From Bradyrhizobium sp. CCBAU 51765 (GTDB lineage Bacteria; Pseudomonadota; Alphaproteobacteria; Rhizobiales; Xanthobacteraceae): a stretch of DNA of 64,000 nucleotides. The stretch's first letter is position 1, and every line of letters begins with the position of its first letter. Below, piece after piece: positions 1-64,000 of the stretch. Under the pieces are notes generated by a model. It saw nothing but the letters and a program-made list of their open reading frames with translations. It had not been told where the DNA came from and made no database searches. The translations under genes were made by a program, and so were the position numbers. The DNA lies in the NCBI RefSeq assembly GCF_015291725.1, contig NZ_CP030038.1, positions 2,159,001-2,223,000 on the forward strand, written 5' to 3'.

Positions 1-468
1 GATCATCAGCGCCGCGATGACGAGACTGATCATCGAGGCGACACGGTCGCGCTCGTAGATGTCGCGGATGATGGCGCGGCTCACCACCATGCCGGCGGCC
101 CCGCCCAGCGCCTGGAAGAAGCGCGCGGCGATCAGTTGCGGCAGGTTCTGCGCGAAGATGCAGGCGATGCTGGCCGCGATCATCAGCGCCAGCCCTCCGA
201 GCAGCACCGGGCGCCGTCCGAACCGGTCCGACAGCGGTCCCATGATCAGCTGCGACAGCGCGATGCCGACCATGTAGAGCGAGACCGTCATCTGAGCGAT
301 CGAGATGTCGCTGCCGAAATTCGTCGCCAGTATCGGCAGCGCCGGAACCAGCATGTAGAGCGAGATCGGCGCGATCCCGGTCATGACGACCAGCAGCAGC
401 AACACGACGCGCGATGTCGCGATGGTCTTCGTTGCCGCTTCCGGCGGCCTGCTGATCATGCCGTGCAT
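1..468 (-). CDS. Bcr/CflA-type MFS drug exporter, N-terminal part (cut by window edge)
   Basis: This is the first 156 codons of a proton-driven inner-membrane exporter of the DHA1 (Bcr/CflA) family, which expels drugs or small metabolites. After a short cytoplasmic N-terminus the protein shows four hydrophobic segments. Between TM2 and TM3 it has the MFS signature loop GPLSDRFGRRPVLLGG (residues about 74-89), and a glycine-rich stretch QALGGAAGMVVSR follows. I used the ATG at 468; a second ATG three codons later is equally possible. The C-terminal two thirds lie outside the window, so the substrate cannot be judged. No partner gene is visible upstream. Confidence 0.85.
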   Translation of the reverse strand, partial: MHGMISRPPEAATKTIATSRVVLLLLVVMTGIAPISLYMLVPALPILATNFGSDISIAQMTVSLYMVGIALSQLIMGPLSDRFGRRPVLLGGLALMIAASIACIFAQNLPQLIAARFFQALGGAAGMVVSRAIIRDIYERDRVASMISLVIAALMI

Positions 469-622
469 AAGTGTCCGTCTCGTCGAAATCCGAATCGACT
501 GTAGCTTGCTCACGCAAGACGGATATCGGCGTTTCGGAATGCGGCTATTCGGATTTCGGGACGGTTATAATAGCAGCGCGATGGCGACCGATTGGGCGCG
601 TTAGCCGTGCAGCATCATAGCT

Positions 623-723
623 GTCATTCCCCGCGAAGGCGGGGAATCCAGTATTCCAGAGGCGGTAGTGATTGAATCGAGACGCTGCGGCGTACTGGAT
701 GCCCCGCCTTCGCGGGGCATGAC
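623..723. repeat. Imperfect 31-bp inverted-repeat intergenic element
   Basis: Two 31-base arms (623-653 and 693-723) are inverted copies that differ at two positions. Each arm also folds on itself through a CCCCGC...GCGGGG hairpin. The whole begins GTCATTCC and ends GGCATGAC. The element fills most of the 319-base gap between the exporter (start 468) and the 3' end of pepP (788). Nothing else in that gap looks coding. This type of short palindromic element recurs at several junctions in the window. Confidence 0.8.
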
Positions 724-787
724 GGCGGTGGTGGAGGAAAAAGCATTGCGCAAATCGCGTAGTGCCATGCGCGGCGGAACGACGACC

Positions 788-2617
788 TTACGCCTTCAGC
801 TCCGCCGTCGCCTGATCGAGCCAGGCCGCGGTCGCTTCGTCCAGCGCCGGCCGCACCTCGGCCCGGACGCGCGCGTGATAGGCGTTGAGCCAGTCGAGCT
901 CATCGCGGCTCAGCATCGCCGCATCGATCAGCCGTCGGTCGATCGGCGCCAGGGTCAGCGTCTCGAACGCATTCATCGGCTTCTCGGCGCCCTTGATGTC
1001 GGCGGCGACGACCAGCTCGAGGTTCTCGATGCGGATGCCGAAACCGTCGGTCTTGTAGTAGCCGGGCTCGTTCGAGAGGATCATGCCGCGCTTCAGCGGC
1101 GTGGTGCCGAGCTTCGAGATCCGGGCCGGCCCTTCGTGCACCGAGAGATAGCTGCCGACGCCGTGGCCGGTGCCGTGCTCGAAATCGACGCCGGCAGCCC
1201 AGAGATATTGCCGCGCCAGCGTGTCGAGCTGCGCGCCCGTGGTGCCGTCGGGGAAGACCGCGCGCGCGATCGCGATATGGCCGCGCAGCACGCGGGTGAA
1301 GCGGTCGCGCATCTCGTCCGTGGGCTCGCCGACCGCCATGGTGCGCGTGACGTCGGTGGTGCCGTCTTCATATTGCGCGCCGGAATCGATCAGCAGCAGG
1401 TCGCCGGGCACGATCCGCCGGTTGCTCCTGCGGGTGACGCGGTAATGCACGATGGCGCCGTTCGGGCCGGTGCCGGAGATGGTCGGAAACGACACGTCCT
1501 TGAGCGCGCCGGTATCGCGGCGGAACGTTTCCAGCGCCTCCACCGCGTCAATCTCGGTCAGCTTGCCGCCTGGCGCCTCGCGATCGATCCATGCAAGGAA
1601 GCGCGCCAGCGCCACGGCGTCGCGCACATGGGCCGTCCTGGTGCCCTTGATCTCGGTTGCGTTCTTGACCGCCTTGAGCAGTGCTACCGGATCGCTGCCG
1701 CGCACCGGCTTGCCGCCGGCGCCCGCGATCAGTCGGCTCAGCGCGTCGGCCGCGGTGGCATTGTCGAGCGCGATCGCCGCACCGCTTTTGGCGAGCGCCA
1801 TCAGTGTCGGCGCCATCGCATCGGGCTCGCGCACGTCGGCGGACTGCTCGAGATGGTCGCGCGTCAGGTTGGAGAGCTTGCGGTGGTCGATGAAGATGGT
1901 CGGCCGTCCCTCCTTCGGCACCAGCGCGTAGGACAGCGGCAGCGGGGTATGCGCGACGTCGGCGCCGCGGATGTTGAAGGTCCAGGCCACCGCGTGGCTG
2001 TCGGACAGTACCAGCGCATCGGCTCCGAGCTTGGCGATCTCGCCCCTGATCTGCGTCAGCTTCTCGGCTTCAGTGACGCCGGCATGCTGGAGACCGTGCA
2101 CGGCGACGGGAGCGAGCGGCGGTTGCGGCCGGTCCTGCCAGATCGCGTCGATCGGATTGCGGTCGACGGCCACCAGCTCGGCGCCGGCCTTGGCGCAGGC
2201 TGCGGACAGGCGTTCGGCTGCCGCAAAAGTGTGCAGCCACGGATCAAATCCGAGGCGGTCACCGGCTTTCAGATGCGCCGCCACCCAGCTCTCCGGCGGC
2301 GGGTCGATCAGCGATTCCACGGTCCAGGCCTTTGCGTCGACCTGCTTGGCGGCCTGAAGCGTGTAGCGGCCATCGACGAACAGCGCAGCTTCCTGGGACA
2401 GCACCACCGCCAGTCCCGCCGAGCCTGTAAAGCCGGTCAGCCAGGCCAGCCGCTCTTCCGATGGCGGCACATATTCGTTCTGCTGCTGATCGGCGCGCGG
2501 GATCACGAAGCCGGTCAGCTTGCGACGGGCGAGTTCTTCGCGAAGTGCGGCCAGCCGTGCCGTCAATGCGACACCGGCCTCCGGCTCCTCGAATGTCTGG
2601 AAGTGTGCTTCGAACAT
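788..2617 (-). CDS. pepP: Xaa-Pro aminopeptidase P (M24B metallopeptidase)
   Basis: A cytoplasmic peptidase that removes the N-terminal residue from peptides with proline in second position. The 609-residue length fits the long three-domain type: two creatinase-like N-terminal domains, a pita-bread catalytic domain from about residue 320, and a C-terminal extension. The dinuclear metal ligands are all visible: D411 and D422 (IDSGAQYEDGTTDVTR), H485 (HGTGHGVG), E517 (NEPGYY) and E531 (IENLE). The ATG at 2617 gives a normal N-terminus. The gene stands alone, with a palindromic repeat downstream. Confidence 0.95.
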   Translation of the reverse strand: MFEAHFQTFEEPEAGVALTARLAALREELARRKLTGFVIPRADQQQNEYVPPSEERLAWLTGFTGSAGLAVVLSQEAALFVDGRYTLQAAKQVDAKAWTVESLIDPPPESWVAAHLKAGDRLGFDPWLHTFAAAERLSAACAKAGAELVAVDRNPIDAIWQDRPQPPLAPVAVHGLQHAGVTEAEKLTQIRGEIAKLGADALVLSDSHAVAWTFNIRGADVAHTPLPLSYALVPKEGRPTIFIDHRKLSNLTRDHLEQSADVREPDAMAPTLMALAKSGAAIALDNATAADALSRLIAGAGGKPVRGSDPVALLKAVKNATEIKGTRTAHVRDAVALARFLAWIDREAPGGKLTEIDAVEALETFRRDTGALKDVSFPTISGTGPNGAIVHYRVTRRSNRRIVPGDLLLIDSGAQYEDGTTDVTRTMAVGEPTDEMRDRFTRVLRGHIAIARAVFPDGTTGAQLDTLARQYLWAAGVDFEHGTGHGVGSYLSVHEGPARISKLGTTPLKRGMILSNEPGYYKTDGFGIRIENLELVVAADIKGAEKPMNAFETLTLAPIDRRLIDAAMLSRDELDWLNAYHARVRAEVRPALDEATAAWLDQATAELKA

Positions 2618-2803
2618 GGTGGATCACTTTAGGATCATGGGGATCGGTCCGCAATCTCGACGCATTTGCGTCGCATGTGGCATGGACTGTGCTTGAAATA
2701 GTTCCATTCGAATCGAGTGGAGTAAGGATGCGGCAGTTGCGCTTCGTCCGGATAACAGGGAAATTCGAGCAAGTGGTTCATCTCAACGGCGAGGGGACAC
2801 ACG

Positions 2804-2983
2804 ATGCCTGCGTTTACGTTTGAGAAGATTTCGCCGCCAGTGCGCCGCGGCCCGGCTGCAACACCACCGAAGAAGCCGCGCGGCCTCATCAGCCAAATGA
2901 TCGACCGTTTAGCCGAGCGCCGCGCGAGGCGCACCTTGCAGCAGCAGCGCGCGATGCGCCGCGACGAGAAGCCGGCAGAGTAG
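2804..2983 (+). CDS. Small basic conserved hypothetical protein (59 aa)
   Basis: A short ORF starting MPAFTFEKISPPVRRGP and rich in Arg, Lys and Pro, with a predicted amphipathic helix in the second half (LISQMIDRLAERRARRT). GAGG at 2791-2794 sits nine bases before the ATG and supports the start. I recognise this N-terminus as a small protein that recurs in bradyrhizobia, but I know no function for it. It ends 35 bases before the 3' end of prmA, with which it converges. A perfect short hairpin (CGACGCA, TT, TGCGTCG; 2658-2673) lies in the gap between it and pepP. Confidence 0.65.
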   Translation: MPAFTFEKISPPVRRGPAATPPKKPRGLISQMIDRLAERRARRTLQQQRAMRRDEKPAE

Positions 2984-3018
2984 CCTCAGCGGTGACGGCG
3001 TCGTCACCTCGCCCCAGT

Positions 3019-3906
3019 TCACCCGACCTTCCGCAGCAACAGGCTGCTCCACCCCTCGATCCGCAGATGCTTCAGGGGCACGACGCCGCGCGCGCGATAG
3101 GCGGCGATCACGGCGGGGGCTTGGTGAGTCAGCAGGCCGGAAAGGATGACGCGGGCGCCGGGCGCCAGGTGCCGCGCCATCGGGCCCGCCAATTGCCGCA
3201 ACGGATTGGCAAGGATGTTCGCGAGCACCAGGTCGAACGGGCCGGCGCGCGCAAAGTCCGGCGCCGCAAACCCGGTGGCGCGGATCACCCGGACCTGGTT
3301 GCCGACTTCGTTCAGGGAGGCGTTCTCCGCCGCCACCCGCACCGAGGGCGGATCGATGTCGGAGGCGAGCACGGCGCGATGCAGCGCCTTCGCCGCTGCG
3401 ATCGCCAGCACGCCGGTCCCCGTGCCGAGGTCGAGCACGTTCTGCGGCCTGGAACTCTTCAGGACATGGTCAAGCAGCAGTAAACAGCCGCGCGTCGTGC
3501 CGTGGTGACCGGTGCCGAAGGCGAGCGCCGCCTCGATCTCGATGGCGAGCTTGTTTTGCGCCACACGGTCACGGTCATGGCTGCCGTGCACGACGAAGCG
3601 TCCGGCCGGGACCGGCACGAGATCCTCAAGGCTGGCCTTGACCCAGTCCCTGGCCTCGACGGTGTCGAAGGCGAGGGTCGCGGCAATCTCATTTCCTGCT
3701 GAAGTTGCAACGAGTTCGCGCAGCCACGCCTGATCCGGCGCCTCGGCGAAATGGAGCGTGACGTCCCATTGTCCGTCCGGCCGCTCGAAGGCGGCGACAG
3801 CGGCATCGCCGTCGAAAAACACCTCGGTGAGCACGTCGACGACGCGCCTGGCGTCGGCCTCGCTGCCGATTGAAAAGCTGGCGCGATGGGTGGGCGAAGG
3901 CTGCAT
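3019..3906 (-). CDS. prmA: Ribosomal protein L11 methyltransferase
   Basis: PrmA trimethylates lysines and the N-terminus of ribosomal protein L11, using S-adenosylmethionine. An N-terminal substrate-recognition domain occupies roughly residues 1-100. The catalytic Rossmann domain follows, with FGTGHHGTTRG (130-140), the SAM-binding glycine loop DLGTGTG (159-165), the acidic ribose-binding end ASDIDP, and NILANPL (230-236), the PrmA form of the NPPY-like motif. The length of 295 residues is normal. The gene is divergent from the flp pilin gene; the space between holds a short palindrome TTGGTACCAA (3940-3949). Confidence 0.95.
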   Translation of the reverse strand: MQPSPTHRASFSIGSEADARRVVDVLTEVFFDGDAAVAAFERPDGQWDVTLHFAEAPDQAWLRELVATSAGNEIAATLAFDTVEARDWVKASLEDLVPVPAGRFVVHGSHDRDRVAQNKLAIEIEAALAFGTGHHGTTRGCLLLLDHVLKSSRPQNVLDLGTGTGVLAIAAAKALHRAVLASDIDPPSVRVAAENASLNEVGNQVRVIRATGFAAPDFARAGPFDLVLANILANPLRQLAGPMARHLAPGARVILSGLLTHQAPAVIAAYRARGVVPLKHLRIEGWSSLLLRKVG

Positions 3907-4059
3907 TCAGGGTTCCGTTGGGTTCAATTTTTGGAACTTTTGGTACCAATTTCCCGACAAGTTGCGGTTCCCGGGTTAACTGGGACGAAGGTTCCGCTCT
4001 ATAGATTCTCGGATGTTGGATCCAGCTAGCACAGCTTGGAGTTGAAACGGAGGCGAGTC

Positions 4060-4224
4060 TTGAAGCGCATGATTCAGAAGTTCTGGTCGGACGAGTCCGG
4101 TGCAACCGCGATCGAGTACGGTCTGATTGCCGCGGGTATCGCCCTGGCGATCATCACCGTGGTGAACGGCCTGGGCACCGCCATGAATGAGAAGTTCACT
4201 TCGATTAGCACCTCCTTGAAGTAA
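4060..4224 (+). CDS. Flp/Fap type IVb pilin precursor
   Basis: A 54-residue prepilin for the thin Flp pilus assembled by the Tad machinery. The leader MKRMIQKFWSDESG is followed by the cleavage site and the class signature ATAIEYGLIAAG. Glu is at +5 and Tyr at +6 after the expected cut at G14, as prepilin peptidase CpaA/TadV requires. A single hydrophobic helix follows. I chose the TTG at 4060 because GGAGG (4049-4053) lies six bases upstream; the ATG at 4069 would be 15 bases away. No tad/cpa assembly genes are nearby, so this is a solitary pilin locus. Confidence 0.9.
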   Translation: MKRMIQKFWSDESGATAIEYGLIAAGIALAIITVVNGLGTAMNEKFTSISTSLK

Positions 4225-4282
4225 TTTCCGCCTGCATTTCCCAGCGGGGGGCTGTTTTTCTTCAGAGGCTGTTCCTGATCAC

Positions 4283-4310
4283 CGCCCGCCAGGGATTTCC
4301 CTGGCGGGCG
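4283..4310 (+). terminator. Strong hairpin downstream of the pilin gene
   Basis: A perfect 13-bp stem (CGCCCGCCAGGGA / TCCCTGGCGGGCG) with a two-base loop, 58 bases after the flp stop. A weaker small stem-loop at 4242-4254 (CAGC...GCTG) is followed directly by TTTTT. Either could end pilin transcription, and the first is the more stable. No long T run follows the 13-bp stem. Confidence 0.6.
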
Positions 4311-4351
4311 AGGTCGTTTCCGCGGCGTCTGTTCTGCGGATCTTCAACAGG

Positions 4352-4519
4352 TTATCCGCCGGCTTGCCGGGTCCCTGTCCACCGCTTTTCCCGCAATTAT
4401 CCCTGCGATTTTCCACCGACCTTCCCCAGCTTCGGCGCGGCGGTCTGGCCCAGGCATCCTCCGCCCGACCACAGACCTTTCGACTGCCTGTCCACAAGCA
4501 ATCCACAGACCTATCCACG
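4352..4519 (+). other. Cluster of degenerate DnaA-box-like nonamers, all in one orientation
   Basis: Eight sequences resembling TTATCCACA start at 4352 (TTATCCGCC), 4375 (CTGTCCACC), 4397 (TTATCCCTG), 4409 (TTTTCCACC), 4465 (CCGACCACA), 4488 (CTGTCCACA), 4499 (CAATCCACA) and 4511 (CTATCCACG). They match the consensus at 5 to 7 of 9 positions, and none is exact. Their start-to-start distances are 23, 22, 12, 56, 23, 11 and 12 bases, close to multiples of a helical turn. The array fills the gap between the pilin gene and the stop of the next gene, and the last copy overlaps that stop codon. A DnaA-binding role is only inferred. Confidence 0.35.
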
Positions 4520-6121
4520 GCTTCCGAACAGCGACCGGTGATCCCGCAGGATCGCCTGCGCCGCGTTGTGGCCGGGGGCGCCGGTAACGCCGCCGCCGGG
4601 ATGGGCGCCGGAGCCGCAATGGTACAGGCCCTTCAGGGGGCCGCGATAATCGGCATGGCCCAGCATCGGCCGTGCCGAGAACAACTGGTTCAGCGTCAGC
4701 GCGCCGTGGAAGATGTCGCCTCCCAGCAGTCCGAACTGCCGTTCGAGATCGAGCGGGGACAGGATCTGGCGGCCGAGCACGCTCGCCGCAAAGCCGGGCG
4801 CGTATTTTTCCACCGTCGCGATCATGAGATCGGCGACCTCTTCGCGATGCTCGTCCCACGACGTTCCATCGGGAAGCTCCGGCGCGACATGCTGGCAGAA
4901 CAGGCTCGCGACATGCTTGCCGGCGGGCGCCAGCGTGTCGTCGAGCGTCGAGGGGATCAGCATCTCGACGACGGGTTCGCGGCTCCAGCCCTGCGCTCGC
5001 GCATCGAGCCAGGCGCGGTCCATGTAGCCGAGGCTCGGCGCCAGGATGATGCCGGAAGAGAGATGATCGCCCTCGCCCGGCAGCGCCGTGAAGGACGGCA
5101 GGTGGTCCAGCGCCACGTTCATCCGGAAGGTGCCGGAGCCGTTCTTCCAGTGCCGGATGCGGGCGAGGAAGTCCGCAGGGAGAGCGTCGGCCGCGATCAG
5201 TTGCGTGTAGAGCAGCTTCGGATTGACGTTGGCCGCGACATATCTTGCGCGGATGGCCGAGCCGTTCTCCAGCACGACGCCGACGGCGCGATCGCGCTCG
5301 ACGATGATCTCGCGGACGCCGGCATCGGTTTCGATGACAACGCCGTGGTCGCGGGCCGCGCGCGCCATCGCCTGCGTAATCGCGCCCATGCCGCCGATCG
5401 CGTGGCCCCAGACGCCTTTCTTGCCGTTCACCTCGCCGAAGGCGTGATGCAGCATCACATAGGCCGAGCCGGCGGCATAGGGGCTGGCATAATTGCCGAC
5501 GATGGCGTCGAAGCCGAACAGCGCCTTGACCAGATCATGTTCGAAACGTTCGTCCAGCATCTCGCCGGCGGAACGGGTGAAGAGATCGAGCAGGCTGCGG
5601 CTCTGCTCCAGCGTGAGGCCGCGGAGGATATTGGCGCTCTGGAGCGCGTTCACTGCCTCGCGGATCGCGTTCGTGCCAAATCCGTCGAGCAGGTTCGGCG
5701 GCGCGCGCAGCACGAACTGCCTGAGCACGTCGGCGATGTCTTCCAACTCGCGCGAGAAGCCGTCGAGGGCTTCTGCATCATGCGCGCTGAGACGGGCGAC
5801 TGACGCTTTCGTCCGCCCCTCGCCGGTGAGGAGATAGCTGGCATCTGGCGCGGGCAGAAAATTCTGCGCGCGCCGTTCGACGATCCGCAGGCCGTGCTCG
5901 GCGAGCTTGAGGTCGCGGATCACCCGCGGATTGAGCAGGCTCACGGTGTAGGCTGCGACCGAATTGCGGTATCCCGGATGAAACTCCGCCGTGACTGCGG
6001 CCCCGCCGACCACCTTGCGGCGCTCGACCACGCGCACCCGCAGGCCCGCCATCGCGAGATAGGCCGCGCAGGTGAGGCCGTTGTGGCCAGCGCCGATGAT
6101 GACGACGTCGGTTTCGCTCAT
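4511..6121 (-). CDS. FAD-dependent phytoene-desaturase-like oxidoreductase
   Basis: A 536-residue flavoprotein of the CrtI/amine-oxidase superfamily, nearest in look to the bacterial relatives of PYROXD2. The FAD-binding dinucleotide fold is at the very N-terminus (VVIIGAGHNGL, then VVERRKVVGGAA). The C-terminal flavin-binding segment carries GLYHCGSGAHPGGGVTGAPGHNAA. I chose the ATG at 6121 (MSETDVV) because longer readings run into an intergenic repeat. The substrate is unknown: no carotenoid genes lie nearby, so a carotenoid role should not be assumed. Confidence 0.85.
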   Translation of the reverse strand: MSETDVVIIGAGHNGLTCAAYLAMAGLRVRVVERRKVVGGAAVTAEFHPGYRNSVAAYTVSLLNPRVIRDLKLAEHGLRIVERRAQNFLPAPDASYLLTGEGRTKASVARLSAHDAEALDGFSRELEDIADVLRQFVLRAPPNLLDGFGTNAIREAVNALQSANILRGLTLEQSRSLLDLFTRSAGEMLDERFEHDLVKALFGFDAIVGNYASPYAAGSAYVMLHHAFGEVNGKKGVWGHAIGGMGAITQAMARAARDHGVVIETDAGVREIIVERDRAVGVVLENGSAIRARYVAANVNPKLLYTQLIAADALPADFLARIRHWKNGSGTFRMNVALDHLPSFTALPGEGDHLSSGIILAPSLGYMDRAWLDARAQGWSREPVVEMLIPSTLDDTLAPAGKHVASLFCQHVAPELPDGTSWDEHREEVADLMIATVEKYAPGFAASVLGRQILSPLDLERQFGLLGGDIFHGALTLNQLFSARPMLGHADYRGPLKGLYHCGSGAHPGGGVTGAPGHNAAQAILRDHRSLFGSRG

Positions 6122-6145
6122 GAAGAATGCAAGGCCCTGTCTGCT

Positions 6146-6244
6146 GTCATTCCGGGGCTCGCGAAGCGAGACCCCGGAATCTCGAGGTTCCCAGGTGCGC
6201 AAGGGCGCACCGGAGTTCGATGCTTTGCATCGCCCCGGAACGAC
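6146..6244. repeat. Composite GC-rich palindromic intergenic repeat
   Basis: The element opens GTCATTCCGGGG, carries a CTCGCGAAGCGAG hairpin, a GGTGCGCAAGGGCGCACC hairpin and a GATGCTTTGCATC hairpin, and closes CCCCGGAACGAC. It lies between two divergent genes and so may contain part of their promoters. This is the general build of multi-hairpin repeats seen in bradyrhizobial intergenic DNA. Confidence 0.7.
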
Positions 6245-6359
6245 CTCCTTATATCAAGCATTCCTTGCCGCAACATCACGTCACACTTTATTGCCCGATC
6301 AGGCGCCTTGTGCTCCATTGCGCGCGTCCGGCGCCCGCCGGAGTCTTGCCGGAGCATCC

Positions 6360-8639
6360 ATGGATTCCATCGTGCAACCCGCCGCCACGGAGCAGCCTTC
6401 GTCGTCGCGCAACCGGCTGCTGCTGGCGGTCTACACGGCTGCGATCTTCGTCAGCGCGCTGCTGCTGTTCTCGGTGCAGCCGCTGTTCACGAAGATGGTG
6501 CTGCCGCGGCTCGGCGGCTCGCCGGCGGTGTGGTCGGTGGCCATGGTGTTCTTCCAGTCGCTGCTGCTCGCGGGCTACGCCTATGCGCATCTGCTCATGC
6601 AGGCCAAAAGCCGTATCGTTCCGGTCGCGGTGCATCTGGTGCTGCTGATCGCGGCCTTCGCCACGCTGCCGCTCGGCATCGCCTCCGCCTATGGCGAGCC
6701 GCCTGCTTCCGGCTATGCGTTCTGGCTGCTCGGCCTGTTCGCGGTCTCGATCGGGCTGCCGTTCTTCGCGCTCGCCGCCAACAATCCGCTGCTGCAGGCC
6801 TGGTTCGTCCGCACCGGCCACCCCGCCGGGCATGATCCCTATTTCCTCTATGCCTCCTCCAACATCGGCAGCTTCCTCGCACTGTTGTCCTATCCGTTCC
6901 TGCTGGAGCCGATGTTCACGCTGCACCTGCAGAACCGGTTCTGGACGGCAGGCTATGGCCTGTTGATCCTTCTCATCGCCGCCTGCGGCGCGCTGCTGTT
7001 GCGTTCGCCGAGGCTGGCTGAAGTCGACGCGCGAGACGAGGAGGTGAACGCACCGGCGCCCGGGCTTGTCACGCGGCTGCGCTGGATATTCCTGGCCGCG
7101 GTGCCGTCCGGCCTGCTCATCGCGGTGACTGCGCACATTTCCACCGACGTCGCCGCAGCGCCGCTTCTGTGGGTGCTGCCGCTGTCGCTCTATCTGCTGA
7201 CCTGGGTCGTCGTGTTCCAGTCGCGTCCGCTGCTGCCGCACAAATGGATGCTGATGCTCCAGCCGGTCGCCATCGCTGGCGTCGTCGTGCTGCTGGCCTT
7301 CGGCGGCGAGCAGAATCTGCTGCTGACGCTCGGCGGTCATCAATTGTGCTTCTTCGTCATCGCCATGGCCTGCCACGGCGAACTGGCGCGGACGCGGCCG
7401 GCCGCCAGATATCTCACCGGCTTCTATGTCGCGCTGTCATTCGGCGGCATGGTCGGCGGCCTGTTCGCAGGCCTCGTTGCTCCATTCACCTTCTCGTGGA
7501 TCGCCGAATATCCCATCCTGATCGCGCTTGCCGCGCTGTGCCGCCCTTCCGCGAACGAACGCCTCGCCGGTATCGTCAAATGGTACTGGCTGGTGCTCGC
7601 CGCGCTCGCGGTGGCGCTCATTGCGCCGTCATACATGACCGGCGACCTCTCGACCTGGTTCGAGGATCACCGCGTCTGGGTCGCCGGCGCCGTCGGCGTG
7701 CTCGCCGCGCTGCTCGCGCTGATCCTCAATGCCGGCCGCTGGAAGATCTTTGCCACCGTCGCGCTCGCGCTGGCGTTGATCCGTGTTTATCCCGCGGACG
7801 AGGGCCGCGTCACGACGGTGCGCAGCTTCTTCGGCGTGCACAAGATCGTGGTGACGCCGGGCGGCTATTTCCATGTGCTGATGCACGGCACCACCATTCA
7901 TGGCGCCGAGCGCTTCCGCAACAATGACGGCACGCCGGTCATCGGCCGGCCGGAGCCGATCACCTATTATCACAAGGACGGCGGCATCGGTCAGGCCGTC
8001 AGCGCCATCCGCGAGCGCAAGGGCACGCCGCTCAAGGTCGCCGCGATCGGCGTCGGCTCCGGCACGCTCGCCTGCGCAGCCGAGCCGGGAGAGAGCTGGA
8101 CCTTCTTCGAGATCGATCAGTCCATGGTCGACGCGGCGCGTGACCCCAGGAATTTCCGCTATATATCGAGCTGCATGCCGGACATGAAGCCCGTCATCGG
8201 GGATGCGCGCCTCACCTTCGCCAAGGAGCCCGATGGCGCTTACGATCTCATCATCGTCGATGCCTATTCGTCCGATGCGATCCCGATTCATCTCGCCACC
8301 GAAGAGGCGATGAAGATCTACAAGGACAAGCTCGCGCCCCACGGCGCCGTGGTGATGCACGTCTCCAACCGGCATCTCGATCTCGAGACGGTCGTTGTCG
8401 GCATTGCGGATGCCAACGATCTCACGAGCTGGGTGTTCAACGAGGATTCCGGGCGCGATTCCGACTACATCTTCTCGACCGACGTCGTCATCTCCGCGCG
8501 CGAGGACGCCGACATCGGCAGGCTCGCATCCTCCAAGCAATGGGTACAGACCGAGGCCGATGACAGGGTGCGGGTCTGGACCGACGACTATTCGAATATC
8601 CTGGGCGCGCTGTATCGGCGTTTGCGGGACGGGGAGTAG
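6360..8639 (+). CDS. Membrane protein fused to a spermidine-synthase-like domain
   Basis: A 759-residue fusion. Residues 20-480 hold about 13 hydrophobic segments, an MFS-like membrane region. Residues 490-750 form a Rossmann methyltransferase/aminopropyltransferase fold with the glycine loop GVGSG (564-568), the acidic residues of FEID (E584, D586) and IIVDAYSSDAIP (D634). Such proteins are usually called fused MFS/spermidine synthase, but polyamine synthesis has not been shown for most of them. The ATG at 6360 gives the natural start before the first membrane helix; earlier in-frame codons lie in a repeat. No polyamine genes are adjacent. Confidence 0.85.
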   Translation: MDSIVQPAATEQPSSSRNRLLLAVYTAAIFVSALLLFSVQPLFTKMVLPRLGGSPAVWSVAMVFFQSLLLAGYAYAHLLMQAKSRIVPVAVHLVLLIAAFATLPLGIASAYGEPPASGYAFWLLGLFAVSIGLPFFALAANNPLLQAWFVRTGHPAGHDPYFLYASSNIGSFLALLSYPFLLEPMFTLHLQNRFWTAGYGLLILLIAACGALLLRSPRLAEVDARDEEVNAPAPGLVTRLRWIFLAAVPSGLLIAVTAHISTDVAAAPLLWVLPLSLYLLTWVVVFQSRPLLPHKWMLMLQPVAIAGVVVLLAFGGEQNLLLTLGGHQLCFFVIAMACHGELARTRPAARYLTGFYVALSFGGMVGGLFAGLVAPFTFSWIAEYPILIALAALCRPSANERLAGIVKWYWLVLAALAVALIAPSYMTGDLSTWFEDHRVWVAGAVGVLAALLALILNAGRWKIFATVALALALIRVYPADEGRVTTVRSFFGVHKIVVTPGGYFHVLMHGTTIHGAERFRNNDGTPVIGRPEPITYYHKDGGIGQAVSAIRERKGTPLKVAAIGVGSGTLACAAEPGESWTFFEIDQSMVDAARDPRNFRYISSCMPDMKPVIGDARLTFAKEPDGAYDLIIVDAYSSDAIPIHLATEEAMKIYKDKLAPHGAVVMHVSNRHLDLETVVVGIADANDLTSWVFNEDSGRDSDYIFSTDVVISAREDADIGRLASSKQWVQTEADDRVRVWTDDYSNILGALYRRLRDGE

Positions 8640-8658
8640 GCTTCACGCCTCAAGTGAT

Positions 8659-8715
8659 CTCGTGCCCCGGCTCTGCGCCGCACCGCTACGCGCTACACCG
8701 CGTCCGGGACGCGAG
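8659..8715. repeat. GC-rich repeat between convergent genes
   Basis: The sequence opens CTCGTGCCCCGG, contains CTCTGCGCCGCA and ends CGTCCGGGACGCGAG. It sits in the 83-base gap between the 3' ends of two convergent genes. The same words recur at 20885-21046, which points to one dispersed repeat family. It may also serve as a transcription end. Confidence 0.6.
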
Positions 8716-8722
8716 ATCGGGT

Positions 8723-9718
8723 TTACGGCGCTACCGGCGTCCCTGCCGGCAGCGCGATCCCCCTCTCGCCGGCGATCTGGCGCAACAGGTCCGGCCTGTC
8801 CGAGATGATCCCATCGACGCCGAGCTCGATCATGCGCGCCATGTCTTCGGGCTTGTTGACCGTCCATACCACGACACGCAATCCGAGTTCATGGGCCTCG
8901 GCGACCAGTGACGCGGTCACATCGCCGAAGTAAGGCGACCAGATCGCGCCGCCCGCAGCCTTGACCGTCCTTGGCAGCGAGCCGCCGTGATCGGCCGGGT
9001 TGAAGCCCGCCGTCCAGTTGGTCGCCTTGTCGCGTGCCACCGTCGGGCTCGAGCCGCGCTGGAGCGTCAGGTACACGGTCGGAATCTTCGGCGCCTGCTG
9101 CTGGACGAGAAGCAGGGTTCGCCAGTCGAACGACTGGATCGTGACGCGGTCGGAGAGTCCTTCGGTCTCGATTAGCCCGAGCAGCTTCGCGACGAAGGCC
9201 TGCGGATCAGGCGCTTCATCCGGATGGTTCGGATCGATCTTGGTCTCGATGTTGAAGCCGACGCGCGCGTCGCCGGATTTGCGCACCAGCGCGAACAGCT
9301 CGCGCAAGGTGGGAATGCGTGTCCCCGGCATGGCGCGCTGGTCGGGGAATTGTCTTGCGTAGGCACTGTCCGGCCGGATCTGGCCGACGTCATAGGTCCT
9401 GACCTCGTCGAGCCGCAGCTTCACGAAGGGTGTGCCGGGCGAAGCAATGTAGGCTCCATCGGGGCCGCGGGCGAGATCGGGGTTGAGCCTGCGCTCATGC
9501 GACAGGATGACTTCGCCGTCGGCGGTGATACCGACGTCGAGCTCCAGTGTGTCCACGCCCATCGACAGCGCATTGGCGAAGGCTGGCAGGGTGTTCTCCG
9601 GCAACAGCGCCCGCCCGCCGCGATGCGCCTCGAGATCGAAGGCCACATCAGATCCCATGGCCCGTCCCGCCATCAGAACGCAGAGCACGATCGGAATGGT
9701 CGTGGCACGTCGCTTCAT
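8723..9718 (-). CDS. Periplasmic glycerophosphodiester phosphodiesterase (GlpQ-type)
   Basis: This enzyme cleaves glycerophosphodiesters from phospholipid turnover to glycerol-3-phosphate and an alcohol. A Sec signal peptide covers residues 1-22 (MKRRATTIPIVLCVLMAGRAMG). The TIM-barrel GDPD domain carries the family motif EAHRGGRALLPENT with the catalytic H32 and R33 and the metal ligands E41, E59 and D61. H74 (LSHERRLNPD) is the second catalytic histidine. NIETKID supplies a further acidic residue. At 331 residues it fits the periplasmic type. It is followed 38 bases upstream by the L,D-transpeptidase on the same strand, so the two may be cotranscribed. Confidence 0.92.
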   Translation of the reverse strand: MKRRATTIPIVLCVLMAGRAMGSDVAFDLEAHRGGRALLPENTLPAFANALSMGVDTLELDVGITADGEVILSHERRLNPDLARGPDGAYIASPGTPFVKLRLDEVRTYDVGQIRPDSAYARQFPDQRAMPGTRIPTLRELFALVRKSGDARVGFNIETKIDPNHPDEAPDPQAFVAKLLGLIETEGLSDRVTIQSFDWRTLLLVQQQAPKIPTVYLTLQRGSSPTVARDKATNWTAGFNPADHGGSLPRTVKAAGGAIWSPYFGDVTASLVAEAHELGLRVVVWTVNKPEDMARMIELGVDGIISDRPDLLRQIAGERGIALPAGTPVAP

Positions 9719-9756
9719 GGTGCCTCGGCCGGCGAGGGCGGCTGATGGCGGCCGCG

Positions 9757-10554
9757 TCAGTTCTGATAGTAGTAGCCGCGCGGCTGATAATATTGCCGCT
9801 GCTGCGGCTGATAGTAGTAGCCCTGCTGGCCGTAGCCCTGGTCGTAATAGGCCCGCGGCTGCTGCTGCTGATAGACCTGCGTGTCGTAGAGCGAGCGGGT
9901 GGCCGAGCGCGGCGCCGGATAGCGCGCGCCGGTGTCGCTGCCGTCGGCCGGATAGATGTAGTTGTCGTCCTGCGGCATGTAGCGGCGCGCGGGCTGTGCC
10001 GGCGGCGCCAGGTTCACGGGATCGCCGGCGGTCGCGTATTGCTCCTCAGCCGGCTGCGGTGCGCGGGCCACCGCATTGGCGTTGCGGCCGCGCGGATTGC
10101 GAGCCAGCGCCACTTGCGCCGAGCCGGTCAGCGTCACCGTGGTGTTGAGCACGCCCTGCTGCTGAACCAGCGCATAGAGCGTCGAGGCATTCTGGCGCGA
10201 CAGCCGCACGCAGCCATGGGAGGCGGGGGAGCCGAGCCGGCCGACCGAGTCCGTGCCGTGGATAGCGTGCCCGACCTTGGTGAAGAAGATCGCGTGCGGC
10301 ATCGGCGCGTCGTCGAATTCCTTGGAATAGTGATCCTCTTCCATGCGGAAGGCGCGGAAGGCGCCGTTCGGCGTCTCGCGCGAGGGGATGCCGGTCGATA
10401 CCGGCCAGTGATAGCGCGCGACGCCGTCGACGGCGACGGTCATCTGCTGGTTGTCCTTGTCGACGGTGATCTCGACCTTGGCCTCGGCGGCGCTTGCGCT
10501 CAACAGCAGCGATGAGGTGAAAGCAATGAAAAACGAACGCATCTGGAAACGCAT
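9757..10554 (-). CDS. L,D-transpeptidase (YkuD/ErfK family), secreted
   Basis: This enzyme forms 3-3 peptidoglycan cross-links or attaches proteins to the cell wall. A signal peptide (residues 1-25, ending SAAEA) precedes the YkuD domain. The active-site signature HAIHGTDSVGRLGSPASHGCVR (written here as its parts HAIHG, LGSP and SHGCVR) contains H99, H113, the nucleophile C115 and R117. The C-terminal third is a low-complexity tail rich in Gln, Tyr and Pro (repeats such as QQGYYYQPQQ). The ATG at 10554 has GGAGG 11 bases upstream; the next ATG four codons in is also possible. The tail probably lies in the periplasm and could bind the wall. Confidence 0.92.
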   Translation of the reverse strand: MRFQMRSFFIAFTSSLLLSASAAEAKVEITVDKDNQQMTVAVDGVARYHWPVSTGIPSRETPNGAFRAFRMEEDHYSKEFDDAPMPHAIFFTKVGHAIHGTDSVGRLGSPASHGCVRLSRQNASTLYALVQQQGVLNTTVTLTGSAQVALARNPRGRNANAVARAPQPAEEQYATAGDPVNLAPPAQPARRYMPQDDNYIYPADGSDTGARYPAPRSATRSLYDTQVYQQQQPRAYYDQGYGQQGYYYQPQQRQYYQPRGYYYQN

Positions 10555-10874
10555 ATCAATCTCGGCCTCCGGCCTGTTCACGCTAGGCGCCGCGGCTCTC
10601 CGTCCCCGGCGTGCAATATGCCTGCAATCCGGCTTTCGTTCCAGCGAGCTGCCAGCCCATCGTTAACGCGATGCCGGGCGTAAGCAAGGCCGCTTCGTGC
10701 CGCGCCACGCGCGGCAGCGCTGACATTTTCGCGAGCGGAGGCGCGTTCACAACACCGACAATTCGTCACAAAGGCGCGCAACCATTCCGCCGTGCGGCGC
10801 GTTGGTGATGGCCTCTCTCCACAGGCGGCACGACCGCCGCCGTTTACCTCTTTACCTTCCCTGGGGACCCGAAA
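10555..10874. other. Gene-free divergent spacer
   Basis: This 320-base gap lies between two divergent genes, the L,D-transpeptidase and a small secreted protein. It must contain both promoters, but I see no convincing -35/-10 pair and no repeat. Reading frames here lack codon bias. Confidence 0.5.
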
Positions 10875-11198
10875 ATGAACAAAGCCCGTCTCGCCGCTGC
10901 GCCATTGCCGGCCAGTCCGCCCATCCGCCTGCTGTTCGCCGCCGCCATCCTGCTGGCGCTATCGTCGTTGCCGCAAGCCAGTCATGCCCAGGGCATCGTG
11001 CGCGGCGCACAGGAGGGCTCTTATGAAGGTAACCGCATCGCCGGGCCCGTGGGCGGCGCGGTCGGCGGCGTCGTCGGCGCCGGCGTTGGCGGGGCTGTCG
11101 GTGCAGTCGAGGGCGTGCTCGGCGTTCCCCACCGCCATTACCGGCACCGCTGTCGCGGATATTACGACAGCCATCACCGTTTCCGTTGCTACAGGTGA
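10875..11198 (+). CDS. Small secreted glycine-zipper protein
   Basis: A 107-residue protein of unknown function. Residues 1-39 look like a long signal peptide (hydrophobic core LLFAAAILLALSSL, ending SHAQG). The mature part has a glycine zipper (GPVGGAVGGVVGAGVGGAVG) that can insert in or pack against a membrane. The C-terminus is His/Arg/Tyr-rich (HRHYRHRCRGYYDSHHRFRCYR) with two cysteines that could pair or bind metal. The ATG is preceded by the weak Shine-Dalgarno GGGGA. A lone envelope protein is the likely role. Confidence 0.7.
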   Translation: MNKARLAAAPLPASPPIRLLFAAAILLALSSLPQASHAQGIVRGAQEGSYEGNRIAGPVGGAVGGVVGAGVGGAVGAVEGVLGVPHRHYRHRCRGYYDSHHRFRCYR

Positions 11199-11208
11199 GA
11201 CCTTTGCC

Positions 11209-11246
11209 GTCATTCCGGGGTGCGCGTAATGCGAGCCCGGAATGAC
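11209..11246. repeat. Short GTCATTCCGGG...CCCGGAATGAC hairpin
   Basis: An inverted repeat (GTCATTCCGGG / CCCGGAATGAC) between convergent genes. It shares its outer words with the elements at 623-723 and 6146-6244. It may act as a two-way transcription end. Confidence 0.65.
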
Positions 11247-11248
11247 GA

Positions 11249-12006
11249 TCAGTTCTTCAGCCGGTATCCCGTCCGGAATATCCACCAGATCACGACGAGG
11301 CAGATCATCAGGAACGCCAGCGTCATTCCGATGCTGACGGATACGCTGACGTCGGCGATCTCGTAGAAGCTCCAGCGGAATCCGGAGATCAGATAGACGA
11401 CCGGATTGAGCAGCGCGACCGTGCGCCAGGTCGGCGGCAGCATGTCGATGGAGTAGAAGCTGCCCCCGAGAAAGGTCAGCGGCGTCACCACCAGCATCGG
11501 GATCATCTGCAGCTTCTCGAAGCCGTCGGCCCAGATGCCGATGATGAAGCCGAACAGGCTGAACGTCACCGCCGTCAGCACCAGGAAGGTCAGCATCCAG
11601 ATGGGATGCTGGATGTGCAGCGGCACGAACAGGCCGGCGGTCGCCAGGATGATCAGGCCGAGGATGATCGACTTGGTGGCGGCGGCGCCGACATAGCCGA
11701 GCACGATCTCGAAATAGGAGATCGGCGCCGACAGGATCTCGTAGATCGTGCCGGTGAACTTCGGGAAGTAGATGCCGAACGAGGCGTTGGCGATGCTCTG
11801 CGTCAGCACCGACAGCATGATCAGGCCCGGCACGATGAAGGTGCCGTAGCTGACGCCCTCGACCTCGCTGATGCGCGAGCCGATGGCGGCGCCGAACACC
11901 ACGAAGTACAGTGAGGTCGAGACCACCGGCGAGACGATGCTTTGCAGCAGCGTGCGCCAGGTGCGCGCCATTTCGAACAGATAGATGGCACGGATGGCGC
12001 GGTGGT

Positions 12007-12010
<4 letters not shown>
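11249..12010 (-). CDS. ABC-2 type exporter permease (YadH-like)
   Basis: The membrane half of an ABC exporter. The 253 residues carry six hydrophobic segments, a short cytoplasmic N-terminus with [10 protein letters not shown], and the conserved loop [15 protein letters not shown] before the last helix, typical of ABC-2 permeases. Its start codon overlaps the stop of the ATP-binding gene by four bases (ATGA), which indicates translational coupling. The substrate is unknown; relatives are linked to drug, polysaccharide or lipid export. Confidence 0.9.
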
Positions 12011-12930
<920 letters not shown>

Positions 12931-13211
12931 GATGGCCGGCGGGCTGGGGAGGGAAAGGGGAACGCCGGACCCACTCGGAAAGGCGGGTCGGCGGAGCCCT
13001 GAAATAGGAACGCTGTTGTTGGCCCGCAATTCCCCGGAGAAAATTGGTCTCAAAGCAGGCCGTTCAGTGGCATGTTTCGGGCAAGTGTTGCGCGATGGTC
13101 ACGGCCTGCTGCGAAGATTGTCGCTCACGCGGCTCTTTGTTGCGTCTGCGAGCGGGCCGTGGCTACGATTCCGGCCAATCGCCAAGCGTATTGTCTCCAG
13201 GGAAAAAATCG

Positions 13212-13931
13212 ATGAGATCGAACGGCCGTCACACCGCCGGCGCCCGCCAATTGTCCACCCTGCGTGTGTGGGCGATGGGCCTGCTCCTGCTGTCAGCTGT
13301 TGCCATCAGCCCGACCACCGCCAAGGCCGCGCCGAGCCAGGCCGCTGTGGCAACCACGCATGTCTACCTGCTCCGTGGCGTGCTCAACATCTTCTCGCTC
13401 GGGCTCGACACAATCGGCGCCCGGCTCCAGGCGCAGGGCATCCCGGTGACCGTCGCCAACTTCGTGTCCTGGTCCTCGCTCGCCGATGAAGCGGCGGCTG
13501 CCTACAGGGCCGGCCGGCTCAAGACCATCGTCCTGGTCGGCCATTCCTCCGGCGCGACGGCGCTACCGGACATGATCGCCAAGCTCAATCAGCTCGGCGT
13601 GCCCGTGAAGCTCGCGATCGGCCTCGACTCCGTATTCAAGACCAAGCTCTCGACCGGCGCGGAGCGTTACATCAACATCTATATCGGCGATGGTCCCGGT
13701 GAGCCGGTGCGGGCCGCGGCGGGTTTTCGCGGCAAGCTTGACAATGTCGACGTGCGCGGCACCGGCGTCGGCCACATCTCGATCGACAAGAACGAGGCGA
13801 TCCAGCGTCGCGTCATTGCCGAGATCGACGCCGCCATCATGCGCTCGCGCGCACCGGCAGCGCCGGTCGCCGAACCCGGTACGCCGCGACAGGCGCGCTC
13901 GGCGGCGGCGGCCGCTCCCACCAGGAACTGA
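13212..13931 (+). CDS. Secreted alpha/beta-hydrolase-like protein (paralogue of the LysM one)
   Basis: A 239-residue protein with a signal peptide (residues about 1-40) and an alpha/beta-hydrolase core. The nucleophile elbow is GHSSGA (S112), followed by IGLDSVF (D139) and GVGHISIDK (H188), so a complete Ser-Asp-His triad can be proposed. It shares order and motifs (YLxRG, GHSxG, RxINIxxxD, PGFRG, HIxIxK) with the protein at 15966-16907, and the two are clear paralogues. The C-terminal Ala/Pro-rich tail has no LysM. The substrate is unknown; an ester in the cell envelope is an inference. Confidence 0.75.
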   Translation: MRSNGRHTAGARQLSTLRVWAMGLLLLSAVAISPTTAKAAPSQAAVATTHVYLLRGVLNIFSLGLDTIGARLQAQGIPVTVANFVSWSSLADEAAAAYRAGRLKTIVLVGHSSGATALPDMIAKLNQLGVPVKLAIGLDSVFKTKLSTGAERYINIYIGDGPGEPVRAAAGFRGKLDNVDVRGTGVGHISIDKNEAIQRRVIAEIDAAIMRSRAPAAPVAEPGTPRQARSAAAAAPTRN

Positions 13932-14085
13932 GCTTCCCTGCGCGACGGACTCGTCGCGCAGCCATCCTTCGGCGATCGCGGGAACAGCGCGGCAGGGAAG
14001 AACGGATCGTTCTTGCCCAGACCGCAGGGAACGGCGGCTTGTGCTTGCGCAAATAGTCCTGGAAGGCGCGATAGAGCGCCTTGTC
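13932..14085 (-). pseudogene. Frameshifted C-terminal remnant of an alpha/beta hydrolase
   Basis: On the minus strand, DKALYRAFQDYLRKHKPP and then FPAVW can be read in one frame, and GKNDPFF in the next. Together they give the typical AVWGKNDPFF end region of haloalkane-dehalogenase-like alpha/beta hydrolases. One G is missing near 14016, where TGG GGC would be expected and TGGGC is present. The N-terminal three quarters of the gene are gone. It lies directly downstream of the TetR gene on the same strand, which suggests a former tetR-hydrolase operon that was deleted. Confidence 0.5.
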
Positions 14086-14098
14086 GCAAGTGGACGCC

Positions 14099-14761
14099 CT
14101 ATCGCTTCCTGACCAGCGTGAGGGGACGGCTGGCCCTTTGATCGCGGGGCTTGCTCGCGGCGCGCCCGGCTTCGGGCGGGCTCAGGAAGCGGATGAGCAT
14201 CGTCTTCAGATGCGCAGTGCTCTGCTTGATATCGAGCTTCGGATTGCGGATCGGCATTGCGCGCGATCCGTCGATGATCGCGATCAGGATGTTCGCCGTC
14301 GCTTCCGGGTCCAGTCCCGGATCCACTCGCCCCTGGCTTTGCGCCTGGCGCAGGAAGTCGGCCCACATGCGGCGAACCGCTTCGGTATGCCGTTCGATGA
14401 TCTTGGCGAATTCCGGATTGCGTGCGGCCTCCGCGAGGCCATCCAGATTGAGGATCTGGGCAGGACGAAACCGCAGGCTGGTTTCCTCGATGTCGGCGAG
14501 CAGCGCCTCGATCACGTCCGTCGCCGTGAGAATCTTTTCGAAACGCTCCGCCGAACGGCACAGACCCAAATCGATCATCGCCTCGATGATCGCGATCTTG
14601 CTTGGAAAGTAGTGATAGAGGTGCCCCGGACTGATCCCGGCCTCGGTGCAGATGTCGGTCGTGCTGGCGCCGCGGAAGCCGTCCCTGGTGAAGCAGCGGA
14701 TCGCCGCGTCGAGGATCTCCCCGCGCTTCCGCTCATGCTTGACGGGGTCCACCTTCCTCAA
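14099..14761 (-). CDS. TetR family transcriptional regulator
   Basis: A 220-residue repressor-type protein. The DNA-binding domain is at residues 10-60, with the helix-turn-helix STTDICTEAGISPGHLYHYFPSK (here in parts: TTDICTEAGIS, HLYHYFPSK). The ligand domain follows (LRFRPAQILNLDGLAEAARNP is recognisable as the BetI/TetR_C type). A basic C-terminal tail (SKPRDQRASRPLTLVRKR) is unusual. The former target may be the hydrolase whose remnant lies directly downstream. The upstream 447 bases hold a strong-looking promoter on the other strand. Confidence 0.88.
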   Translation of the reverse strand: MRKVDPVKHERKRGEILDAAIRCFTRDGFRGASTTDICTEAGISPGHLYHYFPSKIAIIEAMIDLGLCRSAERFEKILTATDVIEALLADIEETSLRFRPAQILNLDGLAEAARNPEFAKIIERHTEAVRRMWADFLRQAQSQGRVDPGLDPEATANILIAIIDGSRAMPIRNPKLDIKQSTAHLKTMLIRFLSPPEAGRAASKPRDQRASRPLTLVRKR

Positions 14762-15208
14762 GGCCCGTTCTCCTTTTCGTGAGGACCCAATTTAGCATGC
14801 CGTTCCGTCACGAGAAAATCAAAATTAGAGAGTTCCGTCTATTTATGTTGACAGGGGGCAACCGCGTGGGAATAATTCATAGAGTGATCTCTCTGGTAAA
14901 GAGTCCGGGCCTGAGCGGGACCATGCGCGTTCGCTGCCTCCGATGGACAGCATTCCCGTGCGGTTCGGCTGTGCTCCCAAATATGTCGCGTGCGAGGCGT
15001 TCGGGCGGTTTCCCGGCATCACCGGCTTCGCGAGGCAGGGGGTCGGCCTGCCGCCGGCCTGACGGATTCCGGCGCCAACGCGAGTCTGGCCGGCAAGCCA
15101 GACCCGGCAACCCAGGTGAATTCAGAGCGGACACTCACGCAATGATCCGGATGCGGTTGCCGTCGCGTCCGACTTCAACAACATTCGTGGCTGACCAGAG
15201 CAGATGAC
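14762..15208. other. Long gene-poor stretch upstream of the TetR gene
   Basis: These 447 bases start AT-rich (14780-14890) and then become GC-rich. They hold a sigma70-like promoter (14848-14876), a small hairpin GTCTGGC/GCCAGAC (15084-15103), and a possible 39-codon ORF at 14943-15062 (MDSIPVRFGCAPKYVACE start). That ORF has no clear ribosome binding site, so I do not call it a gene. A leader RNA or small RNA from the promoter is possible. Confidence 0.4.
14848..14876 (+). promoter_or_regulatory. Sigma70-like promoter
   Basis: TTGACA (14848-14853) and AATAAT (14871-14876) are separated by exactly 17 bases. This is close to the consensus, which is rare in such GC-rich DNA. It lies in the AT-rich patch after the TetR gene and points toward 15209. 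Transcription would start near 14883, leaving about 325 bases of leader before the next ORF. Confidence 0.5.
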
Positions 15209-15454
15209 ATGACCCAAGCAACGATCCATCCCTTGCGGCAAGATGCAGCGCGCGCCGATGCGCGTGTGTGCGCGAGGAGCGCGCCCCTGTTCACGGCCGA
15301 TGAGGTGTGGAGCCGAACCAACGTGGATCGTCGTTCGGCCGGCGAGACGGACGGTCAGGATTCGATCCTGGAATCCGGCTTCTGGATGGCGACCGTGGTC
15401 GCGTTCCTGCCCACGGTCGCGGGCTGCTTCTATCTCTTTCTGACCCAGGGATGA
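15209..15454 (+). CDS. Small hypothetical protein with C-terminal membrane segment
   Basis: An 81-residue ORF. The first 55 residues are polar and unremarkable; residues 56-80 (GFWMATVVAFLPTVAGCFYL) form one transmembrane helix close to the C-terminus, a tail-anchored layout. No good Shine-Dalgarno precedes the ATG. It ends nine bases before the lipoprotein gene, which suggests an operon and supports it somewhat. I do not recognise the family. Confidence 0.4.
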   Translation: MTQATIHPLRQDAARADARVCARSAPLFTADEVWSRTNVDRRSAGETDGQDSILESGFWMATVVAFLPTVAGCFYLFLTQG

Positions 15455-15463
15455 GGCCCTGGG

Positions 15464-15847
15464 ATGAGGCGCGTATCGAGCGCGGCGGCCTTGTCCGCGG
15501 TCTTGACACTGTTGCTGGCGGGCTGCGGGTCGAGCGTCGATCTTCCTCCGGCGTATCAACCTCCGCAGCCGCCCAGTGCCAAGGCGGTGAAAGACGGCGT
15601 CACGAAAGCGGCTGCCGAAGCCAAGCTGAGTGGGGGACTGGAGACATCCGCCGTCCGCCATTCCGACCACGGGCCGGGATCGTATTTCGTCTGCTTGAGG
15701 CAGAGTGGCGCATCAGCCACGAGGCGCCCCGCCTATTCGGTCTTTTTCGACGATGACACCTACAAGGGTGTCCAGGCTTCGGTGATTCTTGAGGCCTGTG
15801 AAGCCGAGGCATGGACACCCTTCAGTCAAATGGGTTCCCTCCAATGA
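15464..15847 (+). CDS. Small putative lipoprotein
   Basis: A 127-residue protein with a lipoprotein signal: the hydrophobic stretch AALSAVLTLLLAGCG contains the lipobox LAGC, so C21 would be acylated. The mature part has a Pro-rich linker (LPPAYQPPQPPSAK) and then a compact region with PGSYFVCLRQSG and a Phe/Asp-rich strand (YSVFFDDDTYKGV). I do not know the family by name. The start has GGGATGAGG just upstream. It is the second gene after 15209 and lies before the LysM hydrolase, so it may be an envelope partner. Confidence 0.65.
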   Translation: MRRVSSAAALSAVLTLLLAGCGSSVDLPPAYQPPQPPSAKAVKDGVTKAAAEAKLSGGLETSAVRHSDHGPGSYFVCLRQSGASATRRPAYSVFFDDDTYKGVQASVILEACEAEAWTPFSQMGSLQ

Positions 15848-15965
15848 TGCCACGATGCCGCGGCGGGCGTCGCGGTCCCGGTTCCGCGCCCCAAATTCCA
15901 CCCAATCGGCGGTCACTAAGCGCGGTGGGGGAGCCTCTGCCTCCTGGAGTGGGACTGCTGGACTG

Positions 15966-16907
15966 ATGCTTGATCCAAGGCGAATTGTCGCGCTGGCAGC
16001 GATTGCGCTGCTCGCCTTCGGCACCGGCACGGCCGCTGCCACACCGGCCAAGTCCAAGACCACCGCGGCCGCCCCCGCCGCGCCGCCGCCTCCGCCGTTC
16101 GAGCCATTGCCGCCGCCCAAAATCTACCTGTTCCGCGGCGCCATGGGTCCGATCTTCTCGACCGGCATGGATCGGCTCGAAGAGAAACTGACCAAGGCTG
16201 GCTTCTCGGCCAATGTCTACGAATTCACCATCTGCCGGTGGATCGGCGATCGCGCCATCTCCAGCTACAAGGAATCGCCGGCGCCGATCGTGCTGATCGG
16301 CCACTCCATGGGCGGCCTGTGCTCGATCGTCATCTCCGAGATGGCGGCCAAGGAGAATATCCCTATCAGCCTCGTCATCGTCATCGATCCTGCGCATGCG
16401 ACCGGCGACGTGCCGCTCAACGTCGAGCGCTTCATCAACATCTTCCTCTCCGACAGCGTGCTCGGCGGCGGCGACGTCGTGGCCGTGCCGGGCTTTCGCG
16501 GCCATTATGCGAGCTACGACCTGAAGGAAAACTCGCGCGTCAGCCACATCAACATCGAGAAGTCCGACGACATCCACCGCCAGATCATCGAGATGGTGAC
16601 GCAGCTCCCGCGCATCCCGCCGCAAGCCCAGGCCGATGCCGTGCCGCTGCGATATCTCGTGCCGCCGGACACGCTGGTCGAATTGTGGGACAGCGGCGTG
16701 CGGGTGCCGGTGCGCCGCGGCGACACCATGGAGAGCATCGCCGCCGCCAATCGCGTGCCGCTGTGGACGCTCGCGCAGAGCAACTCCCTGCCGGAGAACG
16801 CGCAGCTCACCCCGGGGCAAACCATCATCGTGCCGCGTCACCTGACGCCGCCGGAGCCTGCGGCGGCGATGGCTACGCCGCCGGCGGCACCGGCGGCGCG
16901 GAGGTAG
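15966..16907 (+). CDS. Secreted alpha/beta-hydrolase-like protein with C-terminal LysM domain
   Basis: A 313-residue exported protein. Residues 1-25 are a signal peptide, followed by an Ala/Pro-rich linker to about residue 50. The hydrolase core (52-215) has GHSMGG (S114), VIDPAH (D141) and SHINIEK (H194), a plausible catalytic triad. Residues about 248-291 are a LysM (VRRGDTMESIAAANRV, then LTPGQTIIVPR), which binds peptidoglycan or other GlcNAc polymers. The start at 15966 gives the signal peptide; the frame stays open upstream without one. The enzyme is thus probably held at the cell wall. It is a paralogue of the protein at 13212-13931. Confidence 0.82.
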   Translation: MLDPRRIVALAAIALLAFGTGTAAATPAKSKTTAAAPAAPPPPPFEPLPPPKIYLFRGAMGPIFSTGMDRLEEKLTKAGFSANVYEFTICRWIGDRAISSYKESPAPIVLIGHSMGGLCSIVISEMAAKENIPISLVIVIDPAHATGDVPLNVERFINIFLSDSVLGGGDVVAVPGFRGHYASYDLKENSRVSHINIEKSDDIHRQIIEMVTQLPRIPPQAQADAVPLRYLVPPDTLVELWDSGVRVPVRRGDTMESIAAANRVPLWTLAQSNSLPENAQLTPGQTIIVPRHLTPPEPAAAMATPPAAPAARR

Positions 16908-16942
16908 GGGCCGTTATCTTGCCGCAGAAGGCGGTGCGCTCC

Positions 16943-17060
16943 CTCTCCCGCTTGCGGGGGAGGGTTGGGGAGGGGGTCTCTCCACGATCGAGAACCCCCG
17001 AGAGGAGGGAGCCCCCACCCGCCGCGCTACGCGCGTCGACCTCCCCCGCAAGCGGGAGAG
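16943..17060. repeat. Inverted repeat with perfect 20-bp arms between convergent genes
   Basis: The arms CTCTCCCGCTTGCGGGGGAG (16943-16962) and its exact reverse complement (17041-17060) flank about 78 GC-rich bases. Each arm also has its own internal hairpin around CCCGCTTGCGGG. It fills the gap between the LysM hydrolase and the ttuC-like gene. The same words occur at 61856-61959. Confidence 0.8.
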
Positions 17061-17097
17061 GTGCAGCGAGTCCTGGGCCACACTCGATCCGATAAGA

Positions 17098-18171
17098 CTA
17101 GACATTCGATCCGTGGATCGCGTCGATCACGGCGTCCGTGACCTCCTTCGTCGTCGCCTTGCCGCCGACATCCGGCGTCAGCACGCCGGCCGCGCAGACG
17201 CGTTCGACGGCCGCCATCAGCCTCGAGGCGGCATCCTTCTCGCCGAGATGCTCGAGCATCTGCGCGCCGGTCCAGAACGTCGCGACCGGGTTGGCGATGC
17301 CCTTGCCGGTGATGTCGAAGGCCGAGCCGTGGATGGGCTCGAACATCGAGGGGAAGCGGCGCTGCGGATCGATGTTGCCGGTCGGCGCGACGCCGAGGCT
17401 GCCCGCCAGCGCGCCGGCGAGATCGGAGAGGATGTCGGCGTGGAGATTGGTCGCCACGATGGTGTCGAGGCTCTTCGGATGCAGCGTCATGCGCACGGTC
17501 ATGGCGTCGACCAGCATCTTGTCCCAGCTGACGTCGGGAAATTCACCGGCAACCTCCGCCGCGATCTCGTCCCACATCACCATGCCATGGCGCTGCGCGT
17601 TCGACTTGGTCACGACGGTCAGCAGCTTGCGCGGACGCGACTGCGCGAGCTGGAACGCGTAGCGCATGATCCGCGTCACGCCGACGCGGGTGAAGACCGC
17701 CACTTCCGTGCCGACCTCCTCCGGCAGGCCCCTGTGGGCGCGGCCGCCCATGCCGGCATATTCGCCTTCCGAGTTCTCGCGCACGATCACCCAGTCGAGA
17801 TCGCCGACGCCGACATTGCGCAGCGGCGAGGCCACGCCCGGCAGGATTTTTGTCGGCCGTACATTGGCGTATTGGTCGAAGCCCTGGCAGATCGGCAACC
17901 GCAGGCCCCACAGCGTGATGTGGTCGGGCACATCAGGGGCGCCGACCGCGCCGAAATAGATCGCGTCGAACTTCTTCAGCTCGGTGAGGCCGTCGGCCGG
18001 CATCATCACGCCGTGCTTCTTGTAATAGTCCGAGCCCCAGTCGAACGTGGTGACGTTGAAGGCGAGATCGCCGCTGCGCTTTGCCAGAGCCTCCAGCACG
18101 CGGACACCGGCCGAGATCACCTCGGGCCCGATGCCGTCGGCGGGGATGGCTGCGATCGAATGGGTGCGCAT
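17098..18171 (-). CDS. Tartrate dehydrogenase / D-malate dehydrogenase (TtuC family)
   Basis: An NAD-dependent beta-decarboxylating dehydrogenase of the isocitrate/isopropylmalate family; this branch acts on tartrate or D-malate. At 357 residues, it carries IPADGIGPEV at the N-terminus, the substrate loop NVRPTKILPGV, WVIVRENSEGEYAG, KSNAQRHG, and the metal-binding region LVDAMTVRM with DILSDLAGALAGSLG. FEPIHGSAFDITGKGIANP is the coenzyme loop. The ATG at 18171 (MRTHSIAAIP) is the natural start. It is divergent from the aspartate dehydrogenase gene with 149 bases between them, so a shared regulator is possible. Confidence 0.9.
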   Translation of the reverse strand: MRTHSIAAIPADGIGPEVISAGVRVLEALAKRSGDLAFNVTTFDWGSDYYKKHGVMMPADGLTELKKFDAIYFGAVGAPDVPDHITLWGLRLPICQGFDQYANVRPTKILPGVASPLRNVGVGDLDWVIVRENSEGEYAGMGGRAHRGLPEEVGTEVAVFTRVGVTRIMRYAFQLAQSRPRKLLTVVTKSNAQRHGMVMWDEIAAEVAGEFPDVSWDKMLVDAMTVRMTLHPKSLDTIVATNLHADILSDLAGALAGSLGVAPTGNIDPQRRFPSMFEPIHGSAFDITGKGIANPVATFWTGAQMLEHLGEKDAASRLMAAVERVCAAGVLTPDVGGKATTKEVTDAVIDAIHGSNV

Positions 18172-18320
18172 GGGAATGCTCCGTATCAGTGAGATTGCGG
18201 CGAGGATCACGGTCCGGGCCGCAGCGAGTCCTTGCCGGCCGCAGGGCCAATTCAATTGACGCTGGCTTATACAGAAAATGATACGCTATGACATCAATCC
18301 GGCGGGAAAGTGGGGATGCG

Positions 18321-19145
18321 ATGACCGATCAGAAGGGCCAGAGTGAGTTGCGGGTTGCCATTGCAGGGCTGGGCTCGATCGGCACCAAGATCGCGACCGC
18401 GCTCGACCACGGCATCGAAGGACTGGCGCTGTCCGCCGTCGCTGTACGTGATCCCGCCAAGCATCAGGCCTTCCTTGACGGCCTGAACCGTCCGCCGCAG
18501 GTTCTGTCCCTCGATCAGCTCGGCGATGCCGCCGATATCGTGGTCGAGTGCGCGCCGAGCAGTCAGCTGCGCGCGATCGTCGAGCCCGCGGTGAAGCGCG
18601 GCAAGGCCGCGGTCGTCGTCAGCGTCGGCGGGTTGCTCGACAATTTCGATCTCGTCGATCTCGCCCGCGCCAATGGCGGCCGCATCCTGGTGCCGACCGG
18701 CGCGCTGATCGGGCTCGATGCCGTGAACGCCGCCGCGGTCGGCACCATCCATTCGGTGAAGATGGTGACGCGCAAGCCGATCGATGGGCTGAAGGGCGCG
18801 CCGTTCATCGTGCAGAACAATATCGACATCGACAATCTGCGCGAGCCGCTCAAGCTGTTCGAGGGCACGGCGCGCGAGGCCGCGAAGGGCTTCCCGGCCA
18901 ATCTCAACGTCGCGGTTGCGCTGTCGCTCGCGGGCGTCGGGCCCGACCGCACGATGGTGCAGATCTGGGCCGACCCGACCGTGACGCGTAACGTTCACCG
19001 CATCGAGGTCGAGGCGGATTCGGCACGGTTTTCGATGTCGATCGAGAACATCCCGTCCGATAATCCCAAGACGGGGCTGATCACGGCGCTCTCGGTGATC
19101 GCGCTGCTGCGCAAGCAGCGCGCCACGCTCTGCGTCGGGACGTGA
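18321..19145 (+). CDS. nadX: L-aspartate dehydrogenase
   Basis: This enzyme oxidises L-aspartate to iminoaspartate with NAD(P), a possible first step of NAD synthesis, or works in aspartate breakdown. The 274 residues include the Rossmann motif GLGSIGTKIA, the VVVECAPSSQL segment, VVSVGGLLDN, the family motif IVPTGALIG-like LVPTGALIGLDA, and NLNVAVALSLAGVGPDRT. I chose the ATG at 18321 (MTDQKGQ); an earlier in-frame codon at 18288 is less likely. No nadA or nadC is near, and pairing with ttuC suggests a catabolic role. TTGACG at 18256 may be part of its promoter. Confidence 0.88.
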   Translation: MTDQKGQSELRVAIAGLGSIGTKIATALDHGIEGLALSAVAVRDPAKHQAFLDGLNRPPQVLSLDQLGDAADIVVECAPSSQLRAIVEPAVKRGKAAVVVSVGGLLDNFDLVDLARANGGRILVPTGALIGLDAVNAAAVGTIHSVKMVTRKPIDGLKGAPFIVQNNIDIDNLREPLKLFEGTAREAAKGFPANLNVAVALSLAGVGPDRTMVQIWADPTVTRNVHRIEVEADSARFSMSIENIPSDNPKTGLITALSVIALLRKQRATLCVGT

Positions 19146-19148
19146 GTC

Positions 19149-20450
19149 TCAAGCGCCTGTCACGCGCCAGATCACGTTGCCGACGTCGTCGGCCATCAGC
19201 AGCGATTTGTCCGGGCCGATCGCGACGCCGACCGGGCGGCCATAGGACTCCTTCTCGTCCGGCGCGAGGAAGCCCGACAGGATGTCGCGCGCCGGACCGG
19301 ACGGCCGGCCGTTCTCGAACGGGATGAACACGACCTTGTAGCCGGACAGCTTGCTGCGATTCCAAGAGCCGTGCTGGCCAATCACCATGCCGTCTCCGAA
19401 GCCGGGCAGGGTACCTGCGGGCATCCAGCACAGGCCGAGCGAAGCCGTGTGGCCGCCGAGCGCGTAGTCCGGTTGAATCGCCTTGGCGACCATCGCCGGA
19501 TCCTGCGGCACGCGGTCGTCCACCGTCTTGCCCCAATAGCAATAGGGCCAGCCATAGAAGCCGCCGTCGCGCACCGAAGTGAGATAATCGGGCGGGGTCT
19601 CGTCGCCGAGGCCGTCGCGCTCGTTGACGACGGTCCAGAGCGCGCCCGTCGTCGGCTCCCAGGCAAGGCCGACCGGGTTGCGCAGGCCGGCCGCAAAAAC
19701 GCGATGCGTGCCGGCGACGAGGTCGAGCTCGTAGACCGCGGCGCGGCCTTCCTCGACCTCCATGCCCATCTCGGCGATGTTGCTGAGCGAGCCGACGCCG
19801 GCATAGAGCTTCTTGCCGTCGGGGCTTGCCAGAAGACTGCGCGTCCAGTGTCCGCCCGGCTTGAACGTCGTGAGCCGCTTGCCCGGGGCGGTGATGCGGT
19901 CGGCGTTCGCGGGGTAGGGAAACGCCATCACGCCGTCGGTGTTGCCGACATAGAAGGTGCCGCCGACCAGCGCCATGCCGAAGGGCTGGCTGAGGTTCTC
20001 CATGAAGGCGCCGCGAACTTCGGCGACGCCGTCACCGTCCTTGTCGCGCAGCAACGTGATGCGGTTGGCGGATACGCCGAGCGCCGCGGCACGCCGCATC
20101 GTCGCCTGCATCGCATAGTGAAACATGCTGCGCGGGGGGCCTGCGATCTGCGTTGCTTCCGCGATCAGCACGTCGCCATTGGGCAGCACCTCGATCCAGC
20201 GCGGGTGGTCGAGGCCGGTCGCGAACGCATTGACCTTGAGCCCGGGCGCGACCGTCGGCTTCTGGCCCTCGCGCCAGCCGCGTGCGGTCGGCATCTTCAA
20301 GGTCGGGATCGCGCCTTGCGGCTTCGCCTCGGGAATGGCCGGCTTCTCGCCCCAGGCAGGTGTGGGCTCCGTGCCCGACAATTTTCGCCATTGCAGCGCG
20401 ATGCCGCCGATGAACGCGACGAACTGCGCGAAGATGCTGGAAAACGTCAT
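19149..20450 (-). CDS. Sorbosone-dehydrogenase-like six-bladed beta-propeller protein
   Basis: A 433-residue protein of the PQQ-dependent glucose/sorbosone dehydrogenase family. Residues 5-25 are a single hydrophobic anchor (FAQFVAFIGGIALQW). The propeller shows VLPNGDVLIAEA, FVGN-like FYVGNTDGVM, LLASPDGKKLYAGVGS, GLRNPVGLAWEP, YYGWPYCY-like FYGWPYCYWG and SYGRPVGVAIGPDKSLLMADDVGNVIWRV (in parts). These match the blades that place the cofactor and calcium. The ATG at 20450 has AGGGG upstream. The substrate is uncertain, and PQQ binding is inferred from the family. It converges with nadX, leaving only three bases between them. Confidence 0.85.
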   Translation of the reverse strand: MTFSSIFAQFVAFIGGIALQWRKLSGTEPTPAWGEKPAIPEAKPQGAIPTLKMPTARGWREGQKPTVAPGLKVNAFATGLDHPRWIEVLPNGDVLIAEATQIAGPPRSMFHYAMQATMRRAAALGVSANRITLLRDKDGDGVAEVRGAFMENLSQPFGMALVGGTFYVGNTDGVMAFPYPANADRITAPGKRLTTFKPGGHWTRSLLASPDGKKLYAGVGSLSNIAEMGMEVEEGRAAVYELDLVAGTHRVFAAGLRNPVGLAWEPTTGALWTVVNERDGLGDETPPDYLTSVRDGGFYGWPYCYWGKTVDDRVPQDPAMVAKAIQPDYALGGHTASLGLCWMPAGTLPGFGDGMVIGQHGSWNRSKLSGYKVVFIPFENGRPSGPARDILSGFLAPDEKESYGRPVGVAIGPDKSLLMADDVGNVIWRVTGA

Positions 20451-20589
20451 GAGAAGCCCCTGTGTGCGCGCGCATCCAACTGGCTGATGGGGCATACGTC
20501 AACCTGTGCAGCGCACCACCGGGGTCAATTCCCATGGAATGGCAGCCGATCGAATTTGCATGGGACGGGCGCGGCGTTTGCGCCGGAGA

Positions 20590-20799
20590 TCAGCGGCCGA
20601 TCTGCCGCTCCAGCCGCCGTGCCGCGCGAAAGTCATCCAGGTGCTGGATATTCGGCGCCAGCGCGGCTTCCCTCGACAAGAGATGATACACCCGCGCGAC
20701 CGTGCGCTGCTTCTGCTTGGTCCGCCCGGGCGGCAGCGCCCGCGCCTTGCGGAGCGCGGCAATCGCGTGCGCGCGGAAATAATCGTAGGCGTCCGACAT
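20590..20799 (-). CDS. Small conserved hypothetical protein (69 aa)
   Basis: A basic, helical small protein starting MSDAYDYFRAHAIAALRKAR. It is rich in Arg and Ala, with RTKQKQRTVARVYHLLSREA and the acidic spot PNIQHLDDF. Cytoplasmic; no known domain. I recall similar short proteins in bradyrhizobia but no function. The ATG at 20799 fits better than the longer frame, which runs into the repeat region. Confidence 0.65.
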   Translation of the reverse strand: MSDAYDYFRAHAIAALRKARALPPGRTKQKQRTVARVYHLLSREAALAPNIQHLDDFRAARRLERQIGR

Positions 20800-20884
20800 G
20801 GCTCGATGCTCTGCGGCTGGTAGCAGGTGTCGAGAGGGTAACGGGTGTGGGGAGGACCGGTTCCTCAGCGCGTCGGATCGTGCG

Positions 20885-21046
20885 CTCGTGCCCCGGACGC
20901 AGCGCAGCGCGTCCTCGCGGTGCGCTGCAGAGCCGGGGCCCATTTCACCGCCATGCGATGCCTCGCTATCTGATGTCTCGCTATCTATTGTGTACCGGCT
21001 CTGCGCCGCAACGCTAAGGGCGTTGCAGCGCGTCCGGGGGCACGAG
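20885..21046. repeat. Dispersed GC-rich repeat (CTCGTGCCCC family)
   Basis: The stretch begins CTCGTGCCCCGGACGC and ends GCGTCCGGGGGCACGAG, near-perfect inverted ends. Between lie further hairpins (GCGCAGCGCG, CAACGCTAAGGGCGTTG) and a tandem word CTCGCTATCT. It shares CTCTGCGCCGCA and the outer words with 8659-8715. It separates the three-gene operon at 21056-23288 from the next small gene and may end its transcript. Confidence 0.7.
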
Positions 21047-21055
21047 AGTGAGCCT

Positions 21056-21682
21056 TCAGCGTGGCGACAGGAACGGAATGATCATCGGAACGCGGCGGCA
21101 ATAGGCGCCGTAGGCGTCCTCGCCGAGCTCCTTGGAGAGGAACACCTCTTCCATCCGGCCCTTCTGCCACATGCCGAGCGAGATCAGGATGGCGCCGAGG
21201 ATCGTCGTCACCAAGCCGATCGCAACGCCGGTCACCAGCATGCCGAAGATCAGCCCCGTGTAGATGGGGTGGCGCACGATGCCGTAGGGACCAGTGTCGA
21301 TGACGCGGTGGTCTTCCTTGTGGGTGATGGTGTTGGACCAGAATTTCCCGAGATGCAGCCGGCCCCACCAGGCGAAGGCAATGCCAGCGGCCGAGAGGAC
21401 CGCTGCGACGGCGATGCCTGTGTTGTCGAGTACCCAGAGCGGCTTCCAGCCCATGATCTCCGCAACCCACGGCGTGTACAGGATGCCGCCGACCAGGATC
21501 GGCAGCCGATAGCGCTGCGACTCCAGCGTCATGACCTGCTTCTTGGTCCGCCCCTGCCAGAACGAGGCGCCGACCCAGCTGGCGAGAAAGGCAAGCCAAA
21601 GCAGAGCCAGAAGTTCGGTCGGCCAAGTCGTGGTCCACCCACCCCAGGCGACAGAGAGAAGCTTGCTGAAATCGAAGGACAT
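21056..21682 (-). CDS. ICMT/PEMT-like integral membrane methyltransferase
   Basis: A 208-residue membrane protein with about five hydrophobic segments. The C-terminal half carries the signature TGPYGIVRHPIYTGL and the closing EEVFLSKELGEDAYGAYCRRVPMIIP (in parts EEVFLSKELG, YGAYCRRV). These are the SAM-binding and catalytic segments of isoprenylcysteine carboxyl methyltransferase and phospholipid N-methyltransferase relatives. Methylation of a lipid-like substrate in the inner membrane is the likely role, but the substrate is unknown. It is the third gene of a tight operon, 27 bases after the SDR gene. Confidence 0.85.
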   Translation of the reverse strand: MSFDFSKLLSVAWGGWTTTWPTELLALLWLAFLASWVGASFWQGRTKKQVMTLESQRYRLPILVGGILYTPWVAEIMGWKPLWVLDNTGIAVAAVLSAAGIAFAWWGRLHLGKFWSNTITHKEDHRVIDTGPYGIVRHPIYTGLIFGMLVTGVAIGLVTTILGAILISLGMWQKGRMEEVFLSKELGEDAYGAYCRRVPMIIPFLSPR

Positions 21683-21709
21683 GAAGGTTCTTTGCGTTGG
21701 GCGGAGCGA

Positions 21710-22741
21710 TCAGCTCGCGCGCGAGGAGAGCGCGTGATGCTTGATGGCGCCGGAGGGCTGCTGGCCGTTGCGGGCGAGCAGATGGGTGATGGTTTCGCGC
21801 AAGACCGGCTCGATCGGACGCGGCGAATAGCCGAGCTCGGTGCGCGCCTTGCTGATCGAGAGGTCGCTCGCGGCGAGCGCGATGCGCACGCCCTCGGCGG
21901 TACCGTTGGGCGGCCGGCGCGTGACGTGATCGGCGATGTATTCGAGCATGATCGCGGAGAGCTCGGCGATCTTGCCGGGCACGACGACCGGAAACTGCCG
22001 GCGGCCGCTCATCGCCGACATCATCCGCAGGATGCGACCGAGCGGAACGCAATCGCCGCCGAGAATGTAGCGCTGGCCGAGGCGGCCGCGTTCCATGGTA
22101 AGCACGAGGCCCATGGCGACGTCGCGGACGTCGACCAGGTTGACCAGGAAGTTGAGATGCGGCTGCACCTTCTTCTGGAGGAAGTACCACAGCATCGCGG
22201 TCGGCGGCGTCAGATTGTGGTCGGCAGCGCCGATGGGCATGGTCGGCGTGCCGATCACGAGCGGGAAGCCCGCGGCCGCTGCCTTTGCGGCATGATGCTC
22301 GGCGAGCGACTTCGATCGCGTATAGGCGCCGGGCATCACATCGGCCGGTTGCAGCGCCTCTTCGGCGGGAACGCCTTTGAGGTCGGAATAGGGGAACAGG
22401 ATCGATTCGGTCGAGCAGTGCAGGAAGCGCGAGACACCGCGCTTCATGGCAGCCGCGAGCACGATCTCGGTGCCGCGGCAATTCACGTCGTGAAAGTCCT
22501 GCTTGTTGGCGACCCACATGCCGGGTAGGCCGGCGAGGTGATAGACCTGATCGACACCGGCGATCGCAGCATCGACCGCGGCGCCGTCCAGCACCGAGCC
22601 GTGGACGTGTTCAACGTCGGCATTCGCTGCGGCCGGCACCCGGACATCGAGAACACGAACTCGCTGCCCGCGGGCGCGGAGCGCTTCGACGAGATGATGT
22701 CCGATGAAGCCACTGCCACCGGTAACCAGGACGAGAGCCAT
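21710..22741 (-). CDS. Extended SDR: NAD-dependent epimerase/dehydratase family
   Basis: A 343-residue nucleotide-sugar epimerase or dihydroflavonol-reductase/3-beta-hydroxysteroid-dehydrogenase-like protein. The NAD(P) motif GGSGFIGHH is at residues 8-16. The active-site YTRSK (Y140, K144) is present, with Ser residues in HCSTESI before it. INLVDVRDVA-like VNLVDVRDVAMG and the RYILGG segment follow the DFR/HSD pattern. The ATG at 22741 starts the Rossmann strand; the longer frame has no support. It sits between an Mpo1-like and an ICMT-like gene (28- and 27-base gaps), which argues for lipid rather than sugar chemistry. Confidence 0.87.
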   Translation of the reverse strand: MALVLVTGGSGFIGHHLVEALRARGQRVRVLDVRVPAAANADVEHVHGSVLDGAAVDAAIAGVDQVYHLAGLPGMWVANKQDFHDVNCRGTEIVLAAAMKRGVSRFLHCSTESILFPYSDLKGVPAEEALQPADVMPGAYTRSKSLAEHHAAKAAAAGFPLVIGTPTMPIGAADHNLTPPTAMLWYFLQKKVQPHLNFLVNLVDVRDVAMGLVLTMERGRLGQRYILGGDCVPLGRILRMMSAMSGRRQFPVVVPGKIAELSAIMLEYIADHVTRRPPNGTAEGVRIALAASDLSISKARTELGYSPRPIEPVLRETITHLLARNGQQPSGAIKHHALSSRAS

Positions 22742-22769
22742 GCAGAAGGTTGCTGTTTCGCTTTTGGAG

Positions 22770-23288
22770 TTATCGGGTCGAAAGGGAATTGGCCGGAAGA
22801 GGCGCCAGAATCGCGGCAAGGTCGCGACGGAAGCCCAAGGCAATGAACAATTTTGCCATCACGAACATCGGTCCAAGCAAAAGATGCGAAGGAAAAGTGA
22901 ACAAGGAGGCCTCGCGGCCCTCGAAAACCTTGTGGCCGATGGTCTGCGCGGCGAGGCCGAGCACCACCAGCGTGGCGAAAATCGCCCACATGGCCGCAGT
23001 GCTGACTTGCGCTGCGGTCGTCGTCGCAACCGAAAATAGCACGACGGAGACGGCCAGAATGCCGAGCCCGAGCGCCATGTCGAGCAGCAGCCAATAGACC
23101 AATACCGGCAAGGCCAGGATCACGGCCAGGCTGACGTTGAAACCGAGCAGCGGAAGCTTGACCAGCGTCAGCGGCAGCACGGCGCCGGTGAACAGCAACA
23201 AAATGCCGACCACATGCATCGCCGTGTTCCGGGGATCGCGATGGTACTCAACGTAAACGGCAAGTTGGCGCTGGAAAAAGCCACCCAT
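22770..23288 (-). CDS. Mpo1-like membrane protein (DUF962 family)
   Basis: A 172-residue membrane protein with four to five hydrophobic segments. The N-terminus has YHRDPRNTAMHVVG (H16, H25) and a later loop has IGHKVFEGREASL (H119), the histidine pattern of the yeast Mpo1 family. Mpo1 is an Fe(II) dioxygenase that shortens 2-hydroxy fatty acids by one carbon; transfer of that activity to this protein is inference. The ATG at 23288 (MGGFFQRQ) fits the family. It is the first gene of the operon that continues with the SDR and the methyltransferase. Confidence 0.85.
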   Translation of the reverse strand: MGGFFQRQLAVYVEYHRDPRNTAMHVVGILLLFTGAVLPLTLVKLPLLGFNVSLAVILALPVLVYWLLLDMALGLGILAVSVVLFSVATTTAAQVSTAAMWAIFATLVVLGLAAQTIGHKVFEGREASLFTFPSHLLLGPMFVMAKLFIALGFRRDLAAILAPLPANSLSTR

Positions 23289-23460
23289 TTCGGTCTCATG
23301 CGGCACGGGTTCGGGGAAGGGCGAAGAGAGGCTATAGCACCTGATAGGACGGTGCACAAACCGGCGCTTTTGTCGCGCCAAGCCGTGCTGATGCGCCCCG
23401 GGACAGGCTGCAAAACGCCAGCGCTTCAAAGGGTTCCGCTCGCCGCGGAACCGCGTTCGT

Positions 23461-24126
23461 TCAACGCTTCTTGGCGGGTTTTTTCGCCGCAGGCGCAGGG
23501 GCTGCAGCCGGACGCGGCTCCTCCGGCAGCTTGGCATAGGTCAGGATCTGCAGCTGCCCGTTGACGGCCGAGGTCGGCTTCGCCCGGTCGAGAAATTGCT
23601 CCTCGCCGAGGCCGATCGGATGCAGCCGCTTGGTCGAAATCTTGAACGTGTTCACCAGCACGTCGCGGATCGCGTCTGCCCGCCGCTGGCTCAGGATCGC
23701 ATTGGCCTCGCGCGTCTTCGAATTGGATTCGACGTGGCCGACGATCAGGAACGTGTAGGGCAGCAGCGAGGCATGCACCAGCGCATCGGCGATCCGGCCG
23801 ACGGTCTGGTAGGACGCCGGCTGGATGATCGGCGTGTCGGCGTCGAACTGGATCTGCGCATTGAAGGCCGGCAGCTTGGCGAGGTCAGGCGCGATCAGCG
23901 GCCGGTTCACGGGTCCTGGATCGTTCTTGATCCTGGTCTTGGCGCGCTCCATCACCTGCTGCTTCAGCGCGGGCAGATCGACCTCGGCGGCCTCTTCGAA
24001 ATGGTTCAGCTTGCCGACGATGTCGTCGCGGGTCGGCGCTGCCGTTTGCGCGCCGGCAGTGCCCGCGAGCAAAGCGAGCCCCAGCGCAACGACCGTTCCG
24101 GCGGTGAAGAGCCCCTCCGCGCGCAT
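23461..24126 (-). CDS. OmpA-family periplasmic protein
   Basis: A 221-residue protein with a signal peptide (residues 1-26, ending GTAGAQ). A helical linker is followed by an OmpA_C domain (about 90-195) with QIQFDADTPIIQPASY and the peptidoglycan-binding loop region NAILSQRRADAIRDVLV. IGLGEEQFLD stands for the usual GxGExxP. The C-terminus is an Ala/Lys/Pro tail (APAPAAKKPAKKR). Its ATG overlaps the stop of the preceding Cys-rich gene by one base, so translation is coupled. It probably tethers to peptidoglycan; the acidic residue that normally binds diaminopimelate should be checked. Confidence 0.85.
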   Translation of the reverse strand: MRAEGLFTAGTVVALGLALLAGTAGAQTAAPTRDDIVGKLNHFEEAAEVDLPALKQQVMERAKTRIKNDPGPVNRPLIAPDLAKLPAFNAQIQFDADTPIIQPASYQTVGRIADALVHASLLPYTFLIVGHVESNSKTREANAILSQRRADAIRDVLVNTFKISTKRLHPIGLGEEQFLDRAKPTSAVNGQLQILTYAKLPEEPRPAAAPAPAAKKPAKKR

Positions 24127-24542
24127 CAGCGATACCCCGCGTCGTCGACGGCCTTCAGGCAGTTGTTGCTGATGCCCTTGGGCGTCGAGACCAGGCAGGG
24201 GACCGACTTGCTGGTCTCCTTGGTCGAGCCGCCGCAGACCTTGACGATCTCGCGCTGGCACGCGTTCGCCACCGTGACGCGCGCGGCGACGCGCTTCTGG
24301 ATGGCGTCGAACACACCGAAATAGTCGCTCGCGCATTGTGGGGACAGCACGTCGCGGTTGCGCGACAGGCACTCCTTCAGCCGGTTCGAATCCGGATTGA
24401 CGCCGCGGCAATTGGCGACGATTTCCGCGCCGCAGCTTGCCGCCAGCTTTCCGATCGAATCGCCAAAGCTCATGGTCTCCGCCGCCGCAAGCGACGGCAT
24501 CCCCAATGCAAGCACGATCAATGTGATGGAGCCCCGGAACAT
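24126..24542 (-). CDS. Secreted cysteine-rich repeat protein
   Basis: A 138-residue exported protein: signal peptide MFRGSITLIVLALGMPSLAAA, then about 116 residues with eight cysteines. The spacing (CGAEIVANCRG, KECLSRN, SPQCASDY, ACQREIVKVCGG) is the Cys-rich repeat pattern related to GLG1/ESL-1 repeats. The protein is probably held by disulfides in the periplasm. The ATG at 24542 begins the signal peptide. It is translationally coupled to the OmpA-like gene (TGATG overlap), so the two likely form one envelope complex, though its role is unknown. Confidence 0.78.
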   Translation of the reverse strand: MFRGSITLIVLALGMPSLAAAETMSFGDSIGKLAASCGAEIVANCRGVNPDSNRLKECLSRNRDVLSPQCASDYFGVFDAIQKRVAARVTVANACQREIVKVCGGSTKETSKSVPCLVSTPKGISNNCLKAVDDAGYR

Positions 24543-24630
24543 GGGTTTATCTGATACGGGGAAGTTCGCGATGGTCAAGGGGCGTTCGGGGGAGAACTGT
24601 CGAGAGTCCGGCGAGTGCGGCGAACAGTCC

Positions 24631-24915
24631 TCACTCCGAGGCATCGAGGGGCGGCCATTCGATCAGGACAGCCGTGTGTTTCCCGAGATCGTCGGCAAAA
24701 TCGGGATCGGCCTTGAGCTCGTCCAACGTCCGCGGCGGGGGAAGCTGGCGGCCGTCCGCGGCCAGCTCCTGCGCAAAGAATGCGAGCGCCTCGGGCGCAT
24801 TCTCCAGCGCCTCGTCGAGATCGTCACCGCCGGAAATGCAGCCGGGCAGGTCGGGAAACCACAGGCTGACAGCGTCCGGATCGGCGTCCTCGATGATGGC
24901 AACGTACTGAGCCAT
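24631..24915 (-). CDS. HicB-family protein (orphan)
   Basis: A 94-residue protein with the HicB partial RNase H-like fold: YVAIIEDADPDAVSLWFPDLPGC is the family N-terminus (in parts YVAIIEDA, WFPDLPGC), followed by SGGDDLDEALENAPEAL. HicB normally neutralises the HicA mRNA interferase. No HicA-like ORF (a short basic protein with a G-H-P motif) lies on either side: a Cys-rich protein gene and a hydrolase gene flank it. There is no C-terminal ribbon-helix-helix domain visible, so it should not autoregulate in the usual way. Confidence 0.85.
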   Translation of the reverse strand: MAQYVAIIEDADPDAVSLWFPDLPGCISGGDDLDEALENAPEALAFFAQELAADGRQLPPPRTLDELKADPDFADDLGKHTAVLIEWPPLDASE

Positions 24916-24992
24916 GGCAGGATTGGTGGCCTCGAAGGTTGTCCGGCTGGGTTTGGGTCGATTATGAATACCTGATCCGGGGAGGCAGGCAA

Positions 24993-25820
24993 TTGAGGAG
25001 ATTCACTCTGGCGGAAGGCGCCGGCTCGTTCGTGTTTCACGATGATGGCGCGGTCCCGTCGCCACGATCGATGCGGGTCTTCTCGTTCTGCCCCGGATCG
25101 AGTCATCGGCACACGCGCATCATCATGGCGATGCACGGCGTCGATCGCGCTGCCGCGGAGTTTCGCGATCTGCTCGCACCTCAGGCCGAACGCAATGGGC
25201 AGATCGTGCTGGTTCCGGAGTTCGATCCGGATCAGTTCCCGGGTGTCCACGCCTACAATTTCGGGGGCGTGCGGCTGCCGCCGCCCGACAACTCGGTTCT
25301 GCCGCGCGATCATTGGAATTTCGGGGTGATCGACCGGCTATTTCATCATGTTCGGCATGCGATCGGGTCGAGCCGAGACAGCTTCGGCCTGTTCGGTAAC
25401 TCCGCGGGTGCCCAGTTTGTCCTGCGCTATCTCGCGCTCAACGAGGCCGCGTCCGTCGATCTCGCCGTTGCCGCCAATTGCGGATGCTACATGCTGCCGA
25501 ATCTCACCAAGGACTATCCGGATGGCATGGGAGGGATCGGCCTCGACGAAGGTCATCTGCGCAGATATCTGGCGCGCCCGCTTGTCATCCTGCTGGGCGA
25601 TGCCGACAACGATCCGGACGCCCCCGATCTACCGCGCTGGGACGAGGCGATGGCCCAAGGGCCTCACCGTCTTGCGCGTGGTCTCTGGCATTTCGAGCAC
25701 TGCAAGGAGTTGGCCGGGCGCCTTGGCGGAACGCTGGGCTGGAAGCTCGAAATCGCGCCTGGCGCCGGGCACGTCGATCAGCAAATCTACGATCAGGGCG
25801 CGATCATCCTGAACCGCTGA
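24993..25820 (+). CDS. Alpha/beta hydrolase
   Basis: A 275-residue cytoplasmic hydrolase. The nucleophile elbow is FGNSAGAQFV (GxSxG type), the acid is probably in ILLGDADNDPDAP, and the histidine in PGAGHVDQQ, giving a full triad in order. The oxyanion-side loop is IIMAMHGVDR. The class resembles esterase/PHB-depolymerase relatives; the substrate is unknown. I chose TTG at 24993 because GGGGAGG (24979-24985) lies seven bases upstream, the best Shine-Dalgarno in the area; the frame stays open upstream to 24939. It converges with uvrD, leaving only 13 bases. Confidence 0.78.
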   Translation: MRRFTLAEGAGSFVFHDDGAVPSPRSMRVFSFCPGSSHRHTRIIMAMHGVDRAAAEFRDLLAPQAERNGQIVLVPEFDPDQFPGVHAYNFGGVRLPPPDNSVLPRDHWNFGVIDRLFHHVRHAIGSSRDSFGLFGNSAGAQFVLRYLALNEAASVDLAVAANCGCYMLPNLTKDYPDGMGGIGLDEGHLRRYLARPLVILLGDADNDPDAPDLPRWDEAMAQGPHRLARGLWHFEHCKELAGRLGGTLGWKLEIAPGAGHVDQQIYDQGAIILNR

Positions 25821-25833
25821 GCGGAAAGGCTGT

Positions 25834-28377
25834 TCACGCCCTTTGCACGAAACTGTCCACGACCTTCTTCTCGCCGGCCTTGTCGAAGGCGATGGTGAGC
25901 TTGTTGCCGTCGATCTTGGTGACGCGGCCGTAGCCGAATTTCTGGTGGAAGACGCGGTCGGACAGCGAGAATTCCGAGGTGGTGCCGGTCGACTTGGCGA
26001 CCAGCTCGCCCTCGATGGTCAGGGGACCGCGGCGGCGCGAGGAGAAGCTGCCGAAATCGGGGCCGGCCGATGAGGAGGATGAGAACGTCGCGGCCTCTTC
26101 CTCGAAGCCGCCGCTTCGGCCGCCGCCATTGCGGCCGCCGCCGCGGTTGCGGTTGGCTTGGGCGCGCTGCCAGCCCGGCGTCGAATAGCTGGAGCCGAAC
26201 GCCTCCATGTCGTCGAAGCGCGAGGCGCCGTAGCCGCCGGTGCCGCCCCAGGCCGAGCCGCCCTTGGATTCCGTGATCTCGACATTGGCCGCCGGCAATT
26301 CGTCGAGGAAGCGCGACGGGATCGTGGTCGACCAGGTGCCGTGGATGCGCCGGTTGGTCGCGAAGTAGATCTTTGCGCGGCGGCGGGCGCGGGTGAGGCC
26401 GACATGGCCGAGCCTGCGCTCCTCCTCGAGGCCGGCGCGGCCCTGTTCGTCCAGCGTGCGCTGGCTCGGGAACAAGCCTTCCTCCCAACCCGGCAGGAAT
26501 ACGTTGTCGAATTCGAGGCCCTTGGCCGAATGCAGCGTCATCAGCGACACCGCGTCGTCCTCGGCGCCGCCCTCACGGTCCATCACCAGCGAGATGTGCT
26601 CCAGGAAACCTTGCAGGTTCTCGAACTCCTCCATCGAGCGCACGAGCTCTTTCAGGTTCTCCAGCCGGCCCGCCGCGTCCGCCGAGCGGTCCTTCTGCCA
26701 CATCTCGGTATAGCCGCTCTCGTCGAGCACGATCTGGGCGAGGTCGGTGTGCGCGGTGACTTCGCGCTGGGCGCGCCAGCGGTCGAACTGGGCGACGAGG
26801 TCGCGCAAGCTTCCGCGCGCCTTCGGTTTCAGCTCGTCGGTCTCGACCACCGCGCGCGCTGCTTCGAACAAGGGAATGCGGCGCTTGCGGGCATGGTCGT
26901 GCAGCATCTGCACGGTGGCATCGCCAAGGCCGCGCTTCGGCGTATTGACGATGCGCTCGAAGGCGAGGTCGTCGGCCGGCGAATTGATGACGCGCAGATA
27001 CGCCAGCGCGTCGCGGATTTCCGCGCGCTCGTAGAAGCGCGGGCCGCCGATGACGCGATAGGGCAGGCCGAGCGTGACAAAGCGGTCTTCGAATTCGCGC
27101 ATCTGGTAGGAAGCGCGCACCAGGATCGCGATTTCGTTGAGCTTCTCGCCCTGGCGCTGCAGCTGCTCGATCTCCTCGCCGATCCCGCGGGCTTCCTCTT
27201 CGGAATCCCAGGAGCCCGTCACCGTGACCTTCTCGCCGTCCTGATCCTCGGTGCGCAGCGTCTTGCCGAGCCGGCCTTCGTTGTGCGCGATCAGATGCGA
27301 GGCGGCGGCGAGGATGTGGCCGGTCGAGCGATAGTTGCGCTCCAGGCGAATGACCTTGGCGCCGGGGAAGTCGTGGTCGAAGCGCAGGATGTTGTCGACC
27401 TCGGCGCCGCGCCAGCCATAGATCGACTGGTCGTCGTCGCCGACGCAGCAGATGTTTTTCAGCCTCGCAGCGGCTGGCGCCAATGCTTGTGCCGCTATGG
27501 CCGCGTCCGTGCTGGGGTCATCGATCGCGTCCGGAGCAGCCGCGACTGGCAGCGCTGGCTGCGAAGGCGCCTGCGACAGCAGCCGCAGCCAAAGATATTG
27601 CGCGACGTTGGTGTCCTGGTACTCGTCGACCAGGATGTATTTGAAGCGCTGCTGATACTGCCTGAGGATGTCAGGGTGCTCGCGGAAGATCCGGATGTTC
27701 TCCAGCAGGAGGTCGCCGAAATCGGCCGCGTTCAGGATCTTCAGCCGCTCCTGGTAGCTCGCATAGAGCTTGCCGCCCTTGCCATTGGCGAAGACGGCGG
27801 CCTCGCCCGAGGGCACCTGCGACGGCATCAGGCCGCGGTTCTTCCAGCCGTCGATCAGGCCGGCCAGCATCCGTGCCGGCCAGCGCTTGTCGTCGATGTT
27901 CTCGGCCTGCAGCAGCTGCTTGAGCAGCCGGACCTGGTCGTCCACGTCGAGCACGGTGAAGTTCGACTTGAGCTGCGCCAGCTCGGCATGGAAACGCAGG
28001 ATGCGGCCGCCGATGGAGTGGAAGGTGCCGAGCCACGGCATGCCCTCGACGGCATGGCCGAGCATCTGGCCGAGCCGGTGCTTCATCTCGCGCGCGGCCT
28101 TGTTGGTGAAGGTCACCGACAGGATCTCGGCGGGGCGGGCGCGGCCCTGGCTCAGGATGTGGGCGATGCGCGTGGTCAGGACGCGCGTCTTGCCGGTGCC
28201 GGCGCCGGCCAGCACGAGAACCGGGCCGTCCAGCGTCTCCACGGCCTCACGCTGCTCAGGATTGAGCCCGGAGAGGTATTTCGGGCCCACCGAGGCGCGC
28301 GCACGCGCGGCGATGCCGCCGGCTGCGGGCTGGTGGTCGGGGACATTCTGGGACGTGATCTTGCTCGGCTCTGTCAT
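25834..28377 (-). CDS. uvrD: ATP-dependent DNA helicase UvrD/PcrA
   Basis: A superfamily 1A 3'-5' helicase for nucleotide excision and mismatch repair. Walker A is GAGTGKT (58-64), with motif Ia ([12 protein letters not shown]), motif II ([10 protein letters not shown]), motif III ([15 protein letters not shown]), motif IV (LERNYRS), motif V ([15 protein letters not shown]) and motif VI ([11 protein letters not shown]). An Ala/Pro-rich insert of about 45 residues sits between motifs II and III. The C-terminal linker is Gly/Arg/Ser-rich, followed by a Tudor-like end ([16 protein letters not shown]). The 847-residue length is above the usual 720-ish because of these additions. The ATG at 28377 (MTEPSK) is chosen over 28395. 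Confidence 0.95.
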
Positions 28378-28622
28378 GCGAATCATTGGCCCCACGATGG
28401 CACCGCGGGGTGACGGAAGGGAGCCTTCTTAACAGGGATTGGTGCCTATATGGGGCGCCGGGGACAGGTTTTCCACGTGCGCGGCAGGCCGATTTGTTCC
28501 AGCGCCGGCCGCGAATTTCGCCCCCGCATGGGCCGGAACCATCGTTCCCGCGTCGAGATTGTCAGGACAGGTGGCGCGGCCAGCCGCGTCGACGCAGACA
28601 ACATCAAGACGAGGGTTTGACC

Positions 28623-28796
28623 ATGCTAGGCTGGGTTGTGACGTTTCTGGTTATCGCACTGATCGCCGGCATCCTGGGCTTCGGCGGTATCGCCGGCGCT
28701 TCGATCGAGATCGCCAAGATCATCTTCTTCATCGCAGTTGTCCTGTTCCTGGTCTCGGCCGTGGTCGGCCTCGCGCGCGGCCGCAACAGGATATAG
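28623..28796 (+). CDS. DUF1328 small membrane protein (YtjA-like)
   Basis: A 57-residue protein with two hydrophobic helices joined by a glycine-rich turn: [32 protein letters not shown], then [21 protein letters not shown]. This is the DUF1328 (YtjA) family of inner-membrane proteins, function unknown, often linked to stress responses. The length equals the family. A purine run (AAGACGAGGG) stands before the ATG. It is divergent from uvrD. Confidence 0.88.
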
Positions 28797-28800
28797 CGCT

Positions 28801-28900
28801 ATCCTCGCGGCGCATTCTTCGAGACGCCCGCCTTCGGCGGGCCCTCAGGATGAGGGCAGAGTGTGCGGCAGCGGTCTCGAAGGACGAGGCGCGCGCTCAG
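28801..28900. repeat. CGAGACGCCCGCC...GGCGGGC repeat between convergent genes
   Basis: TTCGAGACGCCCGCCTTCGGCGGGC (here 25 bases at 28818-28842, arms GCCCGCC/GGCGGGC) is followed by CCTCAGGATGAGG and, after 30 bases, GTCTCGAAGGACGAGG. Outer words are inverted (CGAGAC / GTCTCG). I recognise this as a word set common in bradyrhizobial intergenic repeats. It sits between DUF1328 and the thioesterase gene, which converge. Confidence 0.65.
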
Positions 28901-28934
28901 ACCGCGGCTATAACGCTGCGGCAGCGCTTTGAAA

Positions 28935-29441
28935 CTACCGCTTCGCGGGCATCGCCACGCTCCGGCCGATGCCCTCAGGCCGCGGCACCGCGCCGTGGGC
29001 CTTTGTGATCCCGGCGATACGTTCGCGGATGTCTGGCGGAAACGACGCGACGCGCCGTGCATTCATGTCCATGTGCAGCGACATGTTCTCGGACGTGGCC
29101 GACAGCCAGCCCTCGGTCGCGTGCCGCATCTCCTCGAACGTGTGCAGCCGCTTGTCGTCGGCCTCCAGCAGCCAGACGAAGATCTGCACGGGATCGCCGA
29201 GGTGGATCTCGCGCAAATAGCGCACGTGGCATTCGGCGGTAAAGGTCGAGCCGCCGCGCTCCTTCATGTAGGTCGGCCCGATCCCGAGCTCCAGCCACAG
29301 CTGGTCGATCGCGCGGTCGAACATCACGTTGTAATAGGCCATGTTGAGATGGCCGTTATAGTCGATCCATTGCGGCTCGATCTGCATGATCGAGGCGCGG
29401 AACGGCGCGGCTTCGGGCCTTGAGGCGGCAGTCTCCGGCAT
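28935..29441 (-). CDS. Hotdog-fold acyl-CoA thioesterase
   Basis: A 168-residue thioesterase of the 4-hydroxybenzoyl-CoA thioesterase-like class. The family start QWIDYNGHLNMAYYNVMFDRA is visible in parts (WIDYNGHLN, YYNVMFDRAID): the Asp/Asn-Gly-His segment holds the catalytic acid. A central helix is followed by ECHVRYLREIHLGD and the strand IFVWLLEADDKRLHTFEEM. Such enzymes release acids from CoA in the cytoplasm; relatives are found with carnitine degradation genes. The acyl group is unknown. It is divergent from the D-lactate dehydrogenase gene with 83 bases between. Confidence 0.82.
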   Translation of the reverse strand: MPETAASRPEAAPFRASIMQIEPQWIDYNGHLNMAYYNVMFDRAIDQLWLELGIGPTYMKERGGSTFTAECHVRYLREIHLGDPVQIFVWLLEADDKRLHTFEEMRHATEGWLSATSENMSLHMDMNARRVASFPPDIRERIAGITKAHGAVPRPEGIGRSVAMPAKR

Positions 29442-29524
29442 GTTTCCTTCCAGCTATGCGTCCGGTCGCTTGACTTGACCGGTTTTATGTCCTTTGCCAC
29501 GGTTCTTCTTTCGGGAGGAATTCC

Positions 29525-30949
29525 GTGGGTACGACCATCACCAATAATCCGCCGCGGCCGGAGCCGAAAGCCCTCGCGAGCACGCTGGAGCAGCTTGCCG
29601 CACGCTTCGGCAACCGCCTCATCACCTCGCAGGCCGTGCGCGAGCAGCATGGCCATACCACCACATGGATCGCCAACCAGCCGCCGGACGGCGTGGTGAT
29701 GGCGCAGGAGACCGCCGACATCCAGGACGTGGTGCGGATCTGCGCGAAAAATCGCGTGCCGGTCATTGCCTTCGGCACCGGCACCTCGCTCGAGGGCCAG
29801 GTCAACGCGCCCGCGGGCGGCATCTCGATCGACCTGCGCGACATGAACAAGGTGCTGGCGGTGCATGCCGAGGACCTCGACTGCGTGATCCAGCCCGGCG
29901 TCACGCGCAAGGCGCTGAACGAGCATCTGCGCGACCAGGGCCTGTTCTTCCCGATCGATCCCGGCGCGGATGCTTCGCTCGGGGGCATGGCCTCGACCCG
30001 CGCCTCCGGCACCAATGCGGTGCGCTACGGCACCATGCGCGACAGCGTGCTGGCGCTGAAAGTAGTGCGCGGCGACGGCGAGATCATCACGACCGGCACC
30101 CGCGCGAAGAAGTCCTCCGCGGGCTATGACCTGACGCATCTGTTCGTCGGCGCCGAAGGCACGCTCGGCATCATCTCGGAACTGACCATTCGCCTGCGCG
30201 GCATCCCCGAGACGATCGCGGCGGGCGCGGTGTCGTTCGAGACCGTGCACGGGGCCTGCCAGGCCGTGATCCTGGCGATCCAGACCGGCATTCCCGTCGC
30301 GCGCATCGAGCTGCTCAATGCCGCGCAGGTCAAGGCCTGCAATGCCTATTCCAAGCTGACGCTGCCGGAGACGCCGCTGCTGCTGATGGAATTCCACGGT
30401 AGCGAGATCGAGGTCGGCGAGCAGTCCAAGGCGTTCGGCGAGATCGCAAGGGAGTGCGGCGGCGGCGATTTCTCCTGGACCACCAAGCCCGAAGACCGCA
30501 CCAAGCTCTGGCAGGCGCGGCACGACGCCTATTGGTCGGTGAAGGCGCTGCGGCCCGGCGACAGCATCGGCGTGGTCGCGACCGACGTCTGCGTGCCGAT
30601 CTCGCGGCTCGCCGACTGCGTCAGCGAGACCGAGGAGGATCTCAAGCGCCTCAATTTGCTGTCGCCGATCGTCGGCCATGTCGGCGACGGCAATTTCCAC
30701 TGCTCGCTGGTCTGCGATACCAACGATGCCGAGGAGATGGCGCGGGGCGAGGAGTTCATGCATCGGCTGGTCGAGCGCGCGCAGGCGATGGACGGCACCT
30801 GCACCGGCGAGCACGGCATCGGCCAGGGCAAGCAGAAATATCTCAAGGCCGAGCTCGGCCCCGAGGCGCTCGATGCGATGCGGGCATTGAAGAAGGCGCT
30901 CGATCCGCTCAACATCTTCAACCCCGGCAAGATCGTGCCGGAGGCGTAG
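29525..30949 (+). CDS. D-lactate dehydrogenase (cytochrome) / FAD-linked oxidase
   Basis: A 474-residue FAD enzyme of the Dld/GlcD type that oxidises D-lactate or a related 2-hydroxyacid and passes electrons to the respiratory chain. The PCMH-type FAD domain (about 55-235) has GTGTSLEGQVNAPAGGISIDL (in parts GTGTSLEGQ, GGISIDL), PGADASLGGMASTRASGTNAVRYGT (in parts PGADASLGGM, ASGTNAVRYG) and GAEGTLGIISE. The C-terminal domain has GHVGDGNFHCSL and the closing TGEHGIGQGKQKYL with the catalytic histidine. The GTG at 29525 follows GGGAGG at a good distance. A glyoxylate/glycolate role is the main alternative. Confidence 0.9.
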   Translation: MGTTITNNPPRPEPKALASTLEQLAARFGNRLITSQAVREQHGHTTTWIANQPPDGVVMAQETADIQDVVRICAKNRVPVIAFGTGTSLEGQVNAPAGGISIDLRDMNKVLAVHAEDLDCVIQPGVTRKALNEHLRDQGLFFPIDPGADASLGGMASTRASGTNAVRYGTMRDSVLALKVVRGDGEIITTGTRAKKSSAGYDLTHLFVGAEGTLGIISELTIRLRGIPETIAAGAVSFETVHGACQAVILAIQTGIPVARIELLNAAQVKACNAYSKLTLPETPLLLMEFHGSEIEVGEQSKAFGEIARECGGGDFSWTTKPEDRTKLWQARHDAYWSVKALRPGDSIGVVATDVCVPISRLADCVSETEEDLKRLNLLSPIVGHVGDGNFHCSLVCDTNDAEEMARGEEFMHRLVERAQAMDGTCTGEHGIGQGKQKYLKAELGPEALDAMRALKKALDPLNIFNPGKIVPEA

Positions 30950-31097
30950 CGCACAGCGCCAGCCGCACCGACCCATGGAGATCGCGATGAAGATGTTCGA
31001 CGATCTCAGACGGCGCAGTTGCTGTTCTGCGCGATCCAGGCCGGCTGGATGCGCGAAGCCGTTCAGCGCGATTGCCCGGCGCTGTCGCAATAGATAC

Positions 31098-31120
31098 GGC
31101 CCGCGCGATGGGCGCGGGCC
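31098..31120. terminator. GC-rich hairpin between convergent genes
   Basis: A 9-bp stem (GGCCCGCGC / GCGCGGGCC) with a five-base loop. It lies between the 3' ends of the D-lactate dehydrogenase and the caspase-like gene and could serve both directions. There is no T run, as is common in this DNA. The 148 bases before it contain one small uncertain ORF, described under findings. Confidence 0.55.
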
Positions 31121-31144
31121 GGTGCGAGTTCATGCCGGAATGGC

Positions 31145-32614
31145 TCAATACCTGCGGTAGTCGCCGCGTGCCGGGCCGCCATAGCCACCCCCGTAGCCGC
31201 CGCGGCCCATGCCGATTCCGATCCCGATGCCGACACCCACGGCTGCGGGCGGGGGCGGCGGCGGGGCACGCTCGTAGACAACCACTTCGTCGGGCGGGGG
31301 CGGGCGGCGCGGCTTCGGCGGCGTCTCGACCACCTTGCGCTTCGGCGGGGTCTCGTCGACGCGCTTCTTGATGGCGGGCGCGACGGTCGGATTGACCGGC
31401 GTTGCCGGCGTCGAGCACGGGCAGGTCGGCGCCATCGCGACCGCGACGGGCGTCGCCGCGGCGGCCACGGGCAAGGCGTAGTTGCGGTTCTGGACGCGGA
31501 GCAGCAGCCGGCGCGCGGTTGCCGCGAGATCGCTGTTGTCCCAGTTCTGCAGATAAGCCTCGAACGAGGCGCGTGTGTTGATCGCGGTCGCGCGCTCCCA
31601 GGCCAGCATCTGCCGCCGGCGCTCCAGCACGGTGCGCAGGCGCGGCGTGCGGGCGTCCTGTGCGTAGAGTTCGATATAGGCCTGATAGGCGGGCACCGTG
31701 TCCTCGGTGATCACGAGTTCATAGGCGACCGGGGCCGGCTTGCCCTGCAATTCCTTGCGCCAGTCCTCGAGGCTGCGCGTGGCACTCGCAAGCGCCATTG
31801 AAGCTGCGCCTGGAAGGGCGGACGTCTGGACGCTGCTCTCGCCGAAGAACCTGAAGTCCGTGGTCAGCGACGAGCTCTCCCAGGGGATCTGCCGGCCGTC
31901 GGTCGATTGCGCCACGGCGACGCGGATGCGCTTGAAGACCTCCTCGATCGGCAGATTGGGCTGCTTGGCGATGGTCAGCGCAGCCGCGGTGTAGGGGCTG
32001 TCGATGCCGTTGCCGTCCTCGGCTTCGGCGCCGGGCGAGGTCGAATAGGAGATGAAGGAGCCGGGCGCGCCGGCCTTGGTGTCGACGATTGCAAGTCCGT
32101 GGCCGGCGCCGCTGAGCGCGGGGAACGGATTGTTGCGGCAGGCATCGAGCATGAAGATGCGCGCCCGCGTCGGCAGCGCGCCGAGCGTGTTGAGCAGGTC
32201 GTTCAGCCGCACGCCCTGGAGCGGAATGTCGGCCTCACGCTTGGGGTCGAGATCAACCGGTACCAGATAATTCTCTCCGTCGATCTGCAGGCCATGGCCG
32301 GCATAGAACACCAGCGCGACGGTATCGCTGCCGCTGGCGCCGACCTTGCCGGCGAAATCCGAGATCGCCGCGCGCATCTCGTTCTGCGAAAGGTTGGCCG
32401 CGGTGGTGACGGTGAAGCCGGCATTGCCGAGCAGCTCCGTCATGCCTTTGGCGTCGTTGGCGGCGTTGGGCAGCTCCGGCACGGCGCGATAGGCGGATTG
32501 GCCGATCACCAGCGCAAGCCGCGTTTCGGCGGCGGCGCCGGTCGGCGTCATCAATTGCGCGAGCGCAAGAAGACCGGATGCAAGCAGAAGATTGGAAAAG
32601 GCTGGACGGCGCAT
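31145..32614 (-). CDS. Secreted caspase-like protein (peptidase family C14)
   Basis: A 489-residue exported protease homologue. Signal peptide 1-30 (ending GAAAE). The caspase p20-like domain (31-260) starts with RLALVIGQSAYRAVPELPNAANDA (in parts RLALVIGQSAY, LPNAANDA) and has the catalytic H107 (FYAGHGLQ) and C159 (LDACRNNPF), so the dyad is complete. A helical repeat-like region follows (about 285-390). The last 100 residues are disordered: Lys/Arg/Pro-rich, then a Pro run, then GVGIGIGIGMGRGGYGGGYGG. The target is unknown; the tail may hold it at the envelope. Convergent with dld. Confidence 0.88.
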   Translation of the reverse strand: MRRPAFSNLLLASGLLALAQLMTPTGAAAETRLALVIGQSAYRAVPELPNAANDAKGMTELLGNAGFTVTTAANLSQNEMRAAISDFAGKVGASGSDTVALVFYAGHGLQIDGENYLVPVDLDPKREADIPLQGVRLNDLLNTLGALPTRARIFMLDACRNNPFPALSGAGHGLAIVDTKAGAPGSFISYSTSPGAEAEDGNGIDSPYTAAALTIAKQPNLPIEEVFKRIRVAVAQSTDGRQIPWESSSLTTDFRFFGESSVQTSALPGAASMALASATRSLEDWRKELQGKPAPVAYELVITEDTVPAYQAYIELYAQDARTPRLRTVLERRRQMLAWERATAINTRASFEAYLQNWDNSDLAATARRLLLRVQNRNYALPVAAAATPVAVAMAPTCPCSTPATPVNPTVAPAIKKRVDETPPKRKVVETPPKPRRPPPPDEVVVYERAPPPPPPAAVGVGIGIGIGMGRGGYGGGYGGPARGDYRRY

Positions 32615-33037
32615 GGTGTCACCTCCATCGGCAATGCGCGCGATGATGTCACTTTTTCTACGTCTGCGCCATGAGGCCGTCTGTGCGCTGGATCACGCAG
32701 AAGCAGCGGCAAAATGGGGCAGTGGTCTGCCAAAGGCGCGACATTGTTCCGAGGCAATCCATGTGAATTGCGCATTGATCCATGCTCCAATTGGATTGAT
32801 CCCGGCTCTGCGCGGCAGCGTGCTGCTCGCGCATCGGGCCGCAAGCCGATCCGCAACAATAATTCCGGAAAATTCTGACGTTTCGGCGTGCGCCCGCGCT
32901 GCTGATCGTCGCCACGCGCCACTCTGTGGCGGCCGGCCGCCATGCTTGCCTGTGCCGTCGCTTTGGCCATACAGTCCGTGCAACAGGCTGTGGCAACGAC
33001 CGCGGCGAACAAAAAACAATGTGGGAGAGACCGCACC
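32615..33037. other. Gene-free divergent spacer before the TRAP operon
   Basis: This 423-base gap lies between two divergent genes. It contains a 10-bp palindrome TCCAATTGGA (32786-32795) flanked by repeats of TTGAT, which could be an operator for the TRAP operon. No reading frame here has support; in-frame codons upstream of 33038 lack a Shine-Dalgarno. I see no repeat element. Confidence 0.4.
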
Positions 33038-34069
33038 ATGACCATCGTGCCCGTGAACCGTCGCGCGTTCATCAAGTCATCGGCGGCGGTTGGCGCCGGT
33101 CTCGGGCTCTCCCCCGCCATCATCGGCCGCGCCGAAGCTGCGACGCTGAAGCTGAAATGTTCCTCCTCGCTGCCGAACGATCCGAAATTTGCCAATGGCC
33201 GCGTCTATTACGACAATCTGGTCAAGAGCCTGAAGGCGAACGGGCTCGGCGAGCAGGTCGAGGTCGCCTTCTTCCCCGACAACCAGCTCGGCCAGGAAAT
33301 CGACGTCATCAATTCGGTGAAGCTCGGCGTGATCGATCTCATGGTGTCGGGCTCATCGATCTCGGCCAACTTGGTGCCGCTGGTCGGCACCTTCGATCTC
33401 GGCTTCCTGTTCTCGAGCTTCCCGCAGCAGACCAAGGCGTTCGATGCCGGGGCCGCCAAGCCGATCGAGGATGCGCTGCTCAAGGGCGGCAACATCCGCA
33501 TCATCGCCTGGGCCTATAATTTCGGCTCTCGCAGCGTGCTGGCGAAGAAGCCGGTGAAGACGCCGGAGGATCTTGCCGGCCTCAAGATTCGTACCCTGCC
33601 AAATCCCGTCATCACCGAATGCCTGCGCCTGATGGGCGCGGCCGCGACGCCGCTCGCCTTCGGCGAGATTTACACGGCCTTGCAGGCCGGCGTGCTCGAT
33701 GGGCTCGAGCACGACCCGCCGACGATTCTTGCCAGCAAGTTTTTCGAGACCGCGAAATCCTATGCGCTAACGCAGCACAATTTCTCGCCGCTCGCGATCT
33801 ATTTCAGCGACATGACCTACAGCCGCATGGATCCGAAGCTGCGCGAGGGTTTCCTCGATGCTGCCAAGAAGGCCGCGGCCGATACCCGTGCCCATGGACT
33901 CGCGGTCGAGAAGGAGGCGCTTGCGGCGTTGACCGAGAAGGGCGTGACGGTCGCCGAATGCGACCGCGAGGCGTTCAAGAAGCGCGTGGAGCCGCAGACC
34001 GAGAACTTCATCAAGGCGCGGCCCGGCTCCAAGGCCGTCATCGACATCATCCGCGCGACGCAAGCCTGA
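33038..34069 (+). CDS. TRAP transporter substrate-binding protein (DctP type)
   Basis: The periplasmic receptor of a TRAP uptake system for organic acids. A twin-arginine signal is present (NRRAFIKSSAAVGAGLGLSP, ending GRAEA), so it is exported folded. The binding-protein fold shows LKLKCSSSLPND, FFPDNQLGQEIDVI, LAGLKIRTLPNPV with the conserved Arg that holds a carboxylate, and GEIYTALQAGVLDGLEHDP. At 343 residues the size is normal. GGGAGA (33023-33028) supports the ATG at 33038. The permease gene starts one base after its stop codon. Substrate is likely a 2-hydroxy or keto acid, given the dehydrogenase downstream. Confidence 0.92.
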   Translation: MTIVPVNRRAFIKSSAAVGAGLGLSPAIIGRAEAATLKLKCSSSLPNDPKFANGRVYYDNLVKSLKANGLGEQVEVAFFPDNQLGQEIDVINSVKLGVIDLMVSGSSISANLVPLVGTFDLGFLFSSFPQQTKAFDAGAAKPIEDALLKGGNIRIIAWAYNFGSRSVLAKKPVKTPEDLAGLKIRTLPNPVITECLRLMGAAATPLAFGEIYTALQAGVLDGLEHDPPTILASKFFETAKSYALTQHNFSPLAIYFSDMTYSRMDPKLREGFLDAAKKAAADTRAHGLAVEKEALAALTEKGVTVAECDREAFKKRVEPQTENFIKARPGSKAVIDIIRATQA

Positions 34070-34070
34070 C

Positions 34071-35930
34071 ATGACGATGACAGCCGCCGTGCCCCTCTCG
34101 GGCGGCCGCCACGGCAGCATCGTCCTGCTGCTTCGGCTCAGCGATGCGATCGCGGCCATTCTGCTGGCCGCCGACCTCGTGGTGGTGTGCGCCTCCGTGC
34201 TGCTGCGCTTCTTCTTCAACGCGCCGGTCGAATGGTCCGACGACGTTGCTCGCGGACTGATGGTCGGCTCGGCCTTCTTCGGCGCGGCGAGCGCGCTCGC
34301 GCGCGGCGAGAATGTCGGTGTGTCGTTCTTCCGCGATCTCTTGCCGGTGCGGCTGCGTACGCTGGTCGATGCCGCCAGCGCGCTGCTGATCGTGGTGATC
34401 TCCGGCTACGTCGCCTACAACGCCATCAAGCTGGGCTCGCTGACGTCGGGGCAGACCACCGGCTCCGGCCTGCCGCTGGAGCTGACCTTCTATCCGATGG
34501 GCATCGGCGCTCTGTTCATCACGGTGTTCGCGGTCGATCATCTCTGCGCGAGGCCGCTCCCCGAGATCGTCAGGGGCCTCGTTGCCATCATCGCCGTGAC
34601 CGGCCTCTATCTCGCCTGGGATTATCTGTCGCCGTCGTCGGTGCCGTCGGCGGGCATGCTGATGCTGATCGGCTTCTTCGCGACCTTGTTCGGCGGCCTG
34701 CCGATCGGATTTGCGTTGGCGCTCGCCGCGCTGATCTTCATCTGGGTCGAGGGCGCGCTGCCCGGCGTCATCTTCGCCCAGCAGATGGCACGCGGCATCG
34801 ACAACTTCGTGCTGCTGGCCATCCCCTTCTTCATCCTGGTCGGCTACCTCATGGAAGCCAACGGCATGTCGGTGCGGCTGATCGAGCTGTTGCAGCGCGC
34901 CGTGGGCCGCATGCGCGGCGGGTTGAATGTCGTGATGGTCGCGTCCATGGTGCTGTTCTCCGGCATCTCGGGCTCGAAGATGGCCGATGTCGCCGCGGTC
35001 GGCTCGGTGCTGATCCCGGCCGCGCGACGCTCGAAGCAGAATCCGGGCGGCGCGGTGGCGCTGCTCGCAGCCTCCGCAGTGATGGCGGAGACCATCCCGC
35101 CCTGCATCAACCTGATCATCCTCGGCTTCGTGGCGAACCTGTCGATCGGCGGCCTGTTCGTCGCGGGTCTCCTGCCGTCGGCGCTGATGGCGCTGGTGCT
35201 GATCGCGGTGTCCATCATCTTCGGCAAGCGGCCGGCGCGGATCGAGGAGGTCGAGCCGCAGATGCCGGTGTCGGGCCTGTGGAGCGGCGCGATCGCCTCG
35301 TTCGGCCTGATCTTCATGATCTTCTTCGGCTTCAAGAGCGGCTTTGCCACCGCGACCGAGATCTCCGCCTTCGCGGTGGCCTATGCGCTCGTCGTCGGTA
35401 GCGTGGTGTTCCGCGAGCTCGGCTTCAAATCGGCCGCGCACAGTTTCGTGCAGGCGGCGACGCGTGCAGGCCTCGTGCTGTTCATTGTCGCCGCCGCGCA
35501 GTCGCTGGCGTTCACGCTGACCTTGCAGCAGGTGCCGCATGCGGTCGGCGACTTCATGCTTGGCCTGTCCAAGACCTCGGGCGTCTGGCTGTTCATCCTC
35601 TTGGCGATCGCAGTGCTGATCGTGATGGGCTCGGTGCTGGAAGGCGCGGCCGCCCTGATCATCTTCGGGCCGCTTCTGCTGCCGGTCGCCGTGCAGCTCG
35701 GCGTCGATCCCCTGCATTTTGGCGTCGTGCTGGTCATCGCCATGGGCATCGGCCTGTTCGCGCCGCCGCTGGGACTTGGCCTCTACGGCGCCTGCCTGAT
35801 CGGCAACGTGCCGATCGAGCAGACCGTGAAGCCGATCATGGGCTATCTCGGTCTCTTGTTCCTCTGCCTGCTCGTCATCGCCTTCGTGCCGTGGCTCTCG
35901 ACCGCGCTGCCGCGGGCTTTCGGCTACTGA
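34071..35930 (+). CDS. TRAP transporter fused permease (DctQ-DctM)
   Basis: A 619-residue membrane protein that joins the small DctQ part (about residues 20-185, four helices, with the hallmark WSDDVARGLMVGSAFFGAA) and the large DctM part (about 190-615, 12 or more helices, with GGLPIGFALALAALIFIW, SGSKMADVAAVGSVLIPA and IPPCINLIILG). DctM normally drives substrate transport with a sodium gradient. Fusion of Q and M is known in many systems. The start at 34071 follows the receptor gene by one base. Its stop lies 12 bases before the dehydrogenase gene, so three genes form one operon. Confidence 0.93.
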   Translation: MTMTAAVPLSGGRHGSIVLLLRLSDAIAAILLAADLVVVCASVLLRFFFNAPVEWSDDVARGLMVGSAFFGAASALARGENVGVSFFRDLLPVRLRTLVDAASALLIVVISGYVAYNAIKLGSLTSGQTTGSGLPLELTFYPMGIGALFITVFAVDHLCARPLPEIVRGLVAIIAVTGLYLAWDYLSPSSVPSAGMLMLIGFFATLFGGLPIGFALALAALIFIWVEGALPGVIFAQQMARGIDNFVLLAIPFFILVGYLMEANGMSVRLIELLQRAVGRMRGGLNVVMVASMVLFSGISGSKMADVAAVGSVLIPAARRSKQNPGGAVALLAASAVMAETIPPCINLIILGFVANLSIGGLFVAGLLPSALMALVLIAVSIIFGKRPARIEEVEPQMPVSGLWSGAIASFGLIFMIFFGFKSGFATATEISAFAVAYALVVGSVVFRELGFKSAAHSFVQAATRAGLVLFIVAAAQSLAFTLTLQQVPHAVGDFMLGLSKTSGVWLFILLAIAVLIVMGSVLEGAAALIIFGPLLLPVAVQLGVDPLHFGVVLVIAMGIGLFAPPLGLGLYGACLIGNVPIEQTVKPIMGYLGLLFLCLLVIAFVPWLSTALPRAFGY

Positions 35931-35942
35931 AGGAGTGCCGCC

Positions 35943-36920
35943 GTGAAGGTCCTGCTGGCTCACACGCCGGAGATGCGGCGCAATTACTATGGCGATCGCA
36001 GCCTGAACGGCCTGCGCGCGGCCGTCGAGGTGATCCTGCACGAGGGCGATGACCCGCTGGACGCAGCCGGCCTCGTACGCGCCGCCAAAGACGCAGACAT
36101 CATCGTCGCCGATCGCATGACCGAGGGCCGCGGCGAGATCTTCGCGCAATTGCCGCAGCTGCGGGCCTTCGTCCGCTGCGCCGTCGACATTCGCAACGTC
36201 AACGTGGAAGCGGCCTCGGAGGCCGGCGTGCTCGTGACCCGCGCCGGACCCGGCTTCGTGCAGGCGGTGGCCGAGCTCGCGCTCGGCTTCATGGTCGATC
36301 TCTCCCGCGGGGTCTCGCGGACCACCGCCGACTATCAGGCCGGTCGCAAGGCGGAGGCGCGGATGGGCCGCCAGCTCGCCGGCAGCCGAATCGGCATCAT
36401 CGGCTATGGCAGCATCGGGCGCTATCTTGCCGAAGTGGCAAAGGTGCTGCGCATGGAGGTGCTGGTCACCGATCCCTTCGCGACCGTCAGCGACAGCGCC
36501 ATCCGCCAGGTCGGTCTCGACGAGCTGCTCGCCGCATCGGATTACGTCGTCTGCCTCGCCGTCGCCAACGAGCAGACCGAGAACCTGATCGGCGAAGCGG
36601 CGCTGTCGCGCATGCAGAGGCATGCCGTCTTCGTCAATCTCTCGCGCGGCAATCTCGTCGACGAAGCCGCACTGGTGCGCGCGTTGCGCGGGGGCCGCAT
36701 TGCCGGCGCGGCGATGGATGTCGGCCGCGCACCCGACCAGATGCCGACGCCCGAGCTGGCGAAGCTGTCCAACGTGATCGCCACGCCGCATGTCGGCGGG
36801 CTGACGCCGCAGGCGATCGAATACCAGTCGCTGGAAACCGTGCGGCAAGTCGAGGCCATCGTCAAAGGCGAGGTCCCTCAGGGCGCCGTCAATGCCGATC
36901 GCTGGGCGCGGCGGCCGTGA
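35943..36920 (+). CDS. D-2-hydroxyacid dehydrogenase family protein (catalytic Glu not seen)
   Basis: A 325-residue NAD-dependent dehydrogenase of the D-isomer-specific 2-hydroxyacid family. Coenzyme motif GYGSIG is at 154-159 and the catalytic Arg is R235 (NLSRGNLVDEAAL); the histidine is H283 (TPHVGG). The third member, a Glu usually found in DVxxxEP, is missing: the segment reads DVGRAPDQMP (259-268). The GTG start at 35943 has GGAG ten bases upstream. As last gene of the TRAP operon, it may process the imported acid. A close subfamily with altered chemistry is the likely explanation. Confidence 0.87.
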   Translation: MKVLLAHTPEMRRNYYGDRSLNGLRAAVEVILHEGDDPLDAAGLVRAAKDADIIVADRMTEGRGEIFAQLPQLRAFVRCAVDIRNVNVEAASEAGVLVTRAGPGFVQAVAELALGFMVDLSRGVSRTTADYQAGRKAEARMGRQLAGSRIGIIGYGSIGRYLAEVAKVLRMEVLVTDPFATVSDSAIRQVGLDELLAASDYVVCLAVANEQTENLIGEAALSRMQRHAVFVNLSRGNLVDEAALVRALRGGRIAGAAMDVGRAPDQMPTPELAKLSNVIATPHVGGLTPQAIEYQSLETVRQVEAIVKGEVPQGAVNADRWARRP

Positions 36921-37033
36921 AGCGACGGATCTGGCGCCAAGCGCACTGAAACTTCCACATCGTCATTGCCCGGGACAAGCCTGGACAAATGCGGGCATGA
37001 CGGCCTCCAGCACTTGCATGTGCTATCGAAGCC

Positions 37034-38200
37034 CTACAGCCGATCCACCGCCCTGAACGATCCGTCCTTCTGGATCACCGTCAAAAACACCTTCGGCGGC
37101 GCGTCGATCATGCGCGGGCCGACGGTGACGATGGTGCCGCTGATGTCGAAACGGCCGATATCGTTGATGGTGCGCAATAGGCTCGCGCGCGTCGGCTGCG
37201 GTCCGGCCCTTTCCAGCGCCGCGGCCGCGAGGCGACCGGAGATATAGCCTTCGAGCGACACGAAGTCCGGTGTCAGCGTCGGATCGACCGCCTGCTGCGC
37301 CCTCTGGTAGTCGGCGACGAGCTTGAGCGAGCGGTCCCAGGGAAAAGGCACGACCTGCGAGACGATGACGCCTTCGCCGTCCGGGCCAAGCTCCCCGGCG
37401 AGCGCGTTGGCGCCGACGAAGGAGACGTTGACGAAGGTCGGAGAGAAGCCGCTGCGGCGCGCGAGCTTGATGAATTCCGCGCAGGGGCCGTAGGTCCCGA
37501 CCATGACGACGGCTTCGGGCTCGGCGCGCTTGATCACCCGAAAGGCCGCGGCGACAGCGCGGGTGTTGCGCTCGAAAGTGCCCTCGGCGGCGAGTTCGAG
37601 GCCACGCCTCGCAAGCGCCCGCTTGACGCCGAGGAGACCGTCGCGGCCGAAGGAATCGTCCTGGTAGAAGATGCCGATGCGGGTGAAGCGGCGATCCTCG
37701 GTGAGGTGCTTGACCCAGGCTTCGGCCTCCGCACCGTAGCTCGCGCGGATGTTGACGACGTTGGGAAGCTCGAGGTCGCGGAGAAATTCGGCGCCGCTGA
37801 AGGGGCCGATGAAGGGAATGTTCCTGGTGCTGGTGATCGGAATTGTGGCGATGGCGGTCGGCGTGCCGACCGCGCCGATCAGCGCGAACACCTTGTCGTC
37901 CTCGATCAGGCGCAGCGTCTGCGTCACCGAACGATCGGGGTCGTAGCCGTCATCGCGGCTGATGAGCTGGAGCTTGCGGCCGTGGACGCCGCCCTTGGCG
38001 TTGATCTCGGTGAAGGCCGCGACGATGCCTTGCCGCATGCGCTGTCCGAGCGCGGAGGAGGGGCCCTCGAGCGCGGCCGCCTGACCGAACAGGATCGCGT
38101 CCTCGCCGACGCCGACTTCGTCGCTTTTGGCGGAAAGCGTCGCTGCGGCCAACAATGCGATGGTCAAGCCGACGTAGGTCGCGAATGGCGATCGTGACAT
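37034..38200 (-). CDS. ABC transporter substrate-binding protein (Leu/Ile/Val type)
   Basis: A 388-residue periplasmic receptor of the LivK family, which can bind branched amino acids, amides or aromatic acids. Signal peptide 1-25 (YVGLTIALLAAATLSAK). The fold shows ILFGQAAALEGPSSALGQ, GVHGRKLQLISRDDGYDP, IGAVGTPTAIATIPI and IPFIGPFSGAEFLR, with YQDDSFGRDGL at the hinge. I chose the ATG at 38200. No permease or ATPase genes lie nearby, so it is an orphan receptor. It converges with the 2-hydroxyacid dehydrogenase gene; the gap has a weak inverted GTCATTGCCCG/CGGGCATGAC repeat (36961-37001). Confidence 0.88.
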   Translation of the reverse strand: MSRSPFATYVGLTIALLAAATLSAKSDEVGVGEDAILFGQAAALEGPSSALGQRMRQGIVAAFTEINAKGGVHGRKLQLISRDDGYDPDRSVTQTLRLIEDDKVFALIGAVGTPTAIATIPITSTRNIPFIGPFSGAEFLRDLELPNVVNIRASYGAEAEAWVKHLTEDRRFTRIGIFYQDDSFGRDGLLGVKRALARRGLELAAEGTFERNTRAVAAAFRVIKRAEPEAVVMVGTYGPCAEFIKLARRSGFSPTFVNVSFVGANALAGELGPDGEGVIVSQVVPFPWDRSLKLVADYQRAQQAVDPTLTPDFVSLEGYISGRLAAAALERAGPQPTRASLLRTINDIGRFDISGTIVTVGPRMIDAPPKVFLTVIQKDGSFRAVDRL

Positions 38201-38508
38201 GAGGATGCTTGCCGAATACAGGACGGGTTGCGGAGACGATAAATCCTGCGGGCTGAACAGGACGCTAATTTGTGCCGACTCCGGGCAAAATCGGCAAGTT
38301 ACTGCCACTCTGCCGGAACTTTCTGGGCAATCGTTAACTAAGCCGCGCGATGCGCGGCGGTGCGGTTTGCGAAATTGGGCAGTTCTTAACCCCGATCCTG
38401 GTCCGATAGTCGCGCCGGCGGCTCAACCAGAAGTTCGTGCCGCCGTACCGAGGGGACTTGCAGATCAAGATGGGCGGTCGCGATCAGAACGATCAGGATC
38501 GGAGGCAT
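38201..38508. other. Divergent spacer
   Basis: This 308-base gap lies between two divergent genes, the binding protein and the CHASE-GGDEF-EAL gene. Bases 38225-38400 are relatively AT-rich for this window (for example CGATAAATCC, CTAATTTGTGCC and GTTACTGCC), so promoters may lie here. I see no -10/-35 pair good enough to call, and no repeat. Confidence 0.4.
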
Positions 38509-40902
38509 ATGAGCGGATGGTGGCGTGCCGCGCCGCTGCTCGGGCTCTATCGCCCTGCGCTCGTGGCGGTCGGCATCGGCCTGCTGTTCTCGATCGTGGG
38601 TGCCGCCGCCGTGGCGCGGTGGGAAGATCGCGTCAACCGGGGCGAGTTCGAGAACGCGGCCGAGACCCAGTCGATCGTCATGCAGAACGGCATGAACGAG
38701 TACATCTCGCGGCTCCTCGCGCTGCGCACGCTGTTCGAATCGACCAGCGACGAGGTCACTCGCAGCGAATTCGAGACCTTCAGCGCCCGCCTGTTCGAGC
38801 GCCATCCCGGCATGCTGCGCCTTGCCTGGTTGCCGCGCGTCAACAGCAAGGAGCGCGCCGAATACGAGGCCGCGGCGATCGCCGACGGCGTGTCCGGCTA
38901 TCGGATCAAGTCGCTGCAGGGTGAGAGATTCGTCACCGCAACGCAGGGCGACGAATATTTTCCGGTGTTCTACTCGACTCAGCCGAAGACCTCGTCGGTC
39001 TACGGCATGGACTACGCGACCGTTCCGGAGCGCCGGGCGCTGCTGGAGCGTGCGCGCGACAACGATCGCGTCGCAGCCATTCGCACGCGCCTCTTCGAGC
39101 CGAAGCAGGGGGGCAGCCGGGTGCCCGACGTTCTCGTCGCCATTCCCGTCTACGCCAAGGGCACGTCGCGCGAGGAGATCGCGGACCGGCGCCGCAATCT
39201 CGCCGGCTTCGTGGTCGGCATCTTCGACCTGCCGCTGTTGATCCAGTCCATTCGCGTGACCACCGGAGCAAGCCCGGCGGTCAGCATGAACGTCTACCCG
39301 CCTTTCGCGGCGCAGGTCGCCAACGAAGAGGAAACGCTGCCGGATTACTCGTCGGCCGCCACCGCGCCGCGTTCGATGCAGGACATCGCGCAGGCCGTGC
39401 ACTGGTCGGGCACTCTCAGGATCGGCGATACCGCCTGGCAGGTGCGGGCGGTTCCAACCGCCGGCGGTCCGCTGGCGACGACTTACGATCGCGCGGGCGC
39501 GGTGCTGATCGTCGGCATGCTGCTGACGATGTCGCTGTCGACCTATCTGATGCTCGCGAGCCGCAATTCGCGGCGGCTGTCGCAGGCGAACCGGCGGGTG
39601 CTCGAGCTTGCCCAGACCGACATACTCACCGGACTGCCGAACCGCGCCTTCTTCCTCACCCGGCTCGACGAGATGCACGGGCAATCCGGCGTGACGGGTC
39701 TGCCTTTCGCGATCCTGATGCTCGACCTCGACCGCTTCAAGAACGTCAACGACTCCCTCGGTCACGCAGCCGGCGATGCGCTGCTGCGCCAGGTGGCGCA
39801 GCGGTTGAAATCCGCGATGCGCGCGAACGACGTGCTGGCGCGGCTCGGCGGCGACGAATTCGCCATCATCCAGGAAGCCTGCGAGGACCAGCGCGCCTGC
39901 TCGACCGAGCTGGCGGCGCAGATCGCCAAGCTCGTGAGCGAACCTTTCCTGCTGCCGGGACACCGCGTCGAGATCGGCACCAGCATCGGCATCGCGATCT
40001 CGCCGGACCACGGCAGCGATCAGGAGCAGCTCCTGAAGAAAGCCGATCTCGCGCTCTATCGTTCGAAATCGGCGGGCCGCAACTGCTTCACCATCTACGA
40101 CGAGGCGATGTCGGCCGAGCTGGAGGCCCGCAACACGCTGGAAGGAGATCTGCGCGACGCCATCGCACAGTGCCAGCTGGAGGTGCACTACCAGCCGTTC
40201 GTCGACGCCCTCAGCGGCGTACGGCGCGGCTTCGAGGCGCTGGTGCGCTGGCGGCATCCGACGCGCGGACTGATCCCGCCGGACCAGTTCATCTCGCTTG
40301 CGGAAGAGACCGGCCTGATCGTGCCGCTCGGTGAATTCGTGCTGCGGCGCGCCTGCGCTGACGCCGCCGGCTGGCCCTCCGATCTCATGGTCGCCGTCAA
40401 CTTGTCGCCGATCCAGTTCAAGGAGGCCGAGCTGTTCGACATGATCTGCGCGGCGCTCGCCGATTCCGGCCTGCCGCCGCAGAGGCTGGAGATCGAGATC
40501 ACGGAATCCGTGCTGCTGGAGCGCGCGGTCGAGAACCACGCCTTCATGGAGCGGCTGAAGAGCATCGGGATCGAGCTGGCGCTCGACGATTTCGGCACCG
40601 GCTATTCGTCGCTGAGCTACCTGACCGCGTTCCCGTTCGACAAGATCAAGATCGACAAGTCGTTCATCCGCAACCTCACGCATCAGCCGCGCAGCTCCGC
40701 CATCATCTCCGCGATCGTGACACTGGCGCGCGGGCTGGACATGTCGGTCACGGCCGAGGGCGTCGAGACGTGCGAGGAGTTCGAGCGGCTGAAGGTGCTC
40801 GGCGTCAATTTTGCGCAAGGCTATCTGTTGGGCAGGCCGCAACCGATCGAAGGGATCCAGTTCGACGAGCCGGCCAAGCCGTCGCGGCGCGACGCCGCCT
40901 GA
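38509..40902 (+). CDS. CHASE-GGDEF-EAL c-di-GMP turnover protein
   Basis: A 797-residue inner-membrane enzyme with a sensor outside. TM1 is at 17-36, a periplasmic CHASE domain at about 45-310 (LFERHPGMLRLAWLPRV, TQPKTSSVYGMDYA), TM2 at 329-350. The GGDEF domain (about 365-535) keeps RLGGDEF (447-451), and the EAL domain (about 545-790) keeps FEALVRW (EAL at 576-578) and DDFGTGYSS. Both catalytic motifs look intact, so it could both make and break c-di-GMP. GGAGG lies three bases before ATG 38509, and AGGA lies ten bases before. Its signal is unknown. Confidence 0.93.
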   Translation: MSGWWRAAPLLGLYRPALVAVGIGLLFSIVGAAAVARWEDRVNRGEFENAAETQSIVMQNGMNEYISRLLALRTLFESTSDEVTRSEFETFSARLFERHPGMLRLAWLPRVNSKERAEYEAAAIADGVSGYRIKSLQGERFVTATQGDEYFPVFYSTQPKTSSVYGMDYATVPERRALLERARDNDRVAAIRTRLFEPKQGGSRVPDVLVAIPVYAKGTSREEIADRRRNLAGFVVGIFDLPLLIQSIRVTTGASPAVSMNVYPPFAAQVANEEETLPDYSSAATAPRSMQDIAQAVHWSGTLRIGDTAWQVRAVPTAGGPLATTYDRAGAVLIVGMLLTMSLSTYLMLASRNSRRLSQANRRVLELAQTDILTGLPNRAFFLTRLDEMHGQSGVTGLPFAILMLDLDRFKNVNDSLGHAAGDALLRQVAQRLKSAMRANDVLARLGGDEFAIIQEACEDQRACSTELAAQIAKLVSEPFLLPGHRVEIGTSIGIAISPDHGSDQEQLLKKADLALYRSKSAGRNCFTIYDEAMSAELEARNTLEGDLRDAIAQCQLEVHYQPFVDALSGVRRGFEALVRWRHPTRGLIPPDQFISLAEETGLIVPLGEFVLRRACADAAGWPSDLMVAVNLSPIQFKEAELFDMICAALADSGLPPQRLEIEITESVLLERAVENHAFMERLKSIGIELALDDFGTGYSSLSYLTAFPFDKIKIDKSFIRNLTHQPRSSAIISAIVTLARGLDMSVTAEGVETCEEFERLKVLGVNFAQGYLLGRPQPIEGIQFDEPAKPSRRDAA

Positions 40903-41050
40903 ACGCGGCTCGGCGAGGCGTGGACGGCCGGGACGAAAGCCCGGGTTGGACGGAAGCCCCGGCCTCGCCCGGCGGGCATTCGCGAAAAGCGCTTGACCAG
41001 AGCATCCTCGGATGATCCGAAGGAACGTCTAGGGATGAAACAAGCACAAC

Positions 41051-42349
41051 ATGCGGCTTCCGTTCTTCTACGGCTGGGTGGTGGTCGCCGTGACCTTCGT
41101 CACCATGGCCATCGGCGTCAACGCGCGTACCGCTTTCTCGCTGTTCTTTCCGCCCATCATCTCCGAGTTCGGCTGGGAGCGCGGCGTCACGGCGGGCGCC
41201 TTCTCCTTCGGCTTCGTGGTGTCGGGCGTGGTCAGCCCGCTGATCGGCCGCCTGATGGATCGCGCCGGTCCGCGCGCGGTGATGGAGCTCGGCGTCGTGC
41301 TGATGGGCGGCGGGCTGCTGCTGGCACCGCTGACCAGCGCGCCGTGGCATCTCTATGTCACCATCGGCGTCATGGTCGGTGCGGGCTCGGTGTGCCTCGG
41401 CTATTCCGGCCAGTCGCTGTTCCTGCCGAACTGGTTCATCCGCAAGCGCGGCTTCGCCATCGGCATCGCTTTCGCCGGCGTCGGCATCGGCTCGGTAACG
41501 CTGCTGCCATGGGTGCAGCACATGATCGAGCAGACCGGCTGGCGCACCGCCTGCACGGCGATGGGCCTGCTCATCCTGGTGGTGCTGGCGCCGATAAATC
41601 TGCTCTTGCACAAGCGCCCGCAGGACATCGGCCTTGAACCGGACGGCGACGCCGCCCCGATGCCGGGCGCGGCCCAACCGGTCTCCAACATCGTCGATCC
41701 CGTCTGGGTCGGGATCGACTGGACGCTCAAGCGGGCCGTCGCGACCGCGCGTTTCTGGTGGATAGCGCTCGGCTATTTCTGCGGCCTTTACATCTGGTAC
41801 GCGGTGCAGGTGCATCAGACCAAGTTCCTGCTCGACATCGGCTTCAGCGCCAATGTTGCGGTGTGGGCACTCGGCATCGTCAGCCTGCTCGGAATTCCCG
41901 GCCAGATCCTGCTCGGCCATGTCTCTGACCGGATCGGGCGGGAATGGGTGTGGGCGATCAGCTGCGCGGGCTTTGCGATCTGTTTTGCGGCGCTGATGGC
42001 GCTGAAGTTCCAGCCGTCGCTGTGGCTGGTTTACCTGATGGTCCTCACGCAAGGCGCGCTCGGCTACGGTCTCACCTCGATCATGGGGGCGGTGGTGTTC
42101 GAGATCTTCCAGGGCAGGCACCAGGGCAGCATCTTCGGCACGATCATGCTGGCGGCGCTGGCCGGTGGTGCAGCAGGACCGTGGGTGACGGGCTTCCTCT
42201 ATGATCGTGCCGGCGACTACACGCTTGCCTTTGCCATCGCGATCGTCATGAGCGGATTGTCGGCACTCTCGATCTGGCGGGCCGCGCCGCGCAATGTGCG
42301 GGCCGTCGCCGGCCGGCTGCACAAGCTCCCCGGCGGTATTGCGAGGTAG
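41051..42349 (+). CDS. MFS transporter (monocarboxylate/oxalate-type)
   Basis: A 432-residue inner-membrane transporter with 12 helices. The N-terminus FFYGWVVVAVTFVTMAIG and the loop GRLMDRAGPRAVM mark the MFS. The FYGW start and the second-half motif GHVSDRIGREWVW are typical of the MCT/OFA-like group that carries organic anions. There is a long central loop around residue 205 (GDAAPMPGAAQPVSN). The ATG at 41051 begins the first helix. It sits between two c-di-GMP genes on the same strand with gaps of 148 and 158 bases, so cotranscription is uncertain. Confidence 0.88.
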   Translation: MRLPFFYGWVVVAVTFVTMAIGVNARTAFSLFFPPIISEFGWERGVTAGAFSFGFVVSGVVSPLIGRLMDRAGPRAVMELGVVLMGGGLLLAPLTSAPWHLYVTIGVMVGAGSVCLGYSGQSLFLPNWFIRKRGFAIGIAFAGVGIGSVTLLPWVQHMIEQTGWRTACTAMGLLILVVLAPINLLLHKRPQDIGLEPDGDAAPMPGAAQPVSNIVDPVWVGIDWTLKRAVATARFWWIALGYFCGLYIWYAVQVHQTKFLLDIGFSANVAVWALGIVSLLGIPGQILLGHVSDRIGREWVWAISCAGFAICFAALMALKFQPSLWLVYLMVLTQGALGYGLTSIMGAVVFEIFQGRHQGSIFGTIMLAALAGGAAGPWVTGFLYDRAGDYTLAFAIAIVMSGLSALSIWRAAPRNVRAVAGRLHKLPGGIAR

Positions 42350-42507
42350 GTTCTCGCAAGCATCGCATTGTTCGTTTCTTCTTCGGGGAGCGTTAAGCAT
42401 ATCGCGTCTTGGCCTGGCGTCATGGCCCCGCAAGAACGTCTTGGACACCATCGGAGCGCTAGCGTCGGCTCAGTACCACTTCTTCCCGACGCCGTCCGGT
42501 TCCAACG

Positions 42508-45093
42508 ATGTCTGCCTCCGATTGTCCCGCGACCGAAATGCCGGACGTGCTGCGCGCGGCACTCGCACGCGCCGAGGACGGCGTCGTCATCGTCGATGAC
42601 GCGCATCGCATCACGCACTTCAACCCTGCCGCGGAGCGGATCTGGAAGCTCGCTGCCACCGAGGTGCTCGGCCGCAACGCCGCCGTTCTCACCCTCAAAT
42701 GTCTCGAGGCCGGCGCGACCACGGAGTTCCGCGAGGAGATCAGTCTCGTGCGGCGCGACGGCAGCCGCATCAAGGCGCTGGTGTCGATGTCATCAACGAC
42801 GATCGGCGGCGCGACCCATCGCATCGTGTTCGCACGCGACGTCACGCTTGATGCGGAGCGGCGCGTCAGGATCGGGCTTCTCCACGCCGTCGCCGACCAG
42901 ACCAACCGCGCGGTGATCATCACCGACGTCCGGCAGAACATCGTCTACGTCAATTCGGCGTTCACGGCGCTGTTCGGCTATACCAGCGAGGAGGCCGCAG
43001 GTCGCAGCGCCGACGGGCTCGTTGCCGGTCGTCACACCGACCGCAAGGCCCTCGCGAAGCTTGTGAGGCGCCTGATGCGTGGCGGACATCGCGGCGAGGC
43101 CGAGCTGCTCGTCTACGACAAGGACGGCGAGGAGATCTGGGTCTCCGCCCGGATCGACACGTTCCGCGACAGCAAGGGCCGGGTCAAGCACATCTTCGCG
43201 CTGCTCGAGGATATCACCGAGACCAGGCAGTTGCGCTCGCTTCAGCAGCTCATCATGAGCGCGCTCGCCGACGAGGTGCCGATCGGCGAGATCGCCGACC
43301 GGCTGTGCCGCCGTGTCGAGGAGATCGCGCCCGACGCCGTCTGTTCGCTGCTGCACGTCGATGCCGCCGGCCTGATCCATCCGCTCGGCGGTCCCAGCCT
43401 GCCTGAAGACTATTCCCGCGCGCTGGACGGCATCGCGATCGGCCCCAATGTCGGCTCCTGCGGCACCGCGGCCTTCTACGGTACACCGGTCCTGGCGACC
43501 GATCTCGACACCGATCCGCGCTGGCAGCCCTACAAGGCGATGCCGCTCGCGATCGGCCTGCGTGCCTGCTGGTCGACCCCGGTCAAGGCCAAGGACGGCC
43601 GCGTCATCGCGACCTTCGCCTTCTACTATCGCGAGCCGCGCGCGCCGAGCAATTGGCACCGGCGCATCGTCGAGGCCTGCGTCAACCTCGGCGCCTTCGC
43701 GATCGAGCGCAAGGAGGCGCGCGCCGAGATCGCGCGGCTCGCCTATCACGACATCCTCACCGGCCTGCCCAATCGAGCCCAGTTGCGGCACCTGATCACC
43801 ACGGCCATCGATGCCTGCCCGACCAGCAGCCATGTCGCGCTGGCCTTCCTCGACGTCGATCATTTCAAGGACGTCAACGATACGCTCGGGCACGCCGCCG
43901 GCGACGAGCTCCTGGTCCAGCTCGCGCAACGCCTGCGCGAGCATATCGGTCCCGGCGACATGCTGGGTCGGCTCGGCGGCGACGAGTTCGTCATCCTGCT
44001 GCCGCAACGCAACGTCGAGAGCGCCGAGCGCGTCGCGGCCGATATCGCCGAAGCGCTGGCGCGGCCGCTCCGGCTCGGGTCGAGGCTGATGCCGATGTCC
44101 GCCAGCATCGGCATCAGCCTCTACCCCGACCACGCCACCGATATCGACACCTTGATGCAGCAGGCGGACGCCGCCATGTACATGGCCAAGCAGGCCGGAC
44201 GCTCGACTCATCGTATCTTCAGTGCCGAGATGAACGTGCTCGCCGAGCAGCGGCTTGCGCTGATCGCAGCGCTCCGCCGTGCCATTGCGGATGGCGCACT
44301 TAGTCTCAGCTACCAGCCGCAGATCCGCAGCTGCGACGGCGCGATCCATGGCGTCGAAGCGCTGGCGCGATGGCGCGATGCCGCGCTCGGCGAGGTCTCG
44401 CCGGCAAAGTTCATCCCGCTCGCCGAGGAATGCGGCCTCATCGAGCAGATCGGCCTGTGGTCTGTGCGCGAGGCCTGCCGGCAGATCGCGAGCTGGCGCC
44501 ACGCCGGGCTCAACATTCCCTGCGTCTCGGTGAACCTGTCGCCGATCAATTTCCGCAACGTCGCGCTGGCGGCGAGGCTGAAGGACATCCTGGCCGAATA
44601 CGATCTGCCGCCGGACGCGCTGATGCTGGAGATTACCGAAGGCGCGTTCATGCAGGACGGCGTCGCAGCGCTGGAGACGATGAACGCGATCCGCGAGCTC
44701 GGCGTCGGCCTCTCGGTGGACGATTTCGGCACCGGCTATTCCAGCCTCAGCCGGCTCGCGCATCTGCCGATCCGCGAATTGAAGATCGACCGCAGTTTCA
44801 TGCGCGACATCGAGAAAGACGCGGGCGCGCTCGCGATCGCCACCGCGGTGGTCCGCGTCGGCCAGGGCCTCGGCATCACCGTGGTCGCCGAGGGCGTCGA
44901 GACCGAGGGGCAGCGCAAGACGCTCGCCGAGCTCGGCTGCGACATCGTCCAAGGGTTCCTCTATACCCCCGCGTTGCCCCCTGTCGCCTTCGAGCGCTGG
45001 CTGATCGACCACTGCGCCGAGCAGGCGAGGGCAATGCTGCGGCGGCTTGATATCGTGCCCGCGGGCGAGGCTGCGGTGAAGCGGTCGGCGTAG
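42508..45093 (+). CDS. PAS-PAS-GAF-GGDEF-EAL c-di-GMP turnover protein
   Basis: An 861-residue cytoplasmic sensor enzyme with no membrane segment. PAS domains lie at about 12-118 and 125-240 (ITDVRQNIVYVNSAFTALFGY in parts INTDV-like IITDVRQNIVYVN). A GAF domain (about 255-400) has GPNVGSCGTAAFYGTPVLATDL (in parts VGSCGTAAF, VLATDLDTDP). GGDEF is at 490-494 (RLGGDEF) and EAL at 617-619 (HGVEALARW), with DDFGTGYSS further on. Both motifs look active. It resembles DosP-like oxygen or redox sensors in layout, but the ligand is unknown. Confidence 0.93.
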   Translation: MSASDCPATEMPDVLRAALARAEDGVVIVDDAHRITHFNPAAERIWKLAATEVLGRNAAVLTLKCLEAGATTEFREEISLVRRDGSRIKALVSMSSTTIGGATHRIVFARDVTLDAERRVRIGLLHAVADQTNRAVIITDVRQNIVYVNSAFTALFGYTSEEAAGRSADGLVAGRHTDRKALAKLVRRLMRGGHRGEAELLVYDKDGEEIWVSARIDTFRDSKGRVKHIFALLEDITETRQLRSLQQLIMSALADEVPIGEIADRLCRRVEEIAPDAVCSLLHVDAAGLIHPLGGPSLPEDYSRALDGIAIGPNVGSCGTAAFYGTPVLATDLDTDPRWQPYKAMPLAIGLRACWSTPVKAKDGRVIATFAFYYREPRAPSNWHRRIVEACVNLGAFAIERKEARAEIARLAYHDILTGLPNRAQLRHLITTAIDACPTSSHVALAFLDVDHFKDVNDTLGHAAGDELLVQLAQRLREHIGPGDMLGRLGGDEFVILLPQRNVESAERVAADIAEALARPLRLGSRLMPMSASIGISLYPDHATDIDTLMQQADAAMYMAKQAGRSTHRIFSAEMNVLAEQRLALIAALRRAIADGALSLSYQPQIRSCDGAIHGVEALARWRDAALGEVSPAKFIPLAEECGLIEQIGLWSVREACRQIASWRHAGLNIPCVSVNLSPINFRNVALAARLKDILAEYDLPPDALMLEITEGAFMQDGVAALETMNAIRELGVGLSVDDFGTGYSSLSRLAHLPIRELKIDRSFMRDIEKDAGALAIATAVVRVGQGLGITVVAEGVETEGQRKTLAELGCDIVQGFLYTPALPPVAFERWLIDHCAEQARAMLRRLDIVPAGEAAVKRSA

Positions 45094-45201
45094 CTGCCTT
45101 TGAGCGAAATTTCCGGTCGATTGGAACGCATCAAGCATCAGCGGTTTGGTCTTCGACGTCTCCCAGAAGGGGCGCCAGCCCTTGTCCTGCCTGCAAACCG
45201 C

Positions 45202-45624
45202 ATGAGCCCAACGACACGACGGCAAAACGGCGCCACTGCCCGAGCGGCAGGCTTTCGACCTTCGCCAGCGCAGTTCGAGGCCATCACGGCATGGATGGCT
45301 TGTCAGAGCGACGAGCCCAGCCTGTCCGAGGCGATAAGTCGCCTGGTGGAATCGGGGCTTGCGTCGCACGCCGGTCCGGATCTCCAGAAGCACCGCGCGC
45401 GCAAGATGGCCGGCGATGCGATCGATCGCATGGGCGACACGACGACGACGGCGGAGGACAGGGCAATCCGCAAGCGGGATCTGCTCGATGGACCCAAGGA
45501 GTTCGATCGCGTACGAATTGATCGGTCCAGGTGCGGCAAGCCGATTCGAGAATGGGCTGGGCACCAGGACGTCGCCGACACCGAAGCAATTCGAGCCACC
45601 AGCGATATGGAGGACAAGCAATGA
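45202..45624 (+). CDS. Small ribbon-helix-helix-like hypothetical protein
   Basis: About 140 residues. The region FRPSPAQFEAITAWMACQ followed by SLSEAISRLVESGL looks like a ribbon-helix-helix DNA-binding fold, and the next part (KMAGDAIDRMGDTTTTAEDRAIRKRDLLDGPKEF in parts) is a pattern I recall in bradyrhizobial small proteins. The C-terminal 35 residues are polar and unlike the rest. The start is uncertain: ATG 45202 begins the recognisable part, while the frame is open from 45100 without a better Shine-Dalgarno. Its stop overlaps the start of the next gene by four bases (ATGA). Confidence 0.6.
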   Translation: MSPTTRRQNGATARAAGFRPSPAQFEAITAWMACQSDEPSLSEAISRLVESGLASHAGPDLQKHRARKMAGDAIDRMGDTTTTAEDRAIRKRDLLDGPKEFDRVRIDRSRCGKPIREWAGHQDVADTEAIRATSDMEDKQ

Positions 45625-45806
45625 GACGGTATTCCCAATCGCATGCGGCGACGGAGGCGAACAGTCTCTTCAAGCAGACCGTGACGAAGCCCGCGACCGA
45701 CTACGAGAAGGCGGAACAGACCTTTCACGCCAATCGCGAACGGCTCAAGGCTGAACGGTTGGCGAGGGAGGCTGAACGACGCAGCCAGTCCGAGAGGACG
45801 ACTTGA
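45621..45806 (+). CDS. Small polar helical protein (61 aa)
   Basis: MRRYSQSHAATEANSLFKQT begins a 61-residue charged helix ending KAERLAREAERRSQSERTT, likely a coiled coil. GGAGG (45609-45613) lies seven bases before the ATG, and the ATG overlaps the previous stop (ATGA), so translation is coupled to the RHH-like gene. Function unknown. Directly after its stop lies a truncated DUF6894 remnant. Confidence 0.65.
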   Translation: MRRYSQSHAATEANSLFKQTVTKPATDYEKAEQTFHANRERLKAERLAREAERRSQSERTT

Positions 45807-45878
45807 GTGTCGCTGTTCTACCTTGACATCCGGGATGGTGAATCCTCGGAAAGCCGCCGCGCACACTTTTCCCAATGA
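45807..45878 (+). pseudogene. Truncated DUF6894-like N-terminal remnant
   Basis: A GTG directly after the previous stop opens a 23-codon frame that starts SLFYLDIRDGES. This matches the first strand of DUF6894 proteins, which usually begin with a Tyr/Phe-rich strand and then HIRDG or DIRDG. The usual 70 to 100 residues are cut short by a stop (45876-45878). I read it as a remnant; a functional micro-peptide is less likely. Confidence 0.35.
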
Positions 45879-45882
45879 TGCT

Positions 45883-46095
45883 TCAGAGCATCGGCAGCAC
45901 GACAATCCCGTCTTCGAGCTCCCCTGAAGCAAGGCGCGCCCGCGCCATACGCTCGAACTCCGTTCGGTGCTTCTGCAGATAGCTGAAGGCCTGCTTCTGG
46001 GTGTTGAATGTCGTGGCAAGCCGGCACAGCTGGCGATTTGCGCCGGATGCGAGGAAGAAGGTGATGGTTCCGTGGTCTGGTTTGATTCTCGGCAC
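45883..46095 (-). CDS. Small conserved hypothetical protein (70 aa)
   Basis: MPRIKPDHGTITFFLASGAN begins a 70-residue protein with a beta-rich first half and an amphipathic helix (QAFSYLQKHRTEFERMARARL). The end is acidic, then hydrophobic (GELEDGIVVLPML). I used the GTG at 46095 because GGAG lies about ten bases upstream; the frame extends to 46131 with no support. I recall similar sequences in bradyrhizobia without a known role. Confidence 0.6.
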   Translation of the reverse strand: MPRIKPDHGTITFFLASGANRQLCRLATTFNTQKQAFSYLQKHRTEFERMARARLASGELEDGIVVLPML

Positions 46096-46156
46096 GATCT
46101 GCACTCTCCGGCAATGAGATCGGCACTTCAAGTCTGGCCGGCGGCGTTGAAGTCGA

Positions 46157-46399
46157 CTATCGCGCCGGCTTCCTTGAACGCCTCTTCAGCGTAGGCGCCG
46201 GCAAAGCTGTTCGGAGCGCGTCGTCAGCCGCTTCCTTGGCCTCGCGCACCTCTCGAAGCCGCGCCATGTTCTTGCGAACCTCGATGGCTTGTCTTTCGAC
46301 GTCTGCCAATGCCCGGGCTCCCTCTTCAGCGGCGAGGCGCTTGCGATCGGAACGCGCAATGCTTTCGGGTGACGGCTCTGCCGATTTCTTGGTGCTCAT
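46157..46399 (-). CDS. Small coiled-coil hypothetical protein (80 aa)
   Basis: MSTKKSAEPSPESIARSDRK starts a protein that is nearly all charged helix (RALADVERQAIEVRKNMARLREVREAKEAADDAL in parts). It ends with a basic tail (TLKRRSRKPAR). It lacks any catalytic motif; a small nucleic-acid- or protein-binding role is possible. It lies downstream of cspA on the same strand, past a terminator hairpin. Confidence 0.6.
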   Translation of the reverse strand: MSTKKSAEPSPESIARSDRKRLAAEEGARALADVERQAIEVRKNMARLREVREAKEAADDALRTALPAPTLKRRSRKPAR

Positions 46400-46426
46400 C
46401 GTTCACCCGGATCCGCAACAGCCAAA

Positions 46427-46452
46427 CCCGCTCAATCCCGGGATTGAGCGGG
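46427..46452 (-). terminator. Perfect 26-base palindrome downstream of cspA
   Basis: The arms CCCGCTCAATCCC and GGGATTGAGCGGG are exact complements with no loop; the folded form would open four bases at the centre. Minus-strand RNA would continue with GTTTGGCTG. It lies 44 bases past the cspA stop, a normal terminator position. Confidence 0.65.
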
Positions 46453-46495
46453 CGAAGCAACCGTTTCAGTACATCCGTGAAACGGCGCCACGATA

Positions 46496-46705
46496 TCAAG
46501 CCAGCGAGAGGTTCTCAGCGCTGACTTTGCCTCGCATCTTGTCGGTCTTGATCTCGAAATTGACTTTTTGGCCCTCGCCGAGACCAGCAAGACCAGCTCG
46601 TTCAACCGCGCTGATGTGAACGAACACATCGTTGCCGCCATCGTTCGGCTGGATGAAACCGAAGCCCTTTTGGCCATTGAACCACTTGACTGTACCTGTC
46701 GTCAT
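46496..46705 (-). CDS. cspA: Cold shock protein (CspA family)
   Basis: A 69-residue single OB-fold RNA chaperone that melts mRNA structure at low temperature or in stress. It carries RNP1 (KGFGFI) and RNP2 (VFVHIS) and the family start [22 protein letters not shown] precedes the ATG at 46705. A sigma70-like promoter at 46836-46863 would give a leader of about 124 bases, as expected for cold-shock genes. It is divergent from rpsU, another translation gene. Confidence 0.97.
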
Positions 46706-47145
46706 TCTCTTCTCCAAAGCGCGCAAGCGCATCCCGCGCGACAATCACGCAGCTATCTTCAACTTCGTCGATGTCTTTGGAAAAGGAGCCCGCGGGCGCA
46801 TTCAACAAGGCACAGCGGCTAATCGAACGACGTACAATATACACGGCTTTCACGATTTTGCAAGGAGCGCAGCCAGTTTGTTTTCTGGGAGCCGGTTCTT
46901 CTGTTCCGATCGAGGCGTTTTGCGTGTGTCCGTCGACCTGCAGGCAGGACGTTATCGATTGACAGCGCTGCGCGACAGTGGTCACGTTGACGTCACCAAG
47001 GTGCTCGCCGTGACAGGCAGATCGGCTCGTCCGAAGCCGCGACGATGTCGCCATCACCATCCTCAAAAATTCGTAATGAAGCTCCTGCGCAATTGGCTGC
47101 CCTGCAGGACGTGTCGCATTCGCAGCCCGGGCCAGGAGGATCAAA
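46706..47145. other. Gene-poor divergent region between cspA and rpsU
   Basis: This 440-base region holds the cspA promoter and leader on the minus strand, and must hold the rpsU promoter on the plus strand. A 63-codon plus-strand frame at 46771-46962 (MSLEKEPAGAFNKAQRL) has no Shine-Dalgarno and overlaps the cspA leader; I do not call it. The stretch 46830-46900 is the most AT-rich part. Confidence 0.45.
46836..46863 (-). promoter_or_regulatory. Putative cspA promoter
   Basis: On the minus strand, TTGCAA (46863-46858) and TATATT (46841-46836) are 16 bases apart. They match -35 and -10 reasonably, in an AT-rich patch. Transcription would start near 46829, which gives a leader of about 124 bases before the cspA ATG. 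Confidence 0.5.
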
Positions 47146-47421
47146 TTGCACGTACTCGTCAGAGACAACAACGTTGAGCAGGCACTCCGCGTTCTCAAGA
47201 AGAAGATGCAGCGCGAGGGCGTCTTCCGCGAAATGAAGCAGCGCCGTTCCTACGAAAAGCCGTCCGAGAGAAAGACCCGCGAGAAATCCGAGGCCATTCG
47301 CCGCGCCCGCAAGCTCGCCCGGAAGCAGGCGATCAGGGAGGGATTGCTGCCCGCGCCACCGAAGAAGAAACCCTTCGAGCGCAAGCCGCCCCTGCCGGAG
47401 ATCAAAGCAAGGCCAGAGTAG
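47146..47421 (+). CDS. rpsU: 30S ribosomal protein S21
   Basis: A 91-residue ribosomal protein that helps 16S rRNA pair with mRNA during initiation. [23 protein letters not shown] and [15 protein letters not shown] are the S21 hallmarks (in parts). The tail is longer than the E. coli protein (about 70 residues) and rich in Lys and Pro ([15 protein letters not shown]), as in other alphaproteobacteria. The start is TTG at 47146 with AGGAGG (47134-47139) six bases before it. A low-efficiency start is notable for a ribosomal protein. It lies near cspA, so both may respond to cold or stress. Confidence 0.95.
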
Positions 47422-47507
47422 AAGCGATTGATTCCGGATATCATGACGGCGCGTCACCGCTGACGCCGCAGAAGGGCCGGGCCTGGCTGTCCCGGCTGTT
47501 GTCTTCC

Positions 47508-47786
47508 CTATGGCCTGAAATCGATGCCTCGAAGCACGATGCCCGGCGGCGTGCCTTCGAACTCGGTGGCGCGATATTTGCTCTCGGCGCATGCTTCGAT
47601 GCGATCGCGTAGACGGGCGAATTGGGCTTCCCGCTGCTCGGGCTTGACGTGTGCGCCGTGCTCGAGATCATCCATCGCTGAGGTCGAGATCGCGCAAGGA
47701 ATCTCCCGGGCGCCGTCATGCATCGAGAACCGGACGATCATCCGGTCGTATTCGTGGTCGATAAAGCGGCCGCTGGTCAGTGTCAT
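47508..47786 (-). CDS. DUF1488 family protein
   Basis: A 92-residue soluble protein. The DUF1488 features are visible: DRMIVRFSMHDGAREIPCAISTSAMDDL in parts (VRFSMHDG, IPCAISTSAMDDL), then a helix (REAQFARLRDRIEACAESKY) and a closing strand (GIVLRGIDF). No function is known; the family is common in proteobacteria. It stands alone between rpsU, with which it converges, and a two-gene operon. Confidence 0.85.
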   Translation of the reverse strand: MTLTSGRFIDHEYDRMIVRFSMHDGAREIPCAISTSAMDDLEHGAHVKPEQREAQFARLRDRIEACAESKYRATEFEGTPPGIVLRGIDFRP

Positions 47787-47910
47787 GGCTCACTCCGTTA
47801 CGTATTGGTGTCCTTGCGAGTTCGCGCCCTCCAATCATTGATCGGTACCGCGCGCCCGCTTCCCGGCTCCCGCCGAGCATGCACGTGTCGAGAATGCAGG
47901 TGGCCCTCGC

Positions 47911-48207
47911 TCAGCCCTCTTCGGACAGCCGGGCGAAATCGTCGAACAGCGCCGAGACGAGCGCGCGGTGGCGCGTGTCCTCGGCCGGCAGGCCCGCAGC
48001 ATAGAGGTTGAGCAGATGGCGCGCCTTCATCGAGGCTTCCTGCCAGGACGCAGCGGGCACTGTCATCATGCGGTGTTCGAGGTCGGCCTCGCGCTCGCGC
48101 AGCTCTCTGACATGGGCCTCGACCTCCGCCAGCGCGCGGCGCAGGTCGGTGGCCTTTTGCGCGGCCATGCCACGGCGCTTGTCGAGATCGACCGGCTGGT
48201 CAGTCAT
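47911..48207 (-). CDS. Hypothetical coiled-coil protein (98 aa)
   Basis: MTDQPVDLDKRRGMAAQKAT leads into a charged coiled coil (ALAEVEAHVRELREREADLEHRM), and the second half is more mixed (WQEASMKARHLLNLYAAGL, RALVSALFDDFARLSEEG). Its ATG overlaps the end of the upstream gene by eight bases, so translation is coupled. Unknown function; I see no domain. Confidence 0.65.
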   Translation of the reverse strand: MTDQPVDLDKRRGMAAQKATDLRRALAEVEAHVRELREREADLEHRMMTVPAASWQEASMKARHLLNLYAAGLPAEDTRHRALVSALFDDFARLSEEG

Positions 48208-48466
48208 TGGCGATGCTCGCGTCTGCAGCTTGAGCATTCGCAAGATCGACGGAGCCGATCGACAGCACCTCCATGGCGCCGCCCGCACCTTCGGCGGGCA
48301 CGGTGATCATCGTGGCGACCCGGCGATAGGCGGCGAAGGTCAGGCCTTCGATCGTCTCCTCGTCGGTGACGACCTCATAGGCGCCGGCCGGCAAGATGCG
48401 CTCGATGCCGCGGATGTGGAACGGATGCCTGAAGGTGACGGTCTCTCGCCGCGAGCGGATGGTCAT
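48200..48466 (-). CDS. Small conserved hypothetical protein (88 aa)
   Basis: MTIRSRRETVTFRHPFHIRG starts a beta-rich protein with the pattern RILPAGAYEVVTDEETIEGLTFAAYRRVATMI (in parts ILPAGAYEVVTDEE, AYRRVATMI). I recall this pattern in small bradyrhizobial proteins, no function known. It is the first gene of a two-gene unit with the coiled-coil protein at 47911. Confidence 0.65.
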   Translation of the reverse strand: MTIRSRRETVTFRHPFHIRGIERILPAGAYEVVTDEETIEGLTFAAYRRVATMITVPAEGAGGAMEVLSIGSVDLANAQAADASIAND

Positions 48467-48724
48467 GCGCACGCCTGCCTTTCGCAAGTGAAGCCCCAAC
48501 CGGTGCCGGCTGCTGCGAGCATGCGCCTTCGGCACGGCAATAGCCAGCACTATCGTGTCCGTACGGGCAAACGGTCACGTCGCGGTGCGACGACAACAGG
48601 CACTTAACGCTCGCTATTGGTTCGGCGCGGGCGTAGGCTCGCTGCCATCACCGCGCGTCTCGACGGCTTCGACCGGTGACTGTGGGCACGTGTGCTCCCG
48701 CCGAAGGCTGCGCTGGAGCGTTCG

Positions 48725-48823
48725 ATGTCGGGTGATCGCATTTCGGAATCGATCGTGCCGCCGGTGATCGTTCCGCTGTTTCTTCTGCTTCTCGTGTGCG
48801 GAGCCGCGGTCCTCAATGGCTAG
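48725..48823 (+). CDS. 32-residue single-pass membrane peptide
   Basis: ATG at 48725 opens MSGDRISESIVPPVIVPLFL, followed by LLLVCGAAVLNG and a stop. A short polar head precedes one transmembrane helix. GGAG (48715-48718) is six bases before the start. Its stop lies inside the start region of the next gene: the ATG at 48816 precedes the TAG at 48821-48823, an eight-base overlap typical of coupled genes. Function unknown. Confidence 0.5.
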   Translation: MSGDRISESIVPPVIVPLFLLLLVCGAAVLNG

Positions 48824-49160
48824 GACAATACGCGTGCCGTATCTGGTCTGTGGAACCAACGAATACGGCAGCTCCAATCTCGGCCGGGGAACTGCGGCGG
48901 TCGCGCTACGCCTTGCGGAAAAACTGCTGCGCGAGGGCTACATGGACGTCAGGGTCTGTACCCCGCGCGGCCGGGTCCTGCAGCCGAGTGAATTCGACGA
49001 ACTCAAACCAGCAAAGGAGAGCGACATGGCAAAGGGCCAACAACGCGGCAACCGCGAAGCCAAGAAACCGAAGAAGGACAAAGCCAAGGTGATCGCCGCG
49101 GCGCCGTCCCGCAAGGAAGCCGCCTGGCAGCCGGATTTCGGACCTGCGAAGAAGAAGTAG
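48816..49160 (+). CDS. Small protein, possibly two proteins in one frame (114 aa)
   Basis: The first 70 residues (MARTIRVPYLVCGTNEYGSS start; AAVALRLAEKLLREGYMDVRV, TPRGRVLQPSEFDEL) look like one compact domain. From residue 71 (MAKGQQRGNREAKKPKKDK) follows a basic peptide of 44 residues of a type found as a separate small protein in rhizobia. AAGGAG sits six bases before the ATG of residue 71 (49026), while the first ATG has only a weak GGAG. So the frame may give both a 114-residue product and a 44-residue product. Confidence 0.6.
   Translation: MARTIRVPYLVCGTNEYGSSNLGRGTAAVALRLAEKLLREGYMDVRVCTPRGRVLQPSEFDELKPAKESDMAKGQQRGNREAKKPKKDKAKVIAAAPSRKEAAWQPDFGPAKKK
49026..49160 (+). CDS. Internal-start basic peptide (44 aa), alternative product
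   Basis: This is the C-terminal part of the previous frame, started at its own ATG with the strong Shine-Dalgarno AAGGAG at a good distance. The product is Lys-rich (KKPKKDKAK) and ends QPDFGPAKKK. Similar stand-alone peptides occur in rhizobia, from memory. Whether it is made instead of, or besides, the long form cannot be told from sequence. Confidence 0.5.
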   Translation: MAKGQQRGNREAKKPKKDKAKVIAAAPSRKEAAWQPDFGPAKKK

Positions 49161-49561
49161 CGAGGGGGCCGCATTTGAGCGCGACAAACATGCCGCGCGG
49201 CGATTGAAGGCGCTGATGCGACGCCGATCCGTCCGACGCCGCAACCGTGATCGCGCGCAAGAAGTGTCGGCCGGCATCGATCGGCCGGTCACGGATGCTC
49301 CAAGCAGGCGCACGCTATCACAAATGCACGATGGGCGGACGACGAGTTGTCGAGGCACTGAACGGAGATCGCGCGAGAGGCATCAGAATCCGTTGAAATC
49401 TCATATGAAAACCTCTTGTGAACGACAGCTGCGGCGAGCAGTCACACGGCTAGCGTTCCAACGCGCAAATCTGGACCGTCGGTTGCCAATGTCGGATAAT
49501 TGCGTGGACCTGGTGTGGCGCCTCCGTTCCCCAGGCTCCTCGCATTGTTGAGACACACGCC
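49161..49561. other. Gene-free stretch at the left edge of the accessory region
   Basis: These 401 bases have short frames in several registers but none with good codon use or a Shine-Dalgarno. An inverted pair, GGCCGGCATCGATCGGCCGG (about 49269-49288), is the only structure seen. GC content begins to fall here. The AraC promoter should lie near its end. Confidence 0.4.
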
Positions 49562-50494
49562 ATGGCACAGGCGCACGCCTTCGCGCAGAAATTCGAACGG
49601 TTCTTGCATTTGAAGGATGCGCCGCCAACGCTGGTCACGCGTTCGCTGCGCAGCGCCGAGCTCGCCGTCACCGAGACGCGGGATGACCATCCGATTCCGC
49701 GCCTCTCCGAGTCGATGCCCTCGGAGGACGCCTATCTCGTCAGCCTCAAATTCCGCGATTTCGCAGGTTGTGAGTGCTGGGAGCGCGGCCGATGCGTGAT
49801 CAAGCGCGATATCCGCGCCGGCGCCACTTATCTGTACGACCTGAAGCGTGATCCGCGCTACGTGATCGACAAGCCCTTCCATTCTCTGTTCTTCCATCTG
49901 CCCCGTTCGGCGTTGGACGACATGGCGAGGCAAAGCGGCGCGCCGCGGATCGGTGAGCTCGCCTATCAGCCCGGCGTCGGCCACGACGATATGACGATCC
50001 GTCATCTCGGCGCGTCGTTCCTGGCGGCGTTGCGGCAGCCCGAAGAGGCCAACCGGCTCTTCATCGACCACATGATGCTCGCGCTCACCGCACATGTTGC
50101 GACGACCTATGGCGGATTGCGGCGCGCCGCCGAGCCGGCGCGCGGCGGCCTCGCCCCCTGGCAGGTGAAGCGGGCTTGTGAAAGGCTGGAGTCCGATCTC
50201 CGCGGAAAGCTTTCGCTGGAGAAGATCGCAGCCGAGTTCGATCTCTCGGCCAGTCATTTTTCGCGCGCGTTTCGCGTCTCGACCGGCCTGCCGCCGCACC
50301 AATGGCTGCTGCGCCAGCGCGTGGACACGGCCAAGCAATTGATGACGGTGCGCGACCTGTCGCTGGCGGAGATCGCGATATCGGCCGGGTTCGCCAATCA
50401 AAGCCACTTCACCCGGGTGTTTTCCTCGGTGGTCGGCGTCAGCCCGGGACTGTGGCGCCGTGAGGCGCAGGGCGTGCCGGACGGCGAAGCGTGA
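49562..50494 (+). CDS. AraC family transcriptional regulator
   Basis: A 310-residue regulator. The N-terminal ligand-type domain (about 20-190) has the AraC pattern (DMARQSGAPRIGEL, GHDDMTIRHLGASF). The DNA-binding domain occupies the last 100 residues with two helix-turn-helix units: LEKIAAEFDLSASHFSRAF and LAEIAISAGFANQSHFTRVF, closing with GVSPGLWRR. The start ATG at 49562 is supported by normal N-terminal length. It converges with the catalase-like gene (nine bases between), so its target is more likely elsewhere. Confidence 0.9.
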   Translation: MAQAHAFAQKFERFLHLKDAPPTLVTRSLRSAELAVTETRDDHPIPRLSESMPSEDAYLVSLKFRDFAGCECWERGRCVIKRDIRAGATYLYDLKRDPRYVIDKPFHSLFFHLPRSALDDMARQSGAPRIGELAYQPGVGHDDMTIRHLGASFLAALRQPEEANRLFIDHMMLALTAHVATTYGGLRRAAEPARGGLAPWQVKRACERLESDLRGKLSLEKIAAEFDLSASHFSRAFRVSTGLPPHQWLLRQRVDTAKQLMTVRDLSLAEIAISAGFANQSHFTRVFSSVVGVSPGLWRREAQGVPDGEA

Positions 50495-50503
50495 TCCCTC
50501 CGT

Positions 50504-51394
50504 TCAGCGGCGCTCGGTCTGGGAGAGGGCATAGGCGTCGCGCCGCGCCGCAAATATCTCGTCCGGCGGATGGCCGATGCCTTCGGCAAGATTGGCTGGA
50601 TTGAACCCGGACGCATCGCACGTTTCGTTTGATTCAGTGCGCGTTATCACGATCGTTCCGAGGCGCACCGCTTCGCGTCCATCCTCGTCGGGCCAACGGA
50701 TGGTCACGTCCATGACGGGATCGCCGGGACGGTCCAGCAGCGCCATCACGCTGAACCTGACATCGCGCGCCGCGATCCGGGAGTCGAGATCGCGCAGCAA
50801 GCCGGTGGACTTGGCTGTGGTGGCGTGCTCGCTCGGCCAGCGTTCGTCGCCGACCGGCGCGACCTTGAACTTGATGAACCGTGTCTCACCCCTCGCGTTC
50901 GTTGCGGGAAAGGCGTGCACGCCCCAATAGGTCGTGCAGGCGAGGCTTGCCGGCGGCGGATTCGCGGCAAGGTAGCTTGCCTGACGCAGCGTCTCGGGAT
51001 TGGCGGCGGAGAATGCCTCGACCCGGGCCATGTCCGGCGTGCCGTCCGGTCCCGGCATGCGCGCCTGCAGGAAGGCCAGCATCTGGTCGAGCGTTCCGGC
51101 GAAATGAACCGGGACGCTCTGGGTGACGATATCGGAGAGCTGATTGCCGCTACCAAGCCGAAAGCTGAGACCGCGCAGCGAGCACCCGTCGATGTCGACC
51201 GCGTTCGCGGAGACGCCGTCCGCCGAGAAACGCGCCAGCACCCGGGAGGGCATGGTGAAGCTGCGGGACTTGGTGATCTCCTTGGCCTGATCCGAGGGGG
51301 CGTAGGTGCCGCGAACGCATCGGCCCCAGCAAAAGCTCGCCCGTGCCTTTGGCGGACGACCGGCAACCGCCCTCAGGACATCGACAACGGACAT
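50504..51394 (-). CDS. Catalase-family protein without the distal histidine
   Basis: A 296-residue protein of the small catalase-related peroxidase (SrpA-like) family. The usual RxxHAKG is replaced by RASFCWG (residues 18-24), so the distal haem histidine is a Phe (F21). The proximal Tyr is kept: the C-terminal RRDAYALS holds Y288 with an Arg four residues before. Other marks are SFTMPSRVLARFSADG, VPVHFAGTLDQMLAFL and the ARMPGPDGTPDMARVEAF region. The start is uncertain: ATG 51394 keeps the whole domain; the frame is open to a GTG at 51571 with no signal peptide. It is downstream of the AraC gene at 51705 on the same strand. Confidence 0.8.
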   Translation of the reverse strand: MSVVDVLRAVAGRPPKARASFCWGRCVRGTYAPSDQAKEITKSRSFTMPSRVLARFSADGVSANAVDIDGCSLRGLSFRLGSGNQLSDIVTQSVPVHFAGTLDQMLAFLQARMPGPDGTPDMARVEAFSAANPETLRQASYLAANPPPASLACTTYWGVHAFPATNARGETRFIKFKVAPVGDERWPSEHATTAKSTGLLRDLDSRIAARDVRFSVMALLDRPGDPVMDVTIRWPDEDGREAVRLGTIVITRTESNETCDASGFNPANLAEGIGHPPDEIFAARRDAYALSQTERR

Positions 51395-51704
51395 CGGTGT
51401 GGCTGCGCCGTTCGGGAGCTGAGTCAGAACGGAACCTTTGGATTCGAGCGATGGGCTTGTTTGTGGCGCAGGGTTCGCCGAAAAATCTTTCCCAAAGCCG
51501 ACATGCCTTGTCCGATCCTGCGACGAATCCCGCAACTCGCTGGCTCGGGACCAGCCGCTCGCTCGCGACACGGCTAGGGCATGTCCTCAACAAGCGATGG
51601 CCGCCTGATGTACGGTCTGCTGCCTACAGTGGCCGAAGAGCGAATGGTCTCGCAGGCCGCGGATGGGCCAGTAGCGGGACCTGCCGCAGATGGCCGCTAC
51701 AAAC
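51395..51704. other. Spacer between the AraC and catalase-like genes
   Basis: These 310 bases separate two minus-strand genes. They may contain the N-terminal extension of the catalase-like frame (to 51571) or its promoter. I see no hairpin strong enough to call a terminator and no repeat. Confidence 0.4.
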
Positions 51705-52667
51705 CTAATCGGCGACCGCTGCTTCCTGAAAGTCCCCTTGCTTTTCGCCCGTGTCGGAGCGACGGGATATTCGGTACCGGCCAGGCGATACGCCGTGATG
51801 TCGATGGAATAGCTTCGAAAACGCCGCCGCTGTCTCGTAGCCAACTCTGCTGGCAATTCGCGCGATGGGCTCATCGCTGGCTTCAAGCAGGAACGCCGCC
51901 TCCGCCATGCGGCGTTCGACCACATAACGGTGCATGGGCTGGCCGACGAGCTTGGTGAAGCGCGCCGAAAACACCGAGCGGCCGAGCCCCACGCGGTGGC
52001 CAAGGTCGCTCAGGGTCCAGGGCTTCTCCGGGTTTTCGTGGATCAGCTTGAGCGCCGGTCCGATATGTGGGTCAGATATGGCACCGAGCCAGCCGCCTTG
52101 TCCGGGACTAAGAGACGCGATCCAACTTCGGAGCACCTCGACAAAGAGCACCTCCGTCAGTCGCGACAGCGCGACGCGTTGACCGGGACGCTCAAGCGCG
52201 GACTCGCTGACCATGCGGCGCAGGATCGCTTCAAGCCAACCTCCGTCTGCCGTCGGCTTCAGCAGGAGCACGGGCGGCAGTAGCTCCAGCACACTGCCAA
52301 ACAGGGGCCGTGACACCGTGAAATTGCCGCAGATCATCGTCGAGAGTGGCTTTGCTCGGCTGCCGTGACGGATGACGCCAAACCGCGACGACGCTCGATC
52401 GATATCTATGATCCGCAGAGGCTTGGCCCGGCGATCGGAATAAAAGGCATGGGGCTCGCCGCGTGTGATGACGACGAAATCGCCCTCGCTCATCTGGATT
52501 TCCGGACCCTCGCCGAGCGCCAGGGTCGCAGAGCCCTCGCTGAGATAGTGAAACAAGGCGTAGGGGCGGGCCGGCAACTCCAGATTCCAGGGATGTCCGA
52601 GTTCGAAGTGAAAGAGCAGCGTGCCGCCGAGGCGAACACGATCGAGCACTTGGGCCAGGATGTCCAT
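51705..52667 (-). CDS. AraC family regulator with cupin sensor domain
   Basis: A 320-residue regulator. The N-terminal cupin domain (about 15-190, AraC_binding type) has LLFHFELGHPWNLELPARPYALFHYL in parts (FELGHPWNLEL, YALFHYLSEG), and GDFVVITRGEPHAF. The C-terminal DNA-binding part has two HTH units (LSDLGHRVGLGRSVFSARF and IARIASRVGYETAAAFSKLF), closing HGVSPGRYR. The start at 52667 (MDILAQVLDRV) is the usual family start; 52706 is possible. It is divergent from the alpha/beta hydrolase at 52880, which is the most likely target. Confidence 0.9.
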   Translation of the reverse strand: MDILAQVLDRVRLGGTLLFHFELGHPWNLELPARPYALFHYLSEGSATLALGEGPEIQMSEGDFVVITRGEPHAFYSDRRAKPLRIIDIDRASSRFGVIRHGSRAKPLSTMICGNFTVSRPLFGSVLELLPPVLLLKPTADGGWLEAILRRMVSESALERPGQRVALSRLTEVLFVEVLRSWIASLSPGQGGWLGAISDPHIGPALKLIHENPEKPWTLSDLGHRVGLGRSVFSARFTKLVGQPMHRYVVERRMAEAAFLLEASDEPIARIASRVGYETAAAFSKLFHRHHGVSPGRYRISRRSDTGEKQGDFQEAAVAD

Positions 52668-52879
52668 GTCGCCAAAGTTAGACCAGTGGACGATCCGACA
52701 CAACATCCGGACGATTGATCTCTATCGTCCGAACTGTCCGCGAACTAGGTCATGCCGCGGGCCGACGTCACGTACGGCAACCATCTTGCCGATGGCAGAC
52801 GGAAGAACCGCGGCCTTGCTGGAAACGCCTGTCCATTCCGCCGGACCGAGTTCGTCCGACATGCCAACAGGAATTATCA

Positions 52880-53650
52880 ATGCGAAACATCCTCCTCTCA
52901 GCCGCCACCGCACTCCTGGCCGGAACGACGTTGGTCGGCTCCGTTCATTCCGCTGAACTACCCAAGGGAGCAGCCCACAACATCGTGCTCGTGCACGGCG
53001 CTTTCGTGGACCAGACGAGCTGGCAGCCCGTTGCCAATATTCTCACGAAGAAGGGCTACAACGTTACGCTCGTCGAAAATCCGCTCACCTCCCTTGCCGC
53101 TGACGTCGATGCCACGAAACAGGCGCTGGCGAAGCAGGACGGCAAAACCGTTCTCGTCGGCCATTCCTGGGGCGGCGTGGTTATCACGCAAGCCGGTAAC
53201 GATCCCAAGGTATCGGCGCTGGTCTATGTTTCGGCCTTCGCGCCGGAGGTAGGCGAATCCCTGGCGTCGCTGGCAAAAGCTGGCCCGCCGACCGAAGGCA
53301 GCAAGGCGATCCATCCTGATGCGAAGGGTAATTTGTACATCGATCCCAAGGTGTTTCCGTCAGCCGTCGCGGCCGACCTTCCTCCGGAAATCGCTGAGCA
53401 CCTCGCCAACTCGCAGCTTCCGTTGAATCACGTTGCGTACGAAGCCCCGGTCGACATTGCGGCCTGGCATGACAAGCCGACGTTCTATGTCATCAGCACG
53501 AAGGACAAAGTCCTCGCGCCGGAAGCGCAGAAGTCGTTCGCAACCAGGATCAAGGCTCAGACGACGGAAGTCGCCGGTAGCCATGCCTCGCTCGTCGTCC
53601 ATGCGAAGCAAGTCGCTGAGGCAATCGAAAAGGCCGCACTCGCGAAGTAA
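52880..53650 (+). CDS. Secreted alpha/beta hydrolase (MenH/EstC-like)
   Basis: A 256-residue exported hydrolase. Signal peptide 1-24 (LLSAATALLAGTTLVGSVHSA). The domain has NIVLVHGAFVDQTSW, the nucleophile elbow VGHSWGGVV, the acid in ISTKDKVLAPE and the histidine in VAGSHASLV, so the triad is full. AGGA lies eight bases before ATG 52880. The family includes esterases induced by xenobiotics or oxidants. It heads a run of four same-strand genes and is divergent from an AraC regulator. Confidence 0.88.
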   Translation: MRNILLSAATALLAGTTLVGSVHSAELPKGAAHNIVLVHGAFVDQTSWQPVANILTKKGYNVTLVENPLTSLAADVDATKQALAKQDGKTVLVGHSWGGVVITQAGNDPKVSALVYVSAFAPEVGESLASLAKAGPPTEGSKAIHPDAKGNLYIDPKVFPSAVAADLPPEIAEHLANSQLPLNHVAYEAPVDIAAWHDKPTFYVISTKDKVLAPEAQKSFATRIKAQTTEVAGSHASLVVHAKQVAEAIEKAALAK

Positions 53651-53655
53651 CGGTA

Positions 53656-53685
53656 GCGCTCCCGGTCCTTTCGCGCCGGGAGCGC
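53656..53685. terminator. Perfect 10-bp stem hairpin after the hydrolase gene
   Basis: GCGCTCCCGG and CCGGGAGCGC with a ten-base loop (TCCTTTCGCG), six bases past the stop. No T run follows. It could end transcription or reduce readthrough to the next gene, which starts 42 bases later. Confidence 0.55.
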
Positions 53686-53726
53686 GCCCGCTCGACTATT
53701 TCATTGCCAAACATCCGGAGGATGAG

Positions 53727-54602
53727 ATGACTCAACTCAACATCGCGAGCCAGGACGCCGCCACGCTCGAAACGGCACCGACCCGTTACGTCGAAGGCCA
53801 CGGAATCCGCTTCGCCTATCGTCGCCTCGGCCCCGCGACCGGAACGCCGCTGGTGCTCCTGCAGCACTTTTCGGGCAACATTGACGCGTGGGATCCCGCC
53901 GTCGTCAACGGTCTTGCCGCCGATCGCCCCGTCATCGCATTCGACAATGCTGGGGTCGGTCGCTCGACCGGCCAAACGCCTGACAATATCGCAGCGATGG
54001 CGAGGGATGCATTCGCCTTCATCAATCTCCTCGGCCTTTCCGAGGTCGACCTGCTGGGCTTTTCTCTCGGCGGCTGCATCGCCCAACAGATCGCAGCTGA
54101 GCACGAAAGGTTGGTCCGGAAACTCATCCTCGTCGGCACCGCGCCACGAGGCGGAGAGGAACACCTGTTATCGGTTCTGCAGGAGGCGTTTTCCCAAACC
54201 GATGCACCGGACCCCCGTCTGCCGCTGTTCTTCACGAAGTCGTCCGCCAGCCGGTCGTCAGGCTTGGCCTTCCTGAAGCGGACGAAGTTGCGTAAGGACG
54301 ATCGGGACACCGATAACGGCAACGCGGTTACCGACCCGCAGGCCAAGGCTCTGATCGCCTGGTGCGCCACACCTGATCCCGAGCACGCCATTCTACGCGC
54401 CATCCGCCAGCCCGCTCTTGTGGTCAGCGGCAGCCACGACACCATGCTGCCCGCGAACAACGCCTACGCAATGTTCAAGGAACTCGGCAACGCTCAGTTG
54501 GTCCTCTATCCCGATTCAGGGCACGGCGCCCTGTTTCAGTATCCCGACATGTTCGTCAGCCACGTCCGGACCTTCCTGGAATCACATCCCGCGGCTGCAT
54601 GA
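53727..54602 (+). CDS. Alpha/beta hydrolase
   Basis: A 291-residue cytoplasmic hydrolase. It has VLLQHFSGNIDAWDP at the oxyanion loop (HFSG replaces the usual HGxx), the elbow LLGFSLGGCIAQQ with the Ser, the acid in SGSHDTMLPANNA and the His in PDSGHGALFQ. The ATG at 53727 follows GGAGGATG with good spacing. The HFSG loop and strand order fit the group of 3-oxoadipate-enol-lactonase-like or haloperoxidase-like enzymes. It lies 124 bases after the secreted hydrolase, and the hairpin between them argues for separate control. Confidence 0.87.
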   Translation: MTQLNIASQDAATLETAPTRYVEGHGIRFAYRRLGPATGTPLVLLQHFSGNIDAWDPAVVNGLAADRPVIAFDNAGVGRSTGQTPDNIAAMARDAFAFINLLGLSEVDLLGFSLGGCIAQQIAAEHERLVRKLILVGTAPRGGEEHLLSVLQEAFSQTDAPDPRLPLFFTKSSASRSSGLAFLKRTKLRKDDRDTDNGNAVTDPQAKALIAWCATPDPEHAILRAIRQPALVVSGSHDTMLPANNAYAMFKELGNAQLVLYPDSGHGALFQYPDMFVSHVRTFLESHPAAA

Positions 54603-54666
54603 TCTCGCGGCGTTCCGACGCACCATCGGACGCACGTTATCAATGAGAGTCGCTACGGAGGACAAA

Positions 54667-55161
54667 ATGACAATCGTTAGAGTCGAGGTTGAACGTTTCA
54701 GCCTCACGAGCGCAAAACCATTCGAGGCTGTTGTCGCGACCCTCAAGTCCGCGATCGGTCAACCTGACATGGTCAACTTCTTCAAAGAGACGAGGGCGAC
54801 AAACTCCTTTCCGGATCTTGAGCGCGTTGTACAACGCGACCTCGGCCGAACGGACCTTATGCTCTTCGCGGAATTCGACTTGGGCGACATTCTGCGTCGC
54901 GAAACTGGATCCAGGACACCCAAGATCAAACGGTTCGTCGTCGGCAATCCACTCATCATGAAAGAGATGGTCAAGCACGTGCCCGATGCCGGATCTTATG
55001 CTCCAGTCACAGTACTCATCGATGAGCGTCCCGATGGCGTGCACGTCTCCTATGACAAAATGGAGAGTTATCTACTGCATTATGGCAGCTCGGAAGCACT
55101 TGCCGTCGCCCGAGATCTCGATACGAAAATCACAACCTTGCTACGCGAGTGTGCAGGCTAA
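54667..55161 (+). CDS. DUF302-like protein
   Basis: A 164-residue cytoplasmic protein. The DUF302 pattern is visible: MLFAEFDLGDILRRETG, then KRFVVGNPLIMKEMVKHVPDAGSYAPVTVLIDERPDGVHVSY in parts (VVGNPLIMKEM, APVTVLIDERPDG). Function unknown; family members bind small molecules in some structures. GGAGG lies five bases before ATG 54667. Base composition is poorer in GC than the neighbours to the left (AAAATGACAATCGTTAGAG), a sign of transfer. Confidence 0.78.
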   Translation: MTIVRVEVERFSLTSAKPFEAVVATLKSAIGQPDMVNFFKETRATNSFPDLERVVQRDLGRTDLMLFAEFDLGDILRRETGSRTPKIKRFVVGNPLIMKEMVKHVPDAGSYAPVTVLIDERPDGVHVSYDKMESYLLHYGSSEALAVARDLDTKITTLLRECAG

Positions 55162-55269
55162 AGCGCTCTGATGAAATCTTCGGCCGATAGAGTGGGTCAC
55201 TCATATCAATCGCGGACCGCGATAGGCGTTGTCATGACACGAGCCAGACGTCGAAAGAGAAATTCCTCC

Positions 55270-55791
55270 ATGTACAAGACACTTGTTGTCACAGCCTCGG
55301 TTCTTTCCGCCGGGACTGTCGCGTCTGAATCCGCTGTCAGGAAAGAGCCGCTGGATGCTACGACCCTTGGCGCGATCAAATCGAAGTTCGGCAGGCTGAT
55401 GGAATTGGCCAACAAGCACGATTTCAAGGCTCTCCATGAGATGTTCTGGCAATCGCCCTCCACACTACTGGTAGCTAAGAGCGCGATCCAGTCTGAGGGG
55501 AACTGGGCCGGCTTCTGGGGCAACGAGGCGATTGATCAGAAGCTTCACGATATCGGCAGCTCCGGTCCGGTCGTGCTCGAGCCGGATTATTCCAAGCTCA
55601 AGGTTGTCGGCCTGACCCGCGATGTCGCCGAGTCCTACGTGCCGATGCATATCACGGTCTCTTATGCGGGGCAGGACGGAACAGCCAAGCCGTTTCTGAT
55701 GATCATCAATTGGCTTCGCGTCGAGAAAGATTGGAAGATCGCTTCCGAAATCATTCTGCCGGTGCCGCCCGTACCGGCCGCGAAGGACTAG
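55270..55791 (+). CDS. SnoaL/NTF2-like secreted protein
   Basis: A 173-residue protein. A short N-terminal hydrophobic segment (KTLVVTASVLSAGTVAS) may be a signal peptide. The rest fits the SnoaL/NTF2-like cone: LMELANKHDFKALHEMFW, then strands VLEPDYSKLKVVGL, SYVPMHITVSY, PFLMIINWLRVEKDWKIASE. No catalytic residues are evident, and the ligand is unknown. The last of four genes in a run with the hydrolases and DUF302; it shares the AT-rich bias. Confidence 0.7.
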   Translation: MYKTLVVTASVLSAGTVASESAVRKEPLDATTLGAIKSKFGRLMELANKHDFKALHEMFWQSPSTLLVAKSAIQSEGNWAGFWGNEAIDQKLHDIGSSGPVVLEPDYSKLKVVGLTRDVAESYVPMHITVSYAGQDGTAKPFLMIINWLRVEKDWKIASEIILPVPPVPAAKD

Positions 55792-56011
55792 GCGCAAGGC
55801 TTCGACTGTTCGGCGCCGACGCCTCTGGCGGCAGGTCCGCTCGGGGTCAATCGAGTGGGTTTGGCCCGGTCAAAGTGGCGTCCGGTTTTGCCTGCGCATC
55901 CATCCGATCGGTCTCCGACTACGGGTCAACCTAACCGACCGCGAGGTCGGGGAGTTCCTGTATTCGTATTTTGGATGGCCCGTGGAGCCGGTCGGTCACG
56001 ACGAAGCCCGA

Positions 56012-56650
56012 TCAGGGCTCGACGCGGACCACTTTGACGTGGTCCGACGCCAATCCCGTCCTGCGCCTGAGATCCGTGATCGCGCGCAGGAAACTGTCGG
56101 CCGGCGTCGTCTCCGGATCGATCAGCCGGTGCAGGCGAAAGCCGTCTTCCAGCGCGAGCACGACGGAGGCCATCCATGGCGGGTTCAGATTGTCGTTGCG
56201 CCCGTTGCTCTTCAATGTCGCCTCGACGATGTCGGCGACCAGCTTGCGCCGCGCGCGCAGGCGCTTGGCAAGTTCCGGGCGGCGCTTCTCGGCGCGTGCG
56301 ACGAACAGGATCATCTCCATGTGGAGGAGGGGCGAGCGGCCGAGCGGATCCTGCCGGCTGCGGTCCATTGTCTTCAGCGCCGCGATGAAATCGTCGAGAT
56401 TGTCGTGCTGCGCGAGGATGTCCATGTTGCGCCGGATCGACTGCTCGACATGATCCTCGAGCATGGCGATGATCAATTCGTCCTTGCTCTTGAAGTTCGA
56501 ATAGAACGCCCCGCGGCTAAAGCCCGCCGCCGCCGCGATCGCCTCGATGCTGGCGCCGCCGATGCCGTCCTGTTCGAACACGCGCGCGGCCGCCTCGAAC
56601 AGCCTGTCGCGCGTGTCGTCCCTGGTCGGTCTCGTTCTCACCCTTGACAT
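56012..56650 (-). CDS. TetR family repressor
   Basis: A 212-residue repressor. The HTH region has IEAIAAAAGFSRGAFYSNFKSKDEL (in parts IAAAAGFS, GAFYSNFKSKDEL). The ligand-binding domain follows with LLHMEMILFVARAEKRRPEL and a long helix. I chose ATG at 56650 (MSRVRTRPT). It is divergent from the P450 gene, with a perfect 26-base palindrome in the gap, so it very likely controls that gene and itself. Confidence 0.9.
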   Translation of the reverse strand: MSRVRTRPTRDDTRDRLFEAAARVFEQDGIGGASIEAIAAAAGFSRGAFYSNFKSKDELIIAMLEDHVEQSIRRNMDILAQHDNLDDFIAALKTMDRSRQDPLGRSPLLHMEMILFVARAEKRRPELAKRLRARRKLVADIVEATLKSNGRNDNLNPPWMASVVLALEDGFRLHRLIDPETTPADSFLRAITDLRRRTGLASDHVKVVRVEP

Positions 56651-56673
56651 CGGCACAGGTTAGGGCAGACTGC

Positions 56674-56699
56674 AACTCGATACAACAATGTATCGAGTT
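56674..56699. promoter_or_regulatory. Perfect palindromic operator candidate for the TetR/P450 pair
   Basis: Two 11-base arms, AACTCGATACA and TGTATCGAGTT, are exact inverted copies with ACAA between them. It lies 23 bases before the TetR start and 81 bases before the P450 start, as expected for TetR binding sites in a divergent pair. TACAACAATG and TATCGA suggest that it overlaps a -10 region. Confidence 0.7.
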
Positions 56700-56780
56700 C
56701 GATAATTCAGGGATGGTTACGCTGCGCATGAGGGGCTGCCCGGCGTATTCGATTCATGCGGCAACCGGTCTGAGGTCACC

Positions 56781-58010
<1,230 letters not shown>

Positions 58011-58142
58011 GGCCTGCCGGCGTTAACCTCCGCGCGCAACAGTCGCTGTGACTTCGCCACACTTCCCTCTATATAAGGGGCTGTTCCGGCGCGCCTGAGG
58101 CCCTCAGGTTCGGCCCGGGCCGGTTTGGCCGAGGGGAGACCC

Positions 58143-61100
58143 GTGCAGACGACGCTGCTCGGATTGGCGATTGCCTTCATTATTGCGCTGCTGGCCGCGC
58201 TGATCGGGCCTTACTACGTCGACTGGAACCAGTTCAGGCCCCAGTTCGAGGCGGAGGCTGGCAAGATCATCGGCGTGCCGGTGCGGGTCGCGGGCGAGCT
58301 CGACGCGCGGCTGCTGCCGGCGCCGACCCTGCGGCTGCGCGGCGTCACCTTCGGCGGCAACAACGATCTCGGCCGCCTGCGCGCCGACAAGCTCGACGTC
58401 GAGTTCAGCCTCGGCTCCCTGATGCGCGGCGAATGGCGCGCCACCGAGCTCACTGTGGGCGGCATGGCGCTGGATCTCGCCTTGGACACGCGCGGGCGGG
58501 TCGATCTGCCCTCGATCGCGAGCGGCGCCTTCGATCTGGCGTCCCTCGCCATCGAACGCCTCAATCTCACCGGCCGCATCGCCTTGCACGACGCCGCCAG
58601 CCGCTCGACGCTGGAATTGAGCGACATCGCCTTCTCCGGCGACGTGCGCTCGCTCGCGGGCTCGGTGCGGGGCGATGGCAGTTTCAGCGCCGCCGGGGTG
58701 CGCTACCCGTTCCGCGTCTCCTCCGGCCCGAGCGCCGACGGCAGCGCGACCCGTCTCCACCTCAACATCGATCCCGGCGAGCGCCCCATCCTAGCCGATC
58801 TCGAAGGCGTGCTCGCCTTCGACAACCGCCAGCCGAAATTCGACGGCGCGCTGACGCTCGCCGTGCCCGCGACCAAGAAGGCAGGCGAGGCGGGGCCAAC
58901 GCCCTGGAAGCTCGCGACCAGGCTCAAGGCCGATCCGGCCGGCGCGAAATTCGAGCAGATCGACGCCAGCTTCGGCACGGAGGACAGCGCGCTGAAGCTT
59001 GGCGGCGTCGGTGATCTCAGGTTCGGCGCCTCGCCGCTGCTCCGCGCGGTGCTGTCGGCGCGGCAGGTCGATGCCGACAGGCTGACGGGCAAGGACGATG
59101 CCGATCCGCAGCGCGTCCTGCCGGCGCTGCGGGCGGGCCTTGCGGCGATCCCGCAGACGCCGATCCCGGCACAGATCGAATTCAATGCCGACCAGATCAT
59201 GCTCGGTGGCCGCCCGCTGCAGAACATCGCGGCCGCGCTTCAGACCGACGGCAGGTCATGGACCTTCCAGCGGCTCGAATTGCGTGCGCCCGGCACGACG
59301 CAGCTTTCGCTCAACGGCGCGACCCCCGGCGCGGACAGCTTCAGCGGCCGTCTGCGCATCGAATCGTCCGATCCGGACACGCTGGTGGCCTGGCTTCAGG
59401 GCCGCAGCGAGGTCAACCGGCGCAGCACGCGGCCGCTGCGCCTCGCCGGTGACGTGACCATCGCCGCCAATCACCTCGCCATCGACAGGCTGAAGGCCGA
59501 CATCGACGGCGGCGCGGTGGAGGGCCGCATCGCCTTCGTGCAGACAGGCGCGAGCAAGGGCTCGCGGATCGACGCGGAGCTCAAGGCCGACCGGCTCGAC
59601 CTCGATGCCGCCGCGAGTTTTGTCCGCGCGCTCGCGGGACCGCAGGGCGAGTGGCCGGAAGAGGCGAAGCTCTCACTGGATATCGGCCGCGCGATCTCCG
59701 CCGGCCAGGAGCTGCGGCCGTTCGCAGCCAGGCTCGCCTACAGTCCCGCATCGCTGTCACTGGAGCAGTTGCGCTTCGGCCAGGCCAGCGGCCTCACCAC
59801 GGAGGCGAGCGGCAGCTTCGACCGCACCAAGGCCACCGGCAAGCTCGCGGTGAAATCCTCGGCCAGTTCGCTGCGCGAGCTCACCGCGCTGATCGAGCCG
59901 TTTGCGCCCGCGGTGCGCGCGCGCTTCGATGCGTTGCCGTCATCGCCCGGCGCGGCCCGCCTCAAGCTCGATCTCAGCCTCGACAGCAACACCGAGCATG
60001 CCGATCGCAGCAATGCCCGGATCGTGCTCGACCTCGACGCGCCGCAGCTCAAGGCGACCACGACCCTGGTGGCGCAGACGCCGGCGGCGGCCATCGGAGG
60101 AATCGACCTCGAAAGGTTGCGCAACAGCGACTTCACCCTGGACACGAAGGGTTCGGCATCGCAGGCTGGCGCGCTGCTGGCGCTGCTCGGGCTCGATCGC
60201 GTCGTGGCCGCGGGCGAGGGCGCCTCCCAATTCGAAGGCCGCTTGAGCGGCGCCTGGCGCCGACCGCTGCAATTGAACGCGAAGCTCAACGGCGGCGGGC
60301 TCGATGCGGATGCGCAAGGCAGCGTCGAACTGTCCGAGCCCAAATCGTCCGAACCCAAGGCGAGCGTGAACCTGCGCGTGCGCAACGTCAATCTGGCGCC
60401 GCTGCTCGGCACCGGCCCGGCCGACAAATCGGCGCAGAATGTCAGCCTGTCTTCCCGCCTCACGCTGTCAGGCAATCGCCTGACCTTCGACGATCTCGAC
60501 GGCAATGCAGCAGGCTCGCATCTGCGCGGGCATCTTTCGATGATGCTCGATCAGGAGAAGAGCGTCGACGGCGAGGTCGGCCTCGACTCGCTCGATCTTG
60601 CGCCGGCGCTCGCGATCGCGATCGGCGCGGCCGGACATGAGTCCGGCGAGCCGTTCAGTCCGGGGCTCGTCGGCGGCTGGCGTGGCCGCATCGCCTTCCA
60701 GGCCTTGCGCGGAACGTTGCCGGGCGGCATCGAGCTGCGCCCCTTCGGCGGCACGATCCGGAGCGACGGGCAGTCGCTCGCGCTCGATGCGCTCAAGGGC
60801 GGCGTCGGTGGCGGCGAGATGTCCGCGAGCCTCGACGCGCGCAACGGCGCGAATGGTCTTGCGCTGAACGCGCGCATCGAGCTCGGCAATGTCGATGCGG
60901 CGACGCTGCGCTATCGCGACCTCGCGCTGTCCAAGGGGCGCGCCTCGGTGCAGATGGCGCTGACCAGCCAGGGCCGCAGCGTCGCGGCTTTGACCGGTGC
61001 GCTCGCCGGCAACGGCACGGTGACGCTCGAATCCGCGGAAATCAGCGGCCTCAATCCGCGTGCGTTCGAGATCGCGATCCGCGCCAGCGACGGCGGCCAG

Positions 61101-61814
61101 GTCGCCGACGACAACCGTCTGCGGCAGCTCGTCGAGCCCGCGCTGTCGGCCGCTCCCATTACGATCGCCTCGGCACAGATCCCGTTCACGATCCGCGACG
61201 GCCGGCTGCGCGTCGGCGCGACGTCGCTGGAGGCCAAGAACGCCCGCGCCATCGTTTCCGGCGGCTACGACATTCCCGCCGACCAGGCCGACATCCGCGC
61301 CAGCCTGACGCCGATCATGACCGGCCTCTCCGGCGCCCCGCCGGAGATCCAGCTGTTCGCGGCAGGGCCCCCCGACAAGCTGAGCCGCACCATCGACCTC
61401 ACGCCGCTGTCGTCATGGCTTGCGGTGCGCACGATCGATCGCGAGACGCGTCGGTTAGACGCCATCGAACGCGGCGAGCCGCCGCCGGCCACCGCTGCGC
61501 TGCCGACGCTGGTGTCTCCGGATGCAGCGCCTGAGCAGGCGCCGGCCCATGTGCCCCTGCCGGGTCAGGACCCGCGCCGCATGCCGGCAAGGCCCAAGGC
61601 GGAGTCGAGGCCCGCGCCGACGCCGCGGGCGCCGCAGGCGGCTCCCGCCGCGCCAAGCCCCCCACTCACAAGCCCCCCACTCACAAGCCCGCCGCTCGCA
61701 AGCCAGCAGGCCGCACCGCTGCCGCCGCCGATCGAGGTGAAGCCGGCTCCGGGCCCGCCGCCCGCCAAGCCCAGGCCGAAGCCGCCGCTGGTGCTGACGC
61801 CGCAGAATCCGTAG
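58143..61814 (+). CDS. AsmA family protein
   Basis: A 1223-residue envelope protein. A single N-terminal helix (LLGLAIAFIIALLAALIG, residues about 4-24) is followed by YYVDWNQFRPQFEAEAGKIIGVPVRVAG in parts, the AsmA N-terminal domain with its VRVAGEL strand. The long middle is beta-rich with many repeats of short strands, as in proteins that form a lipid-carrying groove between membranes. The C-terminal AsmA_2 region has VDAATLRYRDLALSKGRASV. A Pro-rich tail has three 15-base tandem repeats (61656-61700, SPPLT, SPPLT, SPPLA). GTG 58143 follows GAGGGGAG. Confidence 0.9.
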   Translation: MQTTLLGLAIAFIIALLAALIGPYYVDWNQFRPQFEAEAGKIIGVPVRVAGELDARLLPAPTLRLRGVTFGGNNDLGRLRADKLDVEFSLGSLMRGEWRATELTVGGMALDLALDTRGRVDLPSIASGAFDLASLAIERLNLTGRIALHDAASRSTLELSDIAFSGDVRSLAGSVRGDGSFSAAGVRYPFRVSSGPSADGSATRLHLNIDPGERPILADLEGVLAFDNRQPKFDGALTLAVPATKKAGEAGPTPWKLATRLKADPAGAKFEQIDASFGTEDSALKLGGVGDLRFGASPLLRAVLSARQVDADRLTGKDDADPQRVLPALRAGLAAIPQTPIPAQIEFNADQIMLGGRPLQNIAAALQTDGRSWTFQRLELRAPGTTQLSLNGATPGADSFSGRLRIESSDPDTLVAWLQGRSEVNRRSTRPLRLAGDVTIAANHLAIDRLKADIDGGAVEGRIAFVQTGASKGSRIDAELKADRLDLDAAASFVRALAGPQGEWPEEAKLSLDIGRAISAGQELRPFAARLAYSPASLSLEQLRFGQASGLTTEASGSFDRTKATGKLAVKSSASSLRELTALIEPFAPAVRARFDALPSSPGAARLKLDLSLDSNTEHADRSNARIVLDLDAPQLKATTTLVAQTPAAAIGGIDLERLRNSDFTLDTKGSASQAGALLALLGLDRVVAAGEGASQFEGRLSGAWRRPLQLNAKLNGGGLDADAQGSVELSEPKSSEPKASVNLRVRNVNLAPLLGTGPADKSAQNVSLSSRLTLSGNRLTFDDLDGNAAGSHLRGHLSMMLDQEKSVDGEVGLDSLDLAPALAIAIGAAGHESGEPFSPGLVGGWRGRIAFQALRGTLPGGIELRPFGGTIRSDGQSLALDALKGGVGGGEMSASLDARNGANGLALNARIELGNVDAATLRYRDLALSKGRASVQMALTSQGRSVAALTGALAGNGTVTLESAEISGLNPRAFEIAIRASDGGQVADDNRLRQLVEPALSAAPITIASAQIPFTIRDGRLRVGATSLEAKNARAIVSGGYDIPADQADIRASLTPIMTGLSGAPPEIQLFAAGPPDKLSRTIDLTPLSSWLAVRTIDRETRRLDAIERGEPPPATAALPTLVSPDAAPEQAPAHVPLPGQDPRRMPARPKAESRPAPTPRAPQAAPAAPSPPLTSPPLTSPPLASQQAAPLPPPIEVKPAPGPPPAKPRPKPPLVLTPQNP

Positions 61815-61855
61815 CGCGCTTTTGGTTTGCCCGGACCGAGCCGCGGGCTCGCTCA

Positions 61856-61959
61856 CCTCTCCGCTTGCGGGAGAGGTCGCGCCGAAGGCGCGGGTGAGGG
61901 CTTTCTCCTCTAGCGGAAAGTCCCATTGCGGACACACCCTCTCCCGCAAGCGGGAGAGG
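61856..61959. repeat. CCTCTCCCGCTTGCGGGAGAGG-type repeat
   Basis: Two copies of a self-complementary 21- to 22-base word, at 61856-61876 and 61938-61959, in inverted order with one base difference. Between them lies GTCGCGCCGAAGGCGCGG. It shares its core with the repeat at 16943-17060. With 180 further bases it makes up the 340-base gap after the AsmA gene; the rest (61960-62154) is described under the next hairpin. Confidence 0.75.
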
Positions 61960-62020
61960 GGCGCACCGTCTCCGTTGCCCGCTCGTTAACGCGTCCCCTC
62001 GCATTTGAACGAATTTTCGT

Positions 62021-62039
62021 CGGCAAAACTGATTTGCCG
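62021..62039. terminator. CGGCAAA/TTTGCCG hairpin
   Basis: A 7-bp stem with loop ACTGA, followed by ATTTTA. It lies in a relatively AT-rich stretch (62000-62070) upstream of the DUF2336 gene. It may be a transcription end for AsmA or a leader element for the next gene. GTTAAC at 61985 and the region to 62060 could hold the promoter. Confidence 0.4.
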
Positions 62040-62154
62040 ATTTTACTGAATTCTCGCGTTTCATCTCTAGCGTCGGTTCCCAGAGGAATTCGGCGTCGCG
62101 CCAAGAGCGGCGGGACGGCTTGCCAAACGGCTACCAAGAACTGGGGTGATCGAG

Positions 62155-63279
62155 ATGAACGGGGCGAAATCGCTTCTACAGGATCTGGACGACGCGATCG
62201 CGCGCGGCACCGACGAAAGCCGGGCGAAGGCGTTGTGGCATGCGACCGATATCCTGATCACCGGCCGCTACAGCGACGACGAGATCTCCACGTTCGGCGA
62301 GGTCATCGGCCGGCTCGCCGAGGAGATCGAGGTCGCCGCGCGGGCGCAGCTCTCGGAGCTGATGGCGGCCTGCGACCACGCGCCGCTCAACGTCATCGAG
62401 AAGTTCGCGCTCGACGACGAGATCGAGGTCGCCGGCCCCGTGCTGCGCGACTCCAGTCGTCTCGACGAGAAGATGCTGGTCGAGAGTGCCCTGACCAAGA
62501 GCCAGTCGCACCTGCTCGCGATCGCACAGCGCAAGTCGATCGGCGAAGCCGTGACCGACGTGCTGGTCAAGCGCGGCAACCAGGAGGTCGTGACGTCGGT
62601 TGCCAGGAACGAGGGCGCGCGCTTCTCCGGATCGGGCCTGTTGCACATGGTCCGCCGCGCCGAGGGCGATTCGATTCTCGCCGAACAGCTTGGCCTGCGC
62701 AAGGACGTGCCGCGCCACATCTTCCAGCAGCTCATCTCGAAGGCGTCGGAAGACGTGCGCCGCCGCCTCGAGACCGAGCGGCCCGAGATGATGGCGCAGA
62801 TCCAGAGCTCGGTGACCGAGCTCACCGGCGATCTCCAGTCCAAGTTCGGCCCGTCCTCGCGCAGCTATTTCGTCGCCAAGCGCGTGGTCACGACGCAGTA
62901 CCGGCAGGGCAACCTCAACCAGGACTCCATCTCGAACTATGCGCGCCAGCACCGTTTCGACGAGGTGCAGATCGGGCTGTCGCTGCTCTCGTCGCTGCCC
63001 GTCGACGTGATCGAGCGCGCGCTGATGGACCGCAACCGCGAGATGATCCTGGTCTTGTGCAAGGCGCTCGACTTCTCCTGGGACACGACGATGTCGCTCC
63101 TGTTCCTCGGCGCCAAGGATCATCTGATCACGGCGCGCGAGCTCCAGGACAACGAGCGCGAGTACGGCCGGCTCAAGATCGAGACCTCGCGCAGCATTCT
63201 GAAGTTCTACCAGTCGCGCAAGAATGGCGCGGGTGCCGAGACCGTTACGGGCCGTCAGCCCGAGTTCCAGGTCCACTAG
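62155..63279 (+). CDS. DUF2336 family protein
   Basis: A 374-residue helical protein, alphaproteobacterial in distribution. The N-terminal repeated helices (LLQDLDDAIARGTDESRAKAL in parts) and the middle section (SVARNEGARFSGSGLLHMVRRAEGD in parts: VARNEGARFSGSG) fit DUF2336, which has HEAT-like repeats and unknown function. I chose ATG 62155, with GGGG eight bases before; GTG 62146 is the alternative. It is followed 46 bases on by a small gene, so the two may be an operon. A scaffold role is an inference from the fold. Confidence 0.85.
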   Translation: MNGAKSLLQDLDDAIARGTDESRAKALWHATDILITGRYSDDEISTFGEVIGRLAEEIEVAARAQLSELMAACDHAPLNVIEKFALDDEIEVAGPVLRDSSRLDEKMLVESALTKSQSHLLAIAQRKSIGEAVTDVLVKRGNQEVVTSVARNEGARFSGSGLLHMVRRAEGDSILAEQLGLRKDVPRHIFQQLISKASEDVRRRLETERPEMMAQIQSSVTELTGDLQSKFGPSSRSYFVAKRVVTTQYRQGNLNQDSISNYARQHRFDEVQIGLSLLSSLPVDVIERALMDRNREMILVLCKALDFSWDTTMSLLFLGAKDHLITARELQDNEREYGRLKIETSRSILKFYQSRKNGAGAETVTGRQPEFQVH

Positions 63280-63325
63280 TCGGGTGCACTGAGCATCATC
63301 CCGGAATCGAAGGGGAGTATTTGCA

Positions 63326-63568
63326 ATGTTGCCTCAATTCGGCACCGCCGTTCGCAAGAAGAACCTCGGCAATGCCGTCACCGCCGATCTCGGCGGCGGC
63401 GCACCGGACAAGGCGTCGGTCGACGCCGCCTGGCTCGTGCTGGAAGCCGCCAACGATCTCGGCGACCACGCCGCCGTCGATGCCTGCCGTCGCGTCATCG
63501 ACGCGGAGTTGAACGGCACGGTCGCAGGCAGCTCGGATGTCGATCTCGTGCTGGGGTACTTCCGGTAA
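63326..63568 (+). CDS. Small conserved hypothetical protein (80 aa)
   Basis: MLPQFGTAVRKKNLGNAVTA starts a mixed protein with a helix (VDAAWLVLEAANDLGDHAAVDACRRVID in parts) and an acidic end (SSDVDLVLGYFR). GGGGAG lies nine bases before the ATG. Its place after the DUF2336 gene on the same strand suggests a partner. I do not know a function. Confidence 0.7.
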   Translation: MLPQFGTAVRKKNLGNAVTADLGGGAPDKASVDAAWLVLEAANDLGDHAAVDACRRVIDAELNGTVAGSSDVDLVLGYFR

Positions 63569-63728
63569 ACGATCGTCGCGCGGACGGGGCCAGCGGGCTG
63601 GCGCGAAGCCGCCCGACGACGGGCTTGGCGCAATCCGTGACCGCCGCGCACCGGATCTTCGCTGCGCGTTGCCTTCCGGCTCGTCTGCAGCGTGAAGCAT
63701 TCCATGGCCCGGCGAGAGTCCGTGGTTG

Positions 63729-64000
63729 CTATGGCCCCGGCTCCGCCATTCTCAGCGCGCCTGGCCGCAGGCCGTATCTGCGCATGATGGCCTTGCTCAA
63801 GGCGCTTTCGGACGCATAACCGACGTCGCCGGCGATCTTCGCGATCGGATCGGTGGTGCCGGCAAGCCGCTTGCGCGCGATCGTCAATCTCAAATCGGAC
63901 AGGAACGTCATCGGGGCGATCCCGGCATGCTTCCGAAAGGCACGCACCAGAGTCGCGCGCGACGAGACCGCGACCGCCGCCATTTCGTCGAGCGTCCAGT
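63729..64000 (-). CDS. AraC family regulator, C-terminal part (cut by window edge)
   Basis: The last 90 residues or so of an AraC-type regulator. The two HTH units are visible: WTLDEMAAVAVSSRATLVRAF and IAKIAGDVGYASESALSKAI, closing with YGLRPGALR. The reading frame runs on past the window end, so the start and the sensor domain lie outside. It converges with the small gene at 63326. Confidence 0.85.
   Translation of the reverse strand, partial: WTLDEMAAVAVSSRATLVRAFRKHAGIAPMTFLSDLRLTIARKRLAGTTDPIAKIAGDVGYASESALSKAIMRRYGLRPGALRMAEPGP

Follow-up and report, generated by a model that had tools for sequence, protein, structure and literature searches.

A Bradyrhizobium clade of small catalase relatives with phenylalanine at the distal-histidine site and histidine at the gate-phenylalanine site

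A small catalase-fold protein of Bradyrhizobium sp. CCBAU 51765 carries phenylalanine at the site of the catalase distal histidine and histidine at the site of the gate phenylalanine. It belongs to a natural clade found in roughly half the species sampled from this one genus of soil bacteria and symbionts, and the clade bears the change of an inactivated laboratory mutant, keeps its haem anchors and has a histidine at a second site in the pocket. The gene lies in a stretch of 64,000 nucleotides, here called the window (contig NZ_CP030038.1, positions 2,159,001 to 2,223,000 of the forward strand), and its product is referred to as P0001. The preferred reading, which we rate as evenly balanced between right and wrong, is that a branch of the SrpA-type proteins lost the distal histidine and rebuilt the distal pocket to give a tyrosine-ligated haem protein that would not be a catalase. 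'SrpA-type' is used here for what we take to be the small relatives of catalase, which RefSeq labels 'catalase family peroxidase'.

The open reading frame encodes 296 residues on the reverse strand with no internal stop (Table 1) and matches Pfam Catalase (PF00199, E 1.7e-17), bearing out the intact catalase-like frame of the original prediction, while an NCBIfam scan of P0001 returned a single weak match to catalase HPII far under its cut-off. The best solved structure by sequence is 3e4w, the 33 kDa catalase-related protein of Mycobacterium avium (E 5.7e-19), and an AlphaFold model of P0001 (mean pLDDT 86.2, pTM 0.86; input alignment A2 of 58 rows) superposes on 3e4y over 287 residues with Z 29.9 and rmsd 2.7. 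The 8.4 Mb genome holds two more Pfam Catalase genes, both with the motif HAKG, one encoding a small SrpA-type protein (L002) and the other a full-size catalase that offers a comparison.

Table 1. Coordinates in the window of the catalase-like gene, its pocket and haem-anchoring codons, its possible upstream start and the adjoining regulator
Feature	Position	Strand	Basis
Catalase-fold gene P0001 (296 aa plus stop)	50504..51394	-	ATG at 51394
AraC-family regulator, tail to tail	49562..50494	+	9 bases from the catalase-like stop; convergent partner at 99/105 loci
Possible upstream start: AAAGG, 7 bases, CTG	51425..51439	-	CTG aligned with the ATG of other orthologues
R18 codon, haem-propionate Arg site	51341..51343	-	R in 103/105
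F21 codon, catalase distal-His site	51332..51334	-	Gap-free alignment with 3e4w; F in 103/105 clade copies
R55 codon, haem-propionate Arg site	51230..51232	-	R in 103/105
Q92 codon, catalase distal-Asn site	51119..51121	-	Alignment; Q 70, E 33, H 2 of 105
H97 codon, catalase gate-Phe site	51104..51106	-	TQSVPVHF/GNNTPIFF alignment; H in 103/105; role of Phe from a passage of PMC9687031
R284 codon, proximal Arg	50543..50545	-	R in 103/105
Y288 codon, proximal Tyr	50531..50533	-	Y in 103/105; invariant in 58 rows of A2
R295 codon	50510..50512	-	Invariant in 58 rows of A2; spacing of seven after Tyr

The stretch RASFCWG of P0001 aligns without gaps with RALHAKG of 3e4w, F21 falling at the distal-histidine site as predicted from the letters alone, and a true histidine hidden by a shifted alignment was thereby ruled out at the classical site. 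The reservation that the true distal histidine might stand elsewhere fails at that site, and it may partly apply in another sense, His97 being aligned with a distal-side residue of catalases. H160 was considered as a substitute distal histidine and rejected, as it pairs with the histidine of the catalase GSH stretch, which we take to be the proximal 'Asn or His' position of catalases. Further along, TQSVPVHF of P0001 pairs with GNNTPIFF of full catalase, with Q92 at the distal-asparagine site and H97 at the first phenylalanine of the pair. Passages of a review give His92/Asn165 as the active pair of CAT-1 and describe the gate phenylalanine as sitting "just above the active site" (PMC9687031); the gate phenylalanine follows Asn165 by five residues, matching the step from Q92 to H97. 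On the alignment and this review H97 would be placed above the iron, and histidine and phenylalanine seem to have exchanged places between sites 21 and 97. Among the 105 non-redundant clade copies the F21 codons are TTT (68) and TTC (35) and the H97 codons CAT (89) and CAC (14). The two residues after F21 had been taken as part of the change; position 22 is alanine in 89/105 and position 23 lysine in 60/105 copies, and the Cys-Trp of the window is drift, a local variation outside the clade trait.

Passages of reviews call the distal histidine essential for catalases, and in its absence catalase turnover should fail, as the title of PDB entry 3hb6 ('Inactive mutant H54F of Proteus mirabilis catalase') says for the same exchange of histidine for phenylalanine. 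Residues 18-289 of P0001 align with 51-338 of the 3hb6 chain, hence position 21 corresponds to 54; 3hb6 differs in being an engineered catalase of full size whose gate region is normal. Conservation makes it very probable that catalase activity has been lost, in agreement with the earlier expectation that classic peroxide cleavage should fail.

The proximal motif RRDAYALS, which had been described as kept, pairs with the proximal tyrosine region of catalases, and Y288, R284, R18 and R55 are conserved as listed in Table 1, with H160 present in 105/105 clade copies. In a passage on the coral allene oxide synthase (AOS), R360 stands seven residues after Y353 (PMC5617202). The tyrosine and arginine, together with R18, R55 and R295, match haem-holding positions of catalases and the coral AOS, R295 by spacing only, and the conservation of these positions makes haem binding by the clade protein probable, as had been supposed. 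In yeast catalase A, putting valine in place of the gate phenylalanine reduced catalatic activity to 10% and greatly weakened haem binding, according to a passage of PMC9687031, so that haem binding by the clade proteins cannot be assumed.

The pocket is shared widely within the genus. Of 195 same-genus genomes, 154 have a match at E 0.001 and 94 have an orthologue, taken as a match of at least 281 bits and counted by hand from the match table, five of them having two. A clade with the same substitution, which the original prediction had suggested looking for, does exist. F21 and H97 each occur in 103 of the 105 non-redundant Bradyrhizobium-type copies, the H97 count being slightly self-favouring because copies were admitted to the clade either for having H97 or for an identity to the window above 45%. 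The exceptions, written as the residues at positions 21/97, are L112 (V/Y), L113 (S/H) and L204 (F/Y), and the commonness of F21 rules out a single-genome oddity or a sequencing error. In a wider set of 142 non-redundant relatives, from which the full-size catalase L003/L059 was dropped, position 21 is histidine in 65, phenylalanine in 52 and glycine in 21, the remaining 4 having some other residue or none. H97 accompanies phenylalanine in 52/52 rows, F97 accompanies histidine in 64 with Q97 in one (L073), and the glycine rows have N97 in 11 and F97 in 10. Five columns (21, 31, 43, 54 and 97) split F/H from H/F proteins under the rule that at least 95% of the 52 F/H rows share one residue and 85% or more of 15 H/F relatives have another, with L015, L080 and L083 left out. 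The same F/H pair is found in L246, on plasmid pHM2 of Rhizobium sp. SSA_523, which is 46% identical, has a signal-like N-terminus, bears the product name 'catalase family peroxidase' and adjoins genes annotated catalase and LysR. A search for the F/H type in 297 genomes of the family of G328, guessed to be Rhizobiaceae, gave 0/297 at E 1e-50 in a search run without a positive control, and no relative was found in the viral contigs searched.

On a tree of 101 rows built without the pocket columns, from which L015, L080, L083, L112, L113 and close duplicates were dropped, the F/H clade (support 100/100) is sister to G/N proteins (99/95 for the pair) and both lie inside the H/F proteins, with at least four changes between histidine and non-histidine at position 21. 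A second tree of 59 rows, comprising 52 chosen rows of the first and seven new relatives, runs inward from H/F through G/F rows, L079, the H/Q row L073 (96/89) and two groups of G/N to F/H, and requires four changes at position 21 and three at position 97; the placement of the lone G/F row L079 is unsure (84/73). As G/F rows diverge ahead of L073, this branching order implies that the distal histidine was lost more than once or was regained in L073. The pocket states are not, as far as the trees indicate, one clean series, and the distal histidine seems to have been lost repeatedly across these small catalase relatives. The F/H pair itself is essentially one evolutionary event and, being a single event, its co-occurrence is not repeated covariation. 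The combinations H/F, H/Q, G/F, G/N and F/H offer a ready series for asking how a haem pocket changes function. Four rows with G21 and F97 kept (L103, L104, L105 and L148) stand on branches apart from the main G clade.

Comparison with known systems places P0001 among the small catalase relatives. It shares with the 33 kDa protein of M. avium subsp. paratuberculosis (3e4w, 3e4y) a small one-domain catalase fold over the full length (Z 29.8-29.9, 24% identity) and differs from it in reading FCWG in place of HAKG. The SrpA-type proteins (L002, L082, L088 and others) are its nearest relatives on the trees and have the same haem-anchoring positions, P0001 being nested among HAKG members on both trees, but the commonest members have the HAKG motif with His21 and Phe97. 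A simple hydropathy scan found a strongly hydrophobic upstream stretch in 56/65 H rows and 11/21 G rows as against 1/105 clade copies, and the Bradyrhizobium F/H form is probably cytoplasmic. The G21/N97 relatives (L054, L055, L058, L242 and others), the closest group on the trees, likewise lack the distal histidine and have a polar residue at 97, but read Gly-Ala-Lys-Gly where P0001 has its phenylalanine and, among the sequences inspected, mostly have signal-like N-termini. Of the residues that mark monofunctional haem catalases, P0001 has the proximal tyrosine and arginine (Y288 and R284) and lacks the distal histidine (F21) and asparagine (Q92). The coral catalase-related AOS and hydroperoxide lyase likewise share the catalase fold without acting as H2O2 scavengers, but, in the passages of PMC5617202 on these enzymes, they keep Thr66, His67 and Asn137 where P0001 has S20-F21 and Q92. 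Taken together, these alignments and trees assign P0001 by descent to the small catalase relatives and, by its residues, set it apart from an AOS of the coral type. A search of open-licence literature, by title and opening of the abstract, brought up no description of the F21/H97 clade.

Under the preferred reading, an SrpA-type branch would have dropped the catalase distal histidine, with phenylalanine taking its site and histidine that of the gate phenylalanine. Haem would be bound through Tyr288, and His97 together with Gln/Glu92 would supply the polar groups that histidine and asparagine give in catalase. The cytoplasmic Bradyrhizobium form would then act on a hydroperoxide, or else on some other small ligand of haem, in a role coupled to the convergent AraC regulator. 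That His97 serves as a new acid-base or ligand-contacting group is a tentative proposal, somewhat short of an even chance. A little more doubtful still is the fuller version in which the working histidine moved to the gate-phenylalanine place, possibly via the H/Gln and Gly/Asn states, to give an inverted distal geometry with a reaction of its own. Against the preferred reading stand the yeast mutant, the single origin of the F/H pair and the mixed branching order described above, and also the observations that ten G21 rows keep F97, such that loss of the histidine is not always matched by a polar residue at 97, and that constraint is weaker in the subclade of the window (see below).

The most constant feature of the setting is an AraC-family gene tail to tail with the catalase-like gene, present at 99/105 loci and missing from six; the median distance between the two genes is about 20 bp (9 bp in the window). 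The other neighbours change between Bradyrhizobium loci, so that the conserved unit is the two genes tail to tail (49562-51394), which behave as if they move together. Judged from one or two scanned cluster representatives, some Bradyrhizobium loci have recurrent neighbours of the P450, TetR and FAD-oxidoreductase types. Twenty loci from relatives of the G and H types, including that of the SrpA-type gene of the window genome, were searched for a widely shared neighbour and none was found, ORF picking having missed the catalase gene at L176, L177 and L184. This near-constant partner gives some weight to a different reading, in which the protein is a haem or gas sensor, or a haem carrier, whose state is passed to a partner such as the convergent AraC regulator. 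Loss of the acid-base histidine with retention of the haem anchors would suit such a role, as would a probably cytoplasmic location; tail-to-tail genes need not work jointly, however, the searches turned up no known sensor of catalase fold, and the secreted Rhizobium form (L246) lies in a different setting. We regard a sensor or carrier as unlikely, though worth serious consideration.

Two further features of the loci may be recorded. Ten copies of small proteins (about 90-130 residues), which have a signal-like N-terminus and are unmatched in Pfam, lie at 9 loci (for example L053:4557-4949, L114:2667-2948 and L045:8302-8646). In L053 and L114 they directly precede the catalase-like gene, and at the other loci they are close to an FAD oxidoreductase gene and a second AraC gene. 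The HAKG SrpA-type gene of the window genome (L167:3404-5692) adjoins genes for a cytochrome b561 (PF01292) and a ferritin-like protein (PF00210).

A protein that has lost its cofactor and kept a binding or structural role would account for the absence of the distal histidine and asparagine and would be in keeping with the damage to haem binding in the yeast gate-phenylalanine mutant. It would leave the retention of Tyr288, R284, R18, R55 and H160 without a purpose, these residues being needless without haem, and a haem-free protein is accordingly rated as improbable.

The translation start of P0001 is uncertain. In many orthologues an ATG, preceded by AAGG, stands 11 codons before the window ATG (51394); the same position is CTG, after an AGG-like site, in the window and in many of its close relatives, and a conserved CTG start in this group is possible. 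Counting from the first residue of the window protein to 30 codons upstream, ATG is present in 65/105 copies (the window included), GTG or TTG without ATG in 19, CTG alone in 18 and none of these in 3.

The clade gene is under purifying selection. With pairs sorted into three bins of dS, its median dN/dS is 0.29, 0.18 and 0.24, where the adjacent AraC gene gives 0.135, 0.154 and 0.206, and 74/296 sites are at least 98% conserved among the 105 copies. When the window is compared with the six closest relatives whose dS exceeds 0.1, dN/dS is 0.30-0.59 for the catalase-like gene and 0.11-0.16 for the AraC gene, indicating weaker constraint in this subclade. The window itself differs at 0/90 sites on which 97% or more of 88 other copies agree, and the hand-chosen subclade of 14 to which it belongs deviates at 0.0103 per near-invariant site compared with a mean of 0.0134 (maximum 0.0257) in random sets of 14, a test that left out L112, L113 and L015, the last a broken member of the same subclade. 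Slow decay, with the open frame as a remnant, could draw on the raised dN/dS of the subclade, the CTG in place of ATG at its likely start, the damaged copies L015 (frame altered at the C-terminus) and L121 (Tyr to Cys) and the divergent L112 and L113, but is highly improbable given the clade-wide conservation, the intact near-invariant sites of the window and the presence of the F/H pair in L246. The earlier argument that simple decay is unlikely for the window gene consequently stands, with the raised subclade dN/dS and the one broken subclade copy as caveats.

Two cysteines of P0001, C26 and C259, are conserved in 102/105 and 99/105 clade copies and in most of the wider relatives, and may possibly form a disulphide or a thiol switch.
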